From Tremella fuciformis (Eukaryota; Basidiomycota; Tremellomycetes; Tremellales; Tremellaceae), in assembly GCA_032768795.1 (NCBI GenBank), contig CP136494.1:1426001-1490000 (forward strand): a DNA stretch of 64,000 nucleotides. Direction: 5' to 3'. The notes under the pieces are model-generated. The model was not told where the DNA came from. It worked only from the letters and a program-made list of their open reading frames with translations, and did not search any database. A program made the translations under genes and the position numbers. Below are positions 1 through 64,000 of this stretch, piece after piece. Numbering within the stretch: the stretch's first letter is position 1; every line of letters begins with the position of its first letter.

Positions 1-183
1 CTGATCACTACCTGCCCCTCGGACTGCGTCCTGCCTGCACCGCTGCAAGACACTGATCTCCTCGGCATAATTGGCCGGATCCTCGCCATAGCTCTGGGCG
101 ATGATGTTGCGAACCGGTCCGGTCCAGTCGACATCGTTGGTCGTCTTCTTCGGGATGGAGATGAGGGGGGATTGGTAGGCCAT
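1..183 (-). CDS. BRO1: BRO1 vacuolar protein-sorting factor, N-terminus only
   Basis: The first 61 codons are present and the gene runs off the left edge. The visible peptide starts MAYQSPLISIPKKTTNDVDW and continues with TGPVRNIIAQSYGEDP and then LQRCRQDAVRGAG, which is the opening of the Bro1 domain of the ESCRT-III-associated protein BRO1 (relative of ALIX). BRO1 acts at endosomes, where it recruits a deubiquitinase and stabilises ESCRT-III during multivesicular body sorting. The ATG is the first codon before this conserved start, and no intron is seen in this part. The gene is divergent from the HYPK-like gene. A second Bro1-domain gene, RIM20, lies at about 40-43 kb. Family assignment rests on the N-terminus only. 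Confidence 0.8.
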   Translation of the reverse strand, partial: MAYQSPLISIPKKTTNDVDWTGPVRNIIAQSYGEDPANYAEEISVLQRCRQDAVRGAGSDQ

Positions 184-535
184 CTTGCCCGAGGACGAAG
201 ATGGCCAGGTGGAGGGGAGAAGGGGCTGGGAGAAGGCTGCAGGACCGAACGTGGCGATTGAAGTCCTTGTCGGGTGACTTGCGCTGTTTGTATAGAGGAT
301 GCGGGAGTCTCACTCGCGAGCCTGCTTGTTGGCTTCTACAGTCCAAAGCAAGTGCAGTGTGCAAATACATGTTGAGGACCGGGGATGGCGATGCGTCACA
401 GAGTGAGCGGGGCCCGCAGCTGAGCCGGGGGATAAATTGGGAAAAAGCTGTCGCAGATATTGCCAGTGGACAAGGGAGATGAAGCAGTCCATGCATGCGT
501 TGTCAAGGACCTCATCATTGAGCAGGACGAACAAC
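184..535. promoter_or_regulatory. shared upstream region of BRO1 and the HYPK-like gene
   Basis: This is a divergent intergenic region of about 350 bp. Open frames crossing it on both strands have no recognisable family features and overlap the BRO1 start, so I take them as chance. I see no clear TATA box. Confidence 0.35.
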
Positions 536-1017
536 ATGGCGTCCAGCTCCACAGGTCGCGTGCCCCAAGGCGAAGTTATCATGGACGTGAGTTGCTAATG
601 CAAGAATTGGAGCCCGGCTCATGGCCAGTTCGCCGACGGAGGGCAATACATCAAGCGTTCGTGACTTGCCTGAATTCTGGGATTTTGCTGACCAGGCAGA
701 CAAGCTAGACAATGCGGTCCTCTCACTTGAGAAGAGGAGGATACAGAAAGACGAAGCCCTCAAAGCTCAGAAAGCTCTGCAAGCCCTCGAAGTCAAACCG
801 GCCGAAGCCGTCAAAAGCGAGGACATTGACTTTTGCGTTAGTTACTCTGACCCGGCCTCACCACTTGCTGACTGTCTAGGTCGCACAGGTGGCTTGCAGT
901 CGAGAAGAGGCAGAGAACGCTCTACGCGAGGAGAAGGGGAATCTGGTGCAGGCACTCATACGGCTGGTCACCCCTCGACAACGACCGAGAGCCCGCTCGA
1001 TCAATGGAATCGCTTAG
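536..1017 (+). CDS. HYPK-like UBA-domain protein (NatA-associated)
   Basis: Model join(536..586, 642..836, 880..1017) gives 127 aa, with introns of 55 and 43 nt in phase 0. The C-terminal half has a helical linker (QADKLDNAVLSLEKRR) followed by a UBA-type three-helix domain with SREEAENALREEKGN and VQALIRLV, which matches huntingtin-interacting protein K. HYPK binds the N-terminal acetyltransferase complex NatA at the ribosome and regulates it. An alternative is a start at the ATG at 621 without the first intron, but the 587 donor (GTGAGT) and the in-frame acceptor at 641 favour the spliced form. The budding yeast genome lacks a clear HYPK while many other fungi keep one. Confidence 0.75.
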
Positions 1018-1148
1018 AGGATTGGACCAAAATCCTATGAGGAAGGAGGCCGCACGCAGTCAGATACACCCAGCATGCTCGATACCCTATGCTACACATG
1101 TATACAATGTACAAGACATCGGACAGGCGAGAACGCCCCGACTCTCGC

Positions 1149-1805
1149 TCAGACCTCTTCCAGAAACCCCTGCACGATCAAGCGCTCTATCGCGCTCCGA
1201 GCCAGCCTGAAGCGCTCTCCCTTCCGGAAGTCCACTCGTTCCCCGCCTTCCAAAACGACCTCGCCGGCATCCTTGATCACCCGTACGTCCACCATGAGCT
1301 CGCCAGGCGGCCGGTCGATGCCCGCCGTCAGGTCGAGCACGTCGAGAAAGTCGCTCTTGTAGTCTAGCAGCAGGTTGTTGTATCCTCGTAGGAAGTCAAG
1401 CTCCTGCGGGCTGAGTGCGGAGCGCAAGTCGGGAGCGTCCGAATCCGGATTAACAGATGCGTTCGAAGCGGGCGATAAAAGGTATGCCAGACCGCCTCCA
1501 GCGTCCCACCATCGTTCTTTGATGCCGCCGACGCGGTTCTGAAGGTAGGCGAGGAGACAGCGTTTGTTGCGTCGGGCAGCGAGGTGCTGCACGGTGAGGT
1601 TACATACTAGCGCGCGATCTTGCGAGAGCGACACCTGACCGTGCGTTTCGGCCGCGGTCGTGATGGACGTCCCGAGCTGTCGGGTCTCGAGGCAGATGGA
1701 CAGGATGAGGGGCAGCGCATATTTCGGCAGTGGTAGTTGGGGTGTGGTGGCCAGTGTTGAGCGGTGAGAACCGGTGATGAGCTGCAGGGCGAGGTCACCG
1801 TACAT
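1149..1805 (-). CDS. PSF1: GINS complex subunit PSF1
   Basis: This is a single exon of 218 aa. It starts MYGDLALQLITGSHRS, as PSF1 proteins do. It has the basic stretch AARRNKRCLLAYLQNR (about residues 85-105) and the B-domain end PPGELMVDVRVIKDAGEVV through SAIERLIVQGFLEEV, which matches human PSF1 (IEVRCLKDYGE ... RQGVLEHI). PSF1 is one of four GINS subunits that join Cdc45 and MCM2-7 to form the replicative helicase. The frame stays open upstream to 1892, but the conserved start is the ATG at 1805. The gene lies head to head with LSC1. Confidence 0.9.
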   Translation of the reverse strand: MYGDLALQLITGSHRSTLATTPQLPLPKYALPLILSICLETRQLGTSITTAAETHGQVSLSQDRALVCNLTVQHLAARRNKRCLLAYLQNRVGGIKERWWDAGGGLAYLLSPASNASVNPDSDAPDLRSALSPQELDFLRGYNNLLLDYKSDFLDVLDLTAGIDRPPGELMVDVRVIKDAGEVVLEGGERVDFRKGERFRLARSAIERLIVQGFLEEV

Positions 1806-2211
1806 GGCGGTGTGAGGCTGAGAAATGAAGGTGATCTCTCGGAGCTGCCAAGATGGGGACTCGGAAGACCTTTGGCGTGGTGGTGTCCTCAACGCCAGCT
1901 ATGCTGGCTGTACACAGTGTCGCCCAACAGCTGCTTGTCGTCGTTGATACCTCGACGCGTCTCGATGTCGACGTTGAAAGTGGGCGCGACGGCCGTCCAC
2001 GTGATTGCCATGCGGCTTTACGCGGAGTCTAATCCGATTAGGCGGCGGCTTTTGTGGGAACCGAAGCGTCATTCCCGGCCGCCAGCGACAAATTAGTATC
2101 TCCAAAGTGCAGCCTAGTCAACTTGAACCCCAGCATACCCCGGCAAAAGGAGACACACGAGTGAGTATGAAGGATGCGAGAAGCGCGCGCGACGTTAACA
2201 CGACAGCCGAC
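1806..2211. promoter_or_regulatory. divergent promoter region PSF1/LSC1
   Basis: A gap of about 400 bp separates two divergent housekeeping genes. A short minus-strand frame (ATG at 2011, 40 codons) lies upstream of PSF1. It could be an upstream ORF but shows no conserved feature. No other structure is seen. Confidence 0.3.
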
Positions 2212-3475
2212 ATGCTCAAAACGTCCCTCCGCACGGCTTCATCGGCCGCCCGGACCGCTGGTACGTCCAACGTGACGACGTTTGAAAAAGTGCGGAGCGT
2301 CGATGCTCATTGGAAACAGGTGCGGCGCGCGGTTTCGCCTCGTCCGCACCGAGAGGCTCATACGAGGACACGATTAAGAACATCCTCATCAGTGCGTGTA
2401 CCCTGTGCTTGTCACGGACTCCAGTCTGACAGGCAGACAAGGACACAAAGGTCCTTGTGCAGGGTTTCACGGGCAAGACGGTAGGTGCAACGCGGCTTTC
2501 TCGCCTTGTACTCCGGGCACATGACCTGATATGACAGGGAACATTCCATGCTCAACAGGCTATCGAATACGGGACACGCATGATCGGAGGCACCAACCCC
2601 AAGGTGCGTTCAAACTGGCCGGCGCTCGCTGTGCAGGAGGCGTGGCTGAGTATCGCAGAAAGCCGGCACCGAGCACCTCGGTCTGCCCGTCTACGGATCC
2701 GTCGCAGACGCCGTAAAGGCCGCGCAGCCCGACGCGTCCGTCATCTACGTCCCGCCGCCCTTTGCGGCCGACGCCATCATCGAGGCGATCGAGAACGAGA
2801 TCAAGCTCATCGTCACCATCACCGAGGGGATCCCGCAGCGGGACCAGATCCGCGTGATGAACGCCCTCAAGAGCCAGAGCAAGAGCCGCATGATCGGCGG
2901 CAACTGCCCGGGCATCATCAGCGAGGGGTGCAAGATGGGCATCATGCCCGGCCACATCTTCAAGCAGGGCAAGATCGGTGTCGTCTCGCGCTCCGGTACC
3001 CTGACCTACGAGGCGGTCAAGTGAGTCGCCTCTCGCTCCCCCTGGACGGGCCCCGTTGACAGGTAGCCAAACCACCCTCGCTGGTCTCGGCCAGTCCCTC
3101 ACAGTCGGTATCGGCGGCGACCCCTTCCCCGGCACACAGCACATCGACGTCGTCAAGGTCCTGCTCGAGGATCCCCGCTCAGAAGGCATCGTCCTCATCG
3201 GGGAGATTGGCGGCTCGATGGAGGAGGACGCGGCAGAGTACCTCGAGGCGCACAACACCGGTCCCAACAGGAAACCCGTCGTCGCCTTCATCGCCGGGCG
3301 CACCGCACCTCCCGGCCGACGGATGGGTCACGCCGGCGCGATCATCAGTGGCGGCAAGGGCGCAGCGAGCGATAAAGTCAAGGCGCTCAAGAAAGCCGGA
3401 GCCGTCATCGCCGATAGCCCGGCGCAGATTGGCGAGTTGATGCTCAAGGCCATGAAGGAGGCCGGTAAGGCCTAA
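2212..3475 (+). CDS. LSC1: succinyl-CoA ligase alpha subunit, mitochondrial
   Basis: Model join(2212..2260, 2320..2391, 2437..2480, 2538..2603, 2659..3020, 3067..3475) gives 333 aa with all phases closing. The N-terminus (about 30 residues, rich in R, S and A) is a mitochondrial presequence. The CoA-binding fold follows ([20 protein letters not shown], then [17 protein letters not shown]), then [16 protein letters not shown] and the ligase domain, with the phosphorylated histidine in [13 protein letters not shown] near the C-terminus. The enzyme makes succinate and ATP or GTP from succinyl-CoA in the TCA cycle, paired with the beta subunit. The last acceptor is the TAG at 3064-3066, not the nearer CAG at 3060-3062, because only the former avoids a stop and gives the conserved AVNQTT. 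Confidence 0.93.
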
Positions 3476-3896
3476 GGTGAACAGCTTCAGAGAGAAGCAC
3501 AGGCCCAAAGGGGCGCACTGGAGGACGCTGGCGTGTCACGCGTGTAGCTACAGATGGTGTCAACAAGACGTCCATGCACATGTAGACCTCATTCCATGCA
3601 AACATCATTTGAAATATCGTCGGCTGTCAATCCCATACATGCGTTCACGTGTGTTTGTTTCGGTATGACATGCAAAAACCCGAGTGTTCCAAAATATGAC
3701 AACAGTACTGTCCAGCAGTGTGCACAGGACCCCTTGTGGCGGTCTAAAATGAGCGCAAGGATTGAACAATGATAGCGGCAAGCGATAAACGAGTGTGATA
3801 TGATCAATTGTTGGTGATACCGTATGTGATCGAGACAAATCGTGAAGGGTCGTTGTGTGAGTACTTGGTTCGTTGATACAGCATGATACACCGGGT
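3476..3896. other. convergent intergenic region, nothing identified
   Basis: This stretch of about 420 bp lies between two convergent 3' ends. It is AT-richer than its surroundings and presumably holds both 3' UTRs. Short ORFs here have no protein-like character. Confidence 0.4.
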
Positions 3897-6697
3897 TCAC
3901 CCCATCCAGCGGCCGAACCACCGTCGTAGTCGACCAAGGGCAGCGTAGCCTCCTTCTTCGTCTTCTCGTGAAGGCTCATCGAACGCGATTGCGGCGTTTT
4001 CGGCTCTCTCGTCGTCCGACTCAAAGTCGGATTGCCACACCGAACCATCTTCGATGTCGACTGCAGCCTCGAACGCGCTCACATTTTGCTGTAGAGATCC
4101 CGACATGCCAGAGCGGCGGATGGGAATAGGGGCAATGATCCGGCCGATGTCATGAATGGATCGTGTGGGAGGCGCATCTGCTTCAGGAAGGGCTGAAGTC
4201 GCTGATGGGAAAGCGCCGACCATCCTGGTCCTGGGTAGAGTGGGGCGGCTGTACACCCGTGCCGGAGGTGTTGGAGTAGGAGGGAGACTCTCTTCATCGC
4301 CTTCCTCATCAGAGGAGAATTGAACAAAGCGCGCCGCCACAAGCGTCTGGCGATCGGAGGTCGCGTTATATGGGGGCGGCGGGGTGGGCGAGCGCCTGGA
4401 GTAGGCGAGATTGCGACGGTATCTCGGGGGCGAAAGTGGTACCGCCGGTGGGGACGGAGATCGCTGAGGTCGGAACGACTGATGGCGCACAGACTGCTCT
4501 GGCGGAGAGACATATGATGGAGGAGACCCCAAAAGTTGAGCCTCGTCAATCGCATGGTCGGATCGAGACGATGTGACGCCGCGAAGCGGAGAACCAGACT
4601 CAGAAGCTGTTGGCATGTCTTCCTCGACGTCGGTATGCGTCTCAACCTCTTCCACTGCCACAGTGATGGACTCGACATTTTGGACAGCCTCAGCAGCTAG
4701 GAGGCGCGCCTGGCTCTCCGCCTCTTCGCGCATCAACCTCTCCTCTTCCTCTCTCCTGGTGGCGGCAGCAGCATGCCTGCGTTCCGACTCGTCAAACCGC
4801 TCCTGTGCAGCGACTGCCGCGACCCTTTGCCGCCTGGCGGTTTGGCGGTCTCGCATCGCCGCCCGATGCGACGCTGTTTCCTCCCGAAGACGCAGCTGAT
4901 TCCGGCGACCCCAGCGCTCTGAAATGACCTCGACGTGGGCATTCGCCAGATGTGACCCGGATCGCTTCATCGGAGAGCAGCACGAAGCGTCTTGACGGGA
5001 AGAGGGACCGACTTCTCCGACATTCGATTCTGCTGAGCGCTCAGCCAATGCGTTCGTCGAGACACTGGATCCGCGCGTGTTGGCCGAGTGCGAGCAAGAA
5101 CCGCAGTCCAGTACTTGTTCCACGCTTGCCTCATCTTCAGGCGGCACGATGAGGCCGAACTTGAGGTAGATTTGGCTAACATAGCGGGCGACAACATCGT
5201 ATGCAAACCACTGGCCGACGCCGGCTCTCCATGGCCCGTCGGCATGCTTCAGATTGTGGCGCCTGACAAGCGCATTTCGCTCTCGTTTCTCCACTCGAGC
5301 GACGTGCAACGCCGCGAGCACAGCTTGTCCGAGGATCACGTCGCAGTGGGCATCCGACTTGTCGCCAAACAGATATCGCGCTTCTCGTGACGGTTTGGCA
5401 AACTGCGGGAAGGATCTGCGGCGAATCCCTTTCTCTCTCAGAGGCAGCAAGGAAGTGGGCGAATACCTATGTAGATTGGAAGTCGAGAGCTGCCCGGGAA
5501 GGCGTATCGGCGCCGCGCGGTGCTTCGGTCGCCGCTGGACAGCCGTGTCACGGAACTCAATCCGTTGGACGACCAAACTTCCAGGATCTGAAATATCCAT
5601 TGCAGAACTGCAGCTTCGCTGTCCGGAATGGCTCGCGAAGGATCGCGATGAATTTGCACATGGTGCCGCGGTGAGACGCGAGGGACCGGCTCTTTGGCGA
5701 GCATGACGGCGCGTAGTGAGACAAGCTTTCTTTGCATACTTTGATCGCTGCATCCGTGATGTCGGAAGCGGAGGCGGGGACCCCGGTACGAGTGATGCGT
5801 GTACACGAGCGTCATCTTCCTCGTCCGACATTGCCACGTCGGCTATCGCAGACCTAGAGCCGGCAGCGAGATTGTCTATCCGATTGGTAATGTTGAGAAT
5901 GGAGGGTGTCGGAGGCTGCGAGCGAAGGGCGATAGGAGTACCGAGCTACGAATCAGCCAGGTATCCAGGATGCAAGATGGCAAGCGAGGCCTCACTTTGG
6001 CTCGCTTCCTGCTCGCTCTCCTGACCGGCATGGCATCCGCCAGCTCGTCGACTTCAAGCTCGTCGTCCCCATCATCATCCGACATGTGCAGCTTAGACTC
6101 CCACTCCCTGGTCCGCTTGGGAGGCGGCGTTACGAGGGCCGAGGACTGACGTTGCTTGCCCTTGCCGACACGGATTCCCTCAGGGGAATCGATGTCCATG
6201 CTCTTGTCTGGAGCATGACTGAGCGCCTTCTCCAGAGGGAACAGAACCCGCGCGACGCCGTACTCGGTCGGATCGATACTCTTGCCCTTTTCGAGTCCGC
6301 GCCATGGCAGAGGACTATCCGGCCCACTCCAAGCGTCCGAGTCGTCGCCCTTGCCCCCCGTATTCGAGCTGGCCCCGATGTGTATGAGGACATGCTCGAC
6401 CTCGTCTCCGTCCATGAGCTCGGGCGAGTCTTCCCACCTCCGTAGAGCCTGGACTTCCGACTCGACATCGCTCAGCGCGGTGCCAAGCTCAGTCGAGGAC
6501 GTGTCAGGCGTATCAGTCTCGGTTTCCGAAAATATGGGCGAAGACGAGCGATGCAGGAGGAGAGACGGGCGGATCTTGAGCGCAGACGAGACCTGCTGGC
6601 GTCGCTTGGGCAGAGGACGTATGGGCCGGGGCCGGTGTGAGATGGTCGACTCGGACGAGGACGACATGCGGCGCCGCTTCAGCGCGACCGGTGACAT
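3897..6697 (-). CDS. large disordered protein with basic coiled-coil segment, unknown
   Basis: Two long open frames join through a 50-nt intron (5946..5995; GTGAGG..GTAG), giving exons 5996..6697 and 3897..5945 and about 916 aa. I do not recognise the family. The N-terminal 230 residues are low-complexity with acidic patches and an S/T-rich start. A more ordered stretch (AHCDVILGQAVLAALHVARV through WFAYDVVARYVSQIYLKFG) sits near residue 400-470. It is followed by a highly charged helical segment rich in R and E (RREEEERLMREEAESQARLL), then proline- and serine-rich sequence. The last residues (GRLRRWFGRWMG) form a likely amphipathic, membrane-touching helix. A 51-nt stretch near 5410-5460 looks like an in-frame intron (GTATTC..CGCAG), so the true length may be about 17 residues less. 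Confidence 0.6.
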
Positions 6698-7688
6698 GTT
6701 TGCCTTATGTCGGCTCGGACAGTAAGTGGCATGCGGGCTGAGTGGGAAGCTCAGCGACAAAGACACACCTGCCACCTCCACGGTGAGCGAGCCGGTACGA
6801 CGTGTGAGAATGTGCGAGAGCTGAGTGGATTGTCGGTAGCGTCGGGGTGAGACAGACAAGGAGCGTGCTGCGGTGCGATGGCCTCCAGGGCGATCAAGAC
6901 GGGGCAATTGTGACCGTTTCGAACTGTGCGAGTCTAGACAGAAGAGATTCTAGGAAAGAGACCGGCCATGCAGAGATAAATACGGGATGGCGCAGGCAGC
7001 TGGCCGTCGAGCACTCCTCAGCACATCTGGCCAGAGAGGAGAGGGAAAGAGAAAAGCAATCCCTGAATCGGTAATGTGACGATGGGTAGGAGAGGCGCGT
7101 CGCCGTCGGTTCGGGTGCAACAATGTCGCCGACGCGTCAACCAGGAGAGGCAAGCAGGTGGCAGGTAGCAGGTAGCGGCAAAGACTATGGCAAAGCAGAA
7201 TGGATGAATGCCGTTGGTAGCCCACTAGATAGGCCGTTGAGGTGACAATCGATGGCGCGGTGCCGAGAAATATCAGAGGGACGCGAGGAGACAGACGGAT
7301 GGACTGGCCCCTTAAAATCAAAGAAAGATGGGAGGGATGAGTAGGGTGAGTGGTATCTGACCTCTTTCCTCTGTGCTCATATATGTATGTATGTTTGCCT
7401 CTGTGATGGGTCGGGTGCTTCGAATGCCTTCAACAGCTCATCGAGAGAAGCGACGGATAGCTACCATTTCTTGATAGTCCCAGCGGCTGATGGGCCGGAC
7501 ATCGCACCACGGAACCTTGTTCTGCGCCACAGACAACTCATCAAGGCCAATGCATCAAATGGTCGTATTGTTCGTCAAGGGTTCGGTTACGTGAATGATA
7601 CCTGAATGATACAGTATATATGGGAACGGAGCCCAGTCTCATCCTAATGGGGCTCGGTTTAGGGAGTGTTTGTGACCTCCCTGCCCAT
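6698..7688. other. intergenic region between two minus-strand genes
   Basis: About 990 bp holding the upstream region of the gene ending at 3897 and the 3' flank of the gene ending at 7689. I see pyrimidine-rich stretches and a short ATGT repeat near 7381-7395, but no gene, RNA or repeat unit I can support. Confidence 0.35.
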
Positions 7689-10600
7689 TCAAGAGCGTCC
7701 GGGCCTGCCCGCACTCCCGAACAAAGCCTTGAACCCTTTTCTCCCCTTGCTCCCCTTCTCAGGCGTCTCGTAACCGTACATGCCTCCTTGGTCTGTCGAG
7801 AGTGGCAACAGCGCAGGGTCGTACAGCGACGTGGCCATCCTCTGCGGAGGGGGTGCATGATACGGCCGAAGGTGCCCTCGGTCGCTCGTGTCAAAGCTAG
7901 CGCGGCTGGCAGGCCCAAGCGCATGGAAAGCGGGTTGCGGATAGGCGTACCGACCTTGATCAGGAGCTGCGGCCCCGGCCATGCGAGGCTGTTGAAGCTT
8001 ATTCTGAACAGGGGTCCGCGACTGCGCCGGCGGCTTGTCGTTACCGTGATGGTACCGAGAGTCATATGATCCATGCGAGTAGCGAGGGTCATGAGCGATA
8101 TGAGGTATCGACCGCTCTTGTTCCGGAAAGACGGCTGCGAAAGAGTCTGGCGACGAGGCATAAGACATATCGGGTACGGGTAGAGGAGGTAGATTCTTGA
8201 ATCTGTTGGGTGAAAGGGGAATTGCAGCTGTCGGAGTCGTCTGGCCTTGTTTGGCATGAGCTGAAAAGTAGGGGCTGCCGCTTATGGTAGGCGGAGGGGT
8301 TTCAAGAGTCGGAGCGAGTACAGACGATCCGGACATGGATGAGGCGGGCTTGTTGTAGACTCGGAACCCAGGCTGGGGAGGTGCCATCCCCTGCACTCCA
8401 TTTGCATGCTTTGCCTCTTCATATTGTTGACTTGGTTCGGGGGAGGAAAAGATTTGCGGACGCCCAGTGGAAAGGATTTCGACGATGGAGCCTCTCTTGT
8501 CCTCGTCGGGTTCGTTGAGAGTGATGGTCGCAGACTGTCGTCTGCCTTGTACAGACGCATAGCTTTCGCGTCTGGGGCCGTAGCGCGAGCTGGTCGGGGA
8601 AAGACTCTCACTGCCCCCGGACATCGATCCCGCAAACGGTGCGGACACAGATCGACCACTGTATCGAGCGGCCCCGGGCGGGCCGACCGATATCTGACTC
8701 TGAGAATCGGTGAGCATCGAAGCAGACGATCCGCTCCGATTGCGATTATGCTGACCATCTCCTCGACCGCCGACCAGATACGAGATAGGAGGTGGAGGCT
8801 GCAAAGGCCCGCCATAGTCGGAGGTCACACCGTTCTGAGGGAATCGAGGAGAAGCATTGTCCAGCTTGTCAGATCCACCGGACCTATTGCCTTTCGGCTT
8901 GAGTCTCTTGAATAAGCCGGCGAATGACTTCTTCCGCCGTCGACTCGCATCATCATTCAGGTCGGCCGATTGCAAGACTTGGGAGAGACGCGAAGAGCTG
9001 ACGCTCTTAGACAAGCGCGAGGATTCCCGCTCACGAGGGGGCTCGGCAATCGAAGATGCCCGAGAGGAGCGACCGAAGAAGGACGGCCGAGGAGGCGAGG
9101 CCATCGACACAGCTCGAGGATGGTCGAGCAGGGGTTGAGAGTTGTTGTGGTGCCTCCTCTCTTGCTCGAGTCCAAGGCTGCCCCGTCAGCTTTATGCTCG
9201 CGTGGAGTCATGGAGACGTACTGCATGTCCATCATGCTCCCACTGCCACCTTGGCTCCCCCCAAAGAAGCTGGTCACGCTCCCTCCCCATCGTCCCCACA
9301 AACTTCGTCGACCGCCGTGGCCCTCGCTCCCATCTCGAGCAGCGGCAGCGCCTGCTCGTACCGCAAAAGAGAATGGTCTGAGGCCTGACTCTGCTGGGGA
9401 TAGAGGCTCCCATGGCTCATCATCGTTGTCGGGTACGTTGTCGCCAAGCCTAGGGCTGCTCTGCAGAAGACCAGGACTGCTGATGCCCTTGTTGTGTCTG
9501 CCTTTGCCGACGCTACCAGATTGAGGTGTGCGATTGATCGGCTGAAGCGGCTCAGTTTCAGGAACGAAGTGCGTCGTCGGGCGTTGAGCGGGAGCCTGTC
9601 GCGGACGGGCATGTAGATTCGCCAGCTCGGCAGGAGATGAGGGAGACGGGCGGAGAGGTGCAGTATAGGGGAGGATGGGCTGAACCACATTGACTCCTCC
9701 TGGTCGTTGCGAGGGCCGGCGATCCCACTCAATCGAGCTCGTTCGCGGAGCTATCACCGCACCGGCATCGTGATCAGAAGCGGACCAGGCAAACGAGGGG
9801 TCATCTGGGCCAGGATACCTCCCGACCCTTTGCGCCTCTGCCCTGATTTGCACGACAAGATCCCATTGTTGCCTCAAGAAATGCTGCAGAGTGGCGTATC
9901 GATGCGCAGACGCCGAGGGGAACTGGCTGAGTCAGTCGGTGCAAACGCGGCGAACTTCACTTACCTTGGTCATGACAGCTTTGATCCCTTCCTCGGTCAG
10001 TGGACCGCCCGCAGTCCCCCTGAACCTCCGGGGCAGACCTTCGCCATTTGGCCCTTCCTCCCATTTGAAGCCTCTCCAGCCAACTTCTTCCACTATCCGC
10101 CTGTCCAGCGCCTTTCGTTGTGAACGTAAGGCGTTTTTAGCTTGTTTTCGGGCTACCACACACCGTCTCGCTTCGGCTTCTTCCAAAGAATTGCCAGTAG
10201 ATGGAAAACTAGCACTGGTACTTTCCGAATCTGAGCTCTGACCTTCTTCGACCGAAGGTATGGACGGTGATGAACTAGCGAAGCCGCTCAAAGACCGTGA
10301 CATGGAGAGTTCTCTGGCTCTCAGGTCGTTGAAGTCGAAGTCGCTCTGCCGCTCCCAGACACCATCGCCGACCACATTGACATCTGCCAGATCACGATCA
10401 CGCATCATGCACTCAAGACAGATCTCCTCTTGAGGTCCAGGCTTCCTCCCTTGCGGTCGACCGGCGCCCACAGCATTTTGGGGAAGACGGCTGTCAACAG
10501 CTTTCCTGGATGAAGACGATGGATACGGTCCAGCATCTGCTAATCCCGCAATGATGGGCAAGCTGGAGGCGGACCCGTTGGTCTTTGCTTCTCTATTCTG

Positions 10601-12070
10601 GTACATTGCTGGCTTGGGTAGAGGCGGACCGAAGGAGGGAGCCGATAGTCGAACTCCGTTTGTGCCAGTGCTCGTTGCGGCAGGTGGTGGAGGCCACGAT
10701 GACGAAGCGACAGGAGGCTGTGAAGGCATCAAGATGCTCTTCGACGGCGTCGGACCCGACGTCGATCGACCACTTTGTCCTGGCAGACTATCCTTCGGCG
10801 GCCGGGGAAGCGAACGACGCGCAGTCGGTGATACTGGCGATGATTGCTTCAGGTCATTTGTGGATTGCTTCCTTTCCAATTTGCGAGGTGTCGTTGCAGG
10901 CACGATTTTACTGCCAGCAATCATAGGTTGCGGAAAGGAGATGGGCATAGTCGTTTGAGCGATAGGGGTGGCGTCCGCAGAGGCAGGCGCCAGCAAGTCT
11001 CGTGGAGGCGAAGGTCGTGCTGCTGATGGAGCTTGAGCCGTCAAGGAAGAGAGCCGCACTGGCGATCCTTTCATCGCTGGACTGCTGGAACCTTCGATGA
11101 TCGTGCGTCTGCGAGGAAGAACAGATTCTTTCACAACGACCTTCTCATCTGACGCGGAGGGAGATGGAGTCTTTCCTGGGATATGAATCGTCAGAGAGGG
11201 ACCAAGTCGGCGCGGCGAAGGTGAGATAGTCGATCTGAGTCCAGGCTCGAGAAGTTTGACGTCACCGGTGATCCTTCCGTCCAATATTGAACTTGATGGT
11301 GTGAGTGGGAATGACGACGATGCAGGTGAGGGAGGCTTCAGTGGGGAAATGGGCGAGATGTTGGGCAACGATGGGAATGATGGAAAAGACATGCTGGGCG
11401 GCGAAGGCAGTGGTTGCTGGTCAAGAAAAGGGGGTGCTTGCGTTAAATCCGCCGACAACACTGGCTGAATGGACTTGATTTGATGGCCAGGCGGACTGCA
11501 GGAGCGATTGCTTCCCTGCAATGTCGCCATGGCACCCGTGTTGGCGTCGGGACGAAGGGACGCGCGGGAAGAAGCACGAGAGTTGGGTTCAACCGCGTCG
11601 AGTAATGCAGAGCTTCTTCCCGCGCTGGTATCGGAATGGTTTGGGGGGCCATCCGATACATGCTTGACCGGGTCCACCGGCGGCGGGCCCGAGCTGCTTC
11701 GTGAAGGCGGACCTGGAGTGTGAAAGGATTCGGCAGACAGGGTTTGGAACGAATCGAGATGCAGTGTCGGATAGGGTAGCGTCGGAGGTCGTGGGAGCGG
11801 ACCACTCATCTCGTTCATGATCACGTCGCAGGCGTTGGTGGGATCCATGCGAATCAGATCGTGTCGTACAGATACAAAGAGCACATGGCCTGGCGGGAGT
11901 CGGTCGCTGCGTGGTCGTACTAGTCCGAAATGGTCTAGGCGAAGAGCCAAAAAGGTCAAGACAGAATAGAATGCAGCCCAGTCGGTCCCATCCTGACGCC
12001 AGCACGAGTTGAGCCCGCTGCCTGCTTGCGCAGATTACTCTGGGCGCACTTGGACGAGGAGATCTCAAAG
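7689..12070 (-). CDS. very large serine/proline-rich protein with Cys motif, unknown (5' end unresolved)
   Basis: Three long frames join in phase: exons 7689..9177, 9222..9922 and 9965..11992, plus a probable 32-nt exon 12039..12070. This gives at least 1,405 residues. I do not recognise the family. The first part (DGTDWAAFYSVLTFLALRLD, then LPPGHVLFVSVRHDLIRMD) looks folded. About 450 residues of S/P-rich disorder follow, then a conserved-looking Cys block EEICLECMMRDRDLADVN with WERQSDFDFNDL, then GFKWEEGPNGEGLPRRF and a helical stretch LTEEGIKAVMTKF..QHFLRQQWDLVVQIRAEA. The C-terminal 700 residues are mostly disordered, with basic patches KKSFAGLFKRLKPK and KGFKALFG. The initiator is not placed. 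It may lie in the open frame near 12106-12480. Confidence 0.6.
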
Positions 12071-12105
12071 CTGTGCGACGAAGACAACGACAAGGGGGAC
12101 AAGCT

Positions 12106-12480
12106 TCAGGAAACGCCAACCGACGACCCGGCTCGCGATGACACTCCAATTAGGCACACAGAAAGGACGCGCACTCTTGGCTGGCCTGAGTAGGCGCCCC
12201 AGCCTCCCACGTGACGACGGATTGCCGTTTGCGTCGAATTGACCTCAGCCATTTCAGAGTTTAAAGCACCACTTTCTTCGTCTCCTGTAGCTCCTCGTTC
12301 ATCTTGCTCGCCGCCACGGATGGAGGAATGAATCATGCGCCAAACCGTCGCCGCCTCTGGGCAGTCAGGGAAGAAGGCGTCATCGAGACGGTCGATCACC
12401 AGACCCTTCCGGTTTGTTGCGTGTCCAAGTTCTCTCCAGGTCAAGCCACCATGGCGGACCCACCGCTTGTTTGATAGCCA
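12106..12480 (-). other. protein-like open frame, possible 5' exon of the gene at 7689-12070
   Basis: This minus-strand frame reads WRELGHATNRKGLVIDRL then DDAFFPDCPEAATVWRM, which is more protein-like than a chance ORF. It then becomes low complexity. I could not find a phase-consistent splice to the exon at 12039-12070, nor a convincing initiator. The rest of the 12071-12911 gap, up to the ferric reductase, shows no other coding sequence. Confidence 0.3.
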
Positions 12481-12911
12481 AAGATCTATTGTGGGCAGGA
12501 GGTCTCACCAACCACAGTTTCAGCCTTTGTCAATGCAAGCAGAATGCCCTGCAGCCTAATTGGCTTTACTGTCGTGGACCCTGCGTCATGGACCGATACC
12601 AGCACAGCAAGCGCACCAGCACAGGGGTACAGGTCCGGCAGTCGACGTAAGGAGATCAGCGGGCGTTATGGCGCTTCACTTCACGGAAAAGCATCTCTCC
12701 GGGCTGCGCGCAGAGCCAAATGAGACTGACGACGACAGAAATAGACAACTGCCAGGCCCCACCTGCTTCCTCTAACATATATTGACAGCAGGCAACTTCA
12801 AGTCGCGCAGCCTATCATCTCGACCACGACGACACTTCTCTCTGGCGCCCTGGCGGTGACCTCGAGCTCTCGCCATCCAACGCCCACATCTGCCAACCTG
12901 GTATCGGGAAC

Positions 12912-15900
12912 ATGGCGCTTGAAGAGCCGGTCGGTTACCTTTACTGGTACACCACCTCGGTCCTACTCGCAGTCTTCACCGGCGTTCATGTACTCATTCA
13001 GGTGTATCACTACGCTTCGAGCATTGCTCCATCCTATGACCCGGTGATTGAGTCACATTCGCCCTCTTCACAGACGACAGCGGCTTCCTCTCCAACGAAA
13101 AGCTTTGCCGACCTGAAAGTGCGCGATGGTGAAAAGCAGGAATTTGCTGTCAGACGCATAGGACGTCTGCAACGGGCCTTGAGGGCTGTTGGAATAACCC
13201 TGGAGAAATACATTTTCTTGACTTCGCTACCGATCCCTCGCTGGCGCTGGTGGATGAAGCGGGCCGCGAAGAGGTCAATACCCACCACCGAGGTCGGGTG
13301 CACTGGACTATATCTTCTGGGATGCCTGGTGCTGTCATTCTACGGGAGTGGGTGTATGTGAAGACCGGCAGAGAACTAGCTTACGTGCCAGCTGCATGGG
13401 ACACCCGAACCTATGCCAATCAAGCAGGGTGGTTAGCGGTCGCCCAAATACCACTAATCATCGCCTTGGCGGGAAAGAATAACCTGATCTCCTGTAAGCG
13501 AGTTGTCCTTGTCAGTGCCAGCCATGCTCACTTCAGTCATGACTGGAATTTCGTACGAAAAGCTCAACTTTCTGCACAGAGCGGCTGGTCGGGTGTGTCT
13601 GCTGTGTGTCTGGATCCACTCTGGCGGCTATCTATACCTTCGTCATGGCATATCGGACGAGATGTGGAGAACGAGCATGACTCAATGGGTATGCTCTGCG
13701 TCCATTGCCGCCTTCACCTCGCTGATCAACGCAGGGCTTCACGGGAACTGTCGCCTTCACCCTTCTCATGCTTCTTTCCATTCAATGGGTTCGCAACAAG
13801 ATATACGAATTCTTTCTGGTCGCGCATATCTGTCTGGCGGCTCTCACCCTCGCCGCCATGATCTGCCACTGGAAGGCGGTAGACGTATGGATCTATCCAG
13901 GCATCGGTCTTTGGGCGGCCGAACGCATTTTCCGCGCTCTTCGCTTAATCCTCTTGAACAAACTCTGGGTCCAGGTTCCCTCGCCAACAGCCAACAACAT
14001 ACCCTCAAGGGCAACTCTCACACTGCTTACACCATCCACGCTGATGGTGTCCTTCCCCGCGCCCATGCCGCAGCTCAAGTGGAAGGCCGGCCAGCATTTC
14101 TATGTCGTCATGCCGGCCATGAGTCGCCTGCCATGGGAGGCACACCCCTTCACCGCCACCACTGTGCCCGCCAGACCAGAATTCGGCGCAACAAGCGGCG
14201 AATTGACCTTCATCGTCAGGGTTCGAGATGGATTCACGAAACGCATGAAGGACGCGGTCGACGCGGAACGGAAAGCTCGAGGGCTCGGCGTTGAGGAGCA
14301 CGTCAAGATCGAGGTCCCAGCGGCGGTCGAGGGCCCCTACGCTACTGTGGACTCTAAGAAAGGTTTCGACGGGGTGCTCATTCTTGCGGGGGGCTCGGGG
14401 ATCTCTTACGCCCTATCACATCTGCTGCAGGTCATTCGCGAGGCCAGAGAGGGCAAGACGAAAGTCAAGCGGATCCGAATTATTTGGATGGTCAAATCTA
14501 GATGTGAGCTATCATTTACCTCTGAGTGCCGCAGATACTGATTGTAGTGCATCTTTCATGGGTCTCAAACATTCTCCTGGAACACGTCGCCGATATTCCC
14601 TTAAGTCTGGACGTTTCCATACACATTCACGTTACAAAACACTACTTCCCTCAAGGAGCAGCGAGCTCCTTGCCTCCCTCTGCACTCCTTCCAACCGACC
14701 CTCATGGACACCCAGACAATGGATGGCAAGAATACCTGGCCAAGCGAGTCGCAGAGCCCTCACGTCGGCTGTCTCGCCTGATGTCGACGCTATCTTGGGC
14801 GACGTGGACGGGAGCTCATGACCGGACGGCCCACAGCGGACCCGGTACGCGGCGAGGATCCGCCGCCGTCCTGCCTGTTCAAGCCGCCAAACTCACTCCC
14901 GCGAAGAAGTTGCCCAAGCCTTCACATCATGCGGACCCCAAACACGCAAAGGCCAAGTCAGAAGATGGGAACGCGAAGGCTACGGTCATACCCACTTTCA
15001 CTTGGTCTGAGGGATACAATGAACACGACTTCGTTCCTGCCCCACGGTCTGAGCGAGGCCCGGGTCGCAGCCGAAGACTGGGGAGTGGAGTTCCTTCCAT
15101 CGAAGTCACGAGCGAGGACGAAGGGGAGATGTCGACCCAGCCAGTTTCAAGAGGCCGAAACCCCTTCGAGCCGGTCACACCTCCCAGTCGATCCCGACAA
15201 CTATCTATCTGCCTGTCACCCCGTATGGATATGAACGGCGACCGATTACCGGCCGCATTGGATCCTGCTCATTTGCCTCCGAGCATCTCGTCGTCTCGGA
15301 CCACTGGAGCGAACCAAATGCACTTCACCCGCCCGATCACCCCTCCTCCTGCTGGCGGACGGGCGCGCATGACATCGATTAGCATCGAAGAGCCACCAAT
15401 AGCCCGGCGGAAATCGTCCGTGCCGTCCTTCGTCCCGTCTTCGCCCTCACTCGATGTCAAGCCCGCCTCGCCGTCAATCCGACGCCCATCCACCCTCGCC
15501 ATATCTGTCGTGCCTGAAGTAGAAGCAGATGGTGAAGCCGATGATGAAAATGACACGCGGCCGACCCTTGTTGCGCCTCCGCCTGCGGCCGTTCCGATGC
15601 AGAAATCGACCTCTGCGAGCAGCATCGGCGGTGCCGGATCCAATCATCTGCAACTCCACGCGGCGCCAATGGCAAGGGAAGGATCAGCGCAATCCAATTT
15701 GTCCATCCTGACCACCAATTCGGTCCTCTCGACACTGGGCTCAGGAGCCCTCACGCCCGCCTTGTCGGAACATGGCGGAGGAGCGAGTTTCGCACAAGAA
15801 GCCCCTCAACGCAGACGGCAGTCGGTCGGCCTTGAGCGCCTCATCAGCTGGCATGAGGGACGAGCGGACCTGCACCAATCGGTGCGGGAGATGATGGAAG

Positions 15901-16055
15901 ATATCGGGAAGGGCGGATACTTGAGCGTCGACGCGTGTGGACCGCGAAGTCTGCTGGACAGCTCACGGGAATGCGTGCAGAGCCTGACCAGTGTCAAGCA
16001 GGCCTGGGAGGGCGCGTGCTGTGTTGAGTATCACGCAGAGACTTTCGGGTGGTAA
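12912..16055 (+). CDS. ferric/cupric reductase (FRE family) with long insertion in the NAD domain
   Basis: Model join(12912..13347, 13380..13493, 13537..13688, 13735..14503, 14548..16055) gives 992 aa. It is a plasma-membrane electron-transfer protein that reduces extracellular Fe(III) or Cu(II) with NADPH. The transmembrane core carries two heme-ligand pairs: NFLHRAAGRVCLLCVWIH (two His 13 apart) and VAHICLAALTLAAMICHW. The FAD-binding domain has KAGQHFYVVMPAMSR and WEAHPFTATTVPA, and the NAD(P) site has VLILAGGSGISYALSHLL. The protein ends CCVEYHAETFGW after VDACGPRSLL, the usual FRE end. About 420 S/P-rich residues (roughly 528-948) separate these last two conserved parts, which is unusual. 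The first intron (32 nt) is the least certain junction. Confidence 0.88.
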
Positions 16056-16191
16056 GCGTCTCGGTATTCTACATTGTAGCAATAATTGCATTCGAGCATT
16101 GTCTGTTTATCTCGATGTGTCTCAATCTCGCCTGAGATATGCACATGTCGATACTTCCCCCTGCGCATTCTGGTCAAGATTCTCGACGCGC

Positions 16192-19100
16192 TTACCTTCT
16201 TCCGATTACTCGTGGTCGTGGTATGTTCCCACCTTGCTCGCCCAGCGGCGCCACATGCGGCCGCTCTTTCTCCTCCCGTGCACCATACCCGAAACCCTTG
16301 CCGATTCCCTTCTTGCCCTTTCCGAGCTGACTGCTTGCCATGCCATGTACGACTTCGGTCACTTGGGCTTCGGCAATCGGCATCGAGGGCAAGGACACGG
16401 CGCTGGCCACAGACGGAAGGGAAACGACAGACTCGGTCCTCCCTAGCGAGGCTGTGTCCGCCTCCTCGGTGCTAGAATTTGTTTCTGTGGATGAAGATGG
16501 ACCTCCGCTCGCCACCCTTTCTCGAAAAGCACGAATCAGCACATCGCGAGGTTCCGTGCGTTCCCATGTTTGCTGGACGTTCCAGACCCGCTTTTTCGGT
16601 GTGTCGCCGGTGGGGACATCTTCGAGGATGCCTTCGGACAGGAACTCACCCGTAGACGACAGGAGTGATTTGAGATGATGGTTGACCTCTCGGGAGACTG
16701 CTTCAAACGTGGTGCTGGAAGACGCTTGGTGGCCAAGCAGCTGGCTTGATAGTCGTTGCGTTTCTTCCACTCGGACCTCGAGATTGGATTGAGCCGAGGA
16801 TAACGACTGTCGTACATGACCAGATAGGGTAGCCAACTGCTCAGATTGATGAGAGTGGCGAGACGAGCCAGTTTGTAGAACTGATTGATCAGACACTGGA
16901 CAGAACTGTTGAGTTGATGACCTACCGCCGTTGGTAGAATCCGAAATTTTGCTACAATAATCGTCCACGTCGCCGATGTGTCTCAAAGCTTCATCACTCG
17001 TGTGCTGACCATAGACTTGGAGAGCTCCTCGAAGACTGCCGCGCACCTCCTCCACCGCCTATATGTCAGCCAATTCGTTTTTGATCATCATGCCACTCGC
17101 CTCTTTGCCTGTTGTGCGTTGGATACTGCTGGTTCCGACGGCTTCTAGAAGCTCGTTCTCGAGCGATGACGTCCTCGATGAGCTGGCCTTCCAGTGAGAT
17201 TCTGCGTGTTGCACGGACGTGCCCATCTGCGATACTCCAACTTCATTGGCCGCGTGTATTTGGGTCACAATCGCTGAAAAGCTCTGATCTTGGGCATCGG
17301 TATATGCTTCTATCATGCTTGTCATCTTGCCGAGCAGATCGGTTCGAAGACGAGCCGTCTTGACCTTCTCCTGCTGGAGGAGATCGGCCAGCAGCAGATT
17401 GGAAGCCCTCAGTCGCGATATTTCTGCCTCGGCTGACTGCTGGGCTTGTTGCCTGGCGCTGTCGGCTGCGGCGCGTTCGGCTTCCGCGTGGTTTCGAGCT
17501 GTTGAGATGACGGCATCGACAAGATCGGCCGTTGAGTCGAGAACTGATTGGACCTGATGATCAGCCCAAGCTATTCCCCGGCCAGCTTTGGGCTTCGCAG
17601 CTTACCATGCTTAGATTTTCCTGCTGACTGGCCAAAAGCTCTTCGATCATGCTGGCACTGCGATGGCTGATGCCTTGCGCCCATTCTCTCACACTCTGTT
17701 GAACATCCTCCTTTACACTCAAGATCGTTTGACTCGCAGCCACCACTTCCGTATGGCCCTGGTCGATGGACGAGGACAGTCCAGCAGCGAGAGTGTCGAA
17801 TGACTGAAGCGCGGAGTCCAAGGCGTCCAAATCCCTTTGCGAGACCTCACGGCCGTTTTTCGTGAAGTTCTCGACCTCGGTTCTGACGTCTTTGCCGAAA
17901 TCGCCATTGACCTTGTGAAGCTTCTTCAAACCCTGACGAATATCCGTGGTGAGAGTCTGTACTTGACCGCCGAACAAAGTCGCTGCGCCAGCGTTGCTAC
18001 CCAGAACAGCGGCTTTCCTGGCTAGCTTATCGAATAGTCCACCGACATCGGTGACACCGTCGTTCGCTATAGTTTTGAGACCCGCGGCGACGCTGTGGAG
18101 CCTTTCTTCGCCCTGCACGTATGCTTGGCTCACAACAGCCTCCTCGTCCAGCCGAGCTTTGATGAGATCGAGGGCGACTCTTGACTCTTCGAGAGCGAGG
18201 CCCAGAGATCTTTCTGCCTCGCGAGACTGCTCGAGCTCGGCGCTCGTTGCAAGAAAACGTCCCATCACTTCATCGAACTCTTTCTTCCGGGTGTTGAGCT
18301 CGATAGATATCGCATTGAAACGCTGGCGAGCTTCGTCATATTCTGACTTCATGCGCTGCTGTTCGTCTTGCATCTCCGCCCATCTTTCTTCCGATACGAA
18401 GACGCCGTTCTTCTCTCTCGCCGCAAGCAGATCCGCCTTTAGTCGTTCCATATCTGCGACGTATTCTTTGAGCAGGCCGGCCTTTGTCAGATGTTGATTG
18501 ACTTCGGGTCGATTGCGAATGCTTTTCGCCCTGATCGCATAGTCAAGCGTGGATAACGTCTCCTCCATGTTCGATCGAGTCGGACTGACGGTGGCGACGA
18601 TGCAGGTCTTCGTCTTGCCTCCCAAAGAGTCCTGAAGCAATCGAGTCAACTTCGATTCGCGATATGGAATGTGTGACCCCCTGTCGACGAGAGCCGAGAT
18701 CACCCGACCAAGAGTGAGAAGCGACTGATTGATCATGCCGGCCTCCCGAGCTCGCTTGTCGGTCGCACCGGACCGACCAATCGCTTCTGAGCCGGCCAAG
18801 TCGACCAAGTTGAATTTTCCAACTTTGAGCATTTCTTCACCCCCGGCGGCCATGGAGGTCTCTTTGACATGTACCGTGATCGAGAATATAGTGTGCGACC
18901 GCCTGTGATCAGACGAGTCTTCCAGTCGCCCACTCACGATGACTCGGTGTTCATCTTTGTTTCCGCGGTCTGTCTTCGCTGGCAACCTTTATTTAACAGG
19001 CTTAGAGCTTCTTTGAGGTTGCGCGCCCCCGCCTCCTCAAGACCCTGTATCATAACGCCCTTCTTTCCGTCATCGAATAGCTTCAGTCCGCCAGAAGCCT

Positions 19101-19948
19101 TCTCGCCTATCGCAGACATCGGCGCCCGATCTGCCGGCGTTTCCTTATTATACTCGGCAGATAGGAGGTCGCGAAGCTCCTCGTTGTACAGTTCGACGTA
19201 GGAGCATTTGACCGAATACTCTGTGTTTTCGGCTGCTTCTAAGAGGCTGAACAAACGGTGGAGAACTCTGGGCACGATCCCGGCCTCGTTCTTTGGCGTG
19301 TTGAGAGGACTCAGCTCCAAGTCTCCCTGCATCGTGTATCTGCGGGATCAGCTTGTCCGCGAATGCGATCGGAAAGGCTGACGTTTTACCTGTGCCTGTT
19401 TGGCCATAAGCAAAGATCGTGCAATTGTAGCCCGCCAACACCTCATTCAACATGTCCTGGGCCACCTCATCAAAGATCATCGTCTGGTCTGCTTCTGGTC
19501 CAAAGACTTTGTCGAAGGGATATGTCTTCGTGGAAGGACCTCCGGCTCCGTAAGAGGAAGCTGTCGTGAATGCGCTCAAGGTCGAAGTGGCCATCGGCGT
19601 TGTTTCGATGGTGATGGACTTCGAGATAGCTCCCTCGGTCGATGTGATGATGGGCGACATTTGTTGGAGCTCTATTGGGGAGCGGCCACGACATCTGACG
19701 ACTACCTGGATGTTGATCTCTCCTGAGCCTTCTCCTGCTGCTGCTCTATTTGATGGCATGGTGGGTCGTTTGCCCATTCTCTTCGGACTGGAAGGCCGAG
19801 ATTCGTTGTCGTCATTGCACTTCGCTACGGACTGCGCTGAGGGTGCTCTATGATATGGGAGTCTAGAGGGAGGCGGCATTGTCAGCGCTGCAGTCGAGGC
19901 TGAGCGTGATGGCCCAGTTGCCTTGCCCATCGTTGGTCGGCGTGACAT
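16192..19948 (-). CDS. kinesin-5 (BimC/Cut7/Eg5-type) mitotic motor
   Basis: Exons on the minus strand: 19383..19948, 18938..19339, 17606..18902, 17101..17553, 16926..17058 and 16192..16880, giving 1,179 aa. The motor domain is N-terminal (about residues 75-440). The P-loop is [11 protein letters not shown], split by the first intron and continuing YTMQGDLE. Switch I is NTESSRSHTIF and switch II is [16 protein letters not shown], followed by the neck. A long stalk with heptads comes next. The tail has the BimC box [13 protein letters not shown] (about residue 1020), which CDK1 phosphorylates in this family. Homotetrameric kinesin-5 slides antiparallel spindle microtubules apart. Intron 4 (17059..17100) begins GCGAGT and is a GC-AG intron. 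Intron 2 is only 35 nt. The gene is convergent with the ferric reductase (136 bp apart). Confidence 0.93.
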
Positions 19949-20155
19949 TGTCGAGAGGCTGCGTTGAAGCGAGAAAAGACAGTCGCGTGTTGCTTGTTGA
20001 CCCTCGTGCGCAATTCAACGGAATCAAATCTCTCCTCCTTGAGAGGTGGCGATCGCCGAAGGTGGCGCCTGTTCTCGGACTGGACTACATAACCGGTCTC
20101 GCCTGTGTTTCTCTCTTATTAAGTAGTCACCTCTTACTGTACCGACGCGACTTGA

Positions 20156-21997
20156 ATGTCAGCTGCATCACCGTTGTGTCGCCGCTGCCTGGCCAGACGG
20201 TCACAGCCGCTGCCACTTCTAGGCCACCGCGGGTCAGCACCCCTAGGGACCGTCACTGCGCTACGATACAATTCTGGACCTAGGCTCTTCGCCTCATCAT
20301 CTCTCGCCTATCGAGATGCTCATCCGGCTCATCAGCAGCATCGCCATAAGAAGCAGGTGGACCCCCGCGCGAGCTTCAAAGGTGAGGATGACATTCCACT
20401 GCCCGTTCATGGCTCACCTCAGACCCTATCACACGCTACGAGTATCTGGTGTCCACCGGGGTGCTCAAGGCCGACCCTCAGCAAAAGTCTATCATTATGA
20501 GACTGCAGCGACTGTGGGAGGACTTGGAAACGTATGATCCTGGACCGGTCCCACCTGCCTCAACGGATCTTACTCCTTCATTCGTGAAACCATCAGTGCC
20601 AGCAGGGACACCAGCGCTAACATGGCAGTTTGGCAAGTTCTTCTCCCGCACCCCGCACGAACCCGAACCGAGTGTAGCGCTAGACCAGGTCCCAAAGGGC
20701 CTCTACCTATACGGTTCTGTAGGTACTGGCAAGACCATGCTCATGGATTTGTTTCATTCGACCCTTCCGCCCCAATTCGCCCCCTCAAAGTATGGGGCGA
20801 CTCGAATCCATTTTCACTCGTTCATGATCGATGTCCTACAACGGCAGCATGAAGTCAAGCGACGATACGAGAGCATGGGCGTGGGAAAGAAAGACGCCAT
20901 GCCCGAGGTGGCGAGGAGCCTGGCCGCAGAAGGTCGTGTGTTGTGCTTTGATGAATTCCAAGTCACGGACATTGTTTCCGCAATGTTGCTGCGCGGCCTG
21001 CTCGAAAGATTGATGGGATTTGGTGTTGTCTGTGTGATGACGTCCAAGTGCGTGATGAGGCTGTGGGATTCACATGAGGGCTGACTCGACAGCCGTCATC
21101 CGGACGAGCTCTACAAGAACGGTATACAACGCCAGTCTTTCATTCCCGCCATCGACCTCATCAAGTCTCGCTTCGAGGTGGTTGATCTCGATTCCCCCAC
21201 AGATTACCGGAAGATCCCCCGGGCCCTCAACAAGGTCTACTTCGACCCGCTCGATGCCGCAAATAAGGCGGAGATGGCCAAACTATTCCGCTCCTTGGCG
21301 CAAAATGACCCGAAAGGCGGGGACATTGTTCACGACAAGAAACTTCGCCTGTGGGGCCGAGATCTTGTCATCCCGGAGTCATCCGGATCTGTGGCGAGAT
21401 TCACGTTCACTGACTTGTGTGACAAGCCTGTGAGCGCGGCAGACTATCTAGAGGTCACGTCAAAGTTTGGGACAGTCTTCGTGGAGAACGTTCCACGTAT
21501 GGGACTGAACGAAAGGGACCAAGCAAGGAGGTTTATCACCTTCATCGACGGTAGGTCTGGCTGGAGTGAAGCATGACGAGATTTTGGCTGAAGCACAGCT
21601 TGTTATGAGAACAAAGTCAGCTCGCTCCTTGGTAGAGGCATCGTAGCTCACGATCAGACCAAACTCTTCATCTCATCTGAAGTGCCAATCTTCCAGGTGT
21701 TCTCAGACAAACATACGTCTGAATCGGCAGCCTCCGATGACTACATGAAGCAAGGTAAGCCCCATCTTTCATGAGCATAAGCGAAGCTGACCGATTAGTG
21801 ATGGAGGAGCTGGTGCGTCACGAATCTGAGGATCGATGTACGATTGTAGCTGATACACTCAGGGGATCGACGCCGAATCCGTGGGATCTTCCTCACTTTT
21901 CAGCGGAGACGAGGAGTTATTCGCTTTCGCTCGCTGTGTCAGCCGCCTCTCACAAATGGGGTCAGCCGGCCCTTCACCGATTTGCTGCATACGCTGA
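20156..21997 (+). CDS. AFG1: AFG1-family mitochondrial AAA+ ATPase
   Basis: Model join(20156..20381, 20423..21047, 21093..21550, 21599..21754, 21799..21812, 21863..21997) gives 537 aa. An Arg/Ser-rich presequence is followed by YEYLVSTGVLKADPQQ, Walker A LYLYGSVGTGKTMLMDLF, Walker B VLCFDEFQVTDI, and the family signature RHPDELYKNGIQRQSFIP. AFG1 (human LACE1/AFG1L) is an inner-membrane ATPase implicated in quality control of cytochrome oxidase subunits. Exon 5 is only 14 nt. The 5' end is divergent from kinesin-5, about 200 bp away. Confidence 0.92.
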
Positions 21998-22192
21998 TCG
22001 TCAGAACAAAGGAATGGTCGGAATTGTCTGACCGATGAGCTTGTCCGCCCACAACATCTAGAATATACCCAGCATCCGATATCCGCATCATCACATGTCT
22101 TGATCCGTCAATCATTGCATATGCATACATGGAAAGGCTTCTATCCTTGTCTCTCTCTTCAATGCCGATAACGTGATGTTTCGTGGTCGATG

Positions 22193-23809
22193 CTACAATA
22201 GTCGGTGTTCCTCGGCTCCATGCGGGGCGAGCCATCTCTCTAGTGGACGATTGTCGATCTTTGCGCCGGCCCAGTCAACGATTGTCCACAATAGACCATG
22301 CGTCAACATTGAGCGGATCATAGAGACGCCCAAGCTGCGTTTGAGCGCCAATCCTTCTGCCTGGAACTTAAATACGTACCCTCTGTACAGTCTTGCAATG
22401 CCCATGAGGAGAGGCTTGGGGTTGTCTTTGTCTGTGCCACGGACCAATCGCATGAATTGGACAAACGGGGTGCGGGGTTCCAGGCCTGCCAGTGCCCGCT
22501 GCTGGGCTTTGGTCTGCTCGTCAGTGAGAGGCCTTGCCAATCAGGAATTGCGACACCTTGATGGCCTGACAATCAGCTTATCACCAGGCCAGGCGCCCAA
22601 CTCACGTCCACAGGGTAGATCAGTGCCCAGCTGGATACGCCGGCCAGGGAGCCGCACAAGAACGGAATCAGGCTCTTTGGCAACCACGCCCGCGCCCATT
22701 CCGGCACCTCGCCCTGCTCATCTCCTTCTCTGCCCTTGCCTTTGAGGTCACGCTTCCGGCCCAGCGAGTATCGCATCACATCGTACTCGGCGAAGTAAAG
22801 AGCGGTACCCAGCGTGTCGCGGACAAAGTGCAGTCGGAAGCCAGAGTAGAGGCCGAGGGGTCCGAGAGAGGAGATGATCATGCGCACGGCCTGTAGCGTG
22901 GTCGGCGGCACAAATGGCGCGGGACGCACTCCTGCTCGCACTGCACCCGCTGTCCCCGCCGAAGCTGCTGGACCACCGGGCTGCGGCAGGCGGGATGAGC
23001 TCGCCTGCGGTTCTGACAACGGTGGAATGCTGGCTGAAGTCCCTGCCGGGTGCTGAGGGAGTGAAGCATTGGGTGGCGGAGGCTGCGATAGGGAAGGATC
23101 GGGCGACCGTAGAGGACGGACATTCGCATCTCTGTATATCTGGTATTCGAGCTGTCTGCGCACCTTGACGAGCTCGAACGGGGCCGAACCCAGACACACA
23201 ACAGCTCCGGAGGCCCCGCCCGCCAAGAGCGAGGTCAGCGCGACATCGCTCGCGCGGTCCCGGTTGAGCACATTGAGCTGGAGCGAGAACCAATTGTGAC
23301 CCTGTTCTGGAGGTGGGGGGCTGGACGGAGAGGCGTTGAGGATTCGCTTGGTCGATGTGTAGATGGTGAATGAGACGGTGCGGACGATGGAGATGGTGAT
23401 CAGCGGGAGGCTAGGGGTCAGTGATGGTCGCTGAGCCACGAGGCGCCACCTACGGAAACCCTCGCCACAATCTGATCTCATCAGCTCTTGGGCTAGATGC
23501 AGATTGGGGTAACTCACCCTCCTACCCCCTCTTCACGGATGACCTCTGCGGCGAGTCGTGGAATGCTTGAGGCTTCTCGCGAGCTTTGCAGGCGCGACTT
23601 GAGCGAGTCGAGCTGTGTGTGAGGCCCAAGTGGGAGGCTGAAGCGGGGGCTAGGTGCTTACGGGAAATCCAGCAAAGGTCGAGATGAGCGAGGCCGCCGT
23701 CGCTGAAGCAACAACCTTGTGCCCTTTCCTTCAGCTCATGTCCCCGTGCGTCGCCCAGCTGAGCTCACCCAACAACCAATCGTCTACCGCCTTGGCCCGC
23801 CTCACCCAT
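22193..23809 (-). CDS. mitochondrial carrier family (SLC25) protein
   Basis: Eight exons: 23769..23809, 23662..23728, 23518..23612, 23454..23471, 22606..23410, 22557..22565, 22380..22513 and 22193..22334, giving 436 aa. The three tandem carrier repeats each show the PX[DE]XX[KR] signature: GFPLDSLKSRLQ, SAPFELVKVRRQ and YPVDAIKTKAQQ. The first repeat continues GVGGLWRGFPLPLITIS. A disordered insert of about 90 residues (P/S/A-rich) lies in the matrix loop of repeat 2, and another short charged loop precedes repeat 3. Such carriers exchange metabolites across the inner mitochondrial membrane. The substrate cannot be read from this. The 9-nt exon 6 encodes Ala-Ile-Lys of the third signature, and exon 4 is 18 nt. 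Confidence 0.9.
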
Positions 23810-23899
23810 GGTCCGGCGCCCGCATTGTGGGCAGGGCTGCCATCGCTACTATGCGGAAGGGTCGGAGGCGGACGGCTGGACATCAGCATGGGCGCATCC

Positions 23900-23921
23900 A
23901 GAGAGAGAGAGAGAGAGAGAG
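23900..23921. repeat. (GA)n microsatellite
   Basis: An uninterrupted run of about 11 AG/GA dinucleotides in the upstream region of the carrier gene. The rest of the 23810-24261 gap shows no gene. Confidence 0.9.
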
Positions 23922-24261
23922 GTGCAAGGGGATCGGACCGACCTAGCTGATGCCATCCCGCCTCCCGGCCTACCGTCTTGTCCGAGCCCTACGTCTTGGT
24001 GTGGCTTCTGTGACCAAGTGGCGCTGGTCCATGCAGCTCAGCGAGGGCAGAGGGAAAGGGATAAAGGCAGATGCAAAGACGACCTTTGAGAGACGTTTAG
24101 CGCGTCATAGCCTTCTTTTCGCCAGAAACTAGCTCATCGCCGGTACTCGTAACTTTTGCCGCCGGAATGCTCGTCTCCCCTCGATATTTCGATGCTTCGC
24201 AACTCTTCAGAGCAGGTAGTCGACACGGGCAGGCAGAGCAGAGGTGGGCTGGACGCGCAGG

Positions 24262-25452
24262 ATGGCGCTTGTAGGAGGAGTCAGGCGGCCCAGACTGTGC
24301 AACGCCTGTGTCGAGCACGGCAGTCGGGCTTTACACAATGCCCAATTGCCCAGGTCAATCATCTTCCAACCCCCGTATATGGAGGAAGGCCCCGGACCTC
24401 AGACCCTGTCTTTCCGAGCTCGCCGACGCGCCAAGCTCAGACAGGAGCTCAAGACTTCGCAGAGCCCCAACGAGAAGGCCGCGAAGGCCGACGCCCTCCG
24501 GGATCCCTGGTGTGAGTTGCCTGTAGGTATCTGTCCGAGATGGATTTCTGACTCGTAGGGGTCATGGCCAATTCCCCCATGCGGCGCTGCATAGTGTCCA
24601 GAGAAGGTATCCCAAGTGGTTAGCGACCTCGCCAGCGTCAGGGCTATAGCTAAGCACGAGACTTCATGATTCACCTTCGACCGGCCTGGCAGCCTGCTCA
24701 AACATCCGAAGAGGAAGATGGACGTGTTCCGCAGGATCGGCTCTATCTATTGCCAAACCGAGTAGAACATCCTCGTCACCTGAGGACGAAGAGGAGCAAA
24801 GGATGGTGGGTATCTTGTCACAAAGACGTGATCTCCCAACTGTCTCTCCCAGGTAAGAATGCGAGTTTGTCCTTAAAGGCTAGCCTGACGCACAGGGCCA
24901 CATACGGGACTACTGCGCCTCATTCCGGGTTTGCGAGCGCCTGAGAGGTTGAGCGAGATGATACGACATCAACTGCAGCTGCGAGTTGTGCAGGAGATGG
25001 AATTGTTCGAAGCTCGACTACGCTCGTTGCCTCGAGTCCAAAGAGCGCAGGCAGACCCTCTGCAGCCGCTCTTGGTGGATGATCTGGCTCAGCCTCTTTT
25101 GGAAGCTGGGTCCACAGCGATCCTGGGACTGCAGCGAAGTCCATTGAGCACGGCCGACATTGGGCTTGAACCTCACTGGCCGACGCAGCGGCGCCAGGAC
25201 GATGATGTGGACATCCCAATTTATCCAGGCAGCGTCTTCTCCGACCATGACGCAATGCGTCGAGTCGCCGCCAAGCTGCTCCGACAAGAAGAGAGTGACC
25301 TTCCGGCATTCGTTGCGCTATCATCAGTTGGTCCATACGGCCATCTCGGTGTGCCGGTGGCCATAGCTCTGTCGCGCCTGCGCCTCTTCCACGGCTGGGG
25401 CTGGGACCCCAGGCCCGAAGCACCTTTGACGGCACAGGATGTTGTACAGTGA
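24262..25452 (+). CDS. conserved-looking protein, possibly mitochondrial, unknown function
   Basis: Model join(24262..24511, 24559..24606, 24661..24852, 24896..25452) gives 348 aa with closing phases. The N-terminus is basic and nearly free of acidic residues for about 45 residues, compatible with a mitochondrial presequence. The middle reads MANSPMRRCIVSRE, then DFMIHLRPAW, LYLLPNRVEHPRHL and SKGWWVSCHKDVISQL. The spacing of these blocks recalls the small YlxR/DUF448 fold (a Cys-centred nucleic-acid-binding domain). That is a weak impression, not an assignment. The C-terminal half is helical, with no motif I know. The gene ends 24 bp from the convergent complex I gene. Confidence 0.65.
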
Positions 25453-25476
25453 TGCATGTCATGCGTGCTATCCATC

Positions 25477-26170
25477 CTACGACGGTTGTTGTGTGGGTTG
25501 TTCGCCATATTTCGATGTGTCGACCCCGTGTCGGTTGTGGTTGACAAGGTTGAACCTGACCATCAGCCTACTCCGGTCCACCGAGTCGACTTCAGACTGA
25601 CCACGGCATGGCGTGCAGCTTGAGCTGGGACCATGTCGAATTCCTCGCTGCTACGCCCTGAAGGTAGTCGGACAGGTCTGTCTCGCCGTACACCGGTTTG
25701 CCAGCCTTGACCCGCTCCGACAATTCCACCTGGTCCTTCTTGACCTCTGCTGCGTTCTCCTTGATACCGTAGAACCGGACTGGATCTCAGCTAGCAGTCT
25801 CGTCACGATTGCGGGGGCTGCTCACAGGAGGAGTTCTGGTAAGCCAGCATGAAACCGGCGCAAAAGCCCAAGAAGCCTGTGAGGCGAAGGGCAGGTCCGA
25901 CCCCATATCTATACCGCGTCGGGTCTACTTTCTCTGCCAAAGTCAGCGCCCAGGCGTGCTCATCCTCCCAATCACCACTCCAGCTAACCCAAGGGCATCG
26001 CGACGCCGGTCGGAGCTCGACTTACCATACATGTAAAGCAGCGCTGGGCCGGCAACAGTCGCTCCTCCCCATACGGCATAATCGCTCGGGCGCATGTACC
26101 GCACCACCCGGCCGAAATGCGGGTCCGAGTCGATCAGCGGGTACGCATGCAGTGTCTCTTTGTTCGGCAT
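25477..26170 (-). CDS. NADH:ubiquinone oxidoreductase 21-kDa subunit (fungal NUO21-like)
   Basis: Exons 26026..26170, 25826..25933, 25602..25779 and 25477..25555 give 169 aa. The start reads ETLHAYPLIDSDPHFGRV then YMRPSDYAVWGGATVAGPA. The second part has LRLTGFLGFCAGFMLAYQ and FRFYGIKENAAEVKKD. This order (short N-tail, PSDY motif, one or two membrane helices, then FRFYG) is that of the fungal accessory 21-kDa complex I subunit. It sits in the inner mitochondrial membrane as an accessory subunit. Intron 1 is 92 nt, long for this genome. The initiator is the Met just before the conserved tail; an upstream in-frame Met at 26293 would add about 40 unlike residues. Confidence 0.87.
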
Positions 26171-26306
26171 CGTATTGGTTCGAGCTGTGACTGCTCGACA
26201 CTTGACACACTCGACGACAGTAAAGAGCCAGCGAGCAGAGACTGGAGGGACCAATGGCCAAGCGGGAATTGCCGAATGTGGCACTTGCCTCACCAGCTAT
26301 GCCGCT

Positions 26307-26792
26307 ATGGTCAAACAGACTCAAGAGTCGGTGCGTTTGAGATGTGTTCCTATGCCTGCTTCTGTAAGCATGCAAGCCTCGCCTGCGCAAATGACACAGC
26401 TCGAGATATCCCGACTGCAATACGACATTGCCGAATAGTCTGTCGCCTCAGCTCTTCGAGACGCGCGGGGCTGACTTCAAGCCTTAACCTTGCGCAGAGA
26501 ATCGACGCTCTCATCAATGCTCGTGCGGATGGCAGATCAAGCTCTCGTGCACAGATTGAGCTAGGCGCAGGCGTTTGGGCCGATGCGGAGATGTCAGCTG
26601 ATTCTCGAACAAAGCGAATCCTAGCTGACCCACAGACCCGAAACGCCCACAGTGGTGATGGACGTGGGTCTGGACGTCCGTGTTGAAATGCCTCTCGAGG
26701 AAGCCCGTGAAACGGCACTCAAAAGGGTTGATCTGCTGCGCAAACGCCTTGGGAGCCTCAGAGGGACGGATACGACCGCCTCTGGCCCATGA
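26307..26792 (+). CDS. UXT-like prefoldin alpha-type protein
   Basis: Model join(26307..26330, 26400..26437, 26482..26592, 26636..26792) gives 109 aa. The visible core is a coiled-coil (ISRLQYDIAEYLNLAQRIDA), the beta-hairpin region IELGAGVWADAE and VVMDVGLDVRVEMPLEEA, and a second helix ALKRVDLLRKRL. This helix-hairpin-helix order and the (D/E)LG..FxxDxxV-type hairpin match UXT, an alpha-class prefoldin subunit of R2TP/prefoldin-like complexes. It is shorter than human UXT. Intron 2 has a GTCTGT donor. The 3' end is uncertain: a possible 35-nt intron at 26733-26767 would replace the last residues. Confidence 0.7.
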
Positions 26793-26813
26793 TCCTGTGC
26801 AAGCGGTAGAGAC

Positions 26814-27180
26814 ATGCGAGGTCCAGCACTTCGACCGACATCTGGATCTTCAGCTCGAACGCGCAATGCCATCCCGTTATGGCTGCGAGAGTTCGACTAT
26901 CTCACGCGACTCCATCCTCGACCACAACTTCCCCCTGCTTCTCGCTCCAATGCGTCAGACACATAAGAAACGGGACCTGGGTTTGCGACACACCTGATCG
27001 GGCCATATGCGGCAAAAGACTGGGACGGCGCGCAATCGTTGGGAAAAGAGCGACACGCGGTGCTTCGGAAGACGTATCAACTGGTAGTTGATGTTCGAGT
27101 TCTGCAGCCTCTGACTAGCTTAGGCTCTGCTTGAGGGAGGCTCTGCTTGAGGGTCGCGCCTGGTCTCCAATTCAGGTGTT
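26814..27180 (+). other. protein-like but interrupted reading frame, possible gene remnant
   Basis: An ATG 21 bp after the UXT-like stop opens a frame reading RNAIPLWLREFDYLTRLHPR. A TAA at 26961-26963 ends it. The same frame resumes with HLIGPYAAKDWDGAQSL and RHAVLRKTYQL. I found no GT-AG intron that removes the stop and keeps the frame. A later intron (GTAGTT at 27082 to the AG near 27122 or 27138) would then lead to a short end. It may be a decayed gene, a sequence error, or an exon structure I failed to see. The remaining sequence up to 27361 has no better candidate. Confidence 0.3.
27123..27153. repeat. 16-bp tandem duplication
   Basis: The unit GGCTCTGCTTGAGGGA is present twice in tandem, the second copy lacking its last base. 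It duplicates an AG that could serve as a splice acceptor for the interrupted frame to the left. Confidence 0.85.
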
Positions 27181-27361
27181 CTGATTCTCACTTGCTCCGG
27201 CGGTTGCTTTCTCAACTACGAGAATACCGCTGAGGCAAGCATTGCATGCGATCCTATGCTACAAGGTGTGGGAGGCGAGCGGGATGAGATACAAGCTGAT
27301 AGCTTTCCAATGTTACCTCTGAGTGTTGTCGTTGGCTCATCTGTCCATGCTTCATCACGCA

Positions 27362-29554
27362 TCAATCCAGTCTATCCAACAAGGGGTCATCCGGGTCCGG
27401 TCGAGCGACTGCACTGACTGGAGTACTCTCGCCGTTTTCGGACGAAGGTTTGACTTGAACGGCTGTGGCTCAGTTCCCCTTCCCGGGCGCACTCGATCAG
27501 TCTCACCTTCCGTCCTGCAAACCGGGCACGAATTCCGGCCGTCTGTAATCCAGCGATCCACACACGGTTTGTGGAAAGCATGGCGGCAATTCAATCGCCG
27601 TACTTCTTCCTCAGGCTCGTAGTCGCCTAAGCATACCTGCTGTTAGCGCAACTCTCCCTTCGTCTGCTGTATGACTCACAAGACACCGGTCCAGGCAGCT
27701 GGACAAGACTTTCCCCTCGTCTACGAGCTCTTGCAGCTTGGCCGCCGGCCAGATTTCCAGTTCGGCTTTCTCGAGATCTTCCTTGGTCGCTGTGGGAGGT
27801 TTGACTTGACCGAGCAACTCGCTCAGCAGCGAAAGCTCCTCGTCAGTCAATGGTCCGCCAGTCAGAAGACCGGGTATGGCCAAGACAGGGTGGTTGCGAG
27901 GCCACCATCCTCCGATGACCCATACCAGATATGTGTTGAGGCGCGGCTGTTGTCTTCGACCAAAGCGCTCGATGACTCGCTCTCGAAGGGTACGTCGAGG
28001 CGTGGGCGTTTCCGGATCTGGATCGGGCACTTGACCGTCGACGAATGGGAAGGCAGGATGTTGAACCAGTTGATCGGTCGTCATGGAAGGGTCGTGGGAT
28101 ATTGACCTCACGCCTATGAAGATGGAAGGGATCACGGACTCCGGAGTATCTGGCGGTAGAGGCGGGAACAGATGAGCACGGAAGAAATTGAGCCTCTGTG
28201 TTCCGTCCAGGTTTGTCATGACATCCGTTGGTGTAGCTTGCGCTGCTAGAGAAGTCGTCACGGGTACGGCGCGTAAGGAGGAGCTGGCATATGGAGGTAC
28301 AGCCGTGGTTGGACCCTGTGGTGGTCCCACCGATGTGGGTGCTGAGAGAACGACGAGAGCCGGCGATGACCCACCAGTGTGCGTGGTGACCGGGACACTC
28401 CTCTGGGATGCTGTATCATCTTCGAGATTGACGCTGGTCGAAATGCCAGCCTCTGTACTCGACGTTTCGGAGATGATGCTTCCAGGGCGATTGGCGCCAA
28501 ATGCGCGCACGGCTGTAACAAGATCATTCTGTAAGACATCCAAGAAGGAGGTGAACTCTTCGCTAACTGGCGGCAGAGTTGCAGGTGATGTCCCAGTCGA
28601 GTCTCTGAGCACATCGCGGAGGTAGCTGCCGAGAGCTGACTCGACGGAAGATTCCCGGTTCCGATTCGGTCGCAAGCGATTCAAGATGGCGTCAAATGCC
28701 GATTGTCGATTCTGAGTGATAGTGTCTGGGGACAATAGGGTGTTGGCAGTGGCAGCGGCAGCAGCACTGCAAATCAGTAAAGCCATGAGAACGATTGAGA
28801 CGTACGACAAGAGACCGCCAATGACCCTCGCCTGTGCATCCAGTGATGGTTCTCTCGAGCCTCGGGGTTCAGGGTTAGTCTGCGCGAGACCTTGTATGAC
28901 CAGCACTGCGCCGTTCGGTATCCGTCTGTTCCTGTCCCTCGCCTCGGTCAACTGTCTAGCCGTTTCTTCTACTTCCGACCTCAATCCCTCCAGCTCACTC
29001 TGCATTGCCGCCAAGGAGCCAGTATCGATGGCTGCGGAGCCCAGAGCAGGCACATCTCCTCGGGGGAGCTGGAGAGGGAGTGATGTCGAGCGCGTGAGAG
29101 GGGCGGGGGAGGAAGACGGAATCCTCGGGTGAGACGGTGCACGAATTGAGACAGGGCGTGACGGTGGGCTGGGGGCGCTCTCGCCTGTCGCAAACAATCC
29201 GGCCAGAGGGCTTAGATGATCATCCGTTGTCGGAGGTGTCGGCGGCGAAGTAGACGGACCTGTGTCCGGAGTGGCAATGGAAGAGTTCGCAAGCAGGGAG
29301 CTGGAGGCCTGGGAGGAACCGGACGTCTGCGTCGATGCAGCGGCCTCCTCCTTTGGCGCAGTCGCGGACGGTCGAGGTCGCTTCTGTTCCCCTCGGGCTG
29401 CAGCGGGTGTGGACTCCCGCGAGCGCTTGCGCCTGAAGGTCGCCATCCTCCCCAGTGTGGACCTTGGTCTGCTCCTCAGAGGCTCTCTTCGAACACCGGT
29501 CGGTGCAGAGACGGCGGCATCATCTGGACGCTGTCGGGAATGCGAGGAGCCCAT
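27362..29554 (-). CDS. membrane-anchored RING-H2 E3 ubiquitin ligase candidate
   Basis: Exons 27680..29554, 27507..27636 and 27362..27462 give 701 aa. The C-terminal RING-H2 is complete after splicing: CLDRC (the CxxC pair), CRHAFHKPC (CxHxxHxxC) and SCPVC, the intron at 27637-27679 falling just after the first pair. One strong hydrophobic segment, SYVSIVLMALLICSAAAAA, lies near residue 255-275. Disordered, S/T/P-rich sequence precedes it. Before the RING is a stretch with VWVIGGWWPRNHPVLAIPG. The layout (luminal or disordered N-part, one TM, cytosolic RING) fits a membrane E3 such as those of the ER or Golgi. The substrate and compartment cannot be told. Confidence 0.85.
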
Positions 29555-29867
29555 GTCTCCGACGACCAGATATGTGCGTGGGAGGAATGCGATACCGTCT
29601 CAAGGAGCAAGCATCCAAGCAAGTGACGATGGCCGAGGTCTGCGCGGCAGAGCGAGGACCTCGTGTGGAGAAATGAGGCACTACGATGCCAGAAAGTGTG
29701 GTTTGTCGTGTTGTGATGGTACAAAGGCGGTGATGATGAGGTGATGTGAGATGCCCGGATTGGACGCCCGTCGGGTGGTCGACAGAGTGGAGGCGACTAC
29801 TATCACCGCCTCGCGTGTGGTGTGGTGCACTCAGTGTAGCTTCTCGACTTTGTCTCTCGCAGCTACC

Positions 29868-31709
29868 ATGCATCAAACGACACCGTACCGACCGCTCTCA
29901 GCTTGTCCACACACATCTTCTATTGTCGTTCTGCACAGACCTCTTCGAGAAGCAACGACGTGGAACAAGGCACTCGGGGTAAAGAACGGGGTCGCGGAGC
30001 ATGATGTTGGCCTGGCTCGACTGATCAAATCTCCCAAGATTCGCAGGCACACTGACACAGATACAGACACAGAGGACGAGGAATCAGTATGTATTGTTCC
30101 GCACAACTCGCCGACTAGAATTCTGGCTGACATCCTTATGATGGTGGTTTGCAACTCAGGAGAGATGCAGAGATGATGCCTTTCGACCAACCGGACAGCT
30201 CGTCCCCTTCCTTCTTGATCCTGGAAGATGCTCACAGCTGACCCTAACTGTTTATATTGTTGTCGACTTGCGCTTCTTCAACAGATTTGGACTTCTCTGT
30301 CATGTGCGCACAGACCTCCAGGTCACCGTCTCGAGCGACATCAATCTCTGCTGGCCGCAATGATGCGTTTACAGTGTGGCAAGCCAGACTCATACGCAGT
30401 GGTCCAGGAAGCTGGCCAGTCGACTCCATCGAATTGGAGGTATGTGAGGGCATTTGGACAGTTCGTTGTTGACAGACAGAGGCAAGAAGCAGAGGTATTC
30501 CCCCTCCCTTCCCGTGAAGAGCCGGCACTGACGTGAAGCATAATCTATTGCGCATTCGTCAGTACACGTATTGATCATTCGGGTCGGAGCTCACATCAGT
30601 ACTGGGCTGTACGGTCGCCGCAACTGCGGGCAGACATTCACTGATGTTCAGATCCTTTCCTTGGACCAGTGGACACCTTCCTCAGGCAGACACGCAATCC
30701 GAAGATCCTAGATGTGGCAACGGGTACCGGTATGTAAGTGGTCGTTGTCGCATCGTGCATCATGGGTCGGCCGTTGAGCCTCAGCTGGGCAATTGAAATG
30801 GCTGAATGGTATCCCCAGTAGGTCATTGGCTCTGAGACTGTCGGAGCTAAGTCCAGTGCGGACGTGCTCGGCGTCGACAGTGTATCGACACAGCAAAAGA
30901 TGGTGCCCGAGAATTGCGAGTAAGTATCGTCAAACGCCAATTGAGACTTTCTGACCATAGTTTCGAGCTGTGCGTTGGCTGTGACTGGCATCAAATTGAC
31001 GCCGTAGTGTGGACATGTCGGACCTACCTTATGATAAGGACTCTTTCGACCTCATTCACCTCCGCTTCGCTCACACACGGGTGAGTAGTAATGTCTGAAT
31101 TCGGCTACGAGACTCAAGTTGCGCAGGTGAATTCTTTCCGCGCTCTGATCAGAGCTTGTATACAACTTCTAAAACCGAATGGCCGCTTGTTGGTTTTCGA
31201 CACGGACCGCCTTCCTCAGCTCTCTGACGAGACGACGCCAGTCGCAGCACAGGCATTTCACGACGCCCTCAGGCGCTCACTTCGCCACGGCGGGGTGAAG
31301 ATGTTCAGTCTTCCTCGGGTCATGACGATATTGTCGGGAGAGTCAGTGGAGGTGGAAGGCAGTGATGTCAGAATACCGATCGGCTACGGGTCAGGTTCGT
31401 CCATACCTCGAGCAGATGAGAGACGCGTCTCAGTGCAGGGCGGATGGGGCAGCTTGGCAAGATCCACGAGATCAATACCGTTGCCTATGTCGAGGCAGCA
31501 AGATACGCACTGTGCGCTCTCGGAGGATATACGCAAGCCGAGTATGAAGTCCTCAGTGAGTGCTCATTAGGTTCATCCAGTCGCTCAGAGTAGGCGGGGC
31601 ATATCTGAAGGCGCTGAAAGACTATGCTTTGTACAATCGGTGAGCCTCGGTGGCGCTGTTGCAGCTCACAGATAGCTATCACGCCTTGACCATACGACGT
31701 CGACGATGA
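29868..31709 (+). CDS. SAM-dependent methyltransferase, class I (exceptionally intron-rich)
   Basis: Supported core exons: 30375..30439, 30476..30494, 30539..30567, 30600..30613, 30652..30733, 30785..30817, 30857..30919, 30961..30969, 31008..31080, 31127..31394, 31439..31555, 31591..31639 and 31676..31709. Motif I is KILDVATGTGIWAIEMA. The acidic post-I residue is in DVLGVDSV, motif II is SFDLIHLRFAHTR, and motif III is IQLLKPNGRLLVFDTDR. This is the LaeA-like/class I fold common in fungal secondary metabolism and regulation. The 5' part (29868..30086, 30160..30321) is phase-consistent and gives 411 aa in total but uses a weak donor at 30322. An alternative start is the ATG at 30360. Introns of 31-53 nt and exons of 9, 14 and 19 nt are striking. 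Confidence 0.72.
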
Positions 31710-31991
31710 CAACCGCACGTTTGAGAGATGAAACACGTCGTTCGAGAGGTCTGAGACCGTGGGCGACTTTAAAGGTCGACCGTGCACGTCCTTTCAGTCT
31801 AATCACCTGACAGGCGCTCAAACTTACTATGCTCACACCCTCGGCACCTCGCCAAAACAGCCTCCTTTCAGTTGGCCGGGGACAGTTGTGCTATGGCCAT
31901 GACGAGGTTGGTCTGAGCGGGGTGAGAGCAATCTCATTACAAGTTCTGCTGCGCAGAGCGGAAAGACGGGACTGGGCCCAGCCGCGCAGTG

Positions 31992-32792
31992 ATGCGTTTC
32001 TCTCGATCTCATCTGTGGTGTCTCGCCTGGGGGGGAAGCTACCCCTCACTAGTGCAAGCGCAGACCTGCGCTTGCTTCTCCAGCTCTCCTAGCACCGCTC
32101 TCAACACACCGAGCCCATCACTCGCTCCCTCCGCCGCCGCCACCTCTGATACAATACGTACCTCCGCAGCCCCTGCGGCCACCACGACGAGCGGGGGTAA
32201 TGCCAATGCCGATCTTCCCTACGTCATGCTCGAAGTGGGCGCCGACGGCCAGGTCGACTCGACCAATCCTGGCAATTGGTGGGGTGGGCCAGGTCCATTC
32301 TTTCGCAATTTCCCCTTTAATGTTGATACGGGCTACACGAAGGAGGGATTCATGTATACGGTTTTAGGAGCGGGCGCTTCGGAAGCCGGCAGCACCGCAA
32401 GTGTGAGTGGCAGAAGTGCGCTCTATGCTTCGATCTATGCTGATTCAAGTGTGAGATCGGTATCACAGCGTCTGTCCAAGGATCACCGACCATTACGATG
32501 GGAACGGTTTCGCCTTACGCCAGTCCGACAATCACTGGAGCGATGTACGTCTCGTGCAGATAGTCCCCGCCTCTTCTTGACACCTCCGCATTCCTATAAG
32601 GCCACGATGAGAGAGGCGACCTGCTATCGCCGGGCTACAGAGATCCCTATCTTCGAGATGACAGACATCAGCGATTTGCCTCGTGGAGTACGTATCTCAT
32701 CTCGTGCTTCCCTTTCAGATCTTGTCGCAGGTCAGGTTTCGCGGAGGACGGTCGCATCAGAACCTGTCATCAGCTGCGATGTTTGGCAGTGA
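31992..32792 (+). CDS. small Thr/Ser-rich, possibly secreted protein, unknown
   Basis: Model join(31992..32402, 32450..32544, 32641..32687, 32719..32792) gives 208 aa. The N-terminus is basic, then moderately hydrophobic (HLWCLAWGGSYPSLVQAQT), possibly a signal peptide. An Ala/Ser/Thr-rich stretch follows, then DLPYVMLEVGADGQVD and GNWWGGPGPFFRNFPF, and later CEIGITASVQGSPTITMG. I do not recognise it. The last intron is only 31 nt. The start and the first 25 residues are the weakest part. No neighbour suggests a function. The flanking gap 32793-33289 is empty apart from the upstream region of the next gene. Confidence 0.5.
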   Translation: MRFSRSHLWCLAWGGSYPSLVQAQTCACFSSSPSTALNTPSPSLAPSAAATSDTIRTSAAPAATTTSGGNANADLPYVMLEVGADGQVDSTNPGNWWGGPGPFFRNFPFNVDTGYTKEGFMYTVLGAGASEAGSTASVSGRSALYASIYADSSVRSVSQRLSKDHRPLRWERFRLTPVRQSLERCTSRADSPRLFLTPPHSYKATMREATCYRRATEIPIFEMTDISDLPRGVRISSRASLSDLVAGQVSRRTVASEPVISCDVWQ

Positions 32793-33289
32793 ACGCAAAT
32801 TCAGCCAGCACACGGCTGAAACCTCAACTAACCGAGGCTCTCCCTTGTGCCGTTGGACGGCGGGGTCAGATACGAGCTCGACCTTACGTGTCGCGTCTAG
32901 GCGTCTCGGTGGGAGCGCTCGCCACTCCTTCCAGGCTGACTCGAGCACTGAGATGCTCAAAGCCTTTTCTCTGCAAATGCGCGGCAAGAAATGTGCAAAT
33001 ATCAGAGTGCCCTCGGGCTGATGACCATCCTCTAGTCAGTGAATTTCGCGGTCCTTTCAGGCCAGGCTTCTCTCAAACAACGTCGATCCGGCTTCCAAGG
33101 CCTTCCCGGTCTGGACTCAGGTGGAGTTGCTGCTTCTTATTCGAGAAGAACGACCTTTCCCTCTTTCCATTTATCCCTTCGGGCTGGCTCGCATACATAA
33201 GCGAATCCCGCGGTCTGGCCAAAACCCCAATTCGCAAAGAATAGTATTCCTGCTTCAGCCACAGCATTCCTCTTCCCACCCGAACCGAG

Positions 33290-34420
33290 ATGGCTTCCGA
33301 CAAGTCCACCCTGACAACACAGTTGGTTGATGACTTCCTGGCACAAGTCACCCAATACAAGCCCCCTGCTTACATGCTGAACAGCACGGCCAAGAAGCGA
33401 GTGCTCCAGTCTTTCTTGACTGCTGAGCTTGCCGTAGGCTCACAGCGACAGCTCAAGAGTGTTGCGGAAGAGCTTGAGTGCATCGCCAAAGAAGTGGCGC
33501 CTGACTCTACCAACGACCCCGTTTATGCCAGGGCTGAATACGCTAATGACAACGAGTCCATCGGTATGCGGGGGATCGAAGCGGCTAATAAGAATTCCAA
33601 TCATCACACCTTTAGTTGTGAAATCGTCAAAGGTCGTTATCCCACCTACCGGTCTCTAGTCGCCAATGACGTGCTATTTGAGGAGCACGCGCAGCGGCTT
33701 CAAGAGCAGCCGCCAGGAGGCAGGGATTTCGAGCAGTCATTCTTCTGCTCAAACAAAAAGACAGAAAGGAGTTTTCGCCTCATTGAGGCGCCTGATCCCG
33801 ACAGCGAGAAGACGCTGTTTGCCGGCAAGAAGACTCAAGATGCGTCCGAATTGATGCTCTTCCGCCCCGGTCGCGGTATGATATTTCATTACGATCGCGA
33901 TCTGCGACGAAAGACTCACACTGTTAAGGTGTGGACCATCAGTGGGGAGCTCATGTATCATGCCGTCGATACGATTGGTCAACCGCCGGACGTACGCTGT
34001 CGCAATGACAAGCTCATCGAAGGTGAATGCAGTAGATGGGGGGCTTGTGCAAGTAAGACAGACACTACTGCTGGAACGCTTGTCCACGGAACGCTCCCCG
34101 AGCAAAGTGGCGACATCTTCTCTCAGAGAGGAGGAGAATTCAAGTTTGATCATCAGGATCCACGTCTGGCTAATCTGATGACGGAAGTGTCCGACTGGGG
34201 CAATCTCCCCAAGCTTTCCGGCGCTGCTGCAAAGTGCTGGCATAGTATGACCGATACAGAATGCCGCGCAGGCTCTCGCACTCGATCAGAACTTGCTGAA
34301 GATTTTGTACGGTCTCGCAATCAGATTCGTGGCAACAATTCTGGGAACCAAGCGTTTTCCTATGGCGAAAACAATCAATTCGACCAGAGGTCCTCTTCGA
34401 GATGTTGTACGATGCTGTGA
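33290..34420 (+). CDS. intronless protein of unrecognised family, copy A (CaaX end)
   Basis: This is a single uninterrupted exon of 376 aa in a genome where most genes of this size have several introns. It shares with the gene at 35977 the start pattern FLAQVTQYKPPAYMLNS (there FLKQVQAGHPPWYMLNS) and a later DWGNLP/DWGMPE block, so the two are tandem paralogues. No enzyme motif is visible. The middle contains MLFRPGRGMIFHYDRD. The C-terminus ends SSSRCCTML. The last four residues fit a CaaX prenylation box, with Leu in the final position favouring geranylgeranylation. The paralogue lacks it. The 3' end overlaps an antisense ORF. Confidence 0.7.
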   Translation: MASDKSTLTTQLVDDFLAQVTQYKPPAYMLNSTAKKRVLQSFLTAELAVGSQRQLKSVAEELECIAKEVAPDSTNDPVYARAEYANDNESIGMRGIEAANKNSNHHTFSCEIVKGRYPTYRSLVANDVLFEEHAQRLQEQPPGGRDFEQSFFCSNKKTERSFRLIEAPDPDSEKTLFAGKKTQDASELMLFRPGRGMIFHYDRDLRRKTHTVKVWTISGELMYHAVDTIGQPPDVRCRNDKLIEGECSRWGACASKTDTTAGTLVHGTLPEQSGDIFSQRGGEFKFDHQDPRLANLMTEVSDWGNLPKLSGAAAKCWHSMTDTECRAGSRTRSELAEDFVRSRNQIRGNNSGNQAFSYGENNQFDQRSSSRCCTML

Positions 34421-35107
34421 TCCCGGTATCCCACTGATGTGTATGCTTGACTGCGCTGATGCCTGCGCCTTCCTAAGCAATTTTCTTTTTACATACAATC
34501 CATTCTTTCCCGTCACGTCTCTGTTCGGCATGCATTTCCTGGCAGACCCGCCGGGCTCTGTTTGTATTCGCAAATTCAATCTGAGGTGGGGTTTTGCAGA
34601 TTCGATGTTGAGCAACGGATATGTGATGGGTTGAAGACCGTTGAGTCCCTCATTTTGCGTTAGCACGGTAAGCAAAGAGGCTTCCGTCAGTATCTCGCCG
34701 TGAAAGTAGACTGAATAGACACCCGTGCCGTGTTCGTCGACACTGCAAGCATCTTGAAACCCGAGCAGACGCGCACATATTCCCGCTATATGTTCGCTGT
34801 CTTGCTGTACGTGATGATTTAGTGGCGAAGGTCTGGCGTCGTTCAGATCAATGTTCCCAAGCTTGCCCTCGGTCGAAAGCCATGTTGGTTGGGCTGGATG
34901 CTTGGATGCGCTCACAAGTGACGGCACCGTCGTATTTTCGTCGAATTTCAAGGATGCGAGCATGTGGAAAGTGGCACGATCTCCATGTGCTTGTGCTGCA
35001 TGCGGAGGAAACCCTGCTAAGAGAGGCCGCAGAAGCATTTGCCTCGCCTGCTGAGGTATTGATCCAGCGTAAAGACGCAATTTGAGGACAACAGACATTT
35101 CGCTCAT
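34286..35107 (-). CDS. antisense ORF of 273 codons, doubtful gene
   Basis: The open frame overlaps the last 135 bp of the gene at 33290-34420 on the other strand. Parts read like protein (HGTGVYSVYFHGEILTEASL), but the C-terminal third is the shadow of the overlapping gene. No family is recognised. It may be a real short gene with a different end, or chance. Otherwise the 34421-35976 gap contains only the upstream region of the next gene. Confidence 0.2.
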   Translation of the reverse strand: MSEMSVVLKLRLYAGSIPQQARQMLLRPLLAGFPPHAAQAHGDRATFHMLASLKFDENTTVPSLVSASKHPAQPTWLSTEGKLGNIDLNDARPSPLNHHVQQDSEHIAGICARLLGFQDACSVDEHGTGVYSVYFHGEILTEASLLTVLTQNEGLNGLQPITYPLLNIESAKPHLRLNLRIQTEPGGSARKCMPNRDVTGKNGLYVKRKLLRKAQASAQSSIHISGIPGSQHRTTSRRGPLVELIVFAIGKRLVPRIVATNLIARPYKIFSKF

Positions 35108-35839
35108 TGAACTACATATGTTCCTTCTCTGTCATGTGGCGCGCATCAAGAAGCGGTAGCACCGCTTGCCACCCGTTGAGCTTAGTGTCACTCGTGCTTG
35201 CTTCTGCAATACGTGCTTTATGCACGTGCCATATGGATCACATTACGTGATACACCAATGGGCACACCCATGAAGACTCTTGAGCAGCGCTGTATGTATG
35301 TATTGGCCACACAATGGTCCGTGCGTGCCCATTGGCTCATATGTTCCGCATACTGCCCCGAGCAGTAATTCTGAAATCTGAATTGAACGAGAAGCATGCT
35401 TGACAATCACTGACCAGCATGATTACTTTCACCCCTCACAAGCGTGTCCACCCTCAAGATGCAGTCCTTTGAACCTGGTGACTGAATGCAGTGTGCTCGG
35501 ATAAGTCCCCTACACACTGGCAAAGTCACTCCGATAGATCCGATCCCTTTGTGCACGCACCGCTGCGCCTCAGCCTTGTCCCAGAACAGTGCGATAGCAG
35601 TCTTAGAATGTGTTGAGCTGTCCTCAGGCTCTCAAGTGATTGCAGACCCCTCCGAGCACAGGTCAGTCCTCTATTGGCAAGCGTCATGACGGGGTCGTGA
35701 CATGCTGTATTGGGCCCGCACGTGATGCATCGAGTGGGCCCTGTCGGCGTCGCGTCTCATAGGGGCCAGCAGATAGGCGCCGCTTTGTGAAGCCAAAACA
35801 AATACGAGCTACGAAGGCGCCCCCTTGGGCTGTTGGGGA

Positions 35840-35851
35840 GGGGGGGGGGGG
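35840..35851. repeat. run of 12 G upstream of paralogue B
   Basis: A homopolymer in the promoter region, followed about 7 bp later by TTTTTAAACA, which could serve as a TATA-like element. The start codon lies 125 bp further on. Confidence 0.8.
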
Positions 35852-35976
35852 TCGTCTTTTTAAACATCCCTTGTGCTCGCCAAGCGCAAGAGAAGCCCCA
35901 TTGTTCGCATGGTATAAGAGACTTGCAAAGCTTCTGCGTCGCCACTTTTGCCACTCTACTACCATTTCAATCCATC

Positions 35977-37047
35977 ATGAGTCAGCAATCCAGTGACGAG
36001 GTGCGAGTATCCGAATTTCTCAAGCAAGTCCAGGCCGGACATCCCCCTTGGTACATGCTGAACTCGGCCGTCTCCAAAACCTGCTATAAAGCGTTTCAGA
36101 GTAAGAAGCCCTGGCAAGAGCTCGGCACGGATCCACTGAACCTCGGCCCGCTGTCTTTCGGCGCCGGCAACGTGGGAACGGGTCTCAAGTATGCCGATGA
36201 AAGTCAAGCACAGCGAGAAGCTAACCATGATGGAAAAGTTCGCCTTGTTGACAGCAACGGGGCCGAATTCGATTACCGTCTCGCTCAGCGCCTTTACGTC
36301 ACAGAAATGACCATTGATAAAACTCTCAAGCCAGATGAAGGAGTAGACGAAAGATACGCCCGCCACAGGCAGACATACTCTCACAGATTGGAACGAGATA
36401 CAGGGGGCATATGGGAAGAACTATTCAGGGAGGAGCAGAACAATTCCGCCAGCTGGGCCGTAGATGCAAAAGGCAATACTACTTTTTGCATAGGGTCAGT
36501 CATCGAGGATAATCCCCACTTATCCCGACTGCGAGCTGCGGGTCTGACGCAGAACGGAAATTCTTTGGTCTTCATCATTGGCCAGAATTATGACTGGGTC
36601 TTCAGGCATTGCAGACTTGCCGATGGGCTGTGTGCGACTGCCGTTCGATCGCACAGCGGGACGCTCATATGGAAACAACAGCTTCAGATGAACACGAACA
36701 CGGCTTCAATTGCCGAGGGCGCCCAGGCATATGTGAACGTCGATGAGTTCTCCGACCCTCCAGCCATCAAGGAAGAGTACAATCGTTTCTCGGCCTCAAT
36801 TGAGGACGAACAAGCTGCAATGCTCAAGTCCGACTTCTTTCTGGATGCAGGGGACGGCCCGCGAGCTCGCCCGACCGGCCACTCCGATGGCCCCCTGGTA
36901 CCGGTGTTCATGAAGGATTGGGGTATGCCCGAGGGACTCCGCCGCACATTCGACTCGGAATTTGTGTTTGACTTGTACCATCGAAGCGACACCAACAACA
37001 TCTTTCTGCCGCCTTCTGCTGGAACGTCCTCGGCATCGCAAGACTAG
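35977..37047 (+). CDS. intronless protein of unrecognised family, copy B
   Basis: This is a single exon of 356 aa, a tandem paralogue of the gene at 33290. The start is taken at the ATG giving MSQQSSDEVRVSEFLKQV; the frame is open further upstream, but that part has no similarity to copy A. It has acidic and polar composition, no signal peptide and no membrane segment. Visible blocks are PPWYMLNSAVSK, LVFIIGQNYDWVFRHC and FMKDWGMPEGLRRTFDSEF. There is no CaaX end (it stops ASQD). Function unknown. The pair may be a lineage-specific family. Confidence 0.7.
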   Translation: MSQQSSDEVRVSEFLKQVQAGHPPWYMLNSAVSKTCYKAFQSKKPWQELGTDPLNLGPLSFGAGNVGTGLKYADESQAQREANHDGKVRLVDSNGAEFDYRLAQRLYVTEMTIDKTLKPDEGVDERYARHRQTYSHRLERDTGGIWEELFREEQNNSASWAVDAKGNTTFCIGSVIEDNPHLSRLRAAGLTQNGNSLVFIIGQNYDWVFRHCRLADGLCATAVRSHSGTLIWKQQLQMNTNTASIAEGAQAYVNVDEFSDPPAIKEEYNRFSASIEDEQAAMLKSDFFLDAGDGPRARPTGHSDGPLVPVFMKDWGMPEGLRRTFDSEFVFDLYHRSDTNNIFLPPSAGTSSASQD

Positions 37048-37125
37048 CATTGCAGGGAAGAGCAGGATTGACACCCATATTTTCAGACTGTGTACAACGA
37101 TTGTGTGTGTCATCGCTCGTCTTAC

Positions 37126-38902
37126 TCATACAGTCCCAGCTTTCAGCTGATCCACTCTCGAGCCCAAATCCTTCAGCTTCTTCCTCTTCTTCGTGATCAA
37201 ATTGCCAATGTCCACCCCTTGAGATTTCAGCCTCCCCAGCTGCTTCACGTTCAGCTTTTCCAGCTCGTCCCTCGTCCAATCTTTCGGTGCCTTCCCAGGC
37301 GGAAGATAGCTTTCCCCTGCGTCTGAAGCTATCGCGCTTGATTCGCCTTGCGTGTCTGTCTCCGCCGTCCCTGCCATTTCTTCGTCTTCCTCCATACCTG
37401 GCCATCGTGGCATCAGAGAGAGGTCGGCATAAAGATCGAGGTTGGCGACATCGTCTACAGTCGGTGTGACTGATCGTCCCAATGCAGAGTACAAAGCGGG
37501 CAACAAAGAGCTGGTCTTTATGAGAGATGTCTACGAGTCGTCAATATCGGGCTCGGTTCTGAGAAGTAGGAAAGTACCTGTCCGTCCGCTGCGAGCTCCA
37601 CCTCTGCTAAGGAAGCGTTGATCCTGTCCACGGAGACAGTGTTGGCATCAACGACGACTTTCTTGCTAGTCTGTTGAGGGTTCCTGTTCCCCTTGACGGA
37701 CCAGGCGGTGTCGAGGGAGACGAGAAGATGACCAGACTGTCCAGGAACTTGGGTGAAGTCGAGGACAGGATCGGCAAACGATATCGTACATATGTCTGAA
37801 GAAGACAGGGTGCTCAGATCGGGAGGGAGGACGAATGAGTGAATGGCGGAACAGCTAGTTATTAGCACTCAATTTTGCGGTCGAGAAAAGGCTCGCACCC
37901 TTCAGAATGAAACACCACGACCTCCGCATTATCGACTGGCAGCACTATGATCTTCTTGATGCAGACACCTTGACCAGCCGGAAGTCGCCATCCCTCGACA
38001 GGCGTGTAGAAAGTGGTCGTCGCGTCATCTGCATCTGCAGCTTTCGCATGGTCCGATGTGGCTGCGAGGCCGCCGCCATCCGCCGGCGCTGCTACCGCGT
38101 GAGAGCGCTGACGCTTCTGCGCATGTTTGTCCACTCTCATTTGTGCGCGTACTTTCCGATGAGGGAGCACAGCCTCAAAGATGCCGACTGCCGCCAGTTG
38201 CGAACCTCGCTGCCAGTCCCAGATCCTGAGCACCGGATCCCCTCCCGCACTCAAGAGCAGGCTCGGTCGATTTGGCGGAATACACAAGGCGGAGACAAAG
38301 CCGTCGGTGCCGAAGAGGTAACGCTCTACCACAAAACTTTGTGGATATCTAGATACGCGAATATGCTCATCGCGGTCGGCGGTGATGATGCGCTTGCCAT
38401 CCTGGCTCAGAGCGTGCGCCGTGAGAATCGAGACATGGCCCAGAAGGAGAGTAGCATCCGGGTTGAGTGAGGGGTCGGAGTTGACGACAAAGTTAGACGG
38501 CCGATCCTTTCCCGTGTCCGGAAAGGGGTCGAGAGGATACAGGAAGCAGTCGCCCACTTTATCCGTGACTACGATACCCCCGGCCGGTCCCGTGGGTGCG
38601 AACGAGAGGGAAGAAGCTTTCTTGAGAAGCTTGCGCGTCGATCGAAGGGAGATGCTCTCCGGGCTCACATCGTACACGCATAGTGCCTTGTCATCAGAGA
38701 CTGTAACAGCCACGGTCGAATCGGGCGAGATGATAGCGAGCCGGATGACGGCAGGTGATGGCGCTTTCGAGGAGCTCGCAGAAGAAGGGTTGTAGACGGA
38801 AGATCGATCATCCGCAGAGCTCGAAAACACCAACGAGGGTCCTGCCGCCAGTAACACGCCCTCACGCGAGGCCGCAAGGGCCTGAGGTGGGTATTTGAGC
38901 AT
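37126..38902 (-). CDS. TRM82: tRNA (guanine-N7)-methyltransferase non-catalytic subunit TRM82
   Basis: Exons 37899..38902, 37578..37854 and 37126..37530 give 561 aa. WD40-type repeats are visible. The family hallmark LLLGHVSILTAHALSQDGK followed by RIITADRDEHIRVSRYP is clear, then LLLSAGGDPVLRIWDWQRG. TRM82 (human WDR4) stabilises the catalytic TRM8/METTL1 subunit to make m7G46 in tRNA. The C-terminus DELEKLNVKQLGRLKSQG is a charged helix. The gene is convergent with copy B of the paralogue pair, 78 bp away. Confidence 0.9.
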
Positions 38903-39168
38903 AACTCAGCTTATGAATGGGCAAAGTTGACCTAGAAGCGTCGCATCAACTTTCTCAATCCCATCTGGACGAGGCACGTGATGTCGATATGGAGTCTTAT
39001 TTTTTCGATCCATTTTCCTCGATTTATCCCAAAACCTCCTGATCAAAATGCATCTTTCAGCATGCATACACCTTTACACTCGACTCTTCGGCCAGGGATC
39101 AGCTGTGAGGCCATTCTCCGCTCCTTGTCCATCTTTCACGATCCGAAAAATCAGAGTACAGATCAAGC

Positions 39169-39684
39169 ATGTCCGCCCCGAACCCCAAGGCCTTCCCGCT
39201 CGCCAACGCGCAGTTGACCAACCAAGTGAGCGCCTCTCTAATCGATAGCTATAAGCTAACGTTTGCAGATCCTCGACCTCATCCAGCAGGCCTCGCATTA
39301 CAAGCAGCTGAAGAAGGGGTCAGTCTGAAGGAACAGAGAATCGGGAGTCTGCGCTGATTGGCAGTGCCAACGAGGCCACCAAGACGCTCAACCGTGGTAT
39401 TTGCGAGTTCATTGTCATGGCCGCCGATGTGGAACCCATCGAGATTGTTCTCCACTTGCCCTTACTCTGCGAGGACAAGAACGTCCCGTATGTCTTCTTG
39501 CCGAGCAAGACAGCCATCGGGCGGGCTTGCGGTGTGAGCCGTGCCGTCATCGCCGCTAGCGTGACGACCAACGAGGCCAGGGAGTTGAACGCCCAGATCC
39601 AGGCGATCAAGGTGGGCCCGCTCTGTATCGCATAACAATCGCACGACTGATATACAGAACGAGATTGAGAAGCTGCTCATCTAG
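39169..39684 (+). CDS. SNU13: SNU13 (15.5K) L7Ae-type snRNP/snoRNP protein
   Basis: Model join(39169..39225, 39269..39318, 39365..39611, 39658..39684) gives 126 aa, the family's usual length. The L7Ae fold is complete: [18 protein letters not shown], the adjacent [18 protein letters not shown], then [18 protein letters not shown]. It binds kink-turns in U4 snRNA and box C/D snoRNAs. The last exon is 27 nt. The gene is convergent with RIM20. Confidence 0.95.
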
Positions 39685-39750
39685 GTGGCCGAATCTGATG
39701 GGCTGGTGTAAACATGCATGATCTGTGCCCCGAATTGCGACTGATGAGAC

Positions 39751-42700
39751 TCAGATCACCCCCTCTCCGCCCCTCTTACCTGCTCGCTTGTAAGGATTGC
39801 GATCCGCATCACCTATCGGTGGGCTAGACACGGGCAGAGGCGGTTGTGGGTTGGCCTGGGCGGCTTGACTACGTGTCACACGACGGGGAGAGTCGAAAGT
39901 CGGAGGCGGTTGAGGTGTAGCACGGGATACACCGCCTGAACGCAGGACAGGTTGAGGAGGCGGTGGGGGTAGCAGATCGGTCCCAGATGTCCATTGACTT
40001 GAGCTTGGGTGTGGGAGGCCAAAGGCTGGCTGTGACGCCGAGGGTGCTGAACGTGACGGTGGCGGAGTGGGTGAAGGATGCGTCTGTGGGATTGGATATG
40101 AGATCGACTGTTGTGACGAACCTGGGACAGGATCGGCAATGGTCGCACGCTGGAAGTGGGCGGTTATAGAGCTGTGTATGAGACTTGATTCCGGTCTGTT
40201 TCCAGTAAATCTCACCCAACATCAGCTCTGCGTGAGTTGAGGAATTGAACGCATGCCGACTTGAAGGCATGCAGCATCTCCCCAAGCGAATTGTAGAACT
40301 TGATCCCCTCCTGAGCGTTGTCCACTATTTCTCTCCACTTCCAGTACGCCAAATCGACATCCTGGAGTGCCCTTTCCCGGTCCTTCACCCGGGGATCTTC
40401 TTTACGTTCAGCCAAGAACGCGTCGTTCTGAGTTCTGATCTGCTCAAGCAGGCTTGCTTGCTCCTCGTCTTCCCGGTTCATGTCTTCGCGCACTCGCGCA
40501 TATTTCTCCAATCCTTGGTCAAAGATTCCTTCAAACCACTCAGTCTTGACATCGCCTGATCCACCATGTGCCAGTCGGGTCGCTTCAGTCAATACCACTG
40601 CGCGTATGTCGTCCCCCGCCGAAATCTGTCTCGCCTCGTTCACGAGTCGAGCACGATGTGCGATTCTGTCGTCCAGATCTTCCAATGAGGCACGAAGTGG
40701 CCGAACGGACGAGGGCGGAGCGGAAGTAGCGACCCCAGGGCGCGGACCAGACGTTGATGGCACGTAGTCCTTCAGCTCGTCCTGTTGCTCAGCAAGCCTC
40801 GATCATCGCTAGGGCAAAGGGCTAACTTCTCCAGCGGCTAGTAGCTGAATGAGGTGAGCGTACTCCTCCCATTTTGCAGTCACGGTAGCATCGCTAAGTG
40901 CAGCTTGTCGTACTGTCGCATCGTATTGCTGTGACATGGCAATAAGATGAGCATTGGCTTCGTGCGAGGGCTGGCGAGACGAGGACAGGTGGGGTTCCCG
41001 CTGGAGCAATCGTTCATTTTCAGTAGCCTCTTGGTCAAGGATATCCAAAGCCTGCTTATCAGCGAATGTCTGCGGTGTGCAGCCGCGATGGCACCTCAGC
41101 AAGGATCCTAGCATTGGATTTTGCCAGTCTCGAAACTTCCTTCAGTAGGCTTAAAACTCGATCCGCGCCTCCGGACGCCTCCACTTCCTCCGCCTTTTTC
41201 AGCAAGCTTGGGGGCAGTCCCACTGGTCGCTCCAAGGCTTCGATAGAGCCCGGCAAGTTGAGGGATTGCAGCGTACTCACGTTATTAGCGGAGTACGTCT
41301 AAGCGCAGGGCCACTCACCTTGCTGCTAGACCATCCAGCTCCTCGCGCTTGCCGTCAAGTTCACGTACTACCGTGTCCTTGCGATCATCGTATATGCTGA
41401 GCGCCAAATGCACACCGTAGGGGACCAAGCCGCTGAACAAAGGGCTGACGCCGGCTTTGCCACCCATGAGCCAAGCAACCGGATCTGCCACCTCGGGGGG
41501 TGTCGCCAGCTTGACCATGGCTGCGCCAACCAAAGGGGGCAGCTGATTTGGCGGAGGTATAGGATCGTTGTATACAAGATCGTTGTCCCGCGTGGCTCTC
41601 TCCAAATTCGATTTGATGGCAGCCTGCAGATTCTGCGCAGTCAATACGAATCTTCTGCTCCCGGACCTGCACACCTTTAGATCTGAAGACACAGAGTCCG
41701 CTACTCCCTTTTTCCCGGCATCAAGACCCTTCTTGGCCAACCCTTCCGCCATGCGTAATCTCGCAATCTCGTTGCCGTATCTTCTACTCTCTAGGTCGTC
41801 TTGCGATAGTCTATACTGCGCAGCGGCCTCAAAATGCATTTGCTTGACCGTGATGTGGGACAGCCAGCCCTGCATATCAGCGTGACCGCTTGGGGAGTGT
41901 CACGCCGGCACTCACCACAGGGAAGAAGGCCGAGGAGGGATATTCGTTTGCGTTGGTGAAAACGAGAGCAGATTTATAGTATTCGGACACTTTCATCGAC
42001 AGCTTTCCGATGAGAGCATTCTTATAAGATCCCTCTGTCTGATAAGCTCGGGCCTACATCATGTGCGGAAGGGACCCGCGTAGGACAGCTTGTTGCCAGA
42101 AGCACTCCTGAGCTTCTGCCATGATGAACTCTCTCAGAGTTGACAGGAATGACTCGGTCATGTCATATCCAGCCGCATTTGGTGCGGCAATCTCGTTACT
42201 CAACGTGGGCAGGACAGACTTGATCAGATGGTCCAAAACGCCTGCGGCGGACTGAGAGTCAGCTACATATTGAACGGGAAGCCTCCACAGACTGATAGAT
42301 AGCCTAAGGCTCGTTTGATGCCCTCCACCTCGGCCCTGCGTTCTTGAGCAGCCATTGTAGCGTACAGGGCAGCGATGTTGTAGAGCACCGATGCTCTTTC
42401 GAAAGTTAGAGACGGGAGGGAAATGGTAGTGTCGGCTGTGAGGGAGAATACTGGAGGGAAGGGAAGATGATAGACGAAGGAAAGACCGATCTAAGATCAG
42501 CTACCAACCACAGCTAGATGAAGCAGTCTGCACACATTCGAGGGGAATTTGGTCGCAAGAAAGGCCAATTGAGCATGATATCTGGCTCGTCAGCGGCATT
42601 GCTAGGGTCCACAATCTGACGAGCCTCATGAGGCCTCGCGCTATCTCTGGGTGGGCCTCAGATTTGCTCTCGACAAGCTCCCTGCGCATAGCCGTGAGCG

Positions 42701-42873
42701 TGTCCACATCGTTCCGGAAAGCCTCCGGATGGGTGTCACGAAAATGACTGGCGATGTAGTTTAGGAGGTGCTGGGGAAAGGCTGGAAGGGCGTCCGCCCG
42801 CTTGGCCGGCACCGATAAGAAATTGCTCTGAAGTGTGAGCTTTGAGGCCTACACCCTCTGCGTTACGCACCAT
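39751..42873 (-). CDS. RIM20: RIM20/PalA, Bro1-domain protein of the alkaline pH pathway
   Basis: Twelve coding exons: 42871..42873, 42613..42827, 42536..42581, 42289..42490, 42087..42241, 41916..42053, 41675..41869, 41319..41632, 41095..41275, 40827..41054, 40216..40781 and 39751..40171. All phases close, for 887 aa. The start reads M then SNFLSVPAKRADALPAF, the canonical PalA/RIM20 N-terminus. The Bro1 domain includes LTFERASVLYNIAALYA and ALIGKLSMKVSEYYKSA. The V domain has LNLPGSIEALERPVGLPP. A helical region and a Pro-rich tail follow. RIM20 bridges ESCRT-III and the transcription factor RIM101/PacC for its pH-dependent cleavage. The first coding exon is the ATG alone, followed by a 43-nt intron with donor GTGCGT. 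Confidence 0.9.
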
Positions 42874-43089
42874 TCTCGCGGTGCCAAATGGGAGAAGAAT
42901 GACAATGGACCACCAAAAGGTCGCCGCTCGTCGTCATCACCGCTGTTTCCGTGCCTGTCTGAAGTTCCAGTCAGTGGCGAGACACGTCACGTCCTAAAAG
43001 TTGCTTTTGATTTTGGTGATTCCCGAGTCTCTACATCGACTTTCTGGTCTCGTTCTGCCCGAAGAGGAGGCGCCAGTCGGCAAGAACGG

Positions 43090-44679
43090 ATGTCCCAATC
43101 CCCACTGGCCCGATCTACGCGGCGCTCGCTGCCGGCTTTCGCTCACACTCCCTCGCGACTCTCCAAATCCACATCGTCACATGAGCTCCCTCCACCGCAG
43201 ACACCCGAGGCGCCAAACGGCTTCCGAACGCCGAACAAGCACGATGGGTCTGGTATGAAGTCAAGAGGGACAGGCTCGACACCGCAGACTCCCAAGATTT
43301 ACTACTCGCCTTATGCGACCGCCTCTCCCCATGCTGGTCCAAGCAGAAGCGCCAGCATTCCCTTCGATATGGCGGCAAATGCGAAAGCGGGACGCCAGGC
43401 AGAAGAAGAACGCAGGCTTCGAGAGGCGACTCCCACTCCCGCGATCAAGAGAAAGAGACTCATCAGAAGGAAGCCGCTCTTACGAAGGTGCGAAGGTACC
43501 GCATGTCACGCTTCCATGTTGACGCAACAGGGTCCAAGAGTGGCCACAGAAGATAGTGGACCGGATCATCTTCGATGCGCCGACATCTATTCAAGATGTC
43601 ATTCCTCCTGCTCATCTCGCGGGCCCCATAGCAGTCGCTCTGTACTGCATCCATTACCTGCTGTTGGCGCCTCTGTTCTTCACTAAGGAGCTTCCCGAAA
43701 GTGTGCTTCGAGCTGCACCTGAACCAACTGGCGTTCGCGGCCGGTATGGCGATCTAGACCAGGGTCACGCTGGCAGAAGCTTGGTTGGCAAATGGACGGT
43801 GTGTCACGACAGAACGACCTGAGACTATCAACTGATGTTCAGGCTCTATCCGTCACAATAATACTTATCCTCATCTCATCGGCAAACTCAGCATATCTGT
43901 TCACGCGTTTCCGAACGTACGACATGCAACTGCGATCGGTGAGCCCTATTGCAGTGGCGAAGTGGGGCAATCGCTGACCGCGCATAGGCTCGTGATCCTG
44001 TGCCTTCGCCTCACGCCTCGCCAATCTCCTCCCCGCAAACCAGCAAGCACGAGTCCGAAGAGACTACATTCTCTAGGTCGGAAACCTCTTCCACGAAGGG
44101 CGGTGCCGTGTTACATTTCGCTCATTCAACCATGACTTTTATCTTCCACACGATCATGTGAATCGCAAATGCTTCCAATCCGCCTCCTTAGCTGATGATC
44201 GCCGCAGAGCCGGACTAAAAGCAGCTTTTGGGAAGCCATCGGACACCTCGTTGGCAAAAGGATTTGCCGCAACGGACGACCGCATCCAAAGTCTTCGAGT
44301 GTGGGAGCCTCCCGAATTTTGCCTGTCCTTATTCTGGCACGTATTGCGTTCCATCGTTGCAGCGAGCTGATAGTTCAGCTTCATGCCCCCATCCGCGCCA
44401 GCTCTCACGTATATTCTTGCCGGACGCAATCCGCTATTGCTACCCTTCCTACATCTCGTCACCATCTTTCTCCTCTCTCATCTAGCAGCGAGCTACACTC
44501 AGCTCGTCAAGGATCGGATGCTTCTCACTGCAGAGGTGATGAAGGAGTATGATCAACGCTTCGTTTACAAAAAGGTGTTTGCATCGCGAGTGGACCGGTC
44601 GGTCCAAACGAATGAAGGTGAAACTCGATAGCTTAATTTCGCCCGACCTGGCTGACATTCAGCCGAATCATTGTGGTGA
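43090..44679 (+). CDS. NUR1/Mug154-like nuclear envelope protein (DUF2418)
   Basis: Model join(43090..43487, 43531..43798, 43843..43938, 43988..44157, 44208..44340, 44374..44617, 44663..44679) gives 441 aa. The first 130 residues are disordered. Hydrophobic segments AVALYCIHYLLLAPLFF and LSVTIILILISSANSAYLF follow, then RVWEPPEFCLSLFWHFS, LLLPFLHLVTIFLLSHL and the diagnostic end MKEYDQRFVYKKVFASR and SVQTNE. This layout matches the Nur1/Mug154 family of inner nuclear membrane proteins linked to rDNA anchoring and silencing. The last intron is optional: without it the protein ends at 44631. The gene is divergent from RIM20. Confidence 0.8.
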
Positions 44680-44896
44680 AAGCAATGACCCATAACAGTG
44701 ACTGATAGCATTCCAACAGGCTCACCGACATGACGGGCACATAGCATTCTCCATACCTGCATGCAGAACCAAGACGTGAGCCACGTGACCCATTACGTAA
44801 TTTCTACAACTTCAACGGCTAGAATCAGTCGAAATGTGTCTTCTGTCGCACCTTGATCGCGTCTTGTCGCTCTTTTGGCAGACCTGACTCGTCATC

Positions 44897-46538
44897 ATGT
44901 CCTCTCCGTCCAGCGTCAGTCTACCGACGCAGGCGCCAGCGGCTGTGCCAGCCGGTTCCTCCTCTGCTTCGTCCAGCAGACCTCCCAGGTCGCCAAAGGC
45001 ACCTAAGCCTACAGCAGAGGGTTCCAAGGGGAAAGGTGCTGCTAGTGAAGGGGGAGCCAAGAGTGACAAGAAGTCTGCGAAGGAGGACAAGAAGGCAAAA
45101 CGGGCCGCGCTGGTGGCGCAGCGAGGCGGAGCCGATGCCACCTCAGTCGGTCCCGGTCCCTCTCAACCCAACGGCTCTCCGGCCGCCTCGTTGTCCGCCC
45201 CATCACAGGCCGCAGCGCAGCCTGGCCCTCAGCGACCTCAAGGGGCCTCTCGACCAGGACTCCCTAACGTCCCCTCACACTCTCACCCCAATCAGCCTGC
45301 TGCTGCCCACGCTCCTGCTCCCAAACGACCCGGTCTAGCAACGGTCGAGACGTCCCCGAGCGAGGCAAAATGGTTCTTCTCTCACCTACCCTCGCATATC
45401 CCGCCACACACCCCGTCTGCGCTGAACTCGACCAAGCTACATCCGTTGGTCATACGACTTGGCGTGCTCATGTCGAGCGGGACACTGAGAGGTGCCAACG
45501 CCCGGACGATGGGCATGATGGCGGCCTTCAAAGAGGTCATCCGGGACTACGAGAGCCCAGAGTCGGCTGTCCTATGGAAAGACCTGCCTGGTCATCTCAG
45601 CCCCATGATCGCGTTTCTGGAGGGCTGCAGACCGAAAGGTGTCGGGGGAGGCAATGCCATCCGGTGGCTTAAGGGAGAGATCAACAAGCTCGGCGAGCAG
45701 GGCGAGGGGACCGAAGCAGAGGTAGGCGCATGCCCGATGCAGCTCGCCCAGAAGCTGACCCATTGCAGCAAAAGCAGTACTTGATCGATGCCATCGATGT
45801 CTACCTGCGAGATCGGATAGACTTTGCCGGGCAGGTCATTGCCGCCAACGCGAAAGAGAAGATCAAGCCCAACGACATCGTCGTCGTCTATGCCCGATCG
45901 TCGGTCGTCGAGCGCGCCCTGATCGAAGCATGGCGGTCGATGCGCGCCAGAGACCCCGAAGCGACCTTCTCCGTCATCGTTGTCGACTCCCGTCCGTTGC
46001 ACGAGGGCCGGGCGCTCCTGGCAGCCCTTTCTGAAGCCGGCTTACCGTGCACATACACCCTCTTGCCGCTCTTGTCGCCCTTGCTCCCCTCGGCGGATCT
46101 TGTCCTGCTCGGCGCGTCCGCGTTGCATAGCGACGGGAGCCTGTACAGCCGCGCCGGCACGGCCATGATAGCTATGATGGCGAAAGAGGCCAGGGTGCCC
46201 GTCGTGGTCTGCTGCGAGACGTACAAGTTTGGCGAGCGGGTCGTCCTGGATGGTGTGGGCGCCAACGAGCTGGGAGACATCACTGGATTCTTCGATATTG
46301 GCAAGGCTGCGAGCAAGAAGGATCTGGGAGGGAGGAACGAAAAGGACGAGGCGGCGCGGAGCAAAGGCGTGACACCACTGGCTTTGTTGTACGACCTCAC
46401 GCCGCCAAGCCTCATCACGGCGGTCTGTACAGAGGTGAGGAGACCAAGCAGCATCACGGGCATAGCTGATTGCAGATCGGGTTCATTCCCCCGAGTTCGG
46501 TCCCCACCGTATTGGGCAAAGCGAGCGGTGTTGCATGA
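44897..46538 (+). CDS. GCD2: translation initiation factor eIF2B subunit delta
   Basis: Model join(44897..45721, 45769..46434, 46476..46538) gives 517 aa. The N-terminal 140 residues are low-complexity with a Lys-rich patch KSDKKSAKEDKKAKR. The regulatory helical part has LGVLMSSGTLRGANARTMGM. The C-terminal ISOCOT fold has IVVVYARSSVVERALIEAW, FSVIVVDSRPLHEGRALL, ADLVLLGASALHSDGS and VVVCCETYKFGERV. It ends IPPSSVPTVLGKA. eIF2B is the GDP/GTP exchange factor of eIF2, and delta is part of its regulatory subcomplex. Confidence 0.94.
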
Positions 46539-46670
46539 CGTGCTGCTCTTCTACCCTTGTCCTTAGCCGGTGCATGAGCGTGATCTGCGCCACGTGAAAA
46601 TACAGATGCAGCATTCATACCTGTACACCATACACACCCGATTGCTGATACAATTATACTCAAGGAACGA

Positions 46671-49600
46671 CTAAGCGGCAACTGCTTGTCGCTCCCGACG
46701 AACAGATCCTCGTACTGACACTAGCGGGGGACGATTCTCCTCATCTACCTTGTCCATGACTCCGCTGACCCTCCGCACACTGCCTCCCACATCCCGGGTT
46801 CTCAGCATTCTGCCAGGCCGGAGGGATCCCGTCATTGCCGCTCCCGATGGCAACTTGCTCACGCTGCCCAGGCCAGCAGGAACAGGAGTCGCCAGCGTGA
46901 TACTCGAAACTCTTCGCCCTTTACGCGGTGCAGGCGTATAGTCTTCCCCGCCAGCTGTAGAAGGTGTGTTCAGCTGGGCAGATGGTCCCAAGGGTGTGCA
47001 GCCGGCGACGCCACGGACGGCGAATTTTCGTTTGATCTACGCGTCAGTTGCATCGGCTGCGGGGCCATACTACGAACCAATTCGAGTTCTTGCTGTTTGC
47101 TGTCCAGAGCGATATTGAGCATCTCACGATCCTCTTTCAATTCTTCTTTTCGCCTTTGCAGGTTGACAATCTCCAGATCTTTCGACGCCGACTCTGCGCG
47201 AAGCTTGTTGATCTCCGCCTGCAAGGCGTCCGTGCTTGAGGTTGGCGCTTGTCGAGCTTCCGATTGCTGCAAAGCCTGACGAAGCTTCGTAGTCTTAGTT
47301 CATGATAATCCGACCGTCCAGAAACCTCACCTGCTCATTCTCCTCAGCCAGAGTCCGACCGGCGCTACTCTCGGCCTCCAGGCTGTTCAGAGCTTCCTGG
47401 CCTTGCCTTTGTGCATCGAAGCGCAAGGCAGCAGACTCTTCCCTTGCCGCTGCTTCATGGCGAAGGGCTCCCTCCAGTTCCGCAATTCTCGTTTGCATCT
47501 CCTCTGCCTTCCGCCTGTCACCGCGTACCCTGTCGACCGACGAGTGAAGTCGAGCAATCTCCTCCTCGTCGCTGATTTTGACTTCTCGGAGCTCCGTCAG
47601 ATTAACCTCAAGATCACGAATGCGCTGCAGCGCGTCTTCTAGTTGTGCACGGAGGTTGTTCTCCGCTCTTTGAGATCTTTCGGGATCCGCAGTTGGTATG
47701 CTCGCGGATTGGGCGGCGATAAGCTGGTCCCGCAAAGTCTCTTCTCTTCGTGTCGCGTCTGCTCGTTCCCTGCCAAGTTCCGCCTTTACTGATGCATGCC
47801 CTTCTTCGGCGGCATGCAGGCGCTGTCTGAGCTCGGCAGTGTCTGCCAAAGCGCCCTCAAGGCGGATCTCGAGATCCCGCGTCTCTGCTTGTGCGATGGT
47901 CGTCCGGTCGGCGGGATGCAGCGCACCTTGATCGGAAGACTGCCTGCGCATCTTGACGGCTAAGGGGCTCGGAGACGCGCTGTCGCCTCGTTGCGCCAAC
48001 GACAGATCTCTATCGGCGGAGGCGGGCGACGACATGCGTTTCAGACGCGCCATTTCTGCTTTTGTGTCCGCCAATTGGACTTTGAGCATATCTCCCTCCA
48101 AAGCCCGCAAGTTAAGCTCAGCCAGGACACCGTCTCTCTCGCTGACTTCGACCTGGAGCTTGCCGACGAGATTTTTGTACAGCGTCAACTCGGCGCTGAG
48201 CGCAAGAGCATGGGCCGAATGTGCATCCACTAGGTTCTTGGTCGGTCCAAGAAGGGAAGGGTTGATTGGCGATGGCGTGCGGATGAGCGAAGAAGAGAAT
48301 GATGATGGCGAACTGGAAGTGCAGTCGAAGAACTGAGTGATGTCGCCTTTTGCCACGGGTGTCTGCGCGTTGCGCGGTGAAGACAAGCGGTCAGTGGTGG
48401 GTACGAACTGCAAAGGGTTGTCTTCCGAAAAGACTGAATGAAATGTCGTCTCGTCGTCTTTGCCTGGTCTGGCGAGTGGCCACGAGAGTTCGGCCTGTTC
48501 TGCGGACATGTCGGCGAAGATGGAGGTACCGAAAGGCCGAGCAGCTAGTGCCGGAGTGGGCGTCTCGGGCTCAGTCCTAGGTTCGTTCAGACCAAGCGGA
48601 GAGCAATGGCGGCGGATGGTAGGATTGTCATCTGTCGGTCCTTCAGACGAAATCGAGGAGTTGCCATCAAAGATGACATTACGCAGCGGGGATGGTTGGG
48701 GTAGTCTAGGCGACGAGTGAGAAGGGGCGAACAGCTGAGACGAGGACTTGGGAGGCGAGGGTACCGGTGACGTTGACGTTGACGGCCGTGAGGTCGAAGG
48801 GGCATTTGTTGGAGTAGAGGCTGACGGCTCGGGACCAAATGAGAACGACTCATTCATAGATGGCATGTGCTGTGCCAGCAAGTTTGACATATCGTCCGGC
48901 ATCTGGTTCTTCCAGTCGACAGAGTCGGACTCTTCCCGAAAAGAGGTGCTCGTGTTGAGTGCTGAAGGCAGAGACAAGGGAGATGAGTGAACTTGGGGAA
49001 CCCCGTCCCATGGCTCCTCTTCTTCCGGCTCTTCTTCGGTCATTGTCTGGTTCTCCACCTCGTCATCTTCCAGCTGACTCTGGTCGACTGATCCGACTGA
49101 GCTCCCGATCAGAGAGACCTCTCCCTCTTGACCGGGCTGTTCCCAGCTCTCATCCCCATTACCCGGTCCTCGCCGCGGCGACATGGAGGGCATGGTGGCG
49201 GCAATCAGTTGACCGAAAAAAGAGGGTTTAGGTGTCGGTTGATTTGGTGTGATCACCCGGAACTTGTTCTTGGGGAAGAAACGCACTGCCTCATCAGCTT
49301 GTATCGTGCATCGGTGGGACTGCTCGATCCCACCTCCATTGCCTGATCCTGGTGTGCCCGAGTGCTTGAGGATCCCTTTAGGACCGTGCTCGCTGGCAAT
49401 ACCGGGCGTGTACGCCGCGATGTTGGGGCTCAGCTGGGCGAGCGGTGTGGTCTCGCGGACCATGACTCTTGGTGTCGATGCATTGGGCGAGTCGGTCTGG
49501 CCTAAAGAGACGTCAGAGAAGTCGTTTGGGTCTGCGGGTCAGGAGGCGTCACAGCGAGATGACCGGGACTTGCCAGCGGGGTTGACGAGGTTGATGACCC

Positions 49601-49685
49601 TTCTGCTGACGCGCAGATTCTTTGCAGAGGCAGGAACTACGGGACTGAGCTCCATAGTCGACGGCCCGGGCCCTGCTTCGGCCAT
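46671..49685 (-). CDS. coiled-coil protein, possible cytoskeletal or spindle-pole factor
   Basis: Exons 49574..49685, 47331..49501, 47015..47284 and 46671..46973 give 951 aa. The N-terminal third is disordered with a conserved-looking block GPKGILKHSGTP and AVRFFPKNKFRVITPN. An acidic stretch (TMTEEEPEEEEPWDG) follows, then S/P-rich sequence. From about residue 470 to 850 it is a long continuous coiled coil (for example ENNLRAQLEDALQRIRDLE). The basic C-terminus carries RKGRRVSSITLATPVPAG. The layout recalls fungal spindle-pole or tip proteins, but I cannot assign a family. Intron 1 starts GCAAGT and is a GC-AG intron in phase 1. Confidence 0.72.
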
Positions 49686-49900
49686 GGTGGGCTGCAATGT
49701 CGGTTGTTGGTGGTCGGTATCAAGCTCAGAGAACGGTTGACCAGGGGTACCAGGGGTTGAGAGGAAAAGCAGTCACGGTTGTTTACCCTTGAGCGGCGAT
49801 CGCCGACGTTGCCATGGCCGACCTCCACTTGCCACTTGACATCGACCTGGCGAAATGTTCAAGTGTACATATCTGTTCATCGCGAAGAGGATCAGCGGAT

Positions 49901-50865
49901 ATGAGCCGCGTGATAGCAGGTCTGAGACGTCTGATACCGTTCGGGAAAGGCAAGGTATGCCAACTTACCGTCCGGAACAGCTGACAGCTGACTTTCTCAG
50001 GGGTTCGTGGGCTGCGATCTCGAGGGTGAGTCGACTAGCTCAACTCGCGGAGTGGCGATGCTGATAAGCAGGTAACAGCTATTATGAGCTTCCAAATCCT
50101 GCGGGTGGGTCGTGCACATACGCGAGTGCGGATTGCTGAGCATCTCCAGGCGGACGAGCGAAACGGACGGTCGAATATCGCGTCCAACGAGATATCGCAG
50201 ACTACACAGCAAGCCAACGTTTACCGGGTCGGTCCACCCCCAAAGGCATAGACAACGAGAGCTGATGCGCAGTTCAATGGACGACTTGTGTGTCCACCTA
50301 CCCTCCCAGTATGCTCGGACCGAGCTGAGACCAAGGGCTATCACATACACGCTCGAACCCTCCGACGTTGCAGGAGCTCGAAGCGGATTTCCACCGCCAA
50401 AGCCGACTACGCCCTATGATAGCTGCAATCGAGCAGCGCGAGACGGAGGAGCGTATACGGCAGGGATACCTGCCTGACCCGTCGTCCACCGGCGCGTCAA
50501 GTGCAGGAGCGATTGCCGGGCCTTCTCGCCAGGCCAACGAGGTGACGGCTCGTCCAGCGGCAAGTCATGCCTATCCGAGAGTCGGCGATGCCGGCCGAGC
50601 CGCTCAACAGACCTCTAGCACAACAGGCCCTTCAGAAGCTCGACATGAGCCAGCACAGACGTCCTCGTCGGCCGCAGGGCCTCGACGTACCGTAGACCCC
50701 TCAGCCTCGTCGGACCAGCTGCGCAAGCTGGCGGAGGAAGATACGAAGCGGCGCATAGCAGAGCAGGGCGGGGAGGTACCGCAACACCCGGCCCAGACAG
50801 AGTCTGCTCGGGGTGTGAATATCGGTTCGGGAGGGTTTGCGCCAAGACGTAGAGGACGTAGCTAG
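49901..50865 (+). CDS. NDUFAF2/B17.2L-like complex I assembly factor
   Basis: Model join(49901..49954, 50001..50025, 50072..50104, 50150..50218, 50273..50287, 50336..50865) gives 241 aa. The spliced protein reads GKGFVGCDLEGNSYYELP, GGRAKRTVEYRVQRD, LQWTTWLSHTRSNPPTLQEL and then a charged helical and disordered tail. The order G-x-x-(Y/F)-E, R-R-T-V-x-Y and W-x-x-W-L-x-H-x-R-x-x-P-P-T is that of NDUFA12/NDUFAF2 proteins; the long tail favours the assembly-factor branch. It helps mature mitochondrial complex I. Exon 5 is 15 nt. An upstream in-frame ATG at 49814 would add 29 unlike residues. Confidence 0.82.
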
Positions 50866-50928
50866 GATACGGGTCGCCCTCTGACTGTACGAAGTGTCCT
50901 TGTTGTTCTTTCAAGAGGCGAGGGAGAT

Positions 50929-50969
50929 ATCCACGGCCATAGAATACGAAAAACGCCCCATCCCGTCCG
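50929..50969 (+). pseudogene. 5S rRNA gene, 5' third (interrupted gene, copy 1)
   Basis: Begins ATCCACGGCCATAGAATACG and ends CATCCCGTCCG, the first about 41 nt of a basidiomycete 5S rRNA. The gene is broken here by a non-LTR retroelement fragment; the rest resumes at 51434. Confidence 0.85.
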
Positions 50970-51433
50970 TCTCCCCGGACTTTGCGGCGGAGGAGTACGA
51001 TGTCAAGGTCATCGTCCTTGCGGCGCCCACGCACCAACGGGAGCTGCACGCCTCCCGCCGGCCCGACCCCTCGCACATGACGGAGACCCGTGCCAGGATT
51101 CAGGGGGTTTTGGCCCATGCGGCAAAGCGGAAGGTCAACGCTCTCCCGACACGCCCGGCGGACGCTGTCGACACGCCCTTCCTCCCCTTGATCTTCTCGT
51201 CCGGTGGGGTCCTAGAGAGTGAGACGAAGGCAAAGTTGCTGTCGTGGAAGTCGTGGGGAGTGACGAAGAGCGCGTTTGAGTGGATGATGACGAGTTTGTC
51301 GGTGGCGTTGGCGCGGGCAAGGGGAAGAACGTTCGTCACTGGTTGAGCGAACGTCCTCCCCAAGCCCAGAGGCCAAAAGAGACGATCGAGCCGAAGGACA
51401 ATTTAGCCCCTATGACATGCATCTAACTCTGGG
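50970..51433 (+). mobile_element. 5'-truncated non-LTR retrotransposon inserted in 5S rDNA (copy 1)
   Basis: This 464-bp insert carries only the 3' end of the element: codons for DFAAEEYDVKVIVLAAPTH, then PFLPLIFSSGGVLESET and a stop at 51344-51346, plus about 90 bp of 3' UTR ending ATGCATCTAACTCTGGG. The peptide is the C-terminal restriction-like endonuclease domain (D ... DVK core, as in PD-(D/E)XK enzymes). It is nearly identical to the same part of the longer element at 58137-58599 on the other strand. Similarity to that copy starts at CCGGACTTTGC (about 50974), so this copy lost its 5' part, as is typical of LINE insertion. The apparent ORF starting in the 5S part at 50894 is a read-through artefact. 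Confidence 0.82.
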
Positions 51434-51502
51434 CAGCTAAATCGTGTATCGCTCAGCTAGTACCATCGTGGGGGACCAGATGGGAATCCTGAGTGCTGTG
51501 GT
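51434..51502 (+). pseudogene. 5S rRNA gene, 3' part with pol III T-run (copy 1)
   Basis: Starts CAGCTAAATCGTG and includes GTACCATCGTGGGGGACCAG then AATCCTGAGTGCTGTGGT. A T5 run (51502-51506) follows, as at a pol III terminator. With the 41-nt 5' part it accounts for nearly all of a 118-nt 5S gene. Confidence 0.85.
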
Positions 51503-51657
51503 TTTTGGGTTTTGTGTCTCTCACTGGCTTGTTCAGCAATGCATTAGGACCAAACGACGCGCAACTGAAAGCTGATTATGCGAATGACATGCAGGGTATG
51601 GAATATCTATATCTACTGAGGGGGAGATCTCTGGGATACATTTGGGCACATGGGCAA

Positions 51658-53634
51658 TCACCACCCTCCTATACGCCCACCGTCGTCAAACCAAGCATCT
51701 TCGAACCCGGCAAAGGGCCGTCCCTCGACCTCCTCAACAGGCTCTTCCATCACAAACTGCCTCTCGCGCTCCGCGTCAGACAGCCGCTCGTATGCGAGCG
51801 GGTGCCAGTCGAGGTCGAGGCACATACCCCGTGCAGCGCCCATGTAGACCCAGGAGTGAGCATAATTGAGTGATGGCTCGGAGTACAAGTCGATCGACAT
51901 GCGTTTCTGCGGATCAGCTACGAGATTATTCGACGTGAATCGGAGAGGCTAACGACATGCGTGAACAGACTTCCTCGGTTGAGTCCACCATTGCCCATGT
52001 GCTTGAGCAGATTGCTAAGCGTCAGACCTGACCAAATTTATCGAACACAGCAGGACATACGAGTGTACGAATAACGGGGGATACTCGGTCATGCCTTCCG
52101 GAATGTCCAGATCATATTGTAATACAGAACTGGAGTTCAGTTCGGTGTTCCGCTTAGCACTCACGCCACTCACTGCCCGCAGAATCTCCCGTCTTCAAAC
52201 TGGTTTCGGGTGCCAACCGTTGACATCCACCTGGGACTCGTGCCAAATGGAATGTCAAGCATCCTCCAAGACCATCGGAAGGTGTCTTTGTCTCCACCGC
52301 ACATCTTGAACCAGAACTCGCGATCCTCCATCATCCCACTGGCGAGCCAGAGCGCAGCCAGATTCAAGCCTCCATTGCCGGCTTTGTCAATCACCATCTG
52401 ACCCGACTCGAACGTCCAGTCCCGCAGAGAGCAGTCGTCTCCGACGATCCGCCAGATAGCATTGTCAGGATGGTCCTTTGACAGATCGGGCCAAAATACC
52501 GCGCGTCCCATATCGGTGTATCTGGGCGAGTCGAAGAGATGAGAAGGATCTCGCAAGGGCGTGTTGTCCGAGTCGAGGTAAAGCACTTCACGGAAGGACG
52601 ATTGCACGATGGCGAGGCCTTTGATCTGCCAATTCTTCCATACGCCTCCGACTTTGTGCACATCTCGTATCTGGCGTATGGTTGCGCCCAAATCAGTGAT
52701 GATCCGCCGCTGCCCCTGGTCGTGCAGCTCATCCTCGTAATGAAAGACCTCGATCGGAAGCGTCACTCCACGTCGTTTCAGAGTCCGGAGTACAGTGATC
52801 ATACGAAGCGTCGTATCCTGCATAGTCAGACGAGCTCGAAATGCCTCTGATCGATGCGCGTACTTGATTCCCTCCTGTCAAGACGATACCCTTGGACCCG
52901 CCCATGTTCTCCGAGCCCAGGATCCGCTCTCCGGCTAGCAAGTGCTTGACGAGGTAATTGACCAAGCTCGCGCGCTTCTCTACGATCACCTCGGGGGTTA
53001 CCTCTTCTCGCCAGAACTCTCCATCTCCGCGATACTGATCCGGGTTGACGAGCAGATCGTTGACTTCGGTCGGACACGAAGCGCGATTGTCTTCGATAGC
53101 ATCTGCATAGGATCTGGCGGGGCGCAGAAGGAAGTTGTTGAGCCTGAGAGCCAAAGGAGCGAGAGAAGGGATGAGTAGTGGCGTAGGGAGCGTCTTGCTG
53201 GGGAAATATTCTCCATACGTATCTGGTAGGGTAGGCAGGCCTTGACTGGTGGGCGCGGTCCACGAAGTGGGCAGTAGAGTGATGTTCGCCTTGATCCCCG
53301 GCCGGGCGTAGAGCAGGGTCCCAAGAAGACCCGAGATCACGAGCAGCACGAGGATAGTGGGCGAAGTGACAAATCGTCCGAGGACAGGTGGTAACGCCAC
53401 TCTGCACTTGCTGCGCAGCGCCGCAGAAGAGAATGTCGCGTTTCTCGGTGGGTACGTGGGGGTGTGCAGTCTCCGTATCAATGGACGCTCGCGCCTCTCA
53501 TCGATGGGCGACAGCGAGTCCTGCGATCCGCGCGAGGGCGAGCGCGCCCTCAGCGAGTACGTCGGTGACTGCTCGACATCCGAATTGGTTACGGCTGTAT
53601 TGATGACCAGCTTCTCCCTCGCCGACGTAGGCAT
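51658..53634 (-). CDS. type II membrane mannosyltransferase, MNN1/MNN2-like (GT71)
   Basis: Exons 52864..53634, 52174..52817, 52061..52129, 51957..52014 and 51658..51906 give 596 aa. A cytosolic tail of about 85 residues precedes one signal anchor (SPTILVLLVISGLLGTLLY). The catalytic domain has GIVLTGGNQDTTLRM, GVTLPIEVFHYEDEL, the DxD motif in EVLYLDSDNTPLRDP, VFWPDLSKDHPDN and ESGQMVIDK. These match the Mannosyl_trans3 (GT71) family of Golgi alpha-mannosyltransferases that extend N- or O-glycans. Linkage specificity cannot be told. The gene ends 155 bp beyond the broken 5S gene. Confidence 0.87.
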
Positions 53635-54321
53635 GATGGGTCAGACAGAGCAAATGTCACTTGGTAACTATGTAGAGAAACGCCCAAGCCCCATTCGAGG
53701 GCGACAAAGGAGGGGTGGGGATGTCGGACGAGGATACAGATGGGACATTTGGAGGGAGACTTCGTTTGCCCTTGGCGCACACGCGGGGCTGGGCAGGGGC
53801 AGACGATCAGAGAGCGACGAAGGTGGTGACGGGGTGGGACTGGGTCGTGCTGCGGCCTTTGGCTGCGTGTTGGTGCTGCGTGTGGTGTTTTCGAGGCGCG
53901 AGCTACTGCGTATCAAGCTCCGGTCCATTGCTGCGGACGGCATAGAAAGGTCACGTGCGGGTGATTAGACTCGTCTTTGTAATATGGCCCGATCACGGCT
54001 AATCGGCGATCTCTATTGCCTAGTCAGGGATTAGAGCATCAAGGGATCTCGGAACACGTTTTGGGTGGTAGAAGGAGAGACAGACGACCTCAGCGGTCAC
54101 CCATTTACAATAGCAGTCGTGTTCACACGTTGTAACCCCGACGCCGCTCTCACATGCATGCATATTGGGCGTACATCCACATGACAATCTCGCTCCCCCT
54201 CAATTCGTAGAAAGCTCATATGGTCCGCAAGTGCCAGTAGAGGTTCATAGAGGTCGGACCAATCGTCATCGGGAAATTGGAATCAATCCGTCAGGTCAGC
54301 ATCAGCCGGCGGCAAGGGCAA
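53635..54321. promoter_or_regulatory. divergent upstream region of mannosyltransferase and ZIP genes
   Basis: About 690 bp; no ORF, RNA or repeat that I can support. Confidence 0.35.
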
Positions 54322-55688
54322 ATGTCGGCGTCACCACTGGAACCTTCACCCTTCTTTCTCGATTTACCTATCACTACCGCCGCTCCTACGCACAGGACAG
54401 CGGGAATGGGACTGCCCATTCTCCTGGCGCAATGCGTCGCCATGTTCATCGCCTCGTTTGCATTTGGCAGCCTGCCGCTCATGTTCCACTCGGCCATGTC
54501 GGGTGAGTCATCCTCGCGACGGACGGGGTGAGTCGAGCGAGCGTGCGGCTGACCCGCTAGGTAAACGCCTCAAGGCCGTCTCCGTACTCGGCATGGGCCT
54601 CCTCGTGGGCGCCGCCTTGACGGTGATCATCCCCGAGTCGGTAGTCGGCCTGATGTCACCGCCCAGCTGACAGACAGGGGTATCACGACGCTGTACGAAT
54701 CCCTGCCGGCTGACCACTCACACGGCCACGAGGAGGGCACGACCCACGCCATCGGCCTCTCGCTGCTCAGCGGCTTTGCCCTCATGCTGCTCATCGAGTC
54801 ACTCATGCCCCATCCGCCGCACTCGCCACCGCCCTCGCTCCTGTCCACACCCCGCAGCCCCAGTCCGACAACGCCCACCACGCCGTTATACACCGACTCG
54901 AGTCGACCGTCGATAGACGGTGCGCGGCCGCCGAATCAGCACATGGACTCGCACACGCCCATCATCGCCAAGCGGATGCATGTCGAGGACAGCGAGCAAG
55001 GCAAAGGGTACCACGAGGGCCATGGAGGACTGGTGGAAGGAGGCGTGAGGGGCTTGAATGCCACGCTCGGTCTGGTCATACATGGCGCGGCGGACGGCAT
55101 CGCCCTAGGCGCCAGCAGCCTTTCGGGGCGCAAAAGCCTGGGCTTGATCGTGTTCCTTGCTGTGCTAGTGCACAAGGGTGGGCCGCGTGACCTCGCATAA
55201 TGTGCTTGAGCTGAACAACTAGGCCCCACAGCGCTCGGCCTCACCACCACTCTCATGTCGCTCAAGCTATGTCCGCCTTCCATCCGTCGAAGGCTCTTCA
55301 TTTTCTCTCTAGCCGCTCCCCTTGGGGCTATCGCTACGTACCTCCTCGTCAGCCTCTTTGGCTACCACGGGCAAGGGTCGGACGGGACGAGCGAGATTGA
55401 CGGCTTGTCATGGTGGACAGGCATAGCCCTTCTCTTCTCCGTACGTCCCTTTCATAATTACCCCTCAAGCCACGCTGACGCCCATAGGGAGGTTCGTTTC
55501 TCTACGTCGCGACTGTGATCCAGCCTCTCTCGTCCGACTCTTCCTCGGAACATTCCCACTCTAGCCACGCACATGCGGATACGGGACATCCGGATGACCC
55601 CCAGTTGGGCAAATACGTCCGCACGGCCCTGCTTGTGGGCGGAATGATCCTCCCCATGGGGCTCGGTCTGCTCGTCGGCGACCACTAG
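54322..55688 (+). CDS. ZIP-family zinc transporter (SLC39A9-like)
   Basis: Model join(54322..54502, 54561..54636, 54678..55177, 55223..55440, 55488..55688) gives 391 aa. ZIP features are present: TM4 motif GLVIHGAADGIALGAS with its His and Asp metal ligands, TM5 FLAVLVHKGPTALGLTT, and a His-containing loop (ADHSHGHEEG and HEGHGG) between TM3 and TM4. The last loop is also His/Ser-rich (SSEHSHSSHAHADTGH). The length and the HKGPTALG motif match the SLC39A9 branch, which is found on Golgi or plasma membranes. The start at 54322 is chosen as the first ATG of the exon; the ATG giving MGLPILLAQCV is an alternative. Confidence 0.88.
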
Positions 55689-55853
55689 ACGTGAAACCCG
55701 CCCGAGCGCAAGCAAAAAGGGAGATACCCTTTCCCACTGTCCCGGCTCACAGCTCACATTGTACATACGTCCAGCAATCATGGAGACATCAAGGAGAACG
55801 GCATCATGGTATTGTATGCATATACACACATGCGGGAGATGCAACATAGGATC

Positions 55854-57798
55854 TTACAACTCTGTGCGACTGCCGAGCTGGATTGGCATCTGGGGACGCG
55901 TGCCGGCGTCCACCGCGATGGTGCCGTTCTCTTCGATTGTAGAGGAGAGGATGACGCCCGCCACGCTCGTCCGGCCCATCTTGAAGTACGGCCTGCCATC
56001 CGGTCCGGCCGTCACGCCCCCAAACAAGACGCGCTTGACTCTACCCGGGACCGAGGGGAGGTCGAACTCGACCGTCTGGTCCCATCCGACATAGTGCATC
56101 TGCGCCACAAGGACCAGCGTCTCTGTCTCGCGTTTGCCGGTCCCACTCGAATGGTGGATCTGCCACGTAGCCACGTCCAGCCCGTTCTGCCCGTCGTACG
56201 GACGAGAAGTGCCCACTCGCGCTCGACTGTGCGCATGGTCGACGATGAATCGCCGCTGGGCGCTCAGGTGTCCAGCCAGCATGGTAGCGTTACCGAACAG
56301 GTCTGCGGTGGCCGAGTTGCCATGCCAGGCGCAGTGGCCGAGCGCGCCGTGATTGACAGCGAGCACAGTCTGCAGTGCGCCCTCGTCGCCCGTCGGCACG
56401 CGGAACCAGAACTCGTTCTGCCCGTCGTCAAAGGCTTGCGGGACGACCCATATTGGCACTTCCCTGCTACGGCCCATAGCGCGCAGCCGGGCGTTCCAGC
56501 TGTCAAGCCGACGCGACAGGTCGTAGAAAGACCCTTGACAGTTGTCGCAGCCTGAGGCGCCGAATGTGCTGTTGACCGGTGTAGACCATCGTTTGCTCCA
56601 CAACGGGTTCATCGCCACTGAGTAGACGTCGATCAGCAGGATGTCGGTGCCGGACGAGTACGGCCCAAAGTAGTAGTTATCGCAGTTCAGCACGAGAGCC
56701 GTGGGGTGGTATGGATCCAATCGGCGGATCAAGTCACGAGCGCGGACGGTCGAGTCGAGGGGCGTGGGTGGGCCGTCTGGCTCGTCTGCCGTATACCAAA
56801 CGAGTACGCCTGGGTCATGGCGGAATTCCCTCACCTGCTCTTCTACCAGGACTAGATCAGTGAACGCTGCAAGCGTTAGCCGGAGCTTTGAACCGAGTAG
56901 CGACAGGGCTGACAGTGGCGCATGTCGTACATGACTCCTAAGCCATTGTCGTGTGCTGCCTTGAGGTAGGAATGTATGACACTTCGATCTCCATTCGGCG
57001 CGTAGTCCGGACCAGGCGGAGTGGGATGGATCATGTTCATGCCCATTCGCTTCGCCCTCTCGATTCGGTCCATATGAGTCTCTTGGCCTGAAGCCTGACG
57101 CTCTTTATCGTCGGCGTAGAAAGTCTGGGAGTAAGCGGTGAGATGCCACTGAAGAGGCGGAGCGCACATCGTACCAACCAAACGGCACGATCTTTTCCCA
57201 GCCCCCGTTCCGTTCAACCATGAGCGCACCCGACAGGCGATCAATCTTGACCGTCGAACTGCCATAAGGGTTCGGCGGCAGGTACCAAAGCTCCGACTCG
57301 CTGCTGTAGGTTTCTTGACCGAGCTGGATCGTGCAGCGAAGCTCGTAAGGCTTGCTAGCAGCTTTCAAGCCGAACAGCTCGAGCGGCAGGGTATTGCCAG
57401 TCGAGCCCAGACGTAGCGAGCTTGTGGCCACTGTGCTGCCGTCCACCTCGACATTGACTGCGGCTATCGCACCGGGAATAGCAGACACTGGGATCAGCAA
57501 GCGTTACATACCAAAGGCGAGGAGATGTACGTGGTTGTCCAACATCCCAAGAGATAGGTGTATCAATGACAACTGTCGGCGGATCGGACGGGTCATCTAC
57601 GATGTAAATTGAGCTCGCGGTAGCACACCGAAAGTCAAGCAACGGAACTGCTGATTCGTCTGGCAACACAAAGTACGACTCGGGCGGCGGGGGGTCGTTG
57701 GGTGCGCCGAGCTCGTAGTGCTTGCCGCACCATTCGTCCCATGCCCTAGCGCTACGGAGGAGCAGCAGCGAGGCCACAATGGCACTTGCAAGTGTCAT
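55854..57798 (-). CDS. secreted glycoside-hydrolase-like TIM-barrel protein
   Basis: Exons 57531..57798, 57168..57487, 56914..57124 and 55854..56866 give 603 aa. The N-terminus TLASAIVASLLLLRSARA is a clear signal peptide. A beta-rich domain follows (about residues 90-190). A barrel-like region has VPFGWYDTFYADDKERQA, RAKRMGMNMIHPTPPGPD, DNGLGVMYDMRH and VLVWYTADEPDG, with the Glu and Asp of the last in the position of (beta/alpha)8 catalytic acids. A C-terminal beta domain follows, with VILSSTIEENGTIAVDAG. I do not recognise the exact GH family. Several N-glycosylation sequons occur. Confidence 0.78.
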
Positions 57799-58067
57799 GA
57801 TGCGATGCAGAACATGTCGATGCGACTGGGTGGTTGCCAGATGCCAAATGGCCTATGGAGAAGACAAAGGAGGTAGGAATTGGTGGTCGGCCTCCACACT
57901 CGTTTTGATCCGTTGATCAATCATTCATCATCACGCCGACCCATCACTCATCGCTCCGAAAAAGATCATCTTGCGACCATACAAATGGACAGGCTGGAGA
58001 TGCATGAGCTATGAGCTGCATACGATGCATACATTACTTATATATTTGCTGTGCCAAAATAGCAAAA

Positions 58068-58136
58068 ACCACAGCACCTGGGATTCGCACGTGGTCCCCC
58101 ACCGTGCTACTAACCAGGCGATAATCGATTTGGCTT
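58068..58136 (-). pseudogene. 5S rRNA gene, 3' part (interrupted gene, copy 2)
   Basis: On the minus strand: AAGCCAAATCGATTATCG, GTGGGGGACCACGTG and AATCCCAGGTGCTGTGGT, then TTTTT. It is 69 nt, exactly the length of the 3' part at 51434-51502, and the break is at the same 5S position although the two 5S sequences differ at many bases. The 5' part is not in the window; it would lie beyond the element and the LTR element inserted in it. Confidence 0.82.
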
Positions 58137-58604
58137 CCCAGAGTTAGATGCATGTCATTAGGGCTATATTGTCCATCGTCTCGATCGTCTCTGGTGGCCT
58201 CTGGGCTTGGAGAGGTCGTTCGATCAGCCAGTGACGAACGTCCTACCCCGCGCTCTCGCCAGCGCCACCGATAGACTGGTCATCATCCACTCAAACGCAC
58301 TCCTTGTGACTCCCCACGACTTCCACGACGACATCTTCGACTTAGTCTCACTCTCCAGGATGCCGCCGGACGAGAATATGAGCGGTAGGAAGGGCGTGTC
58401 CACCGCATCGGCAGGGCGTGTCGGGAGGGCGTTGACCTTGCGCTTTGCCGCGTAGGCTAGAACCCCTTGGATCCTCGCACGAGTTTCCGTCATGTGTGAA
58501 GGGTCGGGCCGGCGGGAGGCATGCAGCTCCCGTTGGTGCGTAGGGGCGGCGAGGACAACAACCTTGACATCGTATTCCTCGGCGGCAAAGTCCGGCGTGC
58601 TGTC

Positions 58605-58756
58605 TGTAACAATGCCAATAACCTACCACATAGCTATTGCACTGTCCAGCTAATACCACTGCACCAAAAGGGTCACGATAACCCGAGTCTGACCGAGACT
58701 CGCGGTTTGTGGTACATATAGGCTTGCAAGGTGGCGGTGTCACGTCCGACGTGACA
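58605..58756 (-). repeat. TRIM 3' LTR (152 bp)
   Basis: Direct repeat of 58983-59134. Its right end contains the near-perfect palindrome GTGTCACGTC-C-GACGTGACAC, shared with the other copy. Confidence 0.85.
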
Positions 58757-58982
58757 CTCTGCCCCACCTCCCATAGGCGCGCCCTCGCGCCTATTGCCCC
58801 TCCCCCGAGGTGCAAGCCTATCTGGAACCCGAAACGCACGCCTATCCTCACCGCAATGTGCATTGCGGGGGCCCCAGCCCTGTGAGGGGCCATGGACAAG
58901 ACGGTTTCCAAAGGCCGGGCAATAGTCCCCGAGCACACTCATTGGGGATTGAACCGACGACCTCCGTAGACTCGGGTTATTA

Positions 58983-59134
58983 TGTAACAATGCCAATAAC
59001 CTACCACATAGCTATTGCACTGTCCAGCTAATACCACTGCACCAAAAGGGTCACGATAACCCGAGTCTGACCGAGACTCGCGGTTTGTGGTACATATAGG
59101 CTTGCAAGGTGGCGGTGTCACGTCCGACGTGACA
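58983..59134 (-). repeat. TRIM 5' LTR (152 bp)
   Basis: Second copy of the direct repeat. Read on the minus strand it begins TGTCACGTCGG, the same 11 bases that open the Ty3/gypsy LTR at 61359. Confidence 0.85.
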
Positions 59135-61358
59135 CTGTCCCCGGTGTTGTCGACGCGGATGTCGTTCCTGCGGCGGGGGCCGTTGAAGATGAAGGGCTCG
59201 ACGGAGACGGACAGGAAGGGGCCAGAGCGGAGGCCGTCCGCCAGTCGGTGCTTGACAGACTCATGCCGGGGCACACGGAAGTCACTGCGCGCTGGGCAGC
59301 ACTCATCGTGTCCCACGACGTTTGGCTGCGCGCAGCTCTTGCAGGGCCCGGAGCGGCCTGCGGTGAGGGTCCGGTACGCCAGGTTGGCCTGGACGACACG
59401 GTCTGAGAGCTGGAACCTTGCCGAGGATGGCAGGGTCTCCAGCCACCGTCGTCCCAGCATGCTCGATGCTTCCGCCAGGGCCACGCGTTCGTGCGTCTGC
59501 AGGGAGGTCATGAGGTCTTGTTGTTGTTGCTGGAAGACCTCCCTACATAGCTCGCGCTGCGTTGGCGCTGGCGTGTCGGACATGAGCGACGGGAAGAGCG
59601 GAGACAGTACCTTGTCGGCCAGGGCGTTGGCAGCCCTAGTGGCATGCGGGGCGCATGCGAGGTGTGAGAGGAGGCCCACCCCGCCAAATGACGGGGGCAG
59701 AGAGATGATGGCTCGGTCCCGGCTGAGCTCGGCAGGCTCGAGCGGGCCGCGGATGTTGTCGAACGCGCTCCACAGAAGGTTGTCGAGGCGTCTCCAGTCG
59801 TCCTGGAGGTCCCCCTCGTCGTCTAGGGTGCGGATCAGGTGGCGGAGCTTGTGCTGCGACGACCGGCGGAGGATGAGGAGTGCGTGCTGCTTTGGGAGGT
59901 GCTGGAGGCTGTCGAGCTGCGGGGCAAGGTCAGAGATCTGGTCCCGGAGAAAGGTGCTGCGGGCGTCCTTAGAGCCGATGCGGGTGCCAAGGATGTCGAT
60001 GGGCTGGCTGTTAAGGCAAGCATTGAGGTCGTATACCTGGCACTTGGAGGGGTTGAGAGAGAGAGGTGAGCCCTCCTCCTTGAAGTAATCGAGCGCTTTG
60101 TCCAGGTCCTCGGCGTTGGCGGTGAGGATGAAGATGTCGTCAAGGTATGCGAGCACAAGGCAGTCTGGCCCCAGGATCTCCTGGAGCCCTTCGACGAGCG
60201 GGCGGATGCCGATGGAGAAGAGGAGAGGGCCCAGGGGGTCTCCCTGTCGGATGCCCTTGGCAGATGGGATGGTGACCGTCGAGCCAGCCGAGTGTACGTA
60301 GAGTGGCGAGGGGTTGTTGTAGCACCAGGCGGCAAGGCGGGTCATCGAATGCGCATGCGATCCGAGGGACGAGGCAAGGAATGAGCGGGTGATGTCGTTG
60401 AAGGCGTTGTTAGAGTCGAGGCTGATGAGGTGGGTGAAGTGGTGGAATCCAGGGTGCTTGCGGACTGCCATCTTGACAGCGCGAACGATCGGCTCGACAC
60501 CGCCTTGGGTGCCGACGCCGAACTGGTTTGGTGAGAGGAAATCGGGCTTGAAGTTGGCTTTGAAGAGGGACTTCATGGCGAGGCGGTAGAAGATTTCCCC
60601 CACGGCGATGGGGCGGATGCCGGGAACGGCGTTGGGAGGGGCGTCTGCCGGGAGGGGCTTCAGCAGTGGGGTGAGGCGGGCGGCGCAGAGGAGATCGTGG
60701 CCTGGGGCCGTACCTGATCCCATCTCTGCGGTAAGGCTGGTGAGGAAGGAGACAAACCCGGGGGCCGTGGTAGCGTGGGAGAGGAGCTTCACTGTCCACC
60801 CCGATGGGCCAGGAGATGTGCCGTTATCCATGGATCGGAGCGCTGAGAGGATGTCGCTAGATTCCGGCAGTTCGGGGTAGGGCGTTGAGGCGTGGAGGGG
60901 CATTGAGAAGGGGTTGTCTTCGCCTGGCGGGTGCTTCTGGCGGAGCGTGTCGATGGTGGCCGGCGTGAGGTCGGCGATCCCAGTGGTGTCATTGAGGGCC
61001 CGCTCCGCCTTGCTGATGAATCCGGCCTCGACAAGGGCCTTGGCGCGGCGCACTTTGCTGCCCGCCTCGGTCCCCTGTGAGGGCGGATCCGGCATGCGGA
61101 CGTTTGGGTAGGCCTTCAGCCTCTCAAACACCGCGTCGTGTCCCTGCTGGATGGCCGGCACCAAGCCCACCTTGATGACGGCTAGGATGTGGAAGAGGGT
61201 GCGCCTGGATGGGCTACTGGCGTGAGCGCCGGCAAGTCGCTCGACGCAGGCGGCAAGCGGGGCGACGAGCTTGGGGTGGAGGTGCTTATTGATACCCGGG
61301 AGGGGCAGGAGGTCGACTAGGGTCATGTGGTCCCCATAGAAGTCGTCGGGTCCGGGGC

Positions 61359-61762
61359 TGTCACGTCGGCCACGCCTCCATGATCACCAAAGCACGCCTA
61401 CGAGCCTCGTTCCAGCCCAGCACGCCTGTCAAACACGTGAGCCTATCGTCGATCCTCGAGTAGCCTCGACGACGCTCGAGTAGCCTCGACGACTTTAGAG
61501 CTCGAGCCTCGTCGATGGTGTTTCAAGGAGAAAGCCCAAGGCGGTGCAGAGGAGGGCACGGGTGATATATATACAAGTCCTCACCCGTAGACCGTCCTTA
61601 GCACCGTGGTATTGAGTCCCATGGATAGAAAGTAACGGCGCAGCCGTGTTGTCGACGCACGAGAGGCTGTAGGACACACCTTCTCGTGGAAGACAGAGAC
61701 AGATCAACAGACAGCACGTGTGAGAGGGCCTATCAGTCGACGACCGGCCTGGCCCCGTGACA
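61359..61762 (+). repeat. Ty3/gypsy 5' LTR
   Basis: This 404-bp segment begins TGTCACGTCGG and ends CCCGTGACA, giving the short inverted ends TGTCAC/GTGACA expected of an LTR. It contains a degenerate tandem motif (CTCGAGTAGCCTCGACGA, about 61456-61493) and a TATATATA box (61565-61573) suited to the promoter. It lies directly upstream of the gag ORF and cuts the non-LTR frame. The 3' LTR is outside the window, so both ends are inferred. Confidence 0.75.
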
Positions 61763-61800
61763 GTATACCACGGTGCTACTACCTCTCACACGACTAGTTC

Positions 61801-62943
61801 ATGGCACCATCGACTCGACGAACCACGTCGACAGATCCTGAGCATCAGCACATTGCTCTACCCACAAACCTACGACTACCGGTGGACACTCGACTGAGAG
61901 CCGCCGCGACCAACATGGCCCAACCATTGGGTGATCAGCCGTCTGTGCAGCAGTTGCTCGCGCAAATCGTGCAGCTTCAGGCGGCCCTCGTCGAGCAGCA
62001 GGCGCAGCAACGACAGGGCTCGCCAGGCGTTGGGAACCCGTCCGAGCCGAAGGCGAACCCGCCTGACACGTTTAACGGCAAGGACCCAGCCGCTTTGGAG
62101 CGGTTCATCATGCAGTGCGAGACGGTCTTCAAGCTGCAGCCGTCGAAGTTCTCTGGCGACACGCACAAGGTCATGTATGTGATCTCGTTCCTCAGGGGAT
62201 TCGTGCTCGACGCGATTCAGCCCTTGGCGACAGGGCGAGACAGCGATTTGAACGAGAACGGAGAGCATGTCGAGGCTGGCGACTACCTCGACGAGAAAAT
62301 TCGGACTTACGCTGGGCTTCGTCGCTACCTGCGCGAGAACTTTGGGGATCCCGACGCGAAGGGGACTGCTCGACGCAAGTACTTCTCGCTGCGGCAGACG
62401 GGATCGGCAGCCGAATACTTCGCCAAGATTCGGGAGTACACGTCAGTCCTCTCATGGGAGCTCGACGAGCAAGCAACGGCTCGTGCCAAGGAAGGGCTCT
62501 CCGACGTGCTTCAGGACGAGGTGGCCAGGCACCCCAAAGAGTTCGAGACCTTTGCCGAGCTGCAGGCGTTTGTGGTCCGCCTCGACAACAGTCTGCGAGC
62601 AAGGGAGGCAGAGAAGAACAAGGCGGAGAACAGGCGAGAGAAGAAGAAGACTGTCCTGGGCGGCAACAACGGCGGATCTACAGCGGTTACGTCAGAGGTT
62701 GGAGCGGCGGCGACGAACCCCAGACCCTCACCTGGCCCGACAACCTCGTCGAGTCTCAACTCCGCTGCAGCCCCTCGACGAGTCTACCCTCCTCGCCCTA
62801 GGCTCACTCCGGACGAGCACGAGAGGCGAGGCAGCCAGGGCCTTTGCTTCAAGTGCGGAAACGCTGGGCATCTTGCGCGCGACTGCCCAGGCTCGTTCAA
62901 CCCCGGCCAACGCGTGAAGCAGGAGCCGCAGGGGGAAGCCTGA
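61801..62943 (+). CDS. Ty3/gypsy Gag (capsid plus CCHC nucleocapsid)
   Basis: 380 aa. A short coiled-coil (VQQLLAQIVQLQAALVEQQA) precedes the retrotransposon capsid domain (PDTFNGKDPAALERFIMQCE through YFSLRQTGSAAEYFAKI). A basic, disordered stretch leads to one zinc knuckle, CFKCGNAGHLARDC (CX2CX4HX4C), near the C-terminus. Gag assembles the cytoplasmic particle that packages the element RNA. It ends in TGA at 62941-62943, and pol continues in the -1 frame. Confidence 0.9.
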   Translation: MAPSTRRTTSTDPEHQHIALPTNLRLPVDTRLRAAATNMAQPLGDQPSVQQLLAQIVQLQAALVEQQAQQRQGSPGVGNPSEPKANPPDTFNGKDPAALERFIMQCETVFKLQPSKFSGDTHKVMYVISFLRGFVLDAIQPLATGRDSDLNENGEHVEAGDYLDEKIRTYAGLRRYLRENFGDPDAKGTARRKYFSLRQTGSAAEYFAKIREYTSVLSWELDEQATARAKEGLSDVLQDEVARHPKEFETFAELQAFVVRLDNSLRAREAEKNKAENRREKKKTVLGGNNGGSTAVTSEVGAAATNPRPSPGPTTSSSLNSAAAPRRVYPPRPRLTPDEHERRGSQGLCFKCGNAGHLARDCPGSFNPGQRVKQEPQGEA

Positions 62944-64000
62944 GGGGTCCCGAGCTACAAGGAGAAACTCGAGACCCCGCTCCATACACACTCTCCGCCC
63001 TCACGCCTCCTGAACAACCGACTTCACCTCTCAAATCCTCTAATCCGACGCCCACTCACCCACCGACGGGGTCCGCTTCCCTCGTCGAGGAAGATCAACA
63101 TGAAGAAGAAGCAGAGGACCTGGAGTCCGAGAAGGAGTCTGTACAGAGTGCTAGTGATGCCGAGGAATGCATGAGCGGTGAGGCTTACAGGCTGGGAAGG
63201 CATCAAGCTGTCGTAGCAGGAAAAGTGGACGGGACGGCCGCTTGCATACTGTTAGATACAGGCGCAGGCGGGACCTTCATTGATCAGGACTACGCCGAAG
63301 GCCAGGGCTTGACCCAACAGAAGTTGGAGCGACCCAAGAATGTCCTCCTGTTCGACGGCGAACCGTCATCCGCGGGCGAAATCACCCACGAAGTGGTGGC
63401 CCCGGTGGAGACGCTTGGGGAAACAAGTGAAGAACGGCTAGCGGTTACGCGGCTCGCAGGTGCAGACGTCGTGCTAGGGTACGACTGGATGCAAGAGAAG
63501 AGAGTAGTCATGGACATGGGAGCTATGGAAGTCACCCGTGGAGAAGAAAAGGTGGCCTCGTCGACGGTCGTCGAGGCTGCTTCAAGTGATCTGGCCATTT
63601 TGGCTACCAGAGCAAGAAGAGAGAGAGGAAAACACGCGGGGCAGTCCCGTAGGAGCTCCCCGAACCATATCCCCTTGCGGATCAATCGGTGGGAGCAGAA
63701 CAGGCTCGCCGCAGAGCGGCTGCGAGGGACTGTCACCGACGAGCTCGAGGAAGTGGTGGGGCGTTTGGACGGGCATCTTGGGTTTGACGAGTACACTCTG
63801 TCAGAGGAGGAGTCCCAGGCGGTGCGAAGGATCGTTCCGGAGTACTACCATGAGTTCCTCGATGTGTTCCACCCTCGTCGACCCGCCGACACGCTGCCGC
63901 CGAGTAGAGAATACGACCTGCGGATCAGACTGAAGGAGGGCGCAGAACTACGGGTCGCACCGCTTTACCAACTGTCGCCGGATCAAATGAGAGCACTCAG
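62940..64000 (+). CDS. Ty3/gypsy Pol, protease and start of reverse transcriptase (partial)
   Basis: The -1 frame relative to gag is open from the gag stop to the window end. After an acidic linker it has the aspartic protease with ACILLDTGAGGTFIDQDYA (catalytic DTGA) and the second-strand pattern DVVLGYDWM. The RT lead-in follows, with YYHEFLDVFHPRRPADTLPP and REYDLRIRLKEGAEL. There is no start codon upstream of the protease at the right place, so expression presumably uses -1 ribosomal frameshifting near CAGGGGGAAGCCTGA at the gag end. The protein is cut by the right edge before the RT catalytic motif. Confidence 0.85.
   Translation, partial: MRGPELQGETRDPAPYTLSALTPPEQPTSPLKSSNPTPTHPPTGSASLVEEDQHEEEAEDLESEKESVQSASDAEECMSGEAYRLGRHQAVVAGKVDGTAACILLDTGAGGTFIDQDYAEGQGLTQQKLERPKNVLLFDGEPSSAGEITHEVVAPVETLGETSEERLAVTRLAGADVVLGYDWMQEKRVVMDMGAMEVTRGEEKVASSTVVEAASSDLAILATRARRERGKHAGQSRRSSPNHIPLRINRWEQNRLAAERLRGTVTDELEEVVGRLDGHLGFDEYTLSEEESQAVRRIVPEYYHEFLDVFHPRRPADTLPPSREYDLRIRLKEGAELRVAPLYQLSPDQMRAL

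Follow-up and report, generated by a model that had tools for sequence, protein, structure and literature searches.

The window analysed here is the whole stretch of 64,000 nucleotides from Tremella fuciformis (contig C5:1426001-1490000; the genome comprises 28.14 Mb in 11 contigs). A host protein encoded in it has its closest named match in Tremella mesenterica (48%, while an unnamed ENA protein reaches 86%), and Kwoniella and Cryptococcus come next among the named rows, in line with a Tremellales-like host. The window contains two copies, A and B, of one non-LTR retrotransposon family, which lie about 7 kb apart on opposite strands and are each placed in a 5S rRNA gene. Genome-wide this family has four copies: besides A and B on C5 there is one on contig C1 and one on contig C7. 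The features are given below in window coordinates, and the last two entries lie beyond the window.

50929..50969, plus strand: 5S rRNA gene nt 1-41, the 5' half of the target at locus A
50970..51426, plus strand: copy A, a 5'-truncated element of 457 nt (456/457 nt identical to the C1 copy), with the C-terminal coding part of the endonuclease, a stop codon ending at 51346 and then an 80-nt 3' UTR
51427..51504, plus strand: 5S rRNA gene nt 42-119, the 3' half of the target at locus A
58066..58143, minus strand: 5S rRNA gene nt 42-119, the 3' half of the target at locus B
58144..61358, minus strand: 3' part of copy B, from the RT onwards, split by an LTR-type insertion of 530 bp
58224..58604, minus strand: second endonuclease part and end of ORF2 in copy B (EYDVK ... 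stop)
58605..59134, minus strand: 530-bp non-autonomous LTR element in copy B, with two identical 152-bp LTRs and the duplication GACAG
59135..59343, minus strand: CCHC motif of copy B plus the first endonuclease part (restriction-like; RHE, EP, RRND)
59980..60621, minus strand: RT domain of copy B ORF2 (PF00078, YLDD motif; E 6.6e-19, residues 255-468 of 58942-61383, minus strand)
61359..61763, no strand: LTR belonging to an LTR retroelement that has entered copy B (duplication GCCCC); it bounds copy B on the right within the window
C5, ending at 1505392: 5' 1.3 kb of copy B
C5:1505393-1505444: 5S rRNA gene nt 1-52, the 5' half of locus B, beyond a segment of about 17 kb with LTRs at its ends

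A full-length element has about 3993 bp and two overlapping ORFs. Whole-genome searches returned four matches for its 3' end and three for its 5' end. With the RT as query 17 rows were obtained from the genome, five of which represent the four family copies (66-100%) while the other 12 are distant (25-41%). Within the window copy A matches nothing else but copy B, and the stretch between them (51505-58065) is outside the element. No intact copy is present in the assembly, since A is 5'-truncated, B and the C1 copy are interrupted, and the C7 copy has one frameshift in ORF2, though with an uninterrupted frame of 784 codons for the RT-endonuclease protein. The two interruptions of copy B are the 530-bp LTR element and the segment of about 17 kb that a pair of LTRs encloses; the LTR at 61359..61763 and the one at the far end of this larger insertion are identical at 405/405 positions. 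In the C1 copy an LTR element has been inserted, the LTRs of which are alike at 357/360. The near-identity of copies A and C1 speaks for recent mobilisation of the element family.

All four copies are located inside different 5S rRNA genes in one orientation, and the 3' junction falls between 5S nt 41 and nt 42 in each of them. The element terminates with ...GACATGCATCTAA, in which CATCTAA is terminal in 4/4 copies and abuts 5S nt 42. An earlier reading from the sequence only had recognized two copies on opposite strands with 3' ends joined to 5S sequence, and this part stands; the adjoining 5S piece, given there as 69 nt, in fact has 78 nt (nt 42-119), and CTCTGGG, which was taken for the element end, belongs to the 5S gene. 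The proposed fixed site, placed by that reading at about nt 41-49, is supported and sharpened to nt 41|42, as a count of insertions at the same base gives 4/4 copies, three of them with locus-specific duplications. At the other side the 5' end CTTTCTACAGC is common to all three full-length copies, in which 5S nt ~52 is followed by (C)TTTCTACAGC as the start of the element and 5S nt 42-52 are accordingly present twice. This target-site duplication of 11 bp (B, CTCTGGGAAGC; C1, CTCTGGGCAGC; C7, CTCTGCGCAAT) differs among the three loci and is identical on both sides within each locus, where it repeats the local 5S variant. Its length is ambiguous (10-12 bp at C1, 11-12 bp at B) because a neighbouring letter is shared. 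Copy A is without a target-site duplication and has one extra T at its 5' junction. After removal of the repeat, joining the two halves of the 5S gene gives exactly 119 nt at 4/4 loci, and the joined genes show 112-113 matches to the nearest intact 5S gene in a comparison from which two intact 5S genes of other length were omitted.

ORF1 starts 14 nt from the element 5' end and overlaps ORF2. ORF2 encodes an RT, a CCHC motif and a C-terminal restriction-like endonuclease, an architecture that had been proposed before and is borne out by the Pfam RT domain, conserved motifs and the predicted fold. In sequence searches of the PDB R2 ranked first. An AlphaFold model of the ORF2 protein (pLDDT 91) was compared with known structures by Foldseek; the top seven matches were all R2 proteins with E values from 7e-21 (R2Tg) to 7e-17, and the best LINE-1 match had 6e-13. 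The model aligns with the R2 proteins through the C-terminus, covering RT, CCHC motif and endonuclease, and this predicted structure supports a restriction-like endonuclease fold. In an alignment of 17 sequences C681, C684, H692, C696, R706, H707 and N740 are invariant and the endonuclease motifs CCHC, RHx, RND and DxK are present, with the final K absent in P0016. The frame of copy B is broken off by the insertion at this final DxK motif. No APE domain was detected in the scanned ORF pieces (Pfam, E up to 1). The coding parts are under selection: dN/dS is 0.31-0.40 for ORF1, 0.15-0.20 for the N-terminal part of ORF2, 0.10-0.21 for the part from RT to CCHC (copy B taken without the inserted LTR element) and 0.03-0.15 for the endonuclease. 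Concerning the untranslated parts, neither an HDV-like ribozyme nor another RNA family was matched at the element 5' end (Rfam, E up to 1), and folding of the 3' UTR gave nothing beyond shuffled sequences (z -0.87, -0.83, +2.10). Runs of TTTT are few, with a raw count of 2 in the C7 copy (3993 nt); Pol III transcription of the whole element is not claimed.

Relatives were sought in a protein search that scored 7998 candidates, of which 274 passed E 0.001. Among the best 120 of these 274, and P0001 aside, the closest are environmental proteins (at most 51%) and three proteins of Kwoniella shandongensis (48-50%). RT loci of K. shandongensis are CI109_005596, CI109_007545 and CI109_002513. The Cryptococcus neoformans protein P0059, presumably Cnl1, is 36% identical, and for ORF1 a single homologue was found (P0197, 63%). 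The RT phylogeny was reconstructed from 50 rows, namely 43 of the best 120 proteins, copies B, C7 and C1, two large relatives from the same genome and two R2 fragments. The family of the window groups with rows from Kwoniella and from the environment in a clade of 19 rows that is not fully supported (81/100), whereas P0059 belongs to a separate group of 20 rows of the same fungal set (88/92). The two R2 fragments, which cover 42% of the columns and are the only R2 references included, are separated from the remaining 48 rows (100/100) under midpoint rooting; for the CRE clade P0059 is the one sequence included. Virus contigs contained no relatives (0/94 pattern stretches). Among contigs of prokaryotic genomes a relative occurred in 1/32, a fungal-looking contig of a cyanobacterial assembly (39%), with no 5S match within the 9.9 kb examined there. 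Two distant relatives in the Tremella genome lie antisense within genes for MFS transporters (C2 locus, Pfam MFS_1; C7 locus, by eye) and were considered as a second site-specific family; their positions are about 30 codons apart, so there is no common site and this candidate was rejected.

We conclude, with a probability of roughly 93%, that this family is a LINE (non-LTR retrotransposon) with a restriction-like endonuclease, related to the R2/CRE group and site-specific for 5S rRNA genes, into which it integrates. Its constant 3' junction, 11-bp repeats and 5' truncation point to target-primed reverse transcription with a staggered cut, in analogy to what is established for R2. The ORF2 protein would bind the 5S gene, presumably guided by its N-terminal zinc-finger-like motifs, and the endonuclease would nick, probably as the first step, the bottom strand between 5S nt 41 and 42. 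Reverse transcription, beginning at the 3' terminus of the element RNA (...CATCTAA), could then be primed by the 3' end released in this way. A cut of the top strand after nt ~52, about 11 nt downstream of the first nick, followed by fill-in would produce the 11-bp duplication, and incomplete reverse transcription would lead to truncated copies such as A. Since ORF1 begins only 14 nt from the 5' end, the element RNA probably starts in the flanking 5S leader or upstream of it. One may extend this reading to the whole Tremellomycete lineage of such LINEs, i.e. the clade of 19 rows with Kwoniella and its many environmental members: all would reside in dispersed 5S genes and produce a chimeric RNA that starts at the 5S gene, with 5S nt 1-52 serving as mRNA leader, for which the position of ORF1 at nt 14 without space for a 5' UTR argues, and then as homology for a precise 5' junction at the next insertion. 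This extension is tentative, and we consider it possible rather than probable.

A DNA search with one 5S gene detected at least 25 places in the genome, 17 intact genes and 8 half genes, and the halves pair into exactly four loci that correspond to the four element copies. Rfam reports at least 18 intact 5S genes over its cut-off, and locus B also appears in its list with a score below that limit. The genome thus has at least 22 known 5S genes, all of them dispersed single genes, of which four are occupied and split. Upstream of these genes a TATA-like motif was considered and abandoned as too weak (T at -29 in 14/22, exact TATA-like words in 8/22).

The encoded protein itself probably reads the target sequence, and 5S transcription factors may help in targeting. 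An alternative assigns the targeting mainly to the Pol III machinery or TFIIIA bound on 5S genes, comparable to Ty3 and TRE5-A near tRNA genes, with the endonuclease adding little sequence choice. The insertion site nt 41|42 is situated immediately 5' of the internal promoter of the 5S gene with its box A, a neighbourhood that would suit such a route. 5S genes are Pol III genes and Pol III-directed elements are known, but the latter are described as inserting outside the gene, Ty3 over 1-4 bp and Ty1 up to about 1 kb (PMC5911963, as far as its available text goes). Here, 4/4 copies share one position inside the gene, three of them with 11-bp duplications, and 0/4 are found at a tRNA gene. We regard this alternative as unlikely, while giving it some weight.

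It could also be argued that a weakly specific, Cnl1-like element inserts widely, that insertions elsewhere were purged and that the surviving copies are in 5S genes by chance. Those distant RT relatives of the same genome that were examined are indeed not in 5S genes, as the stretches around them (L049-L056) gave no match when searched with four 5S queries (E up to 1), and Cnl1, although mainly subtelomeric, is reported to have also hit the FRR1 gene (available part of PMC12810828). Purging cannot, however, yield one nucleotide and one orientation in 4/4 copies. The 22 known genes of 119 nt amount to a fraction of 9.3e-5 in a genome of 28.14 Mb. For four independent hits in 5S genes this gives p ~7e-17, a value that counts the 5S location only, before the shared nucleotide and orientation. 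This explanation is therefore very improbable.

Two of the four copies are on the same contig only about 7 kb apart, which could suggest a segmental duplication of one block of 5S gene plus element, after which the 5S parts were converted. Copies A and B are, however, on opposite strands, the 1-kb flanks of the four loci show no mutual match at E 0.01 and the target-site duplications are locus-specific. Moreover, element and 5S parts diverge independently: A and C1 are identical at 456/457 nt in the element and at 103/119 in the 5S parts, and A and B share 84% of the element and 99/119 of the 5S positions. As the elements of A and C1 are nearly identical in spite of different 5S genes and unrelated flanks, these are separate insertions of one mobile element, as the sequence-only reading had maintained for A and B, and the C1 and C7 copies also end in 5S genes and not in unrelated sequence. 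A duplicated block is hardly conceivable under these circumstances. Equally negligible is the idea of a chimeric element with 5S sequence as its own head and tail, since 5S adjoins both element ends in 4/4 copies but its halves go with the locus and not with the element, the duplications copy the local variant, the joined halves restore a complete 119-nt gene at 4/4 loci and, among the copies found, none carries 5S ends in non-5S DNA.

Among known systems R2 gives the best Foldseek match over RT, CCHC motif and endonuclease and also uses an rRNA gene as target. It differs from the Tremella element, which occupies 5S and not 28S genes (4/4 copies), shows only 16-19% identity in the fold alignments, has two ORFs and lacks a detectable HDV-like ribozyme at its 5' end (Rfam models). 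With the CRE clade it has the endonuclease motifs CCHC, RHx, RND and DxK in common, but its target in 4/4 copies is 5S instead of telomeric repeats or spliced-leader exons. Mutsu, of the Tx1/L1 group, has an apurinic-type endonuclease, in contrast with the fungal element and its restriction-like endonuclease. The 5S rRNA gene as target and the presence of two ORFs are common to both, Mutsu being described as inserting in zebrafish 5S rRNA genes (PMC3706591, PMC11202950; available text). Among fungal elements with RT and restriction-like endonuclease, Cnl1 is presented as mainly subtelomeric with an exact specificity called undefined (PMC12810828), and FoTeR and MoTeR1 as telomeric or subtelomeric with one large ORF (PMC12857005); according to the accessible parts of these papers the 5S target separates the Tremella family from all three, and its two ORFs from FoTeR and MoTeR1. 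Non-LTR elements recur in 5S rDNA also in the insect Tribolium freemani, where they are, however, Jockey-like LINEs in tandem 5S arrays with satellite DNA (PMC11202950, in part). The fish Dada-5S elements have the target gene in common but are described as DNA transposons (PMC8869645, in part). In the open-licence literature of PubMed Central no 5S-specific non-LTR element of fungi was found among the top matches, and as far as searched there the combination of host, target and enzyme has no earlier report; Repbase and subscription journals are outside this scope and could hold an entry.

Four of the five clades with restriction-like endonucleases are described as mostly target-specific (PMC4640811, in part), and the element presented here adds 5S rRNA genes to the targets of this type of LINE. 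It points to convergence with the animal Mutsu. An RT-endonuclease that cuts 5S DNA at a defined site would lend itself to comparison with R2-based insertion tools. The label of a safe harbour, as applied to 5S genes in the sequence-only reading, needs care because the 22 known genes are dispersed and single and four of them are split. For the same reason the family puts to the test the view that a site-specific element depends on large redundant arrays. In nonpathogenic Cryptococcus 5S genes are scattered and retroelement-mediated mobility is discussed (PMC12633873, in the text available), and a link between such scattering of 5S genes and elements like the one in Tremella is possible.

The genome contains at least 18 intact 5S rRNA genes (L009-L026), which are dispersed single copies with considerable sequence variation among them; at least two (L025 and L026) are clearly distinct from the others. 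In the full-length copies of the 5S-inserted element (those on contigs C1 and C7 and copy B of the window) ORF1 starts 14 nt from the 5′ end, and therefore the element has almost no 5′ UTR. Within element nt 1-39 the C1 and C7 copies show only 2 differences, and beyond this segment they are divergent at about one third of positions.

Copy B is interrupted by two insertions, listed here together with an ORF of the second:

58605-59134, non-autonomous LTR element (TRIM) of 530 bp with two identical 152-bp LTRs and the duplication GACAG
61359-64000, continuing to about C5:1504000, LTR retroelement with an LTR pair and the duplication GCCCC
61798-62943, gag-like ORF with zinc-knuckle (by eye) in the latter retroelement

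The LTRs of the larger retroelement are identical at 405/405 positions and are separated by about 17 kb. By eye, the LTR of the TRIM exhibits an A-box-like word and a B-box-like GGTTCAATCCC is found just interior to it. At least five full copies of this TRIM (the present one counted) occur in the genome at 99-100%, and its LTR has many further matches across the genome. The TRIM is possibly akin to Helenus (PMC10886601).

RT-endonuclease relatives were found elsewhere, those on C7 and C2 being distant:

L060:1566-5312, fungal-looking LINE ORF of 1248 aa (39%), Tolypothrix sp. FACHB-123 contig76 (cyanobacterium)
C7:2117961-2122541, ORF of 1526 aa (37%), antisense in an MFS transporter-like gene
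C2:725098-728469, ORF of 1123 aa (37%), antisense in an MFS transporter-like gene

The first, followed by a TATCTC/TTTTTA-rich stretch, probably represents contamination of a public bacterial assembly. Between the MFS transporter fragment and the 1526-aa ORF lies a perfect 13-bp tandem repeat, ATCTCACCTTTTC, with 7.8 copies (L049:641-741; C7:2116641-2116741). The C7 and C2 relatives share the type of gene they occupy but differ in insertion site, their positions being about 30 codons apart.
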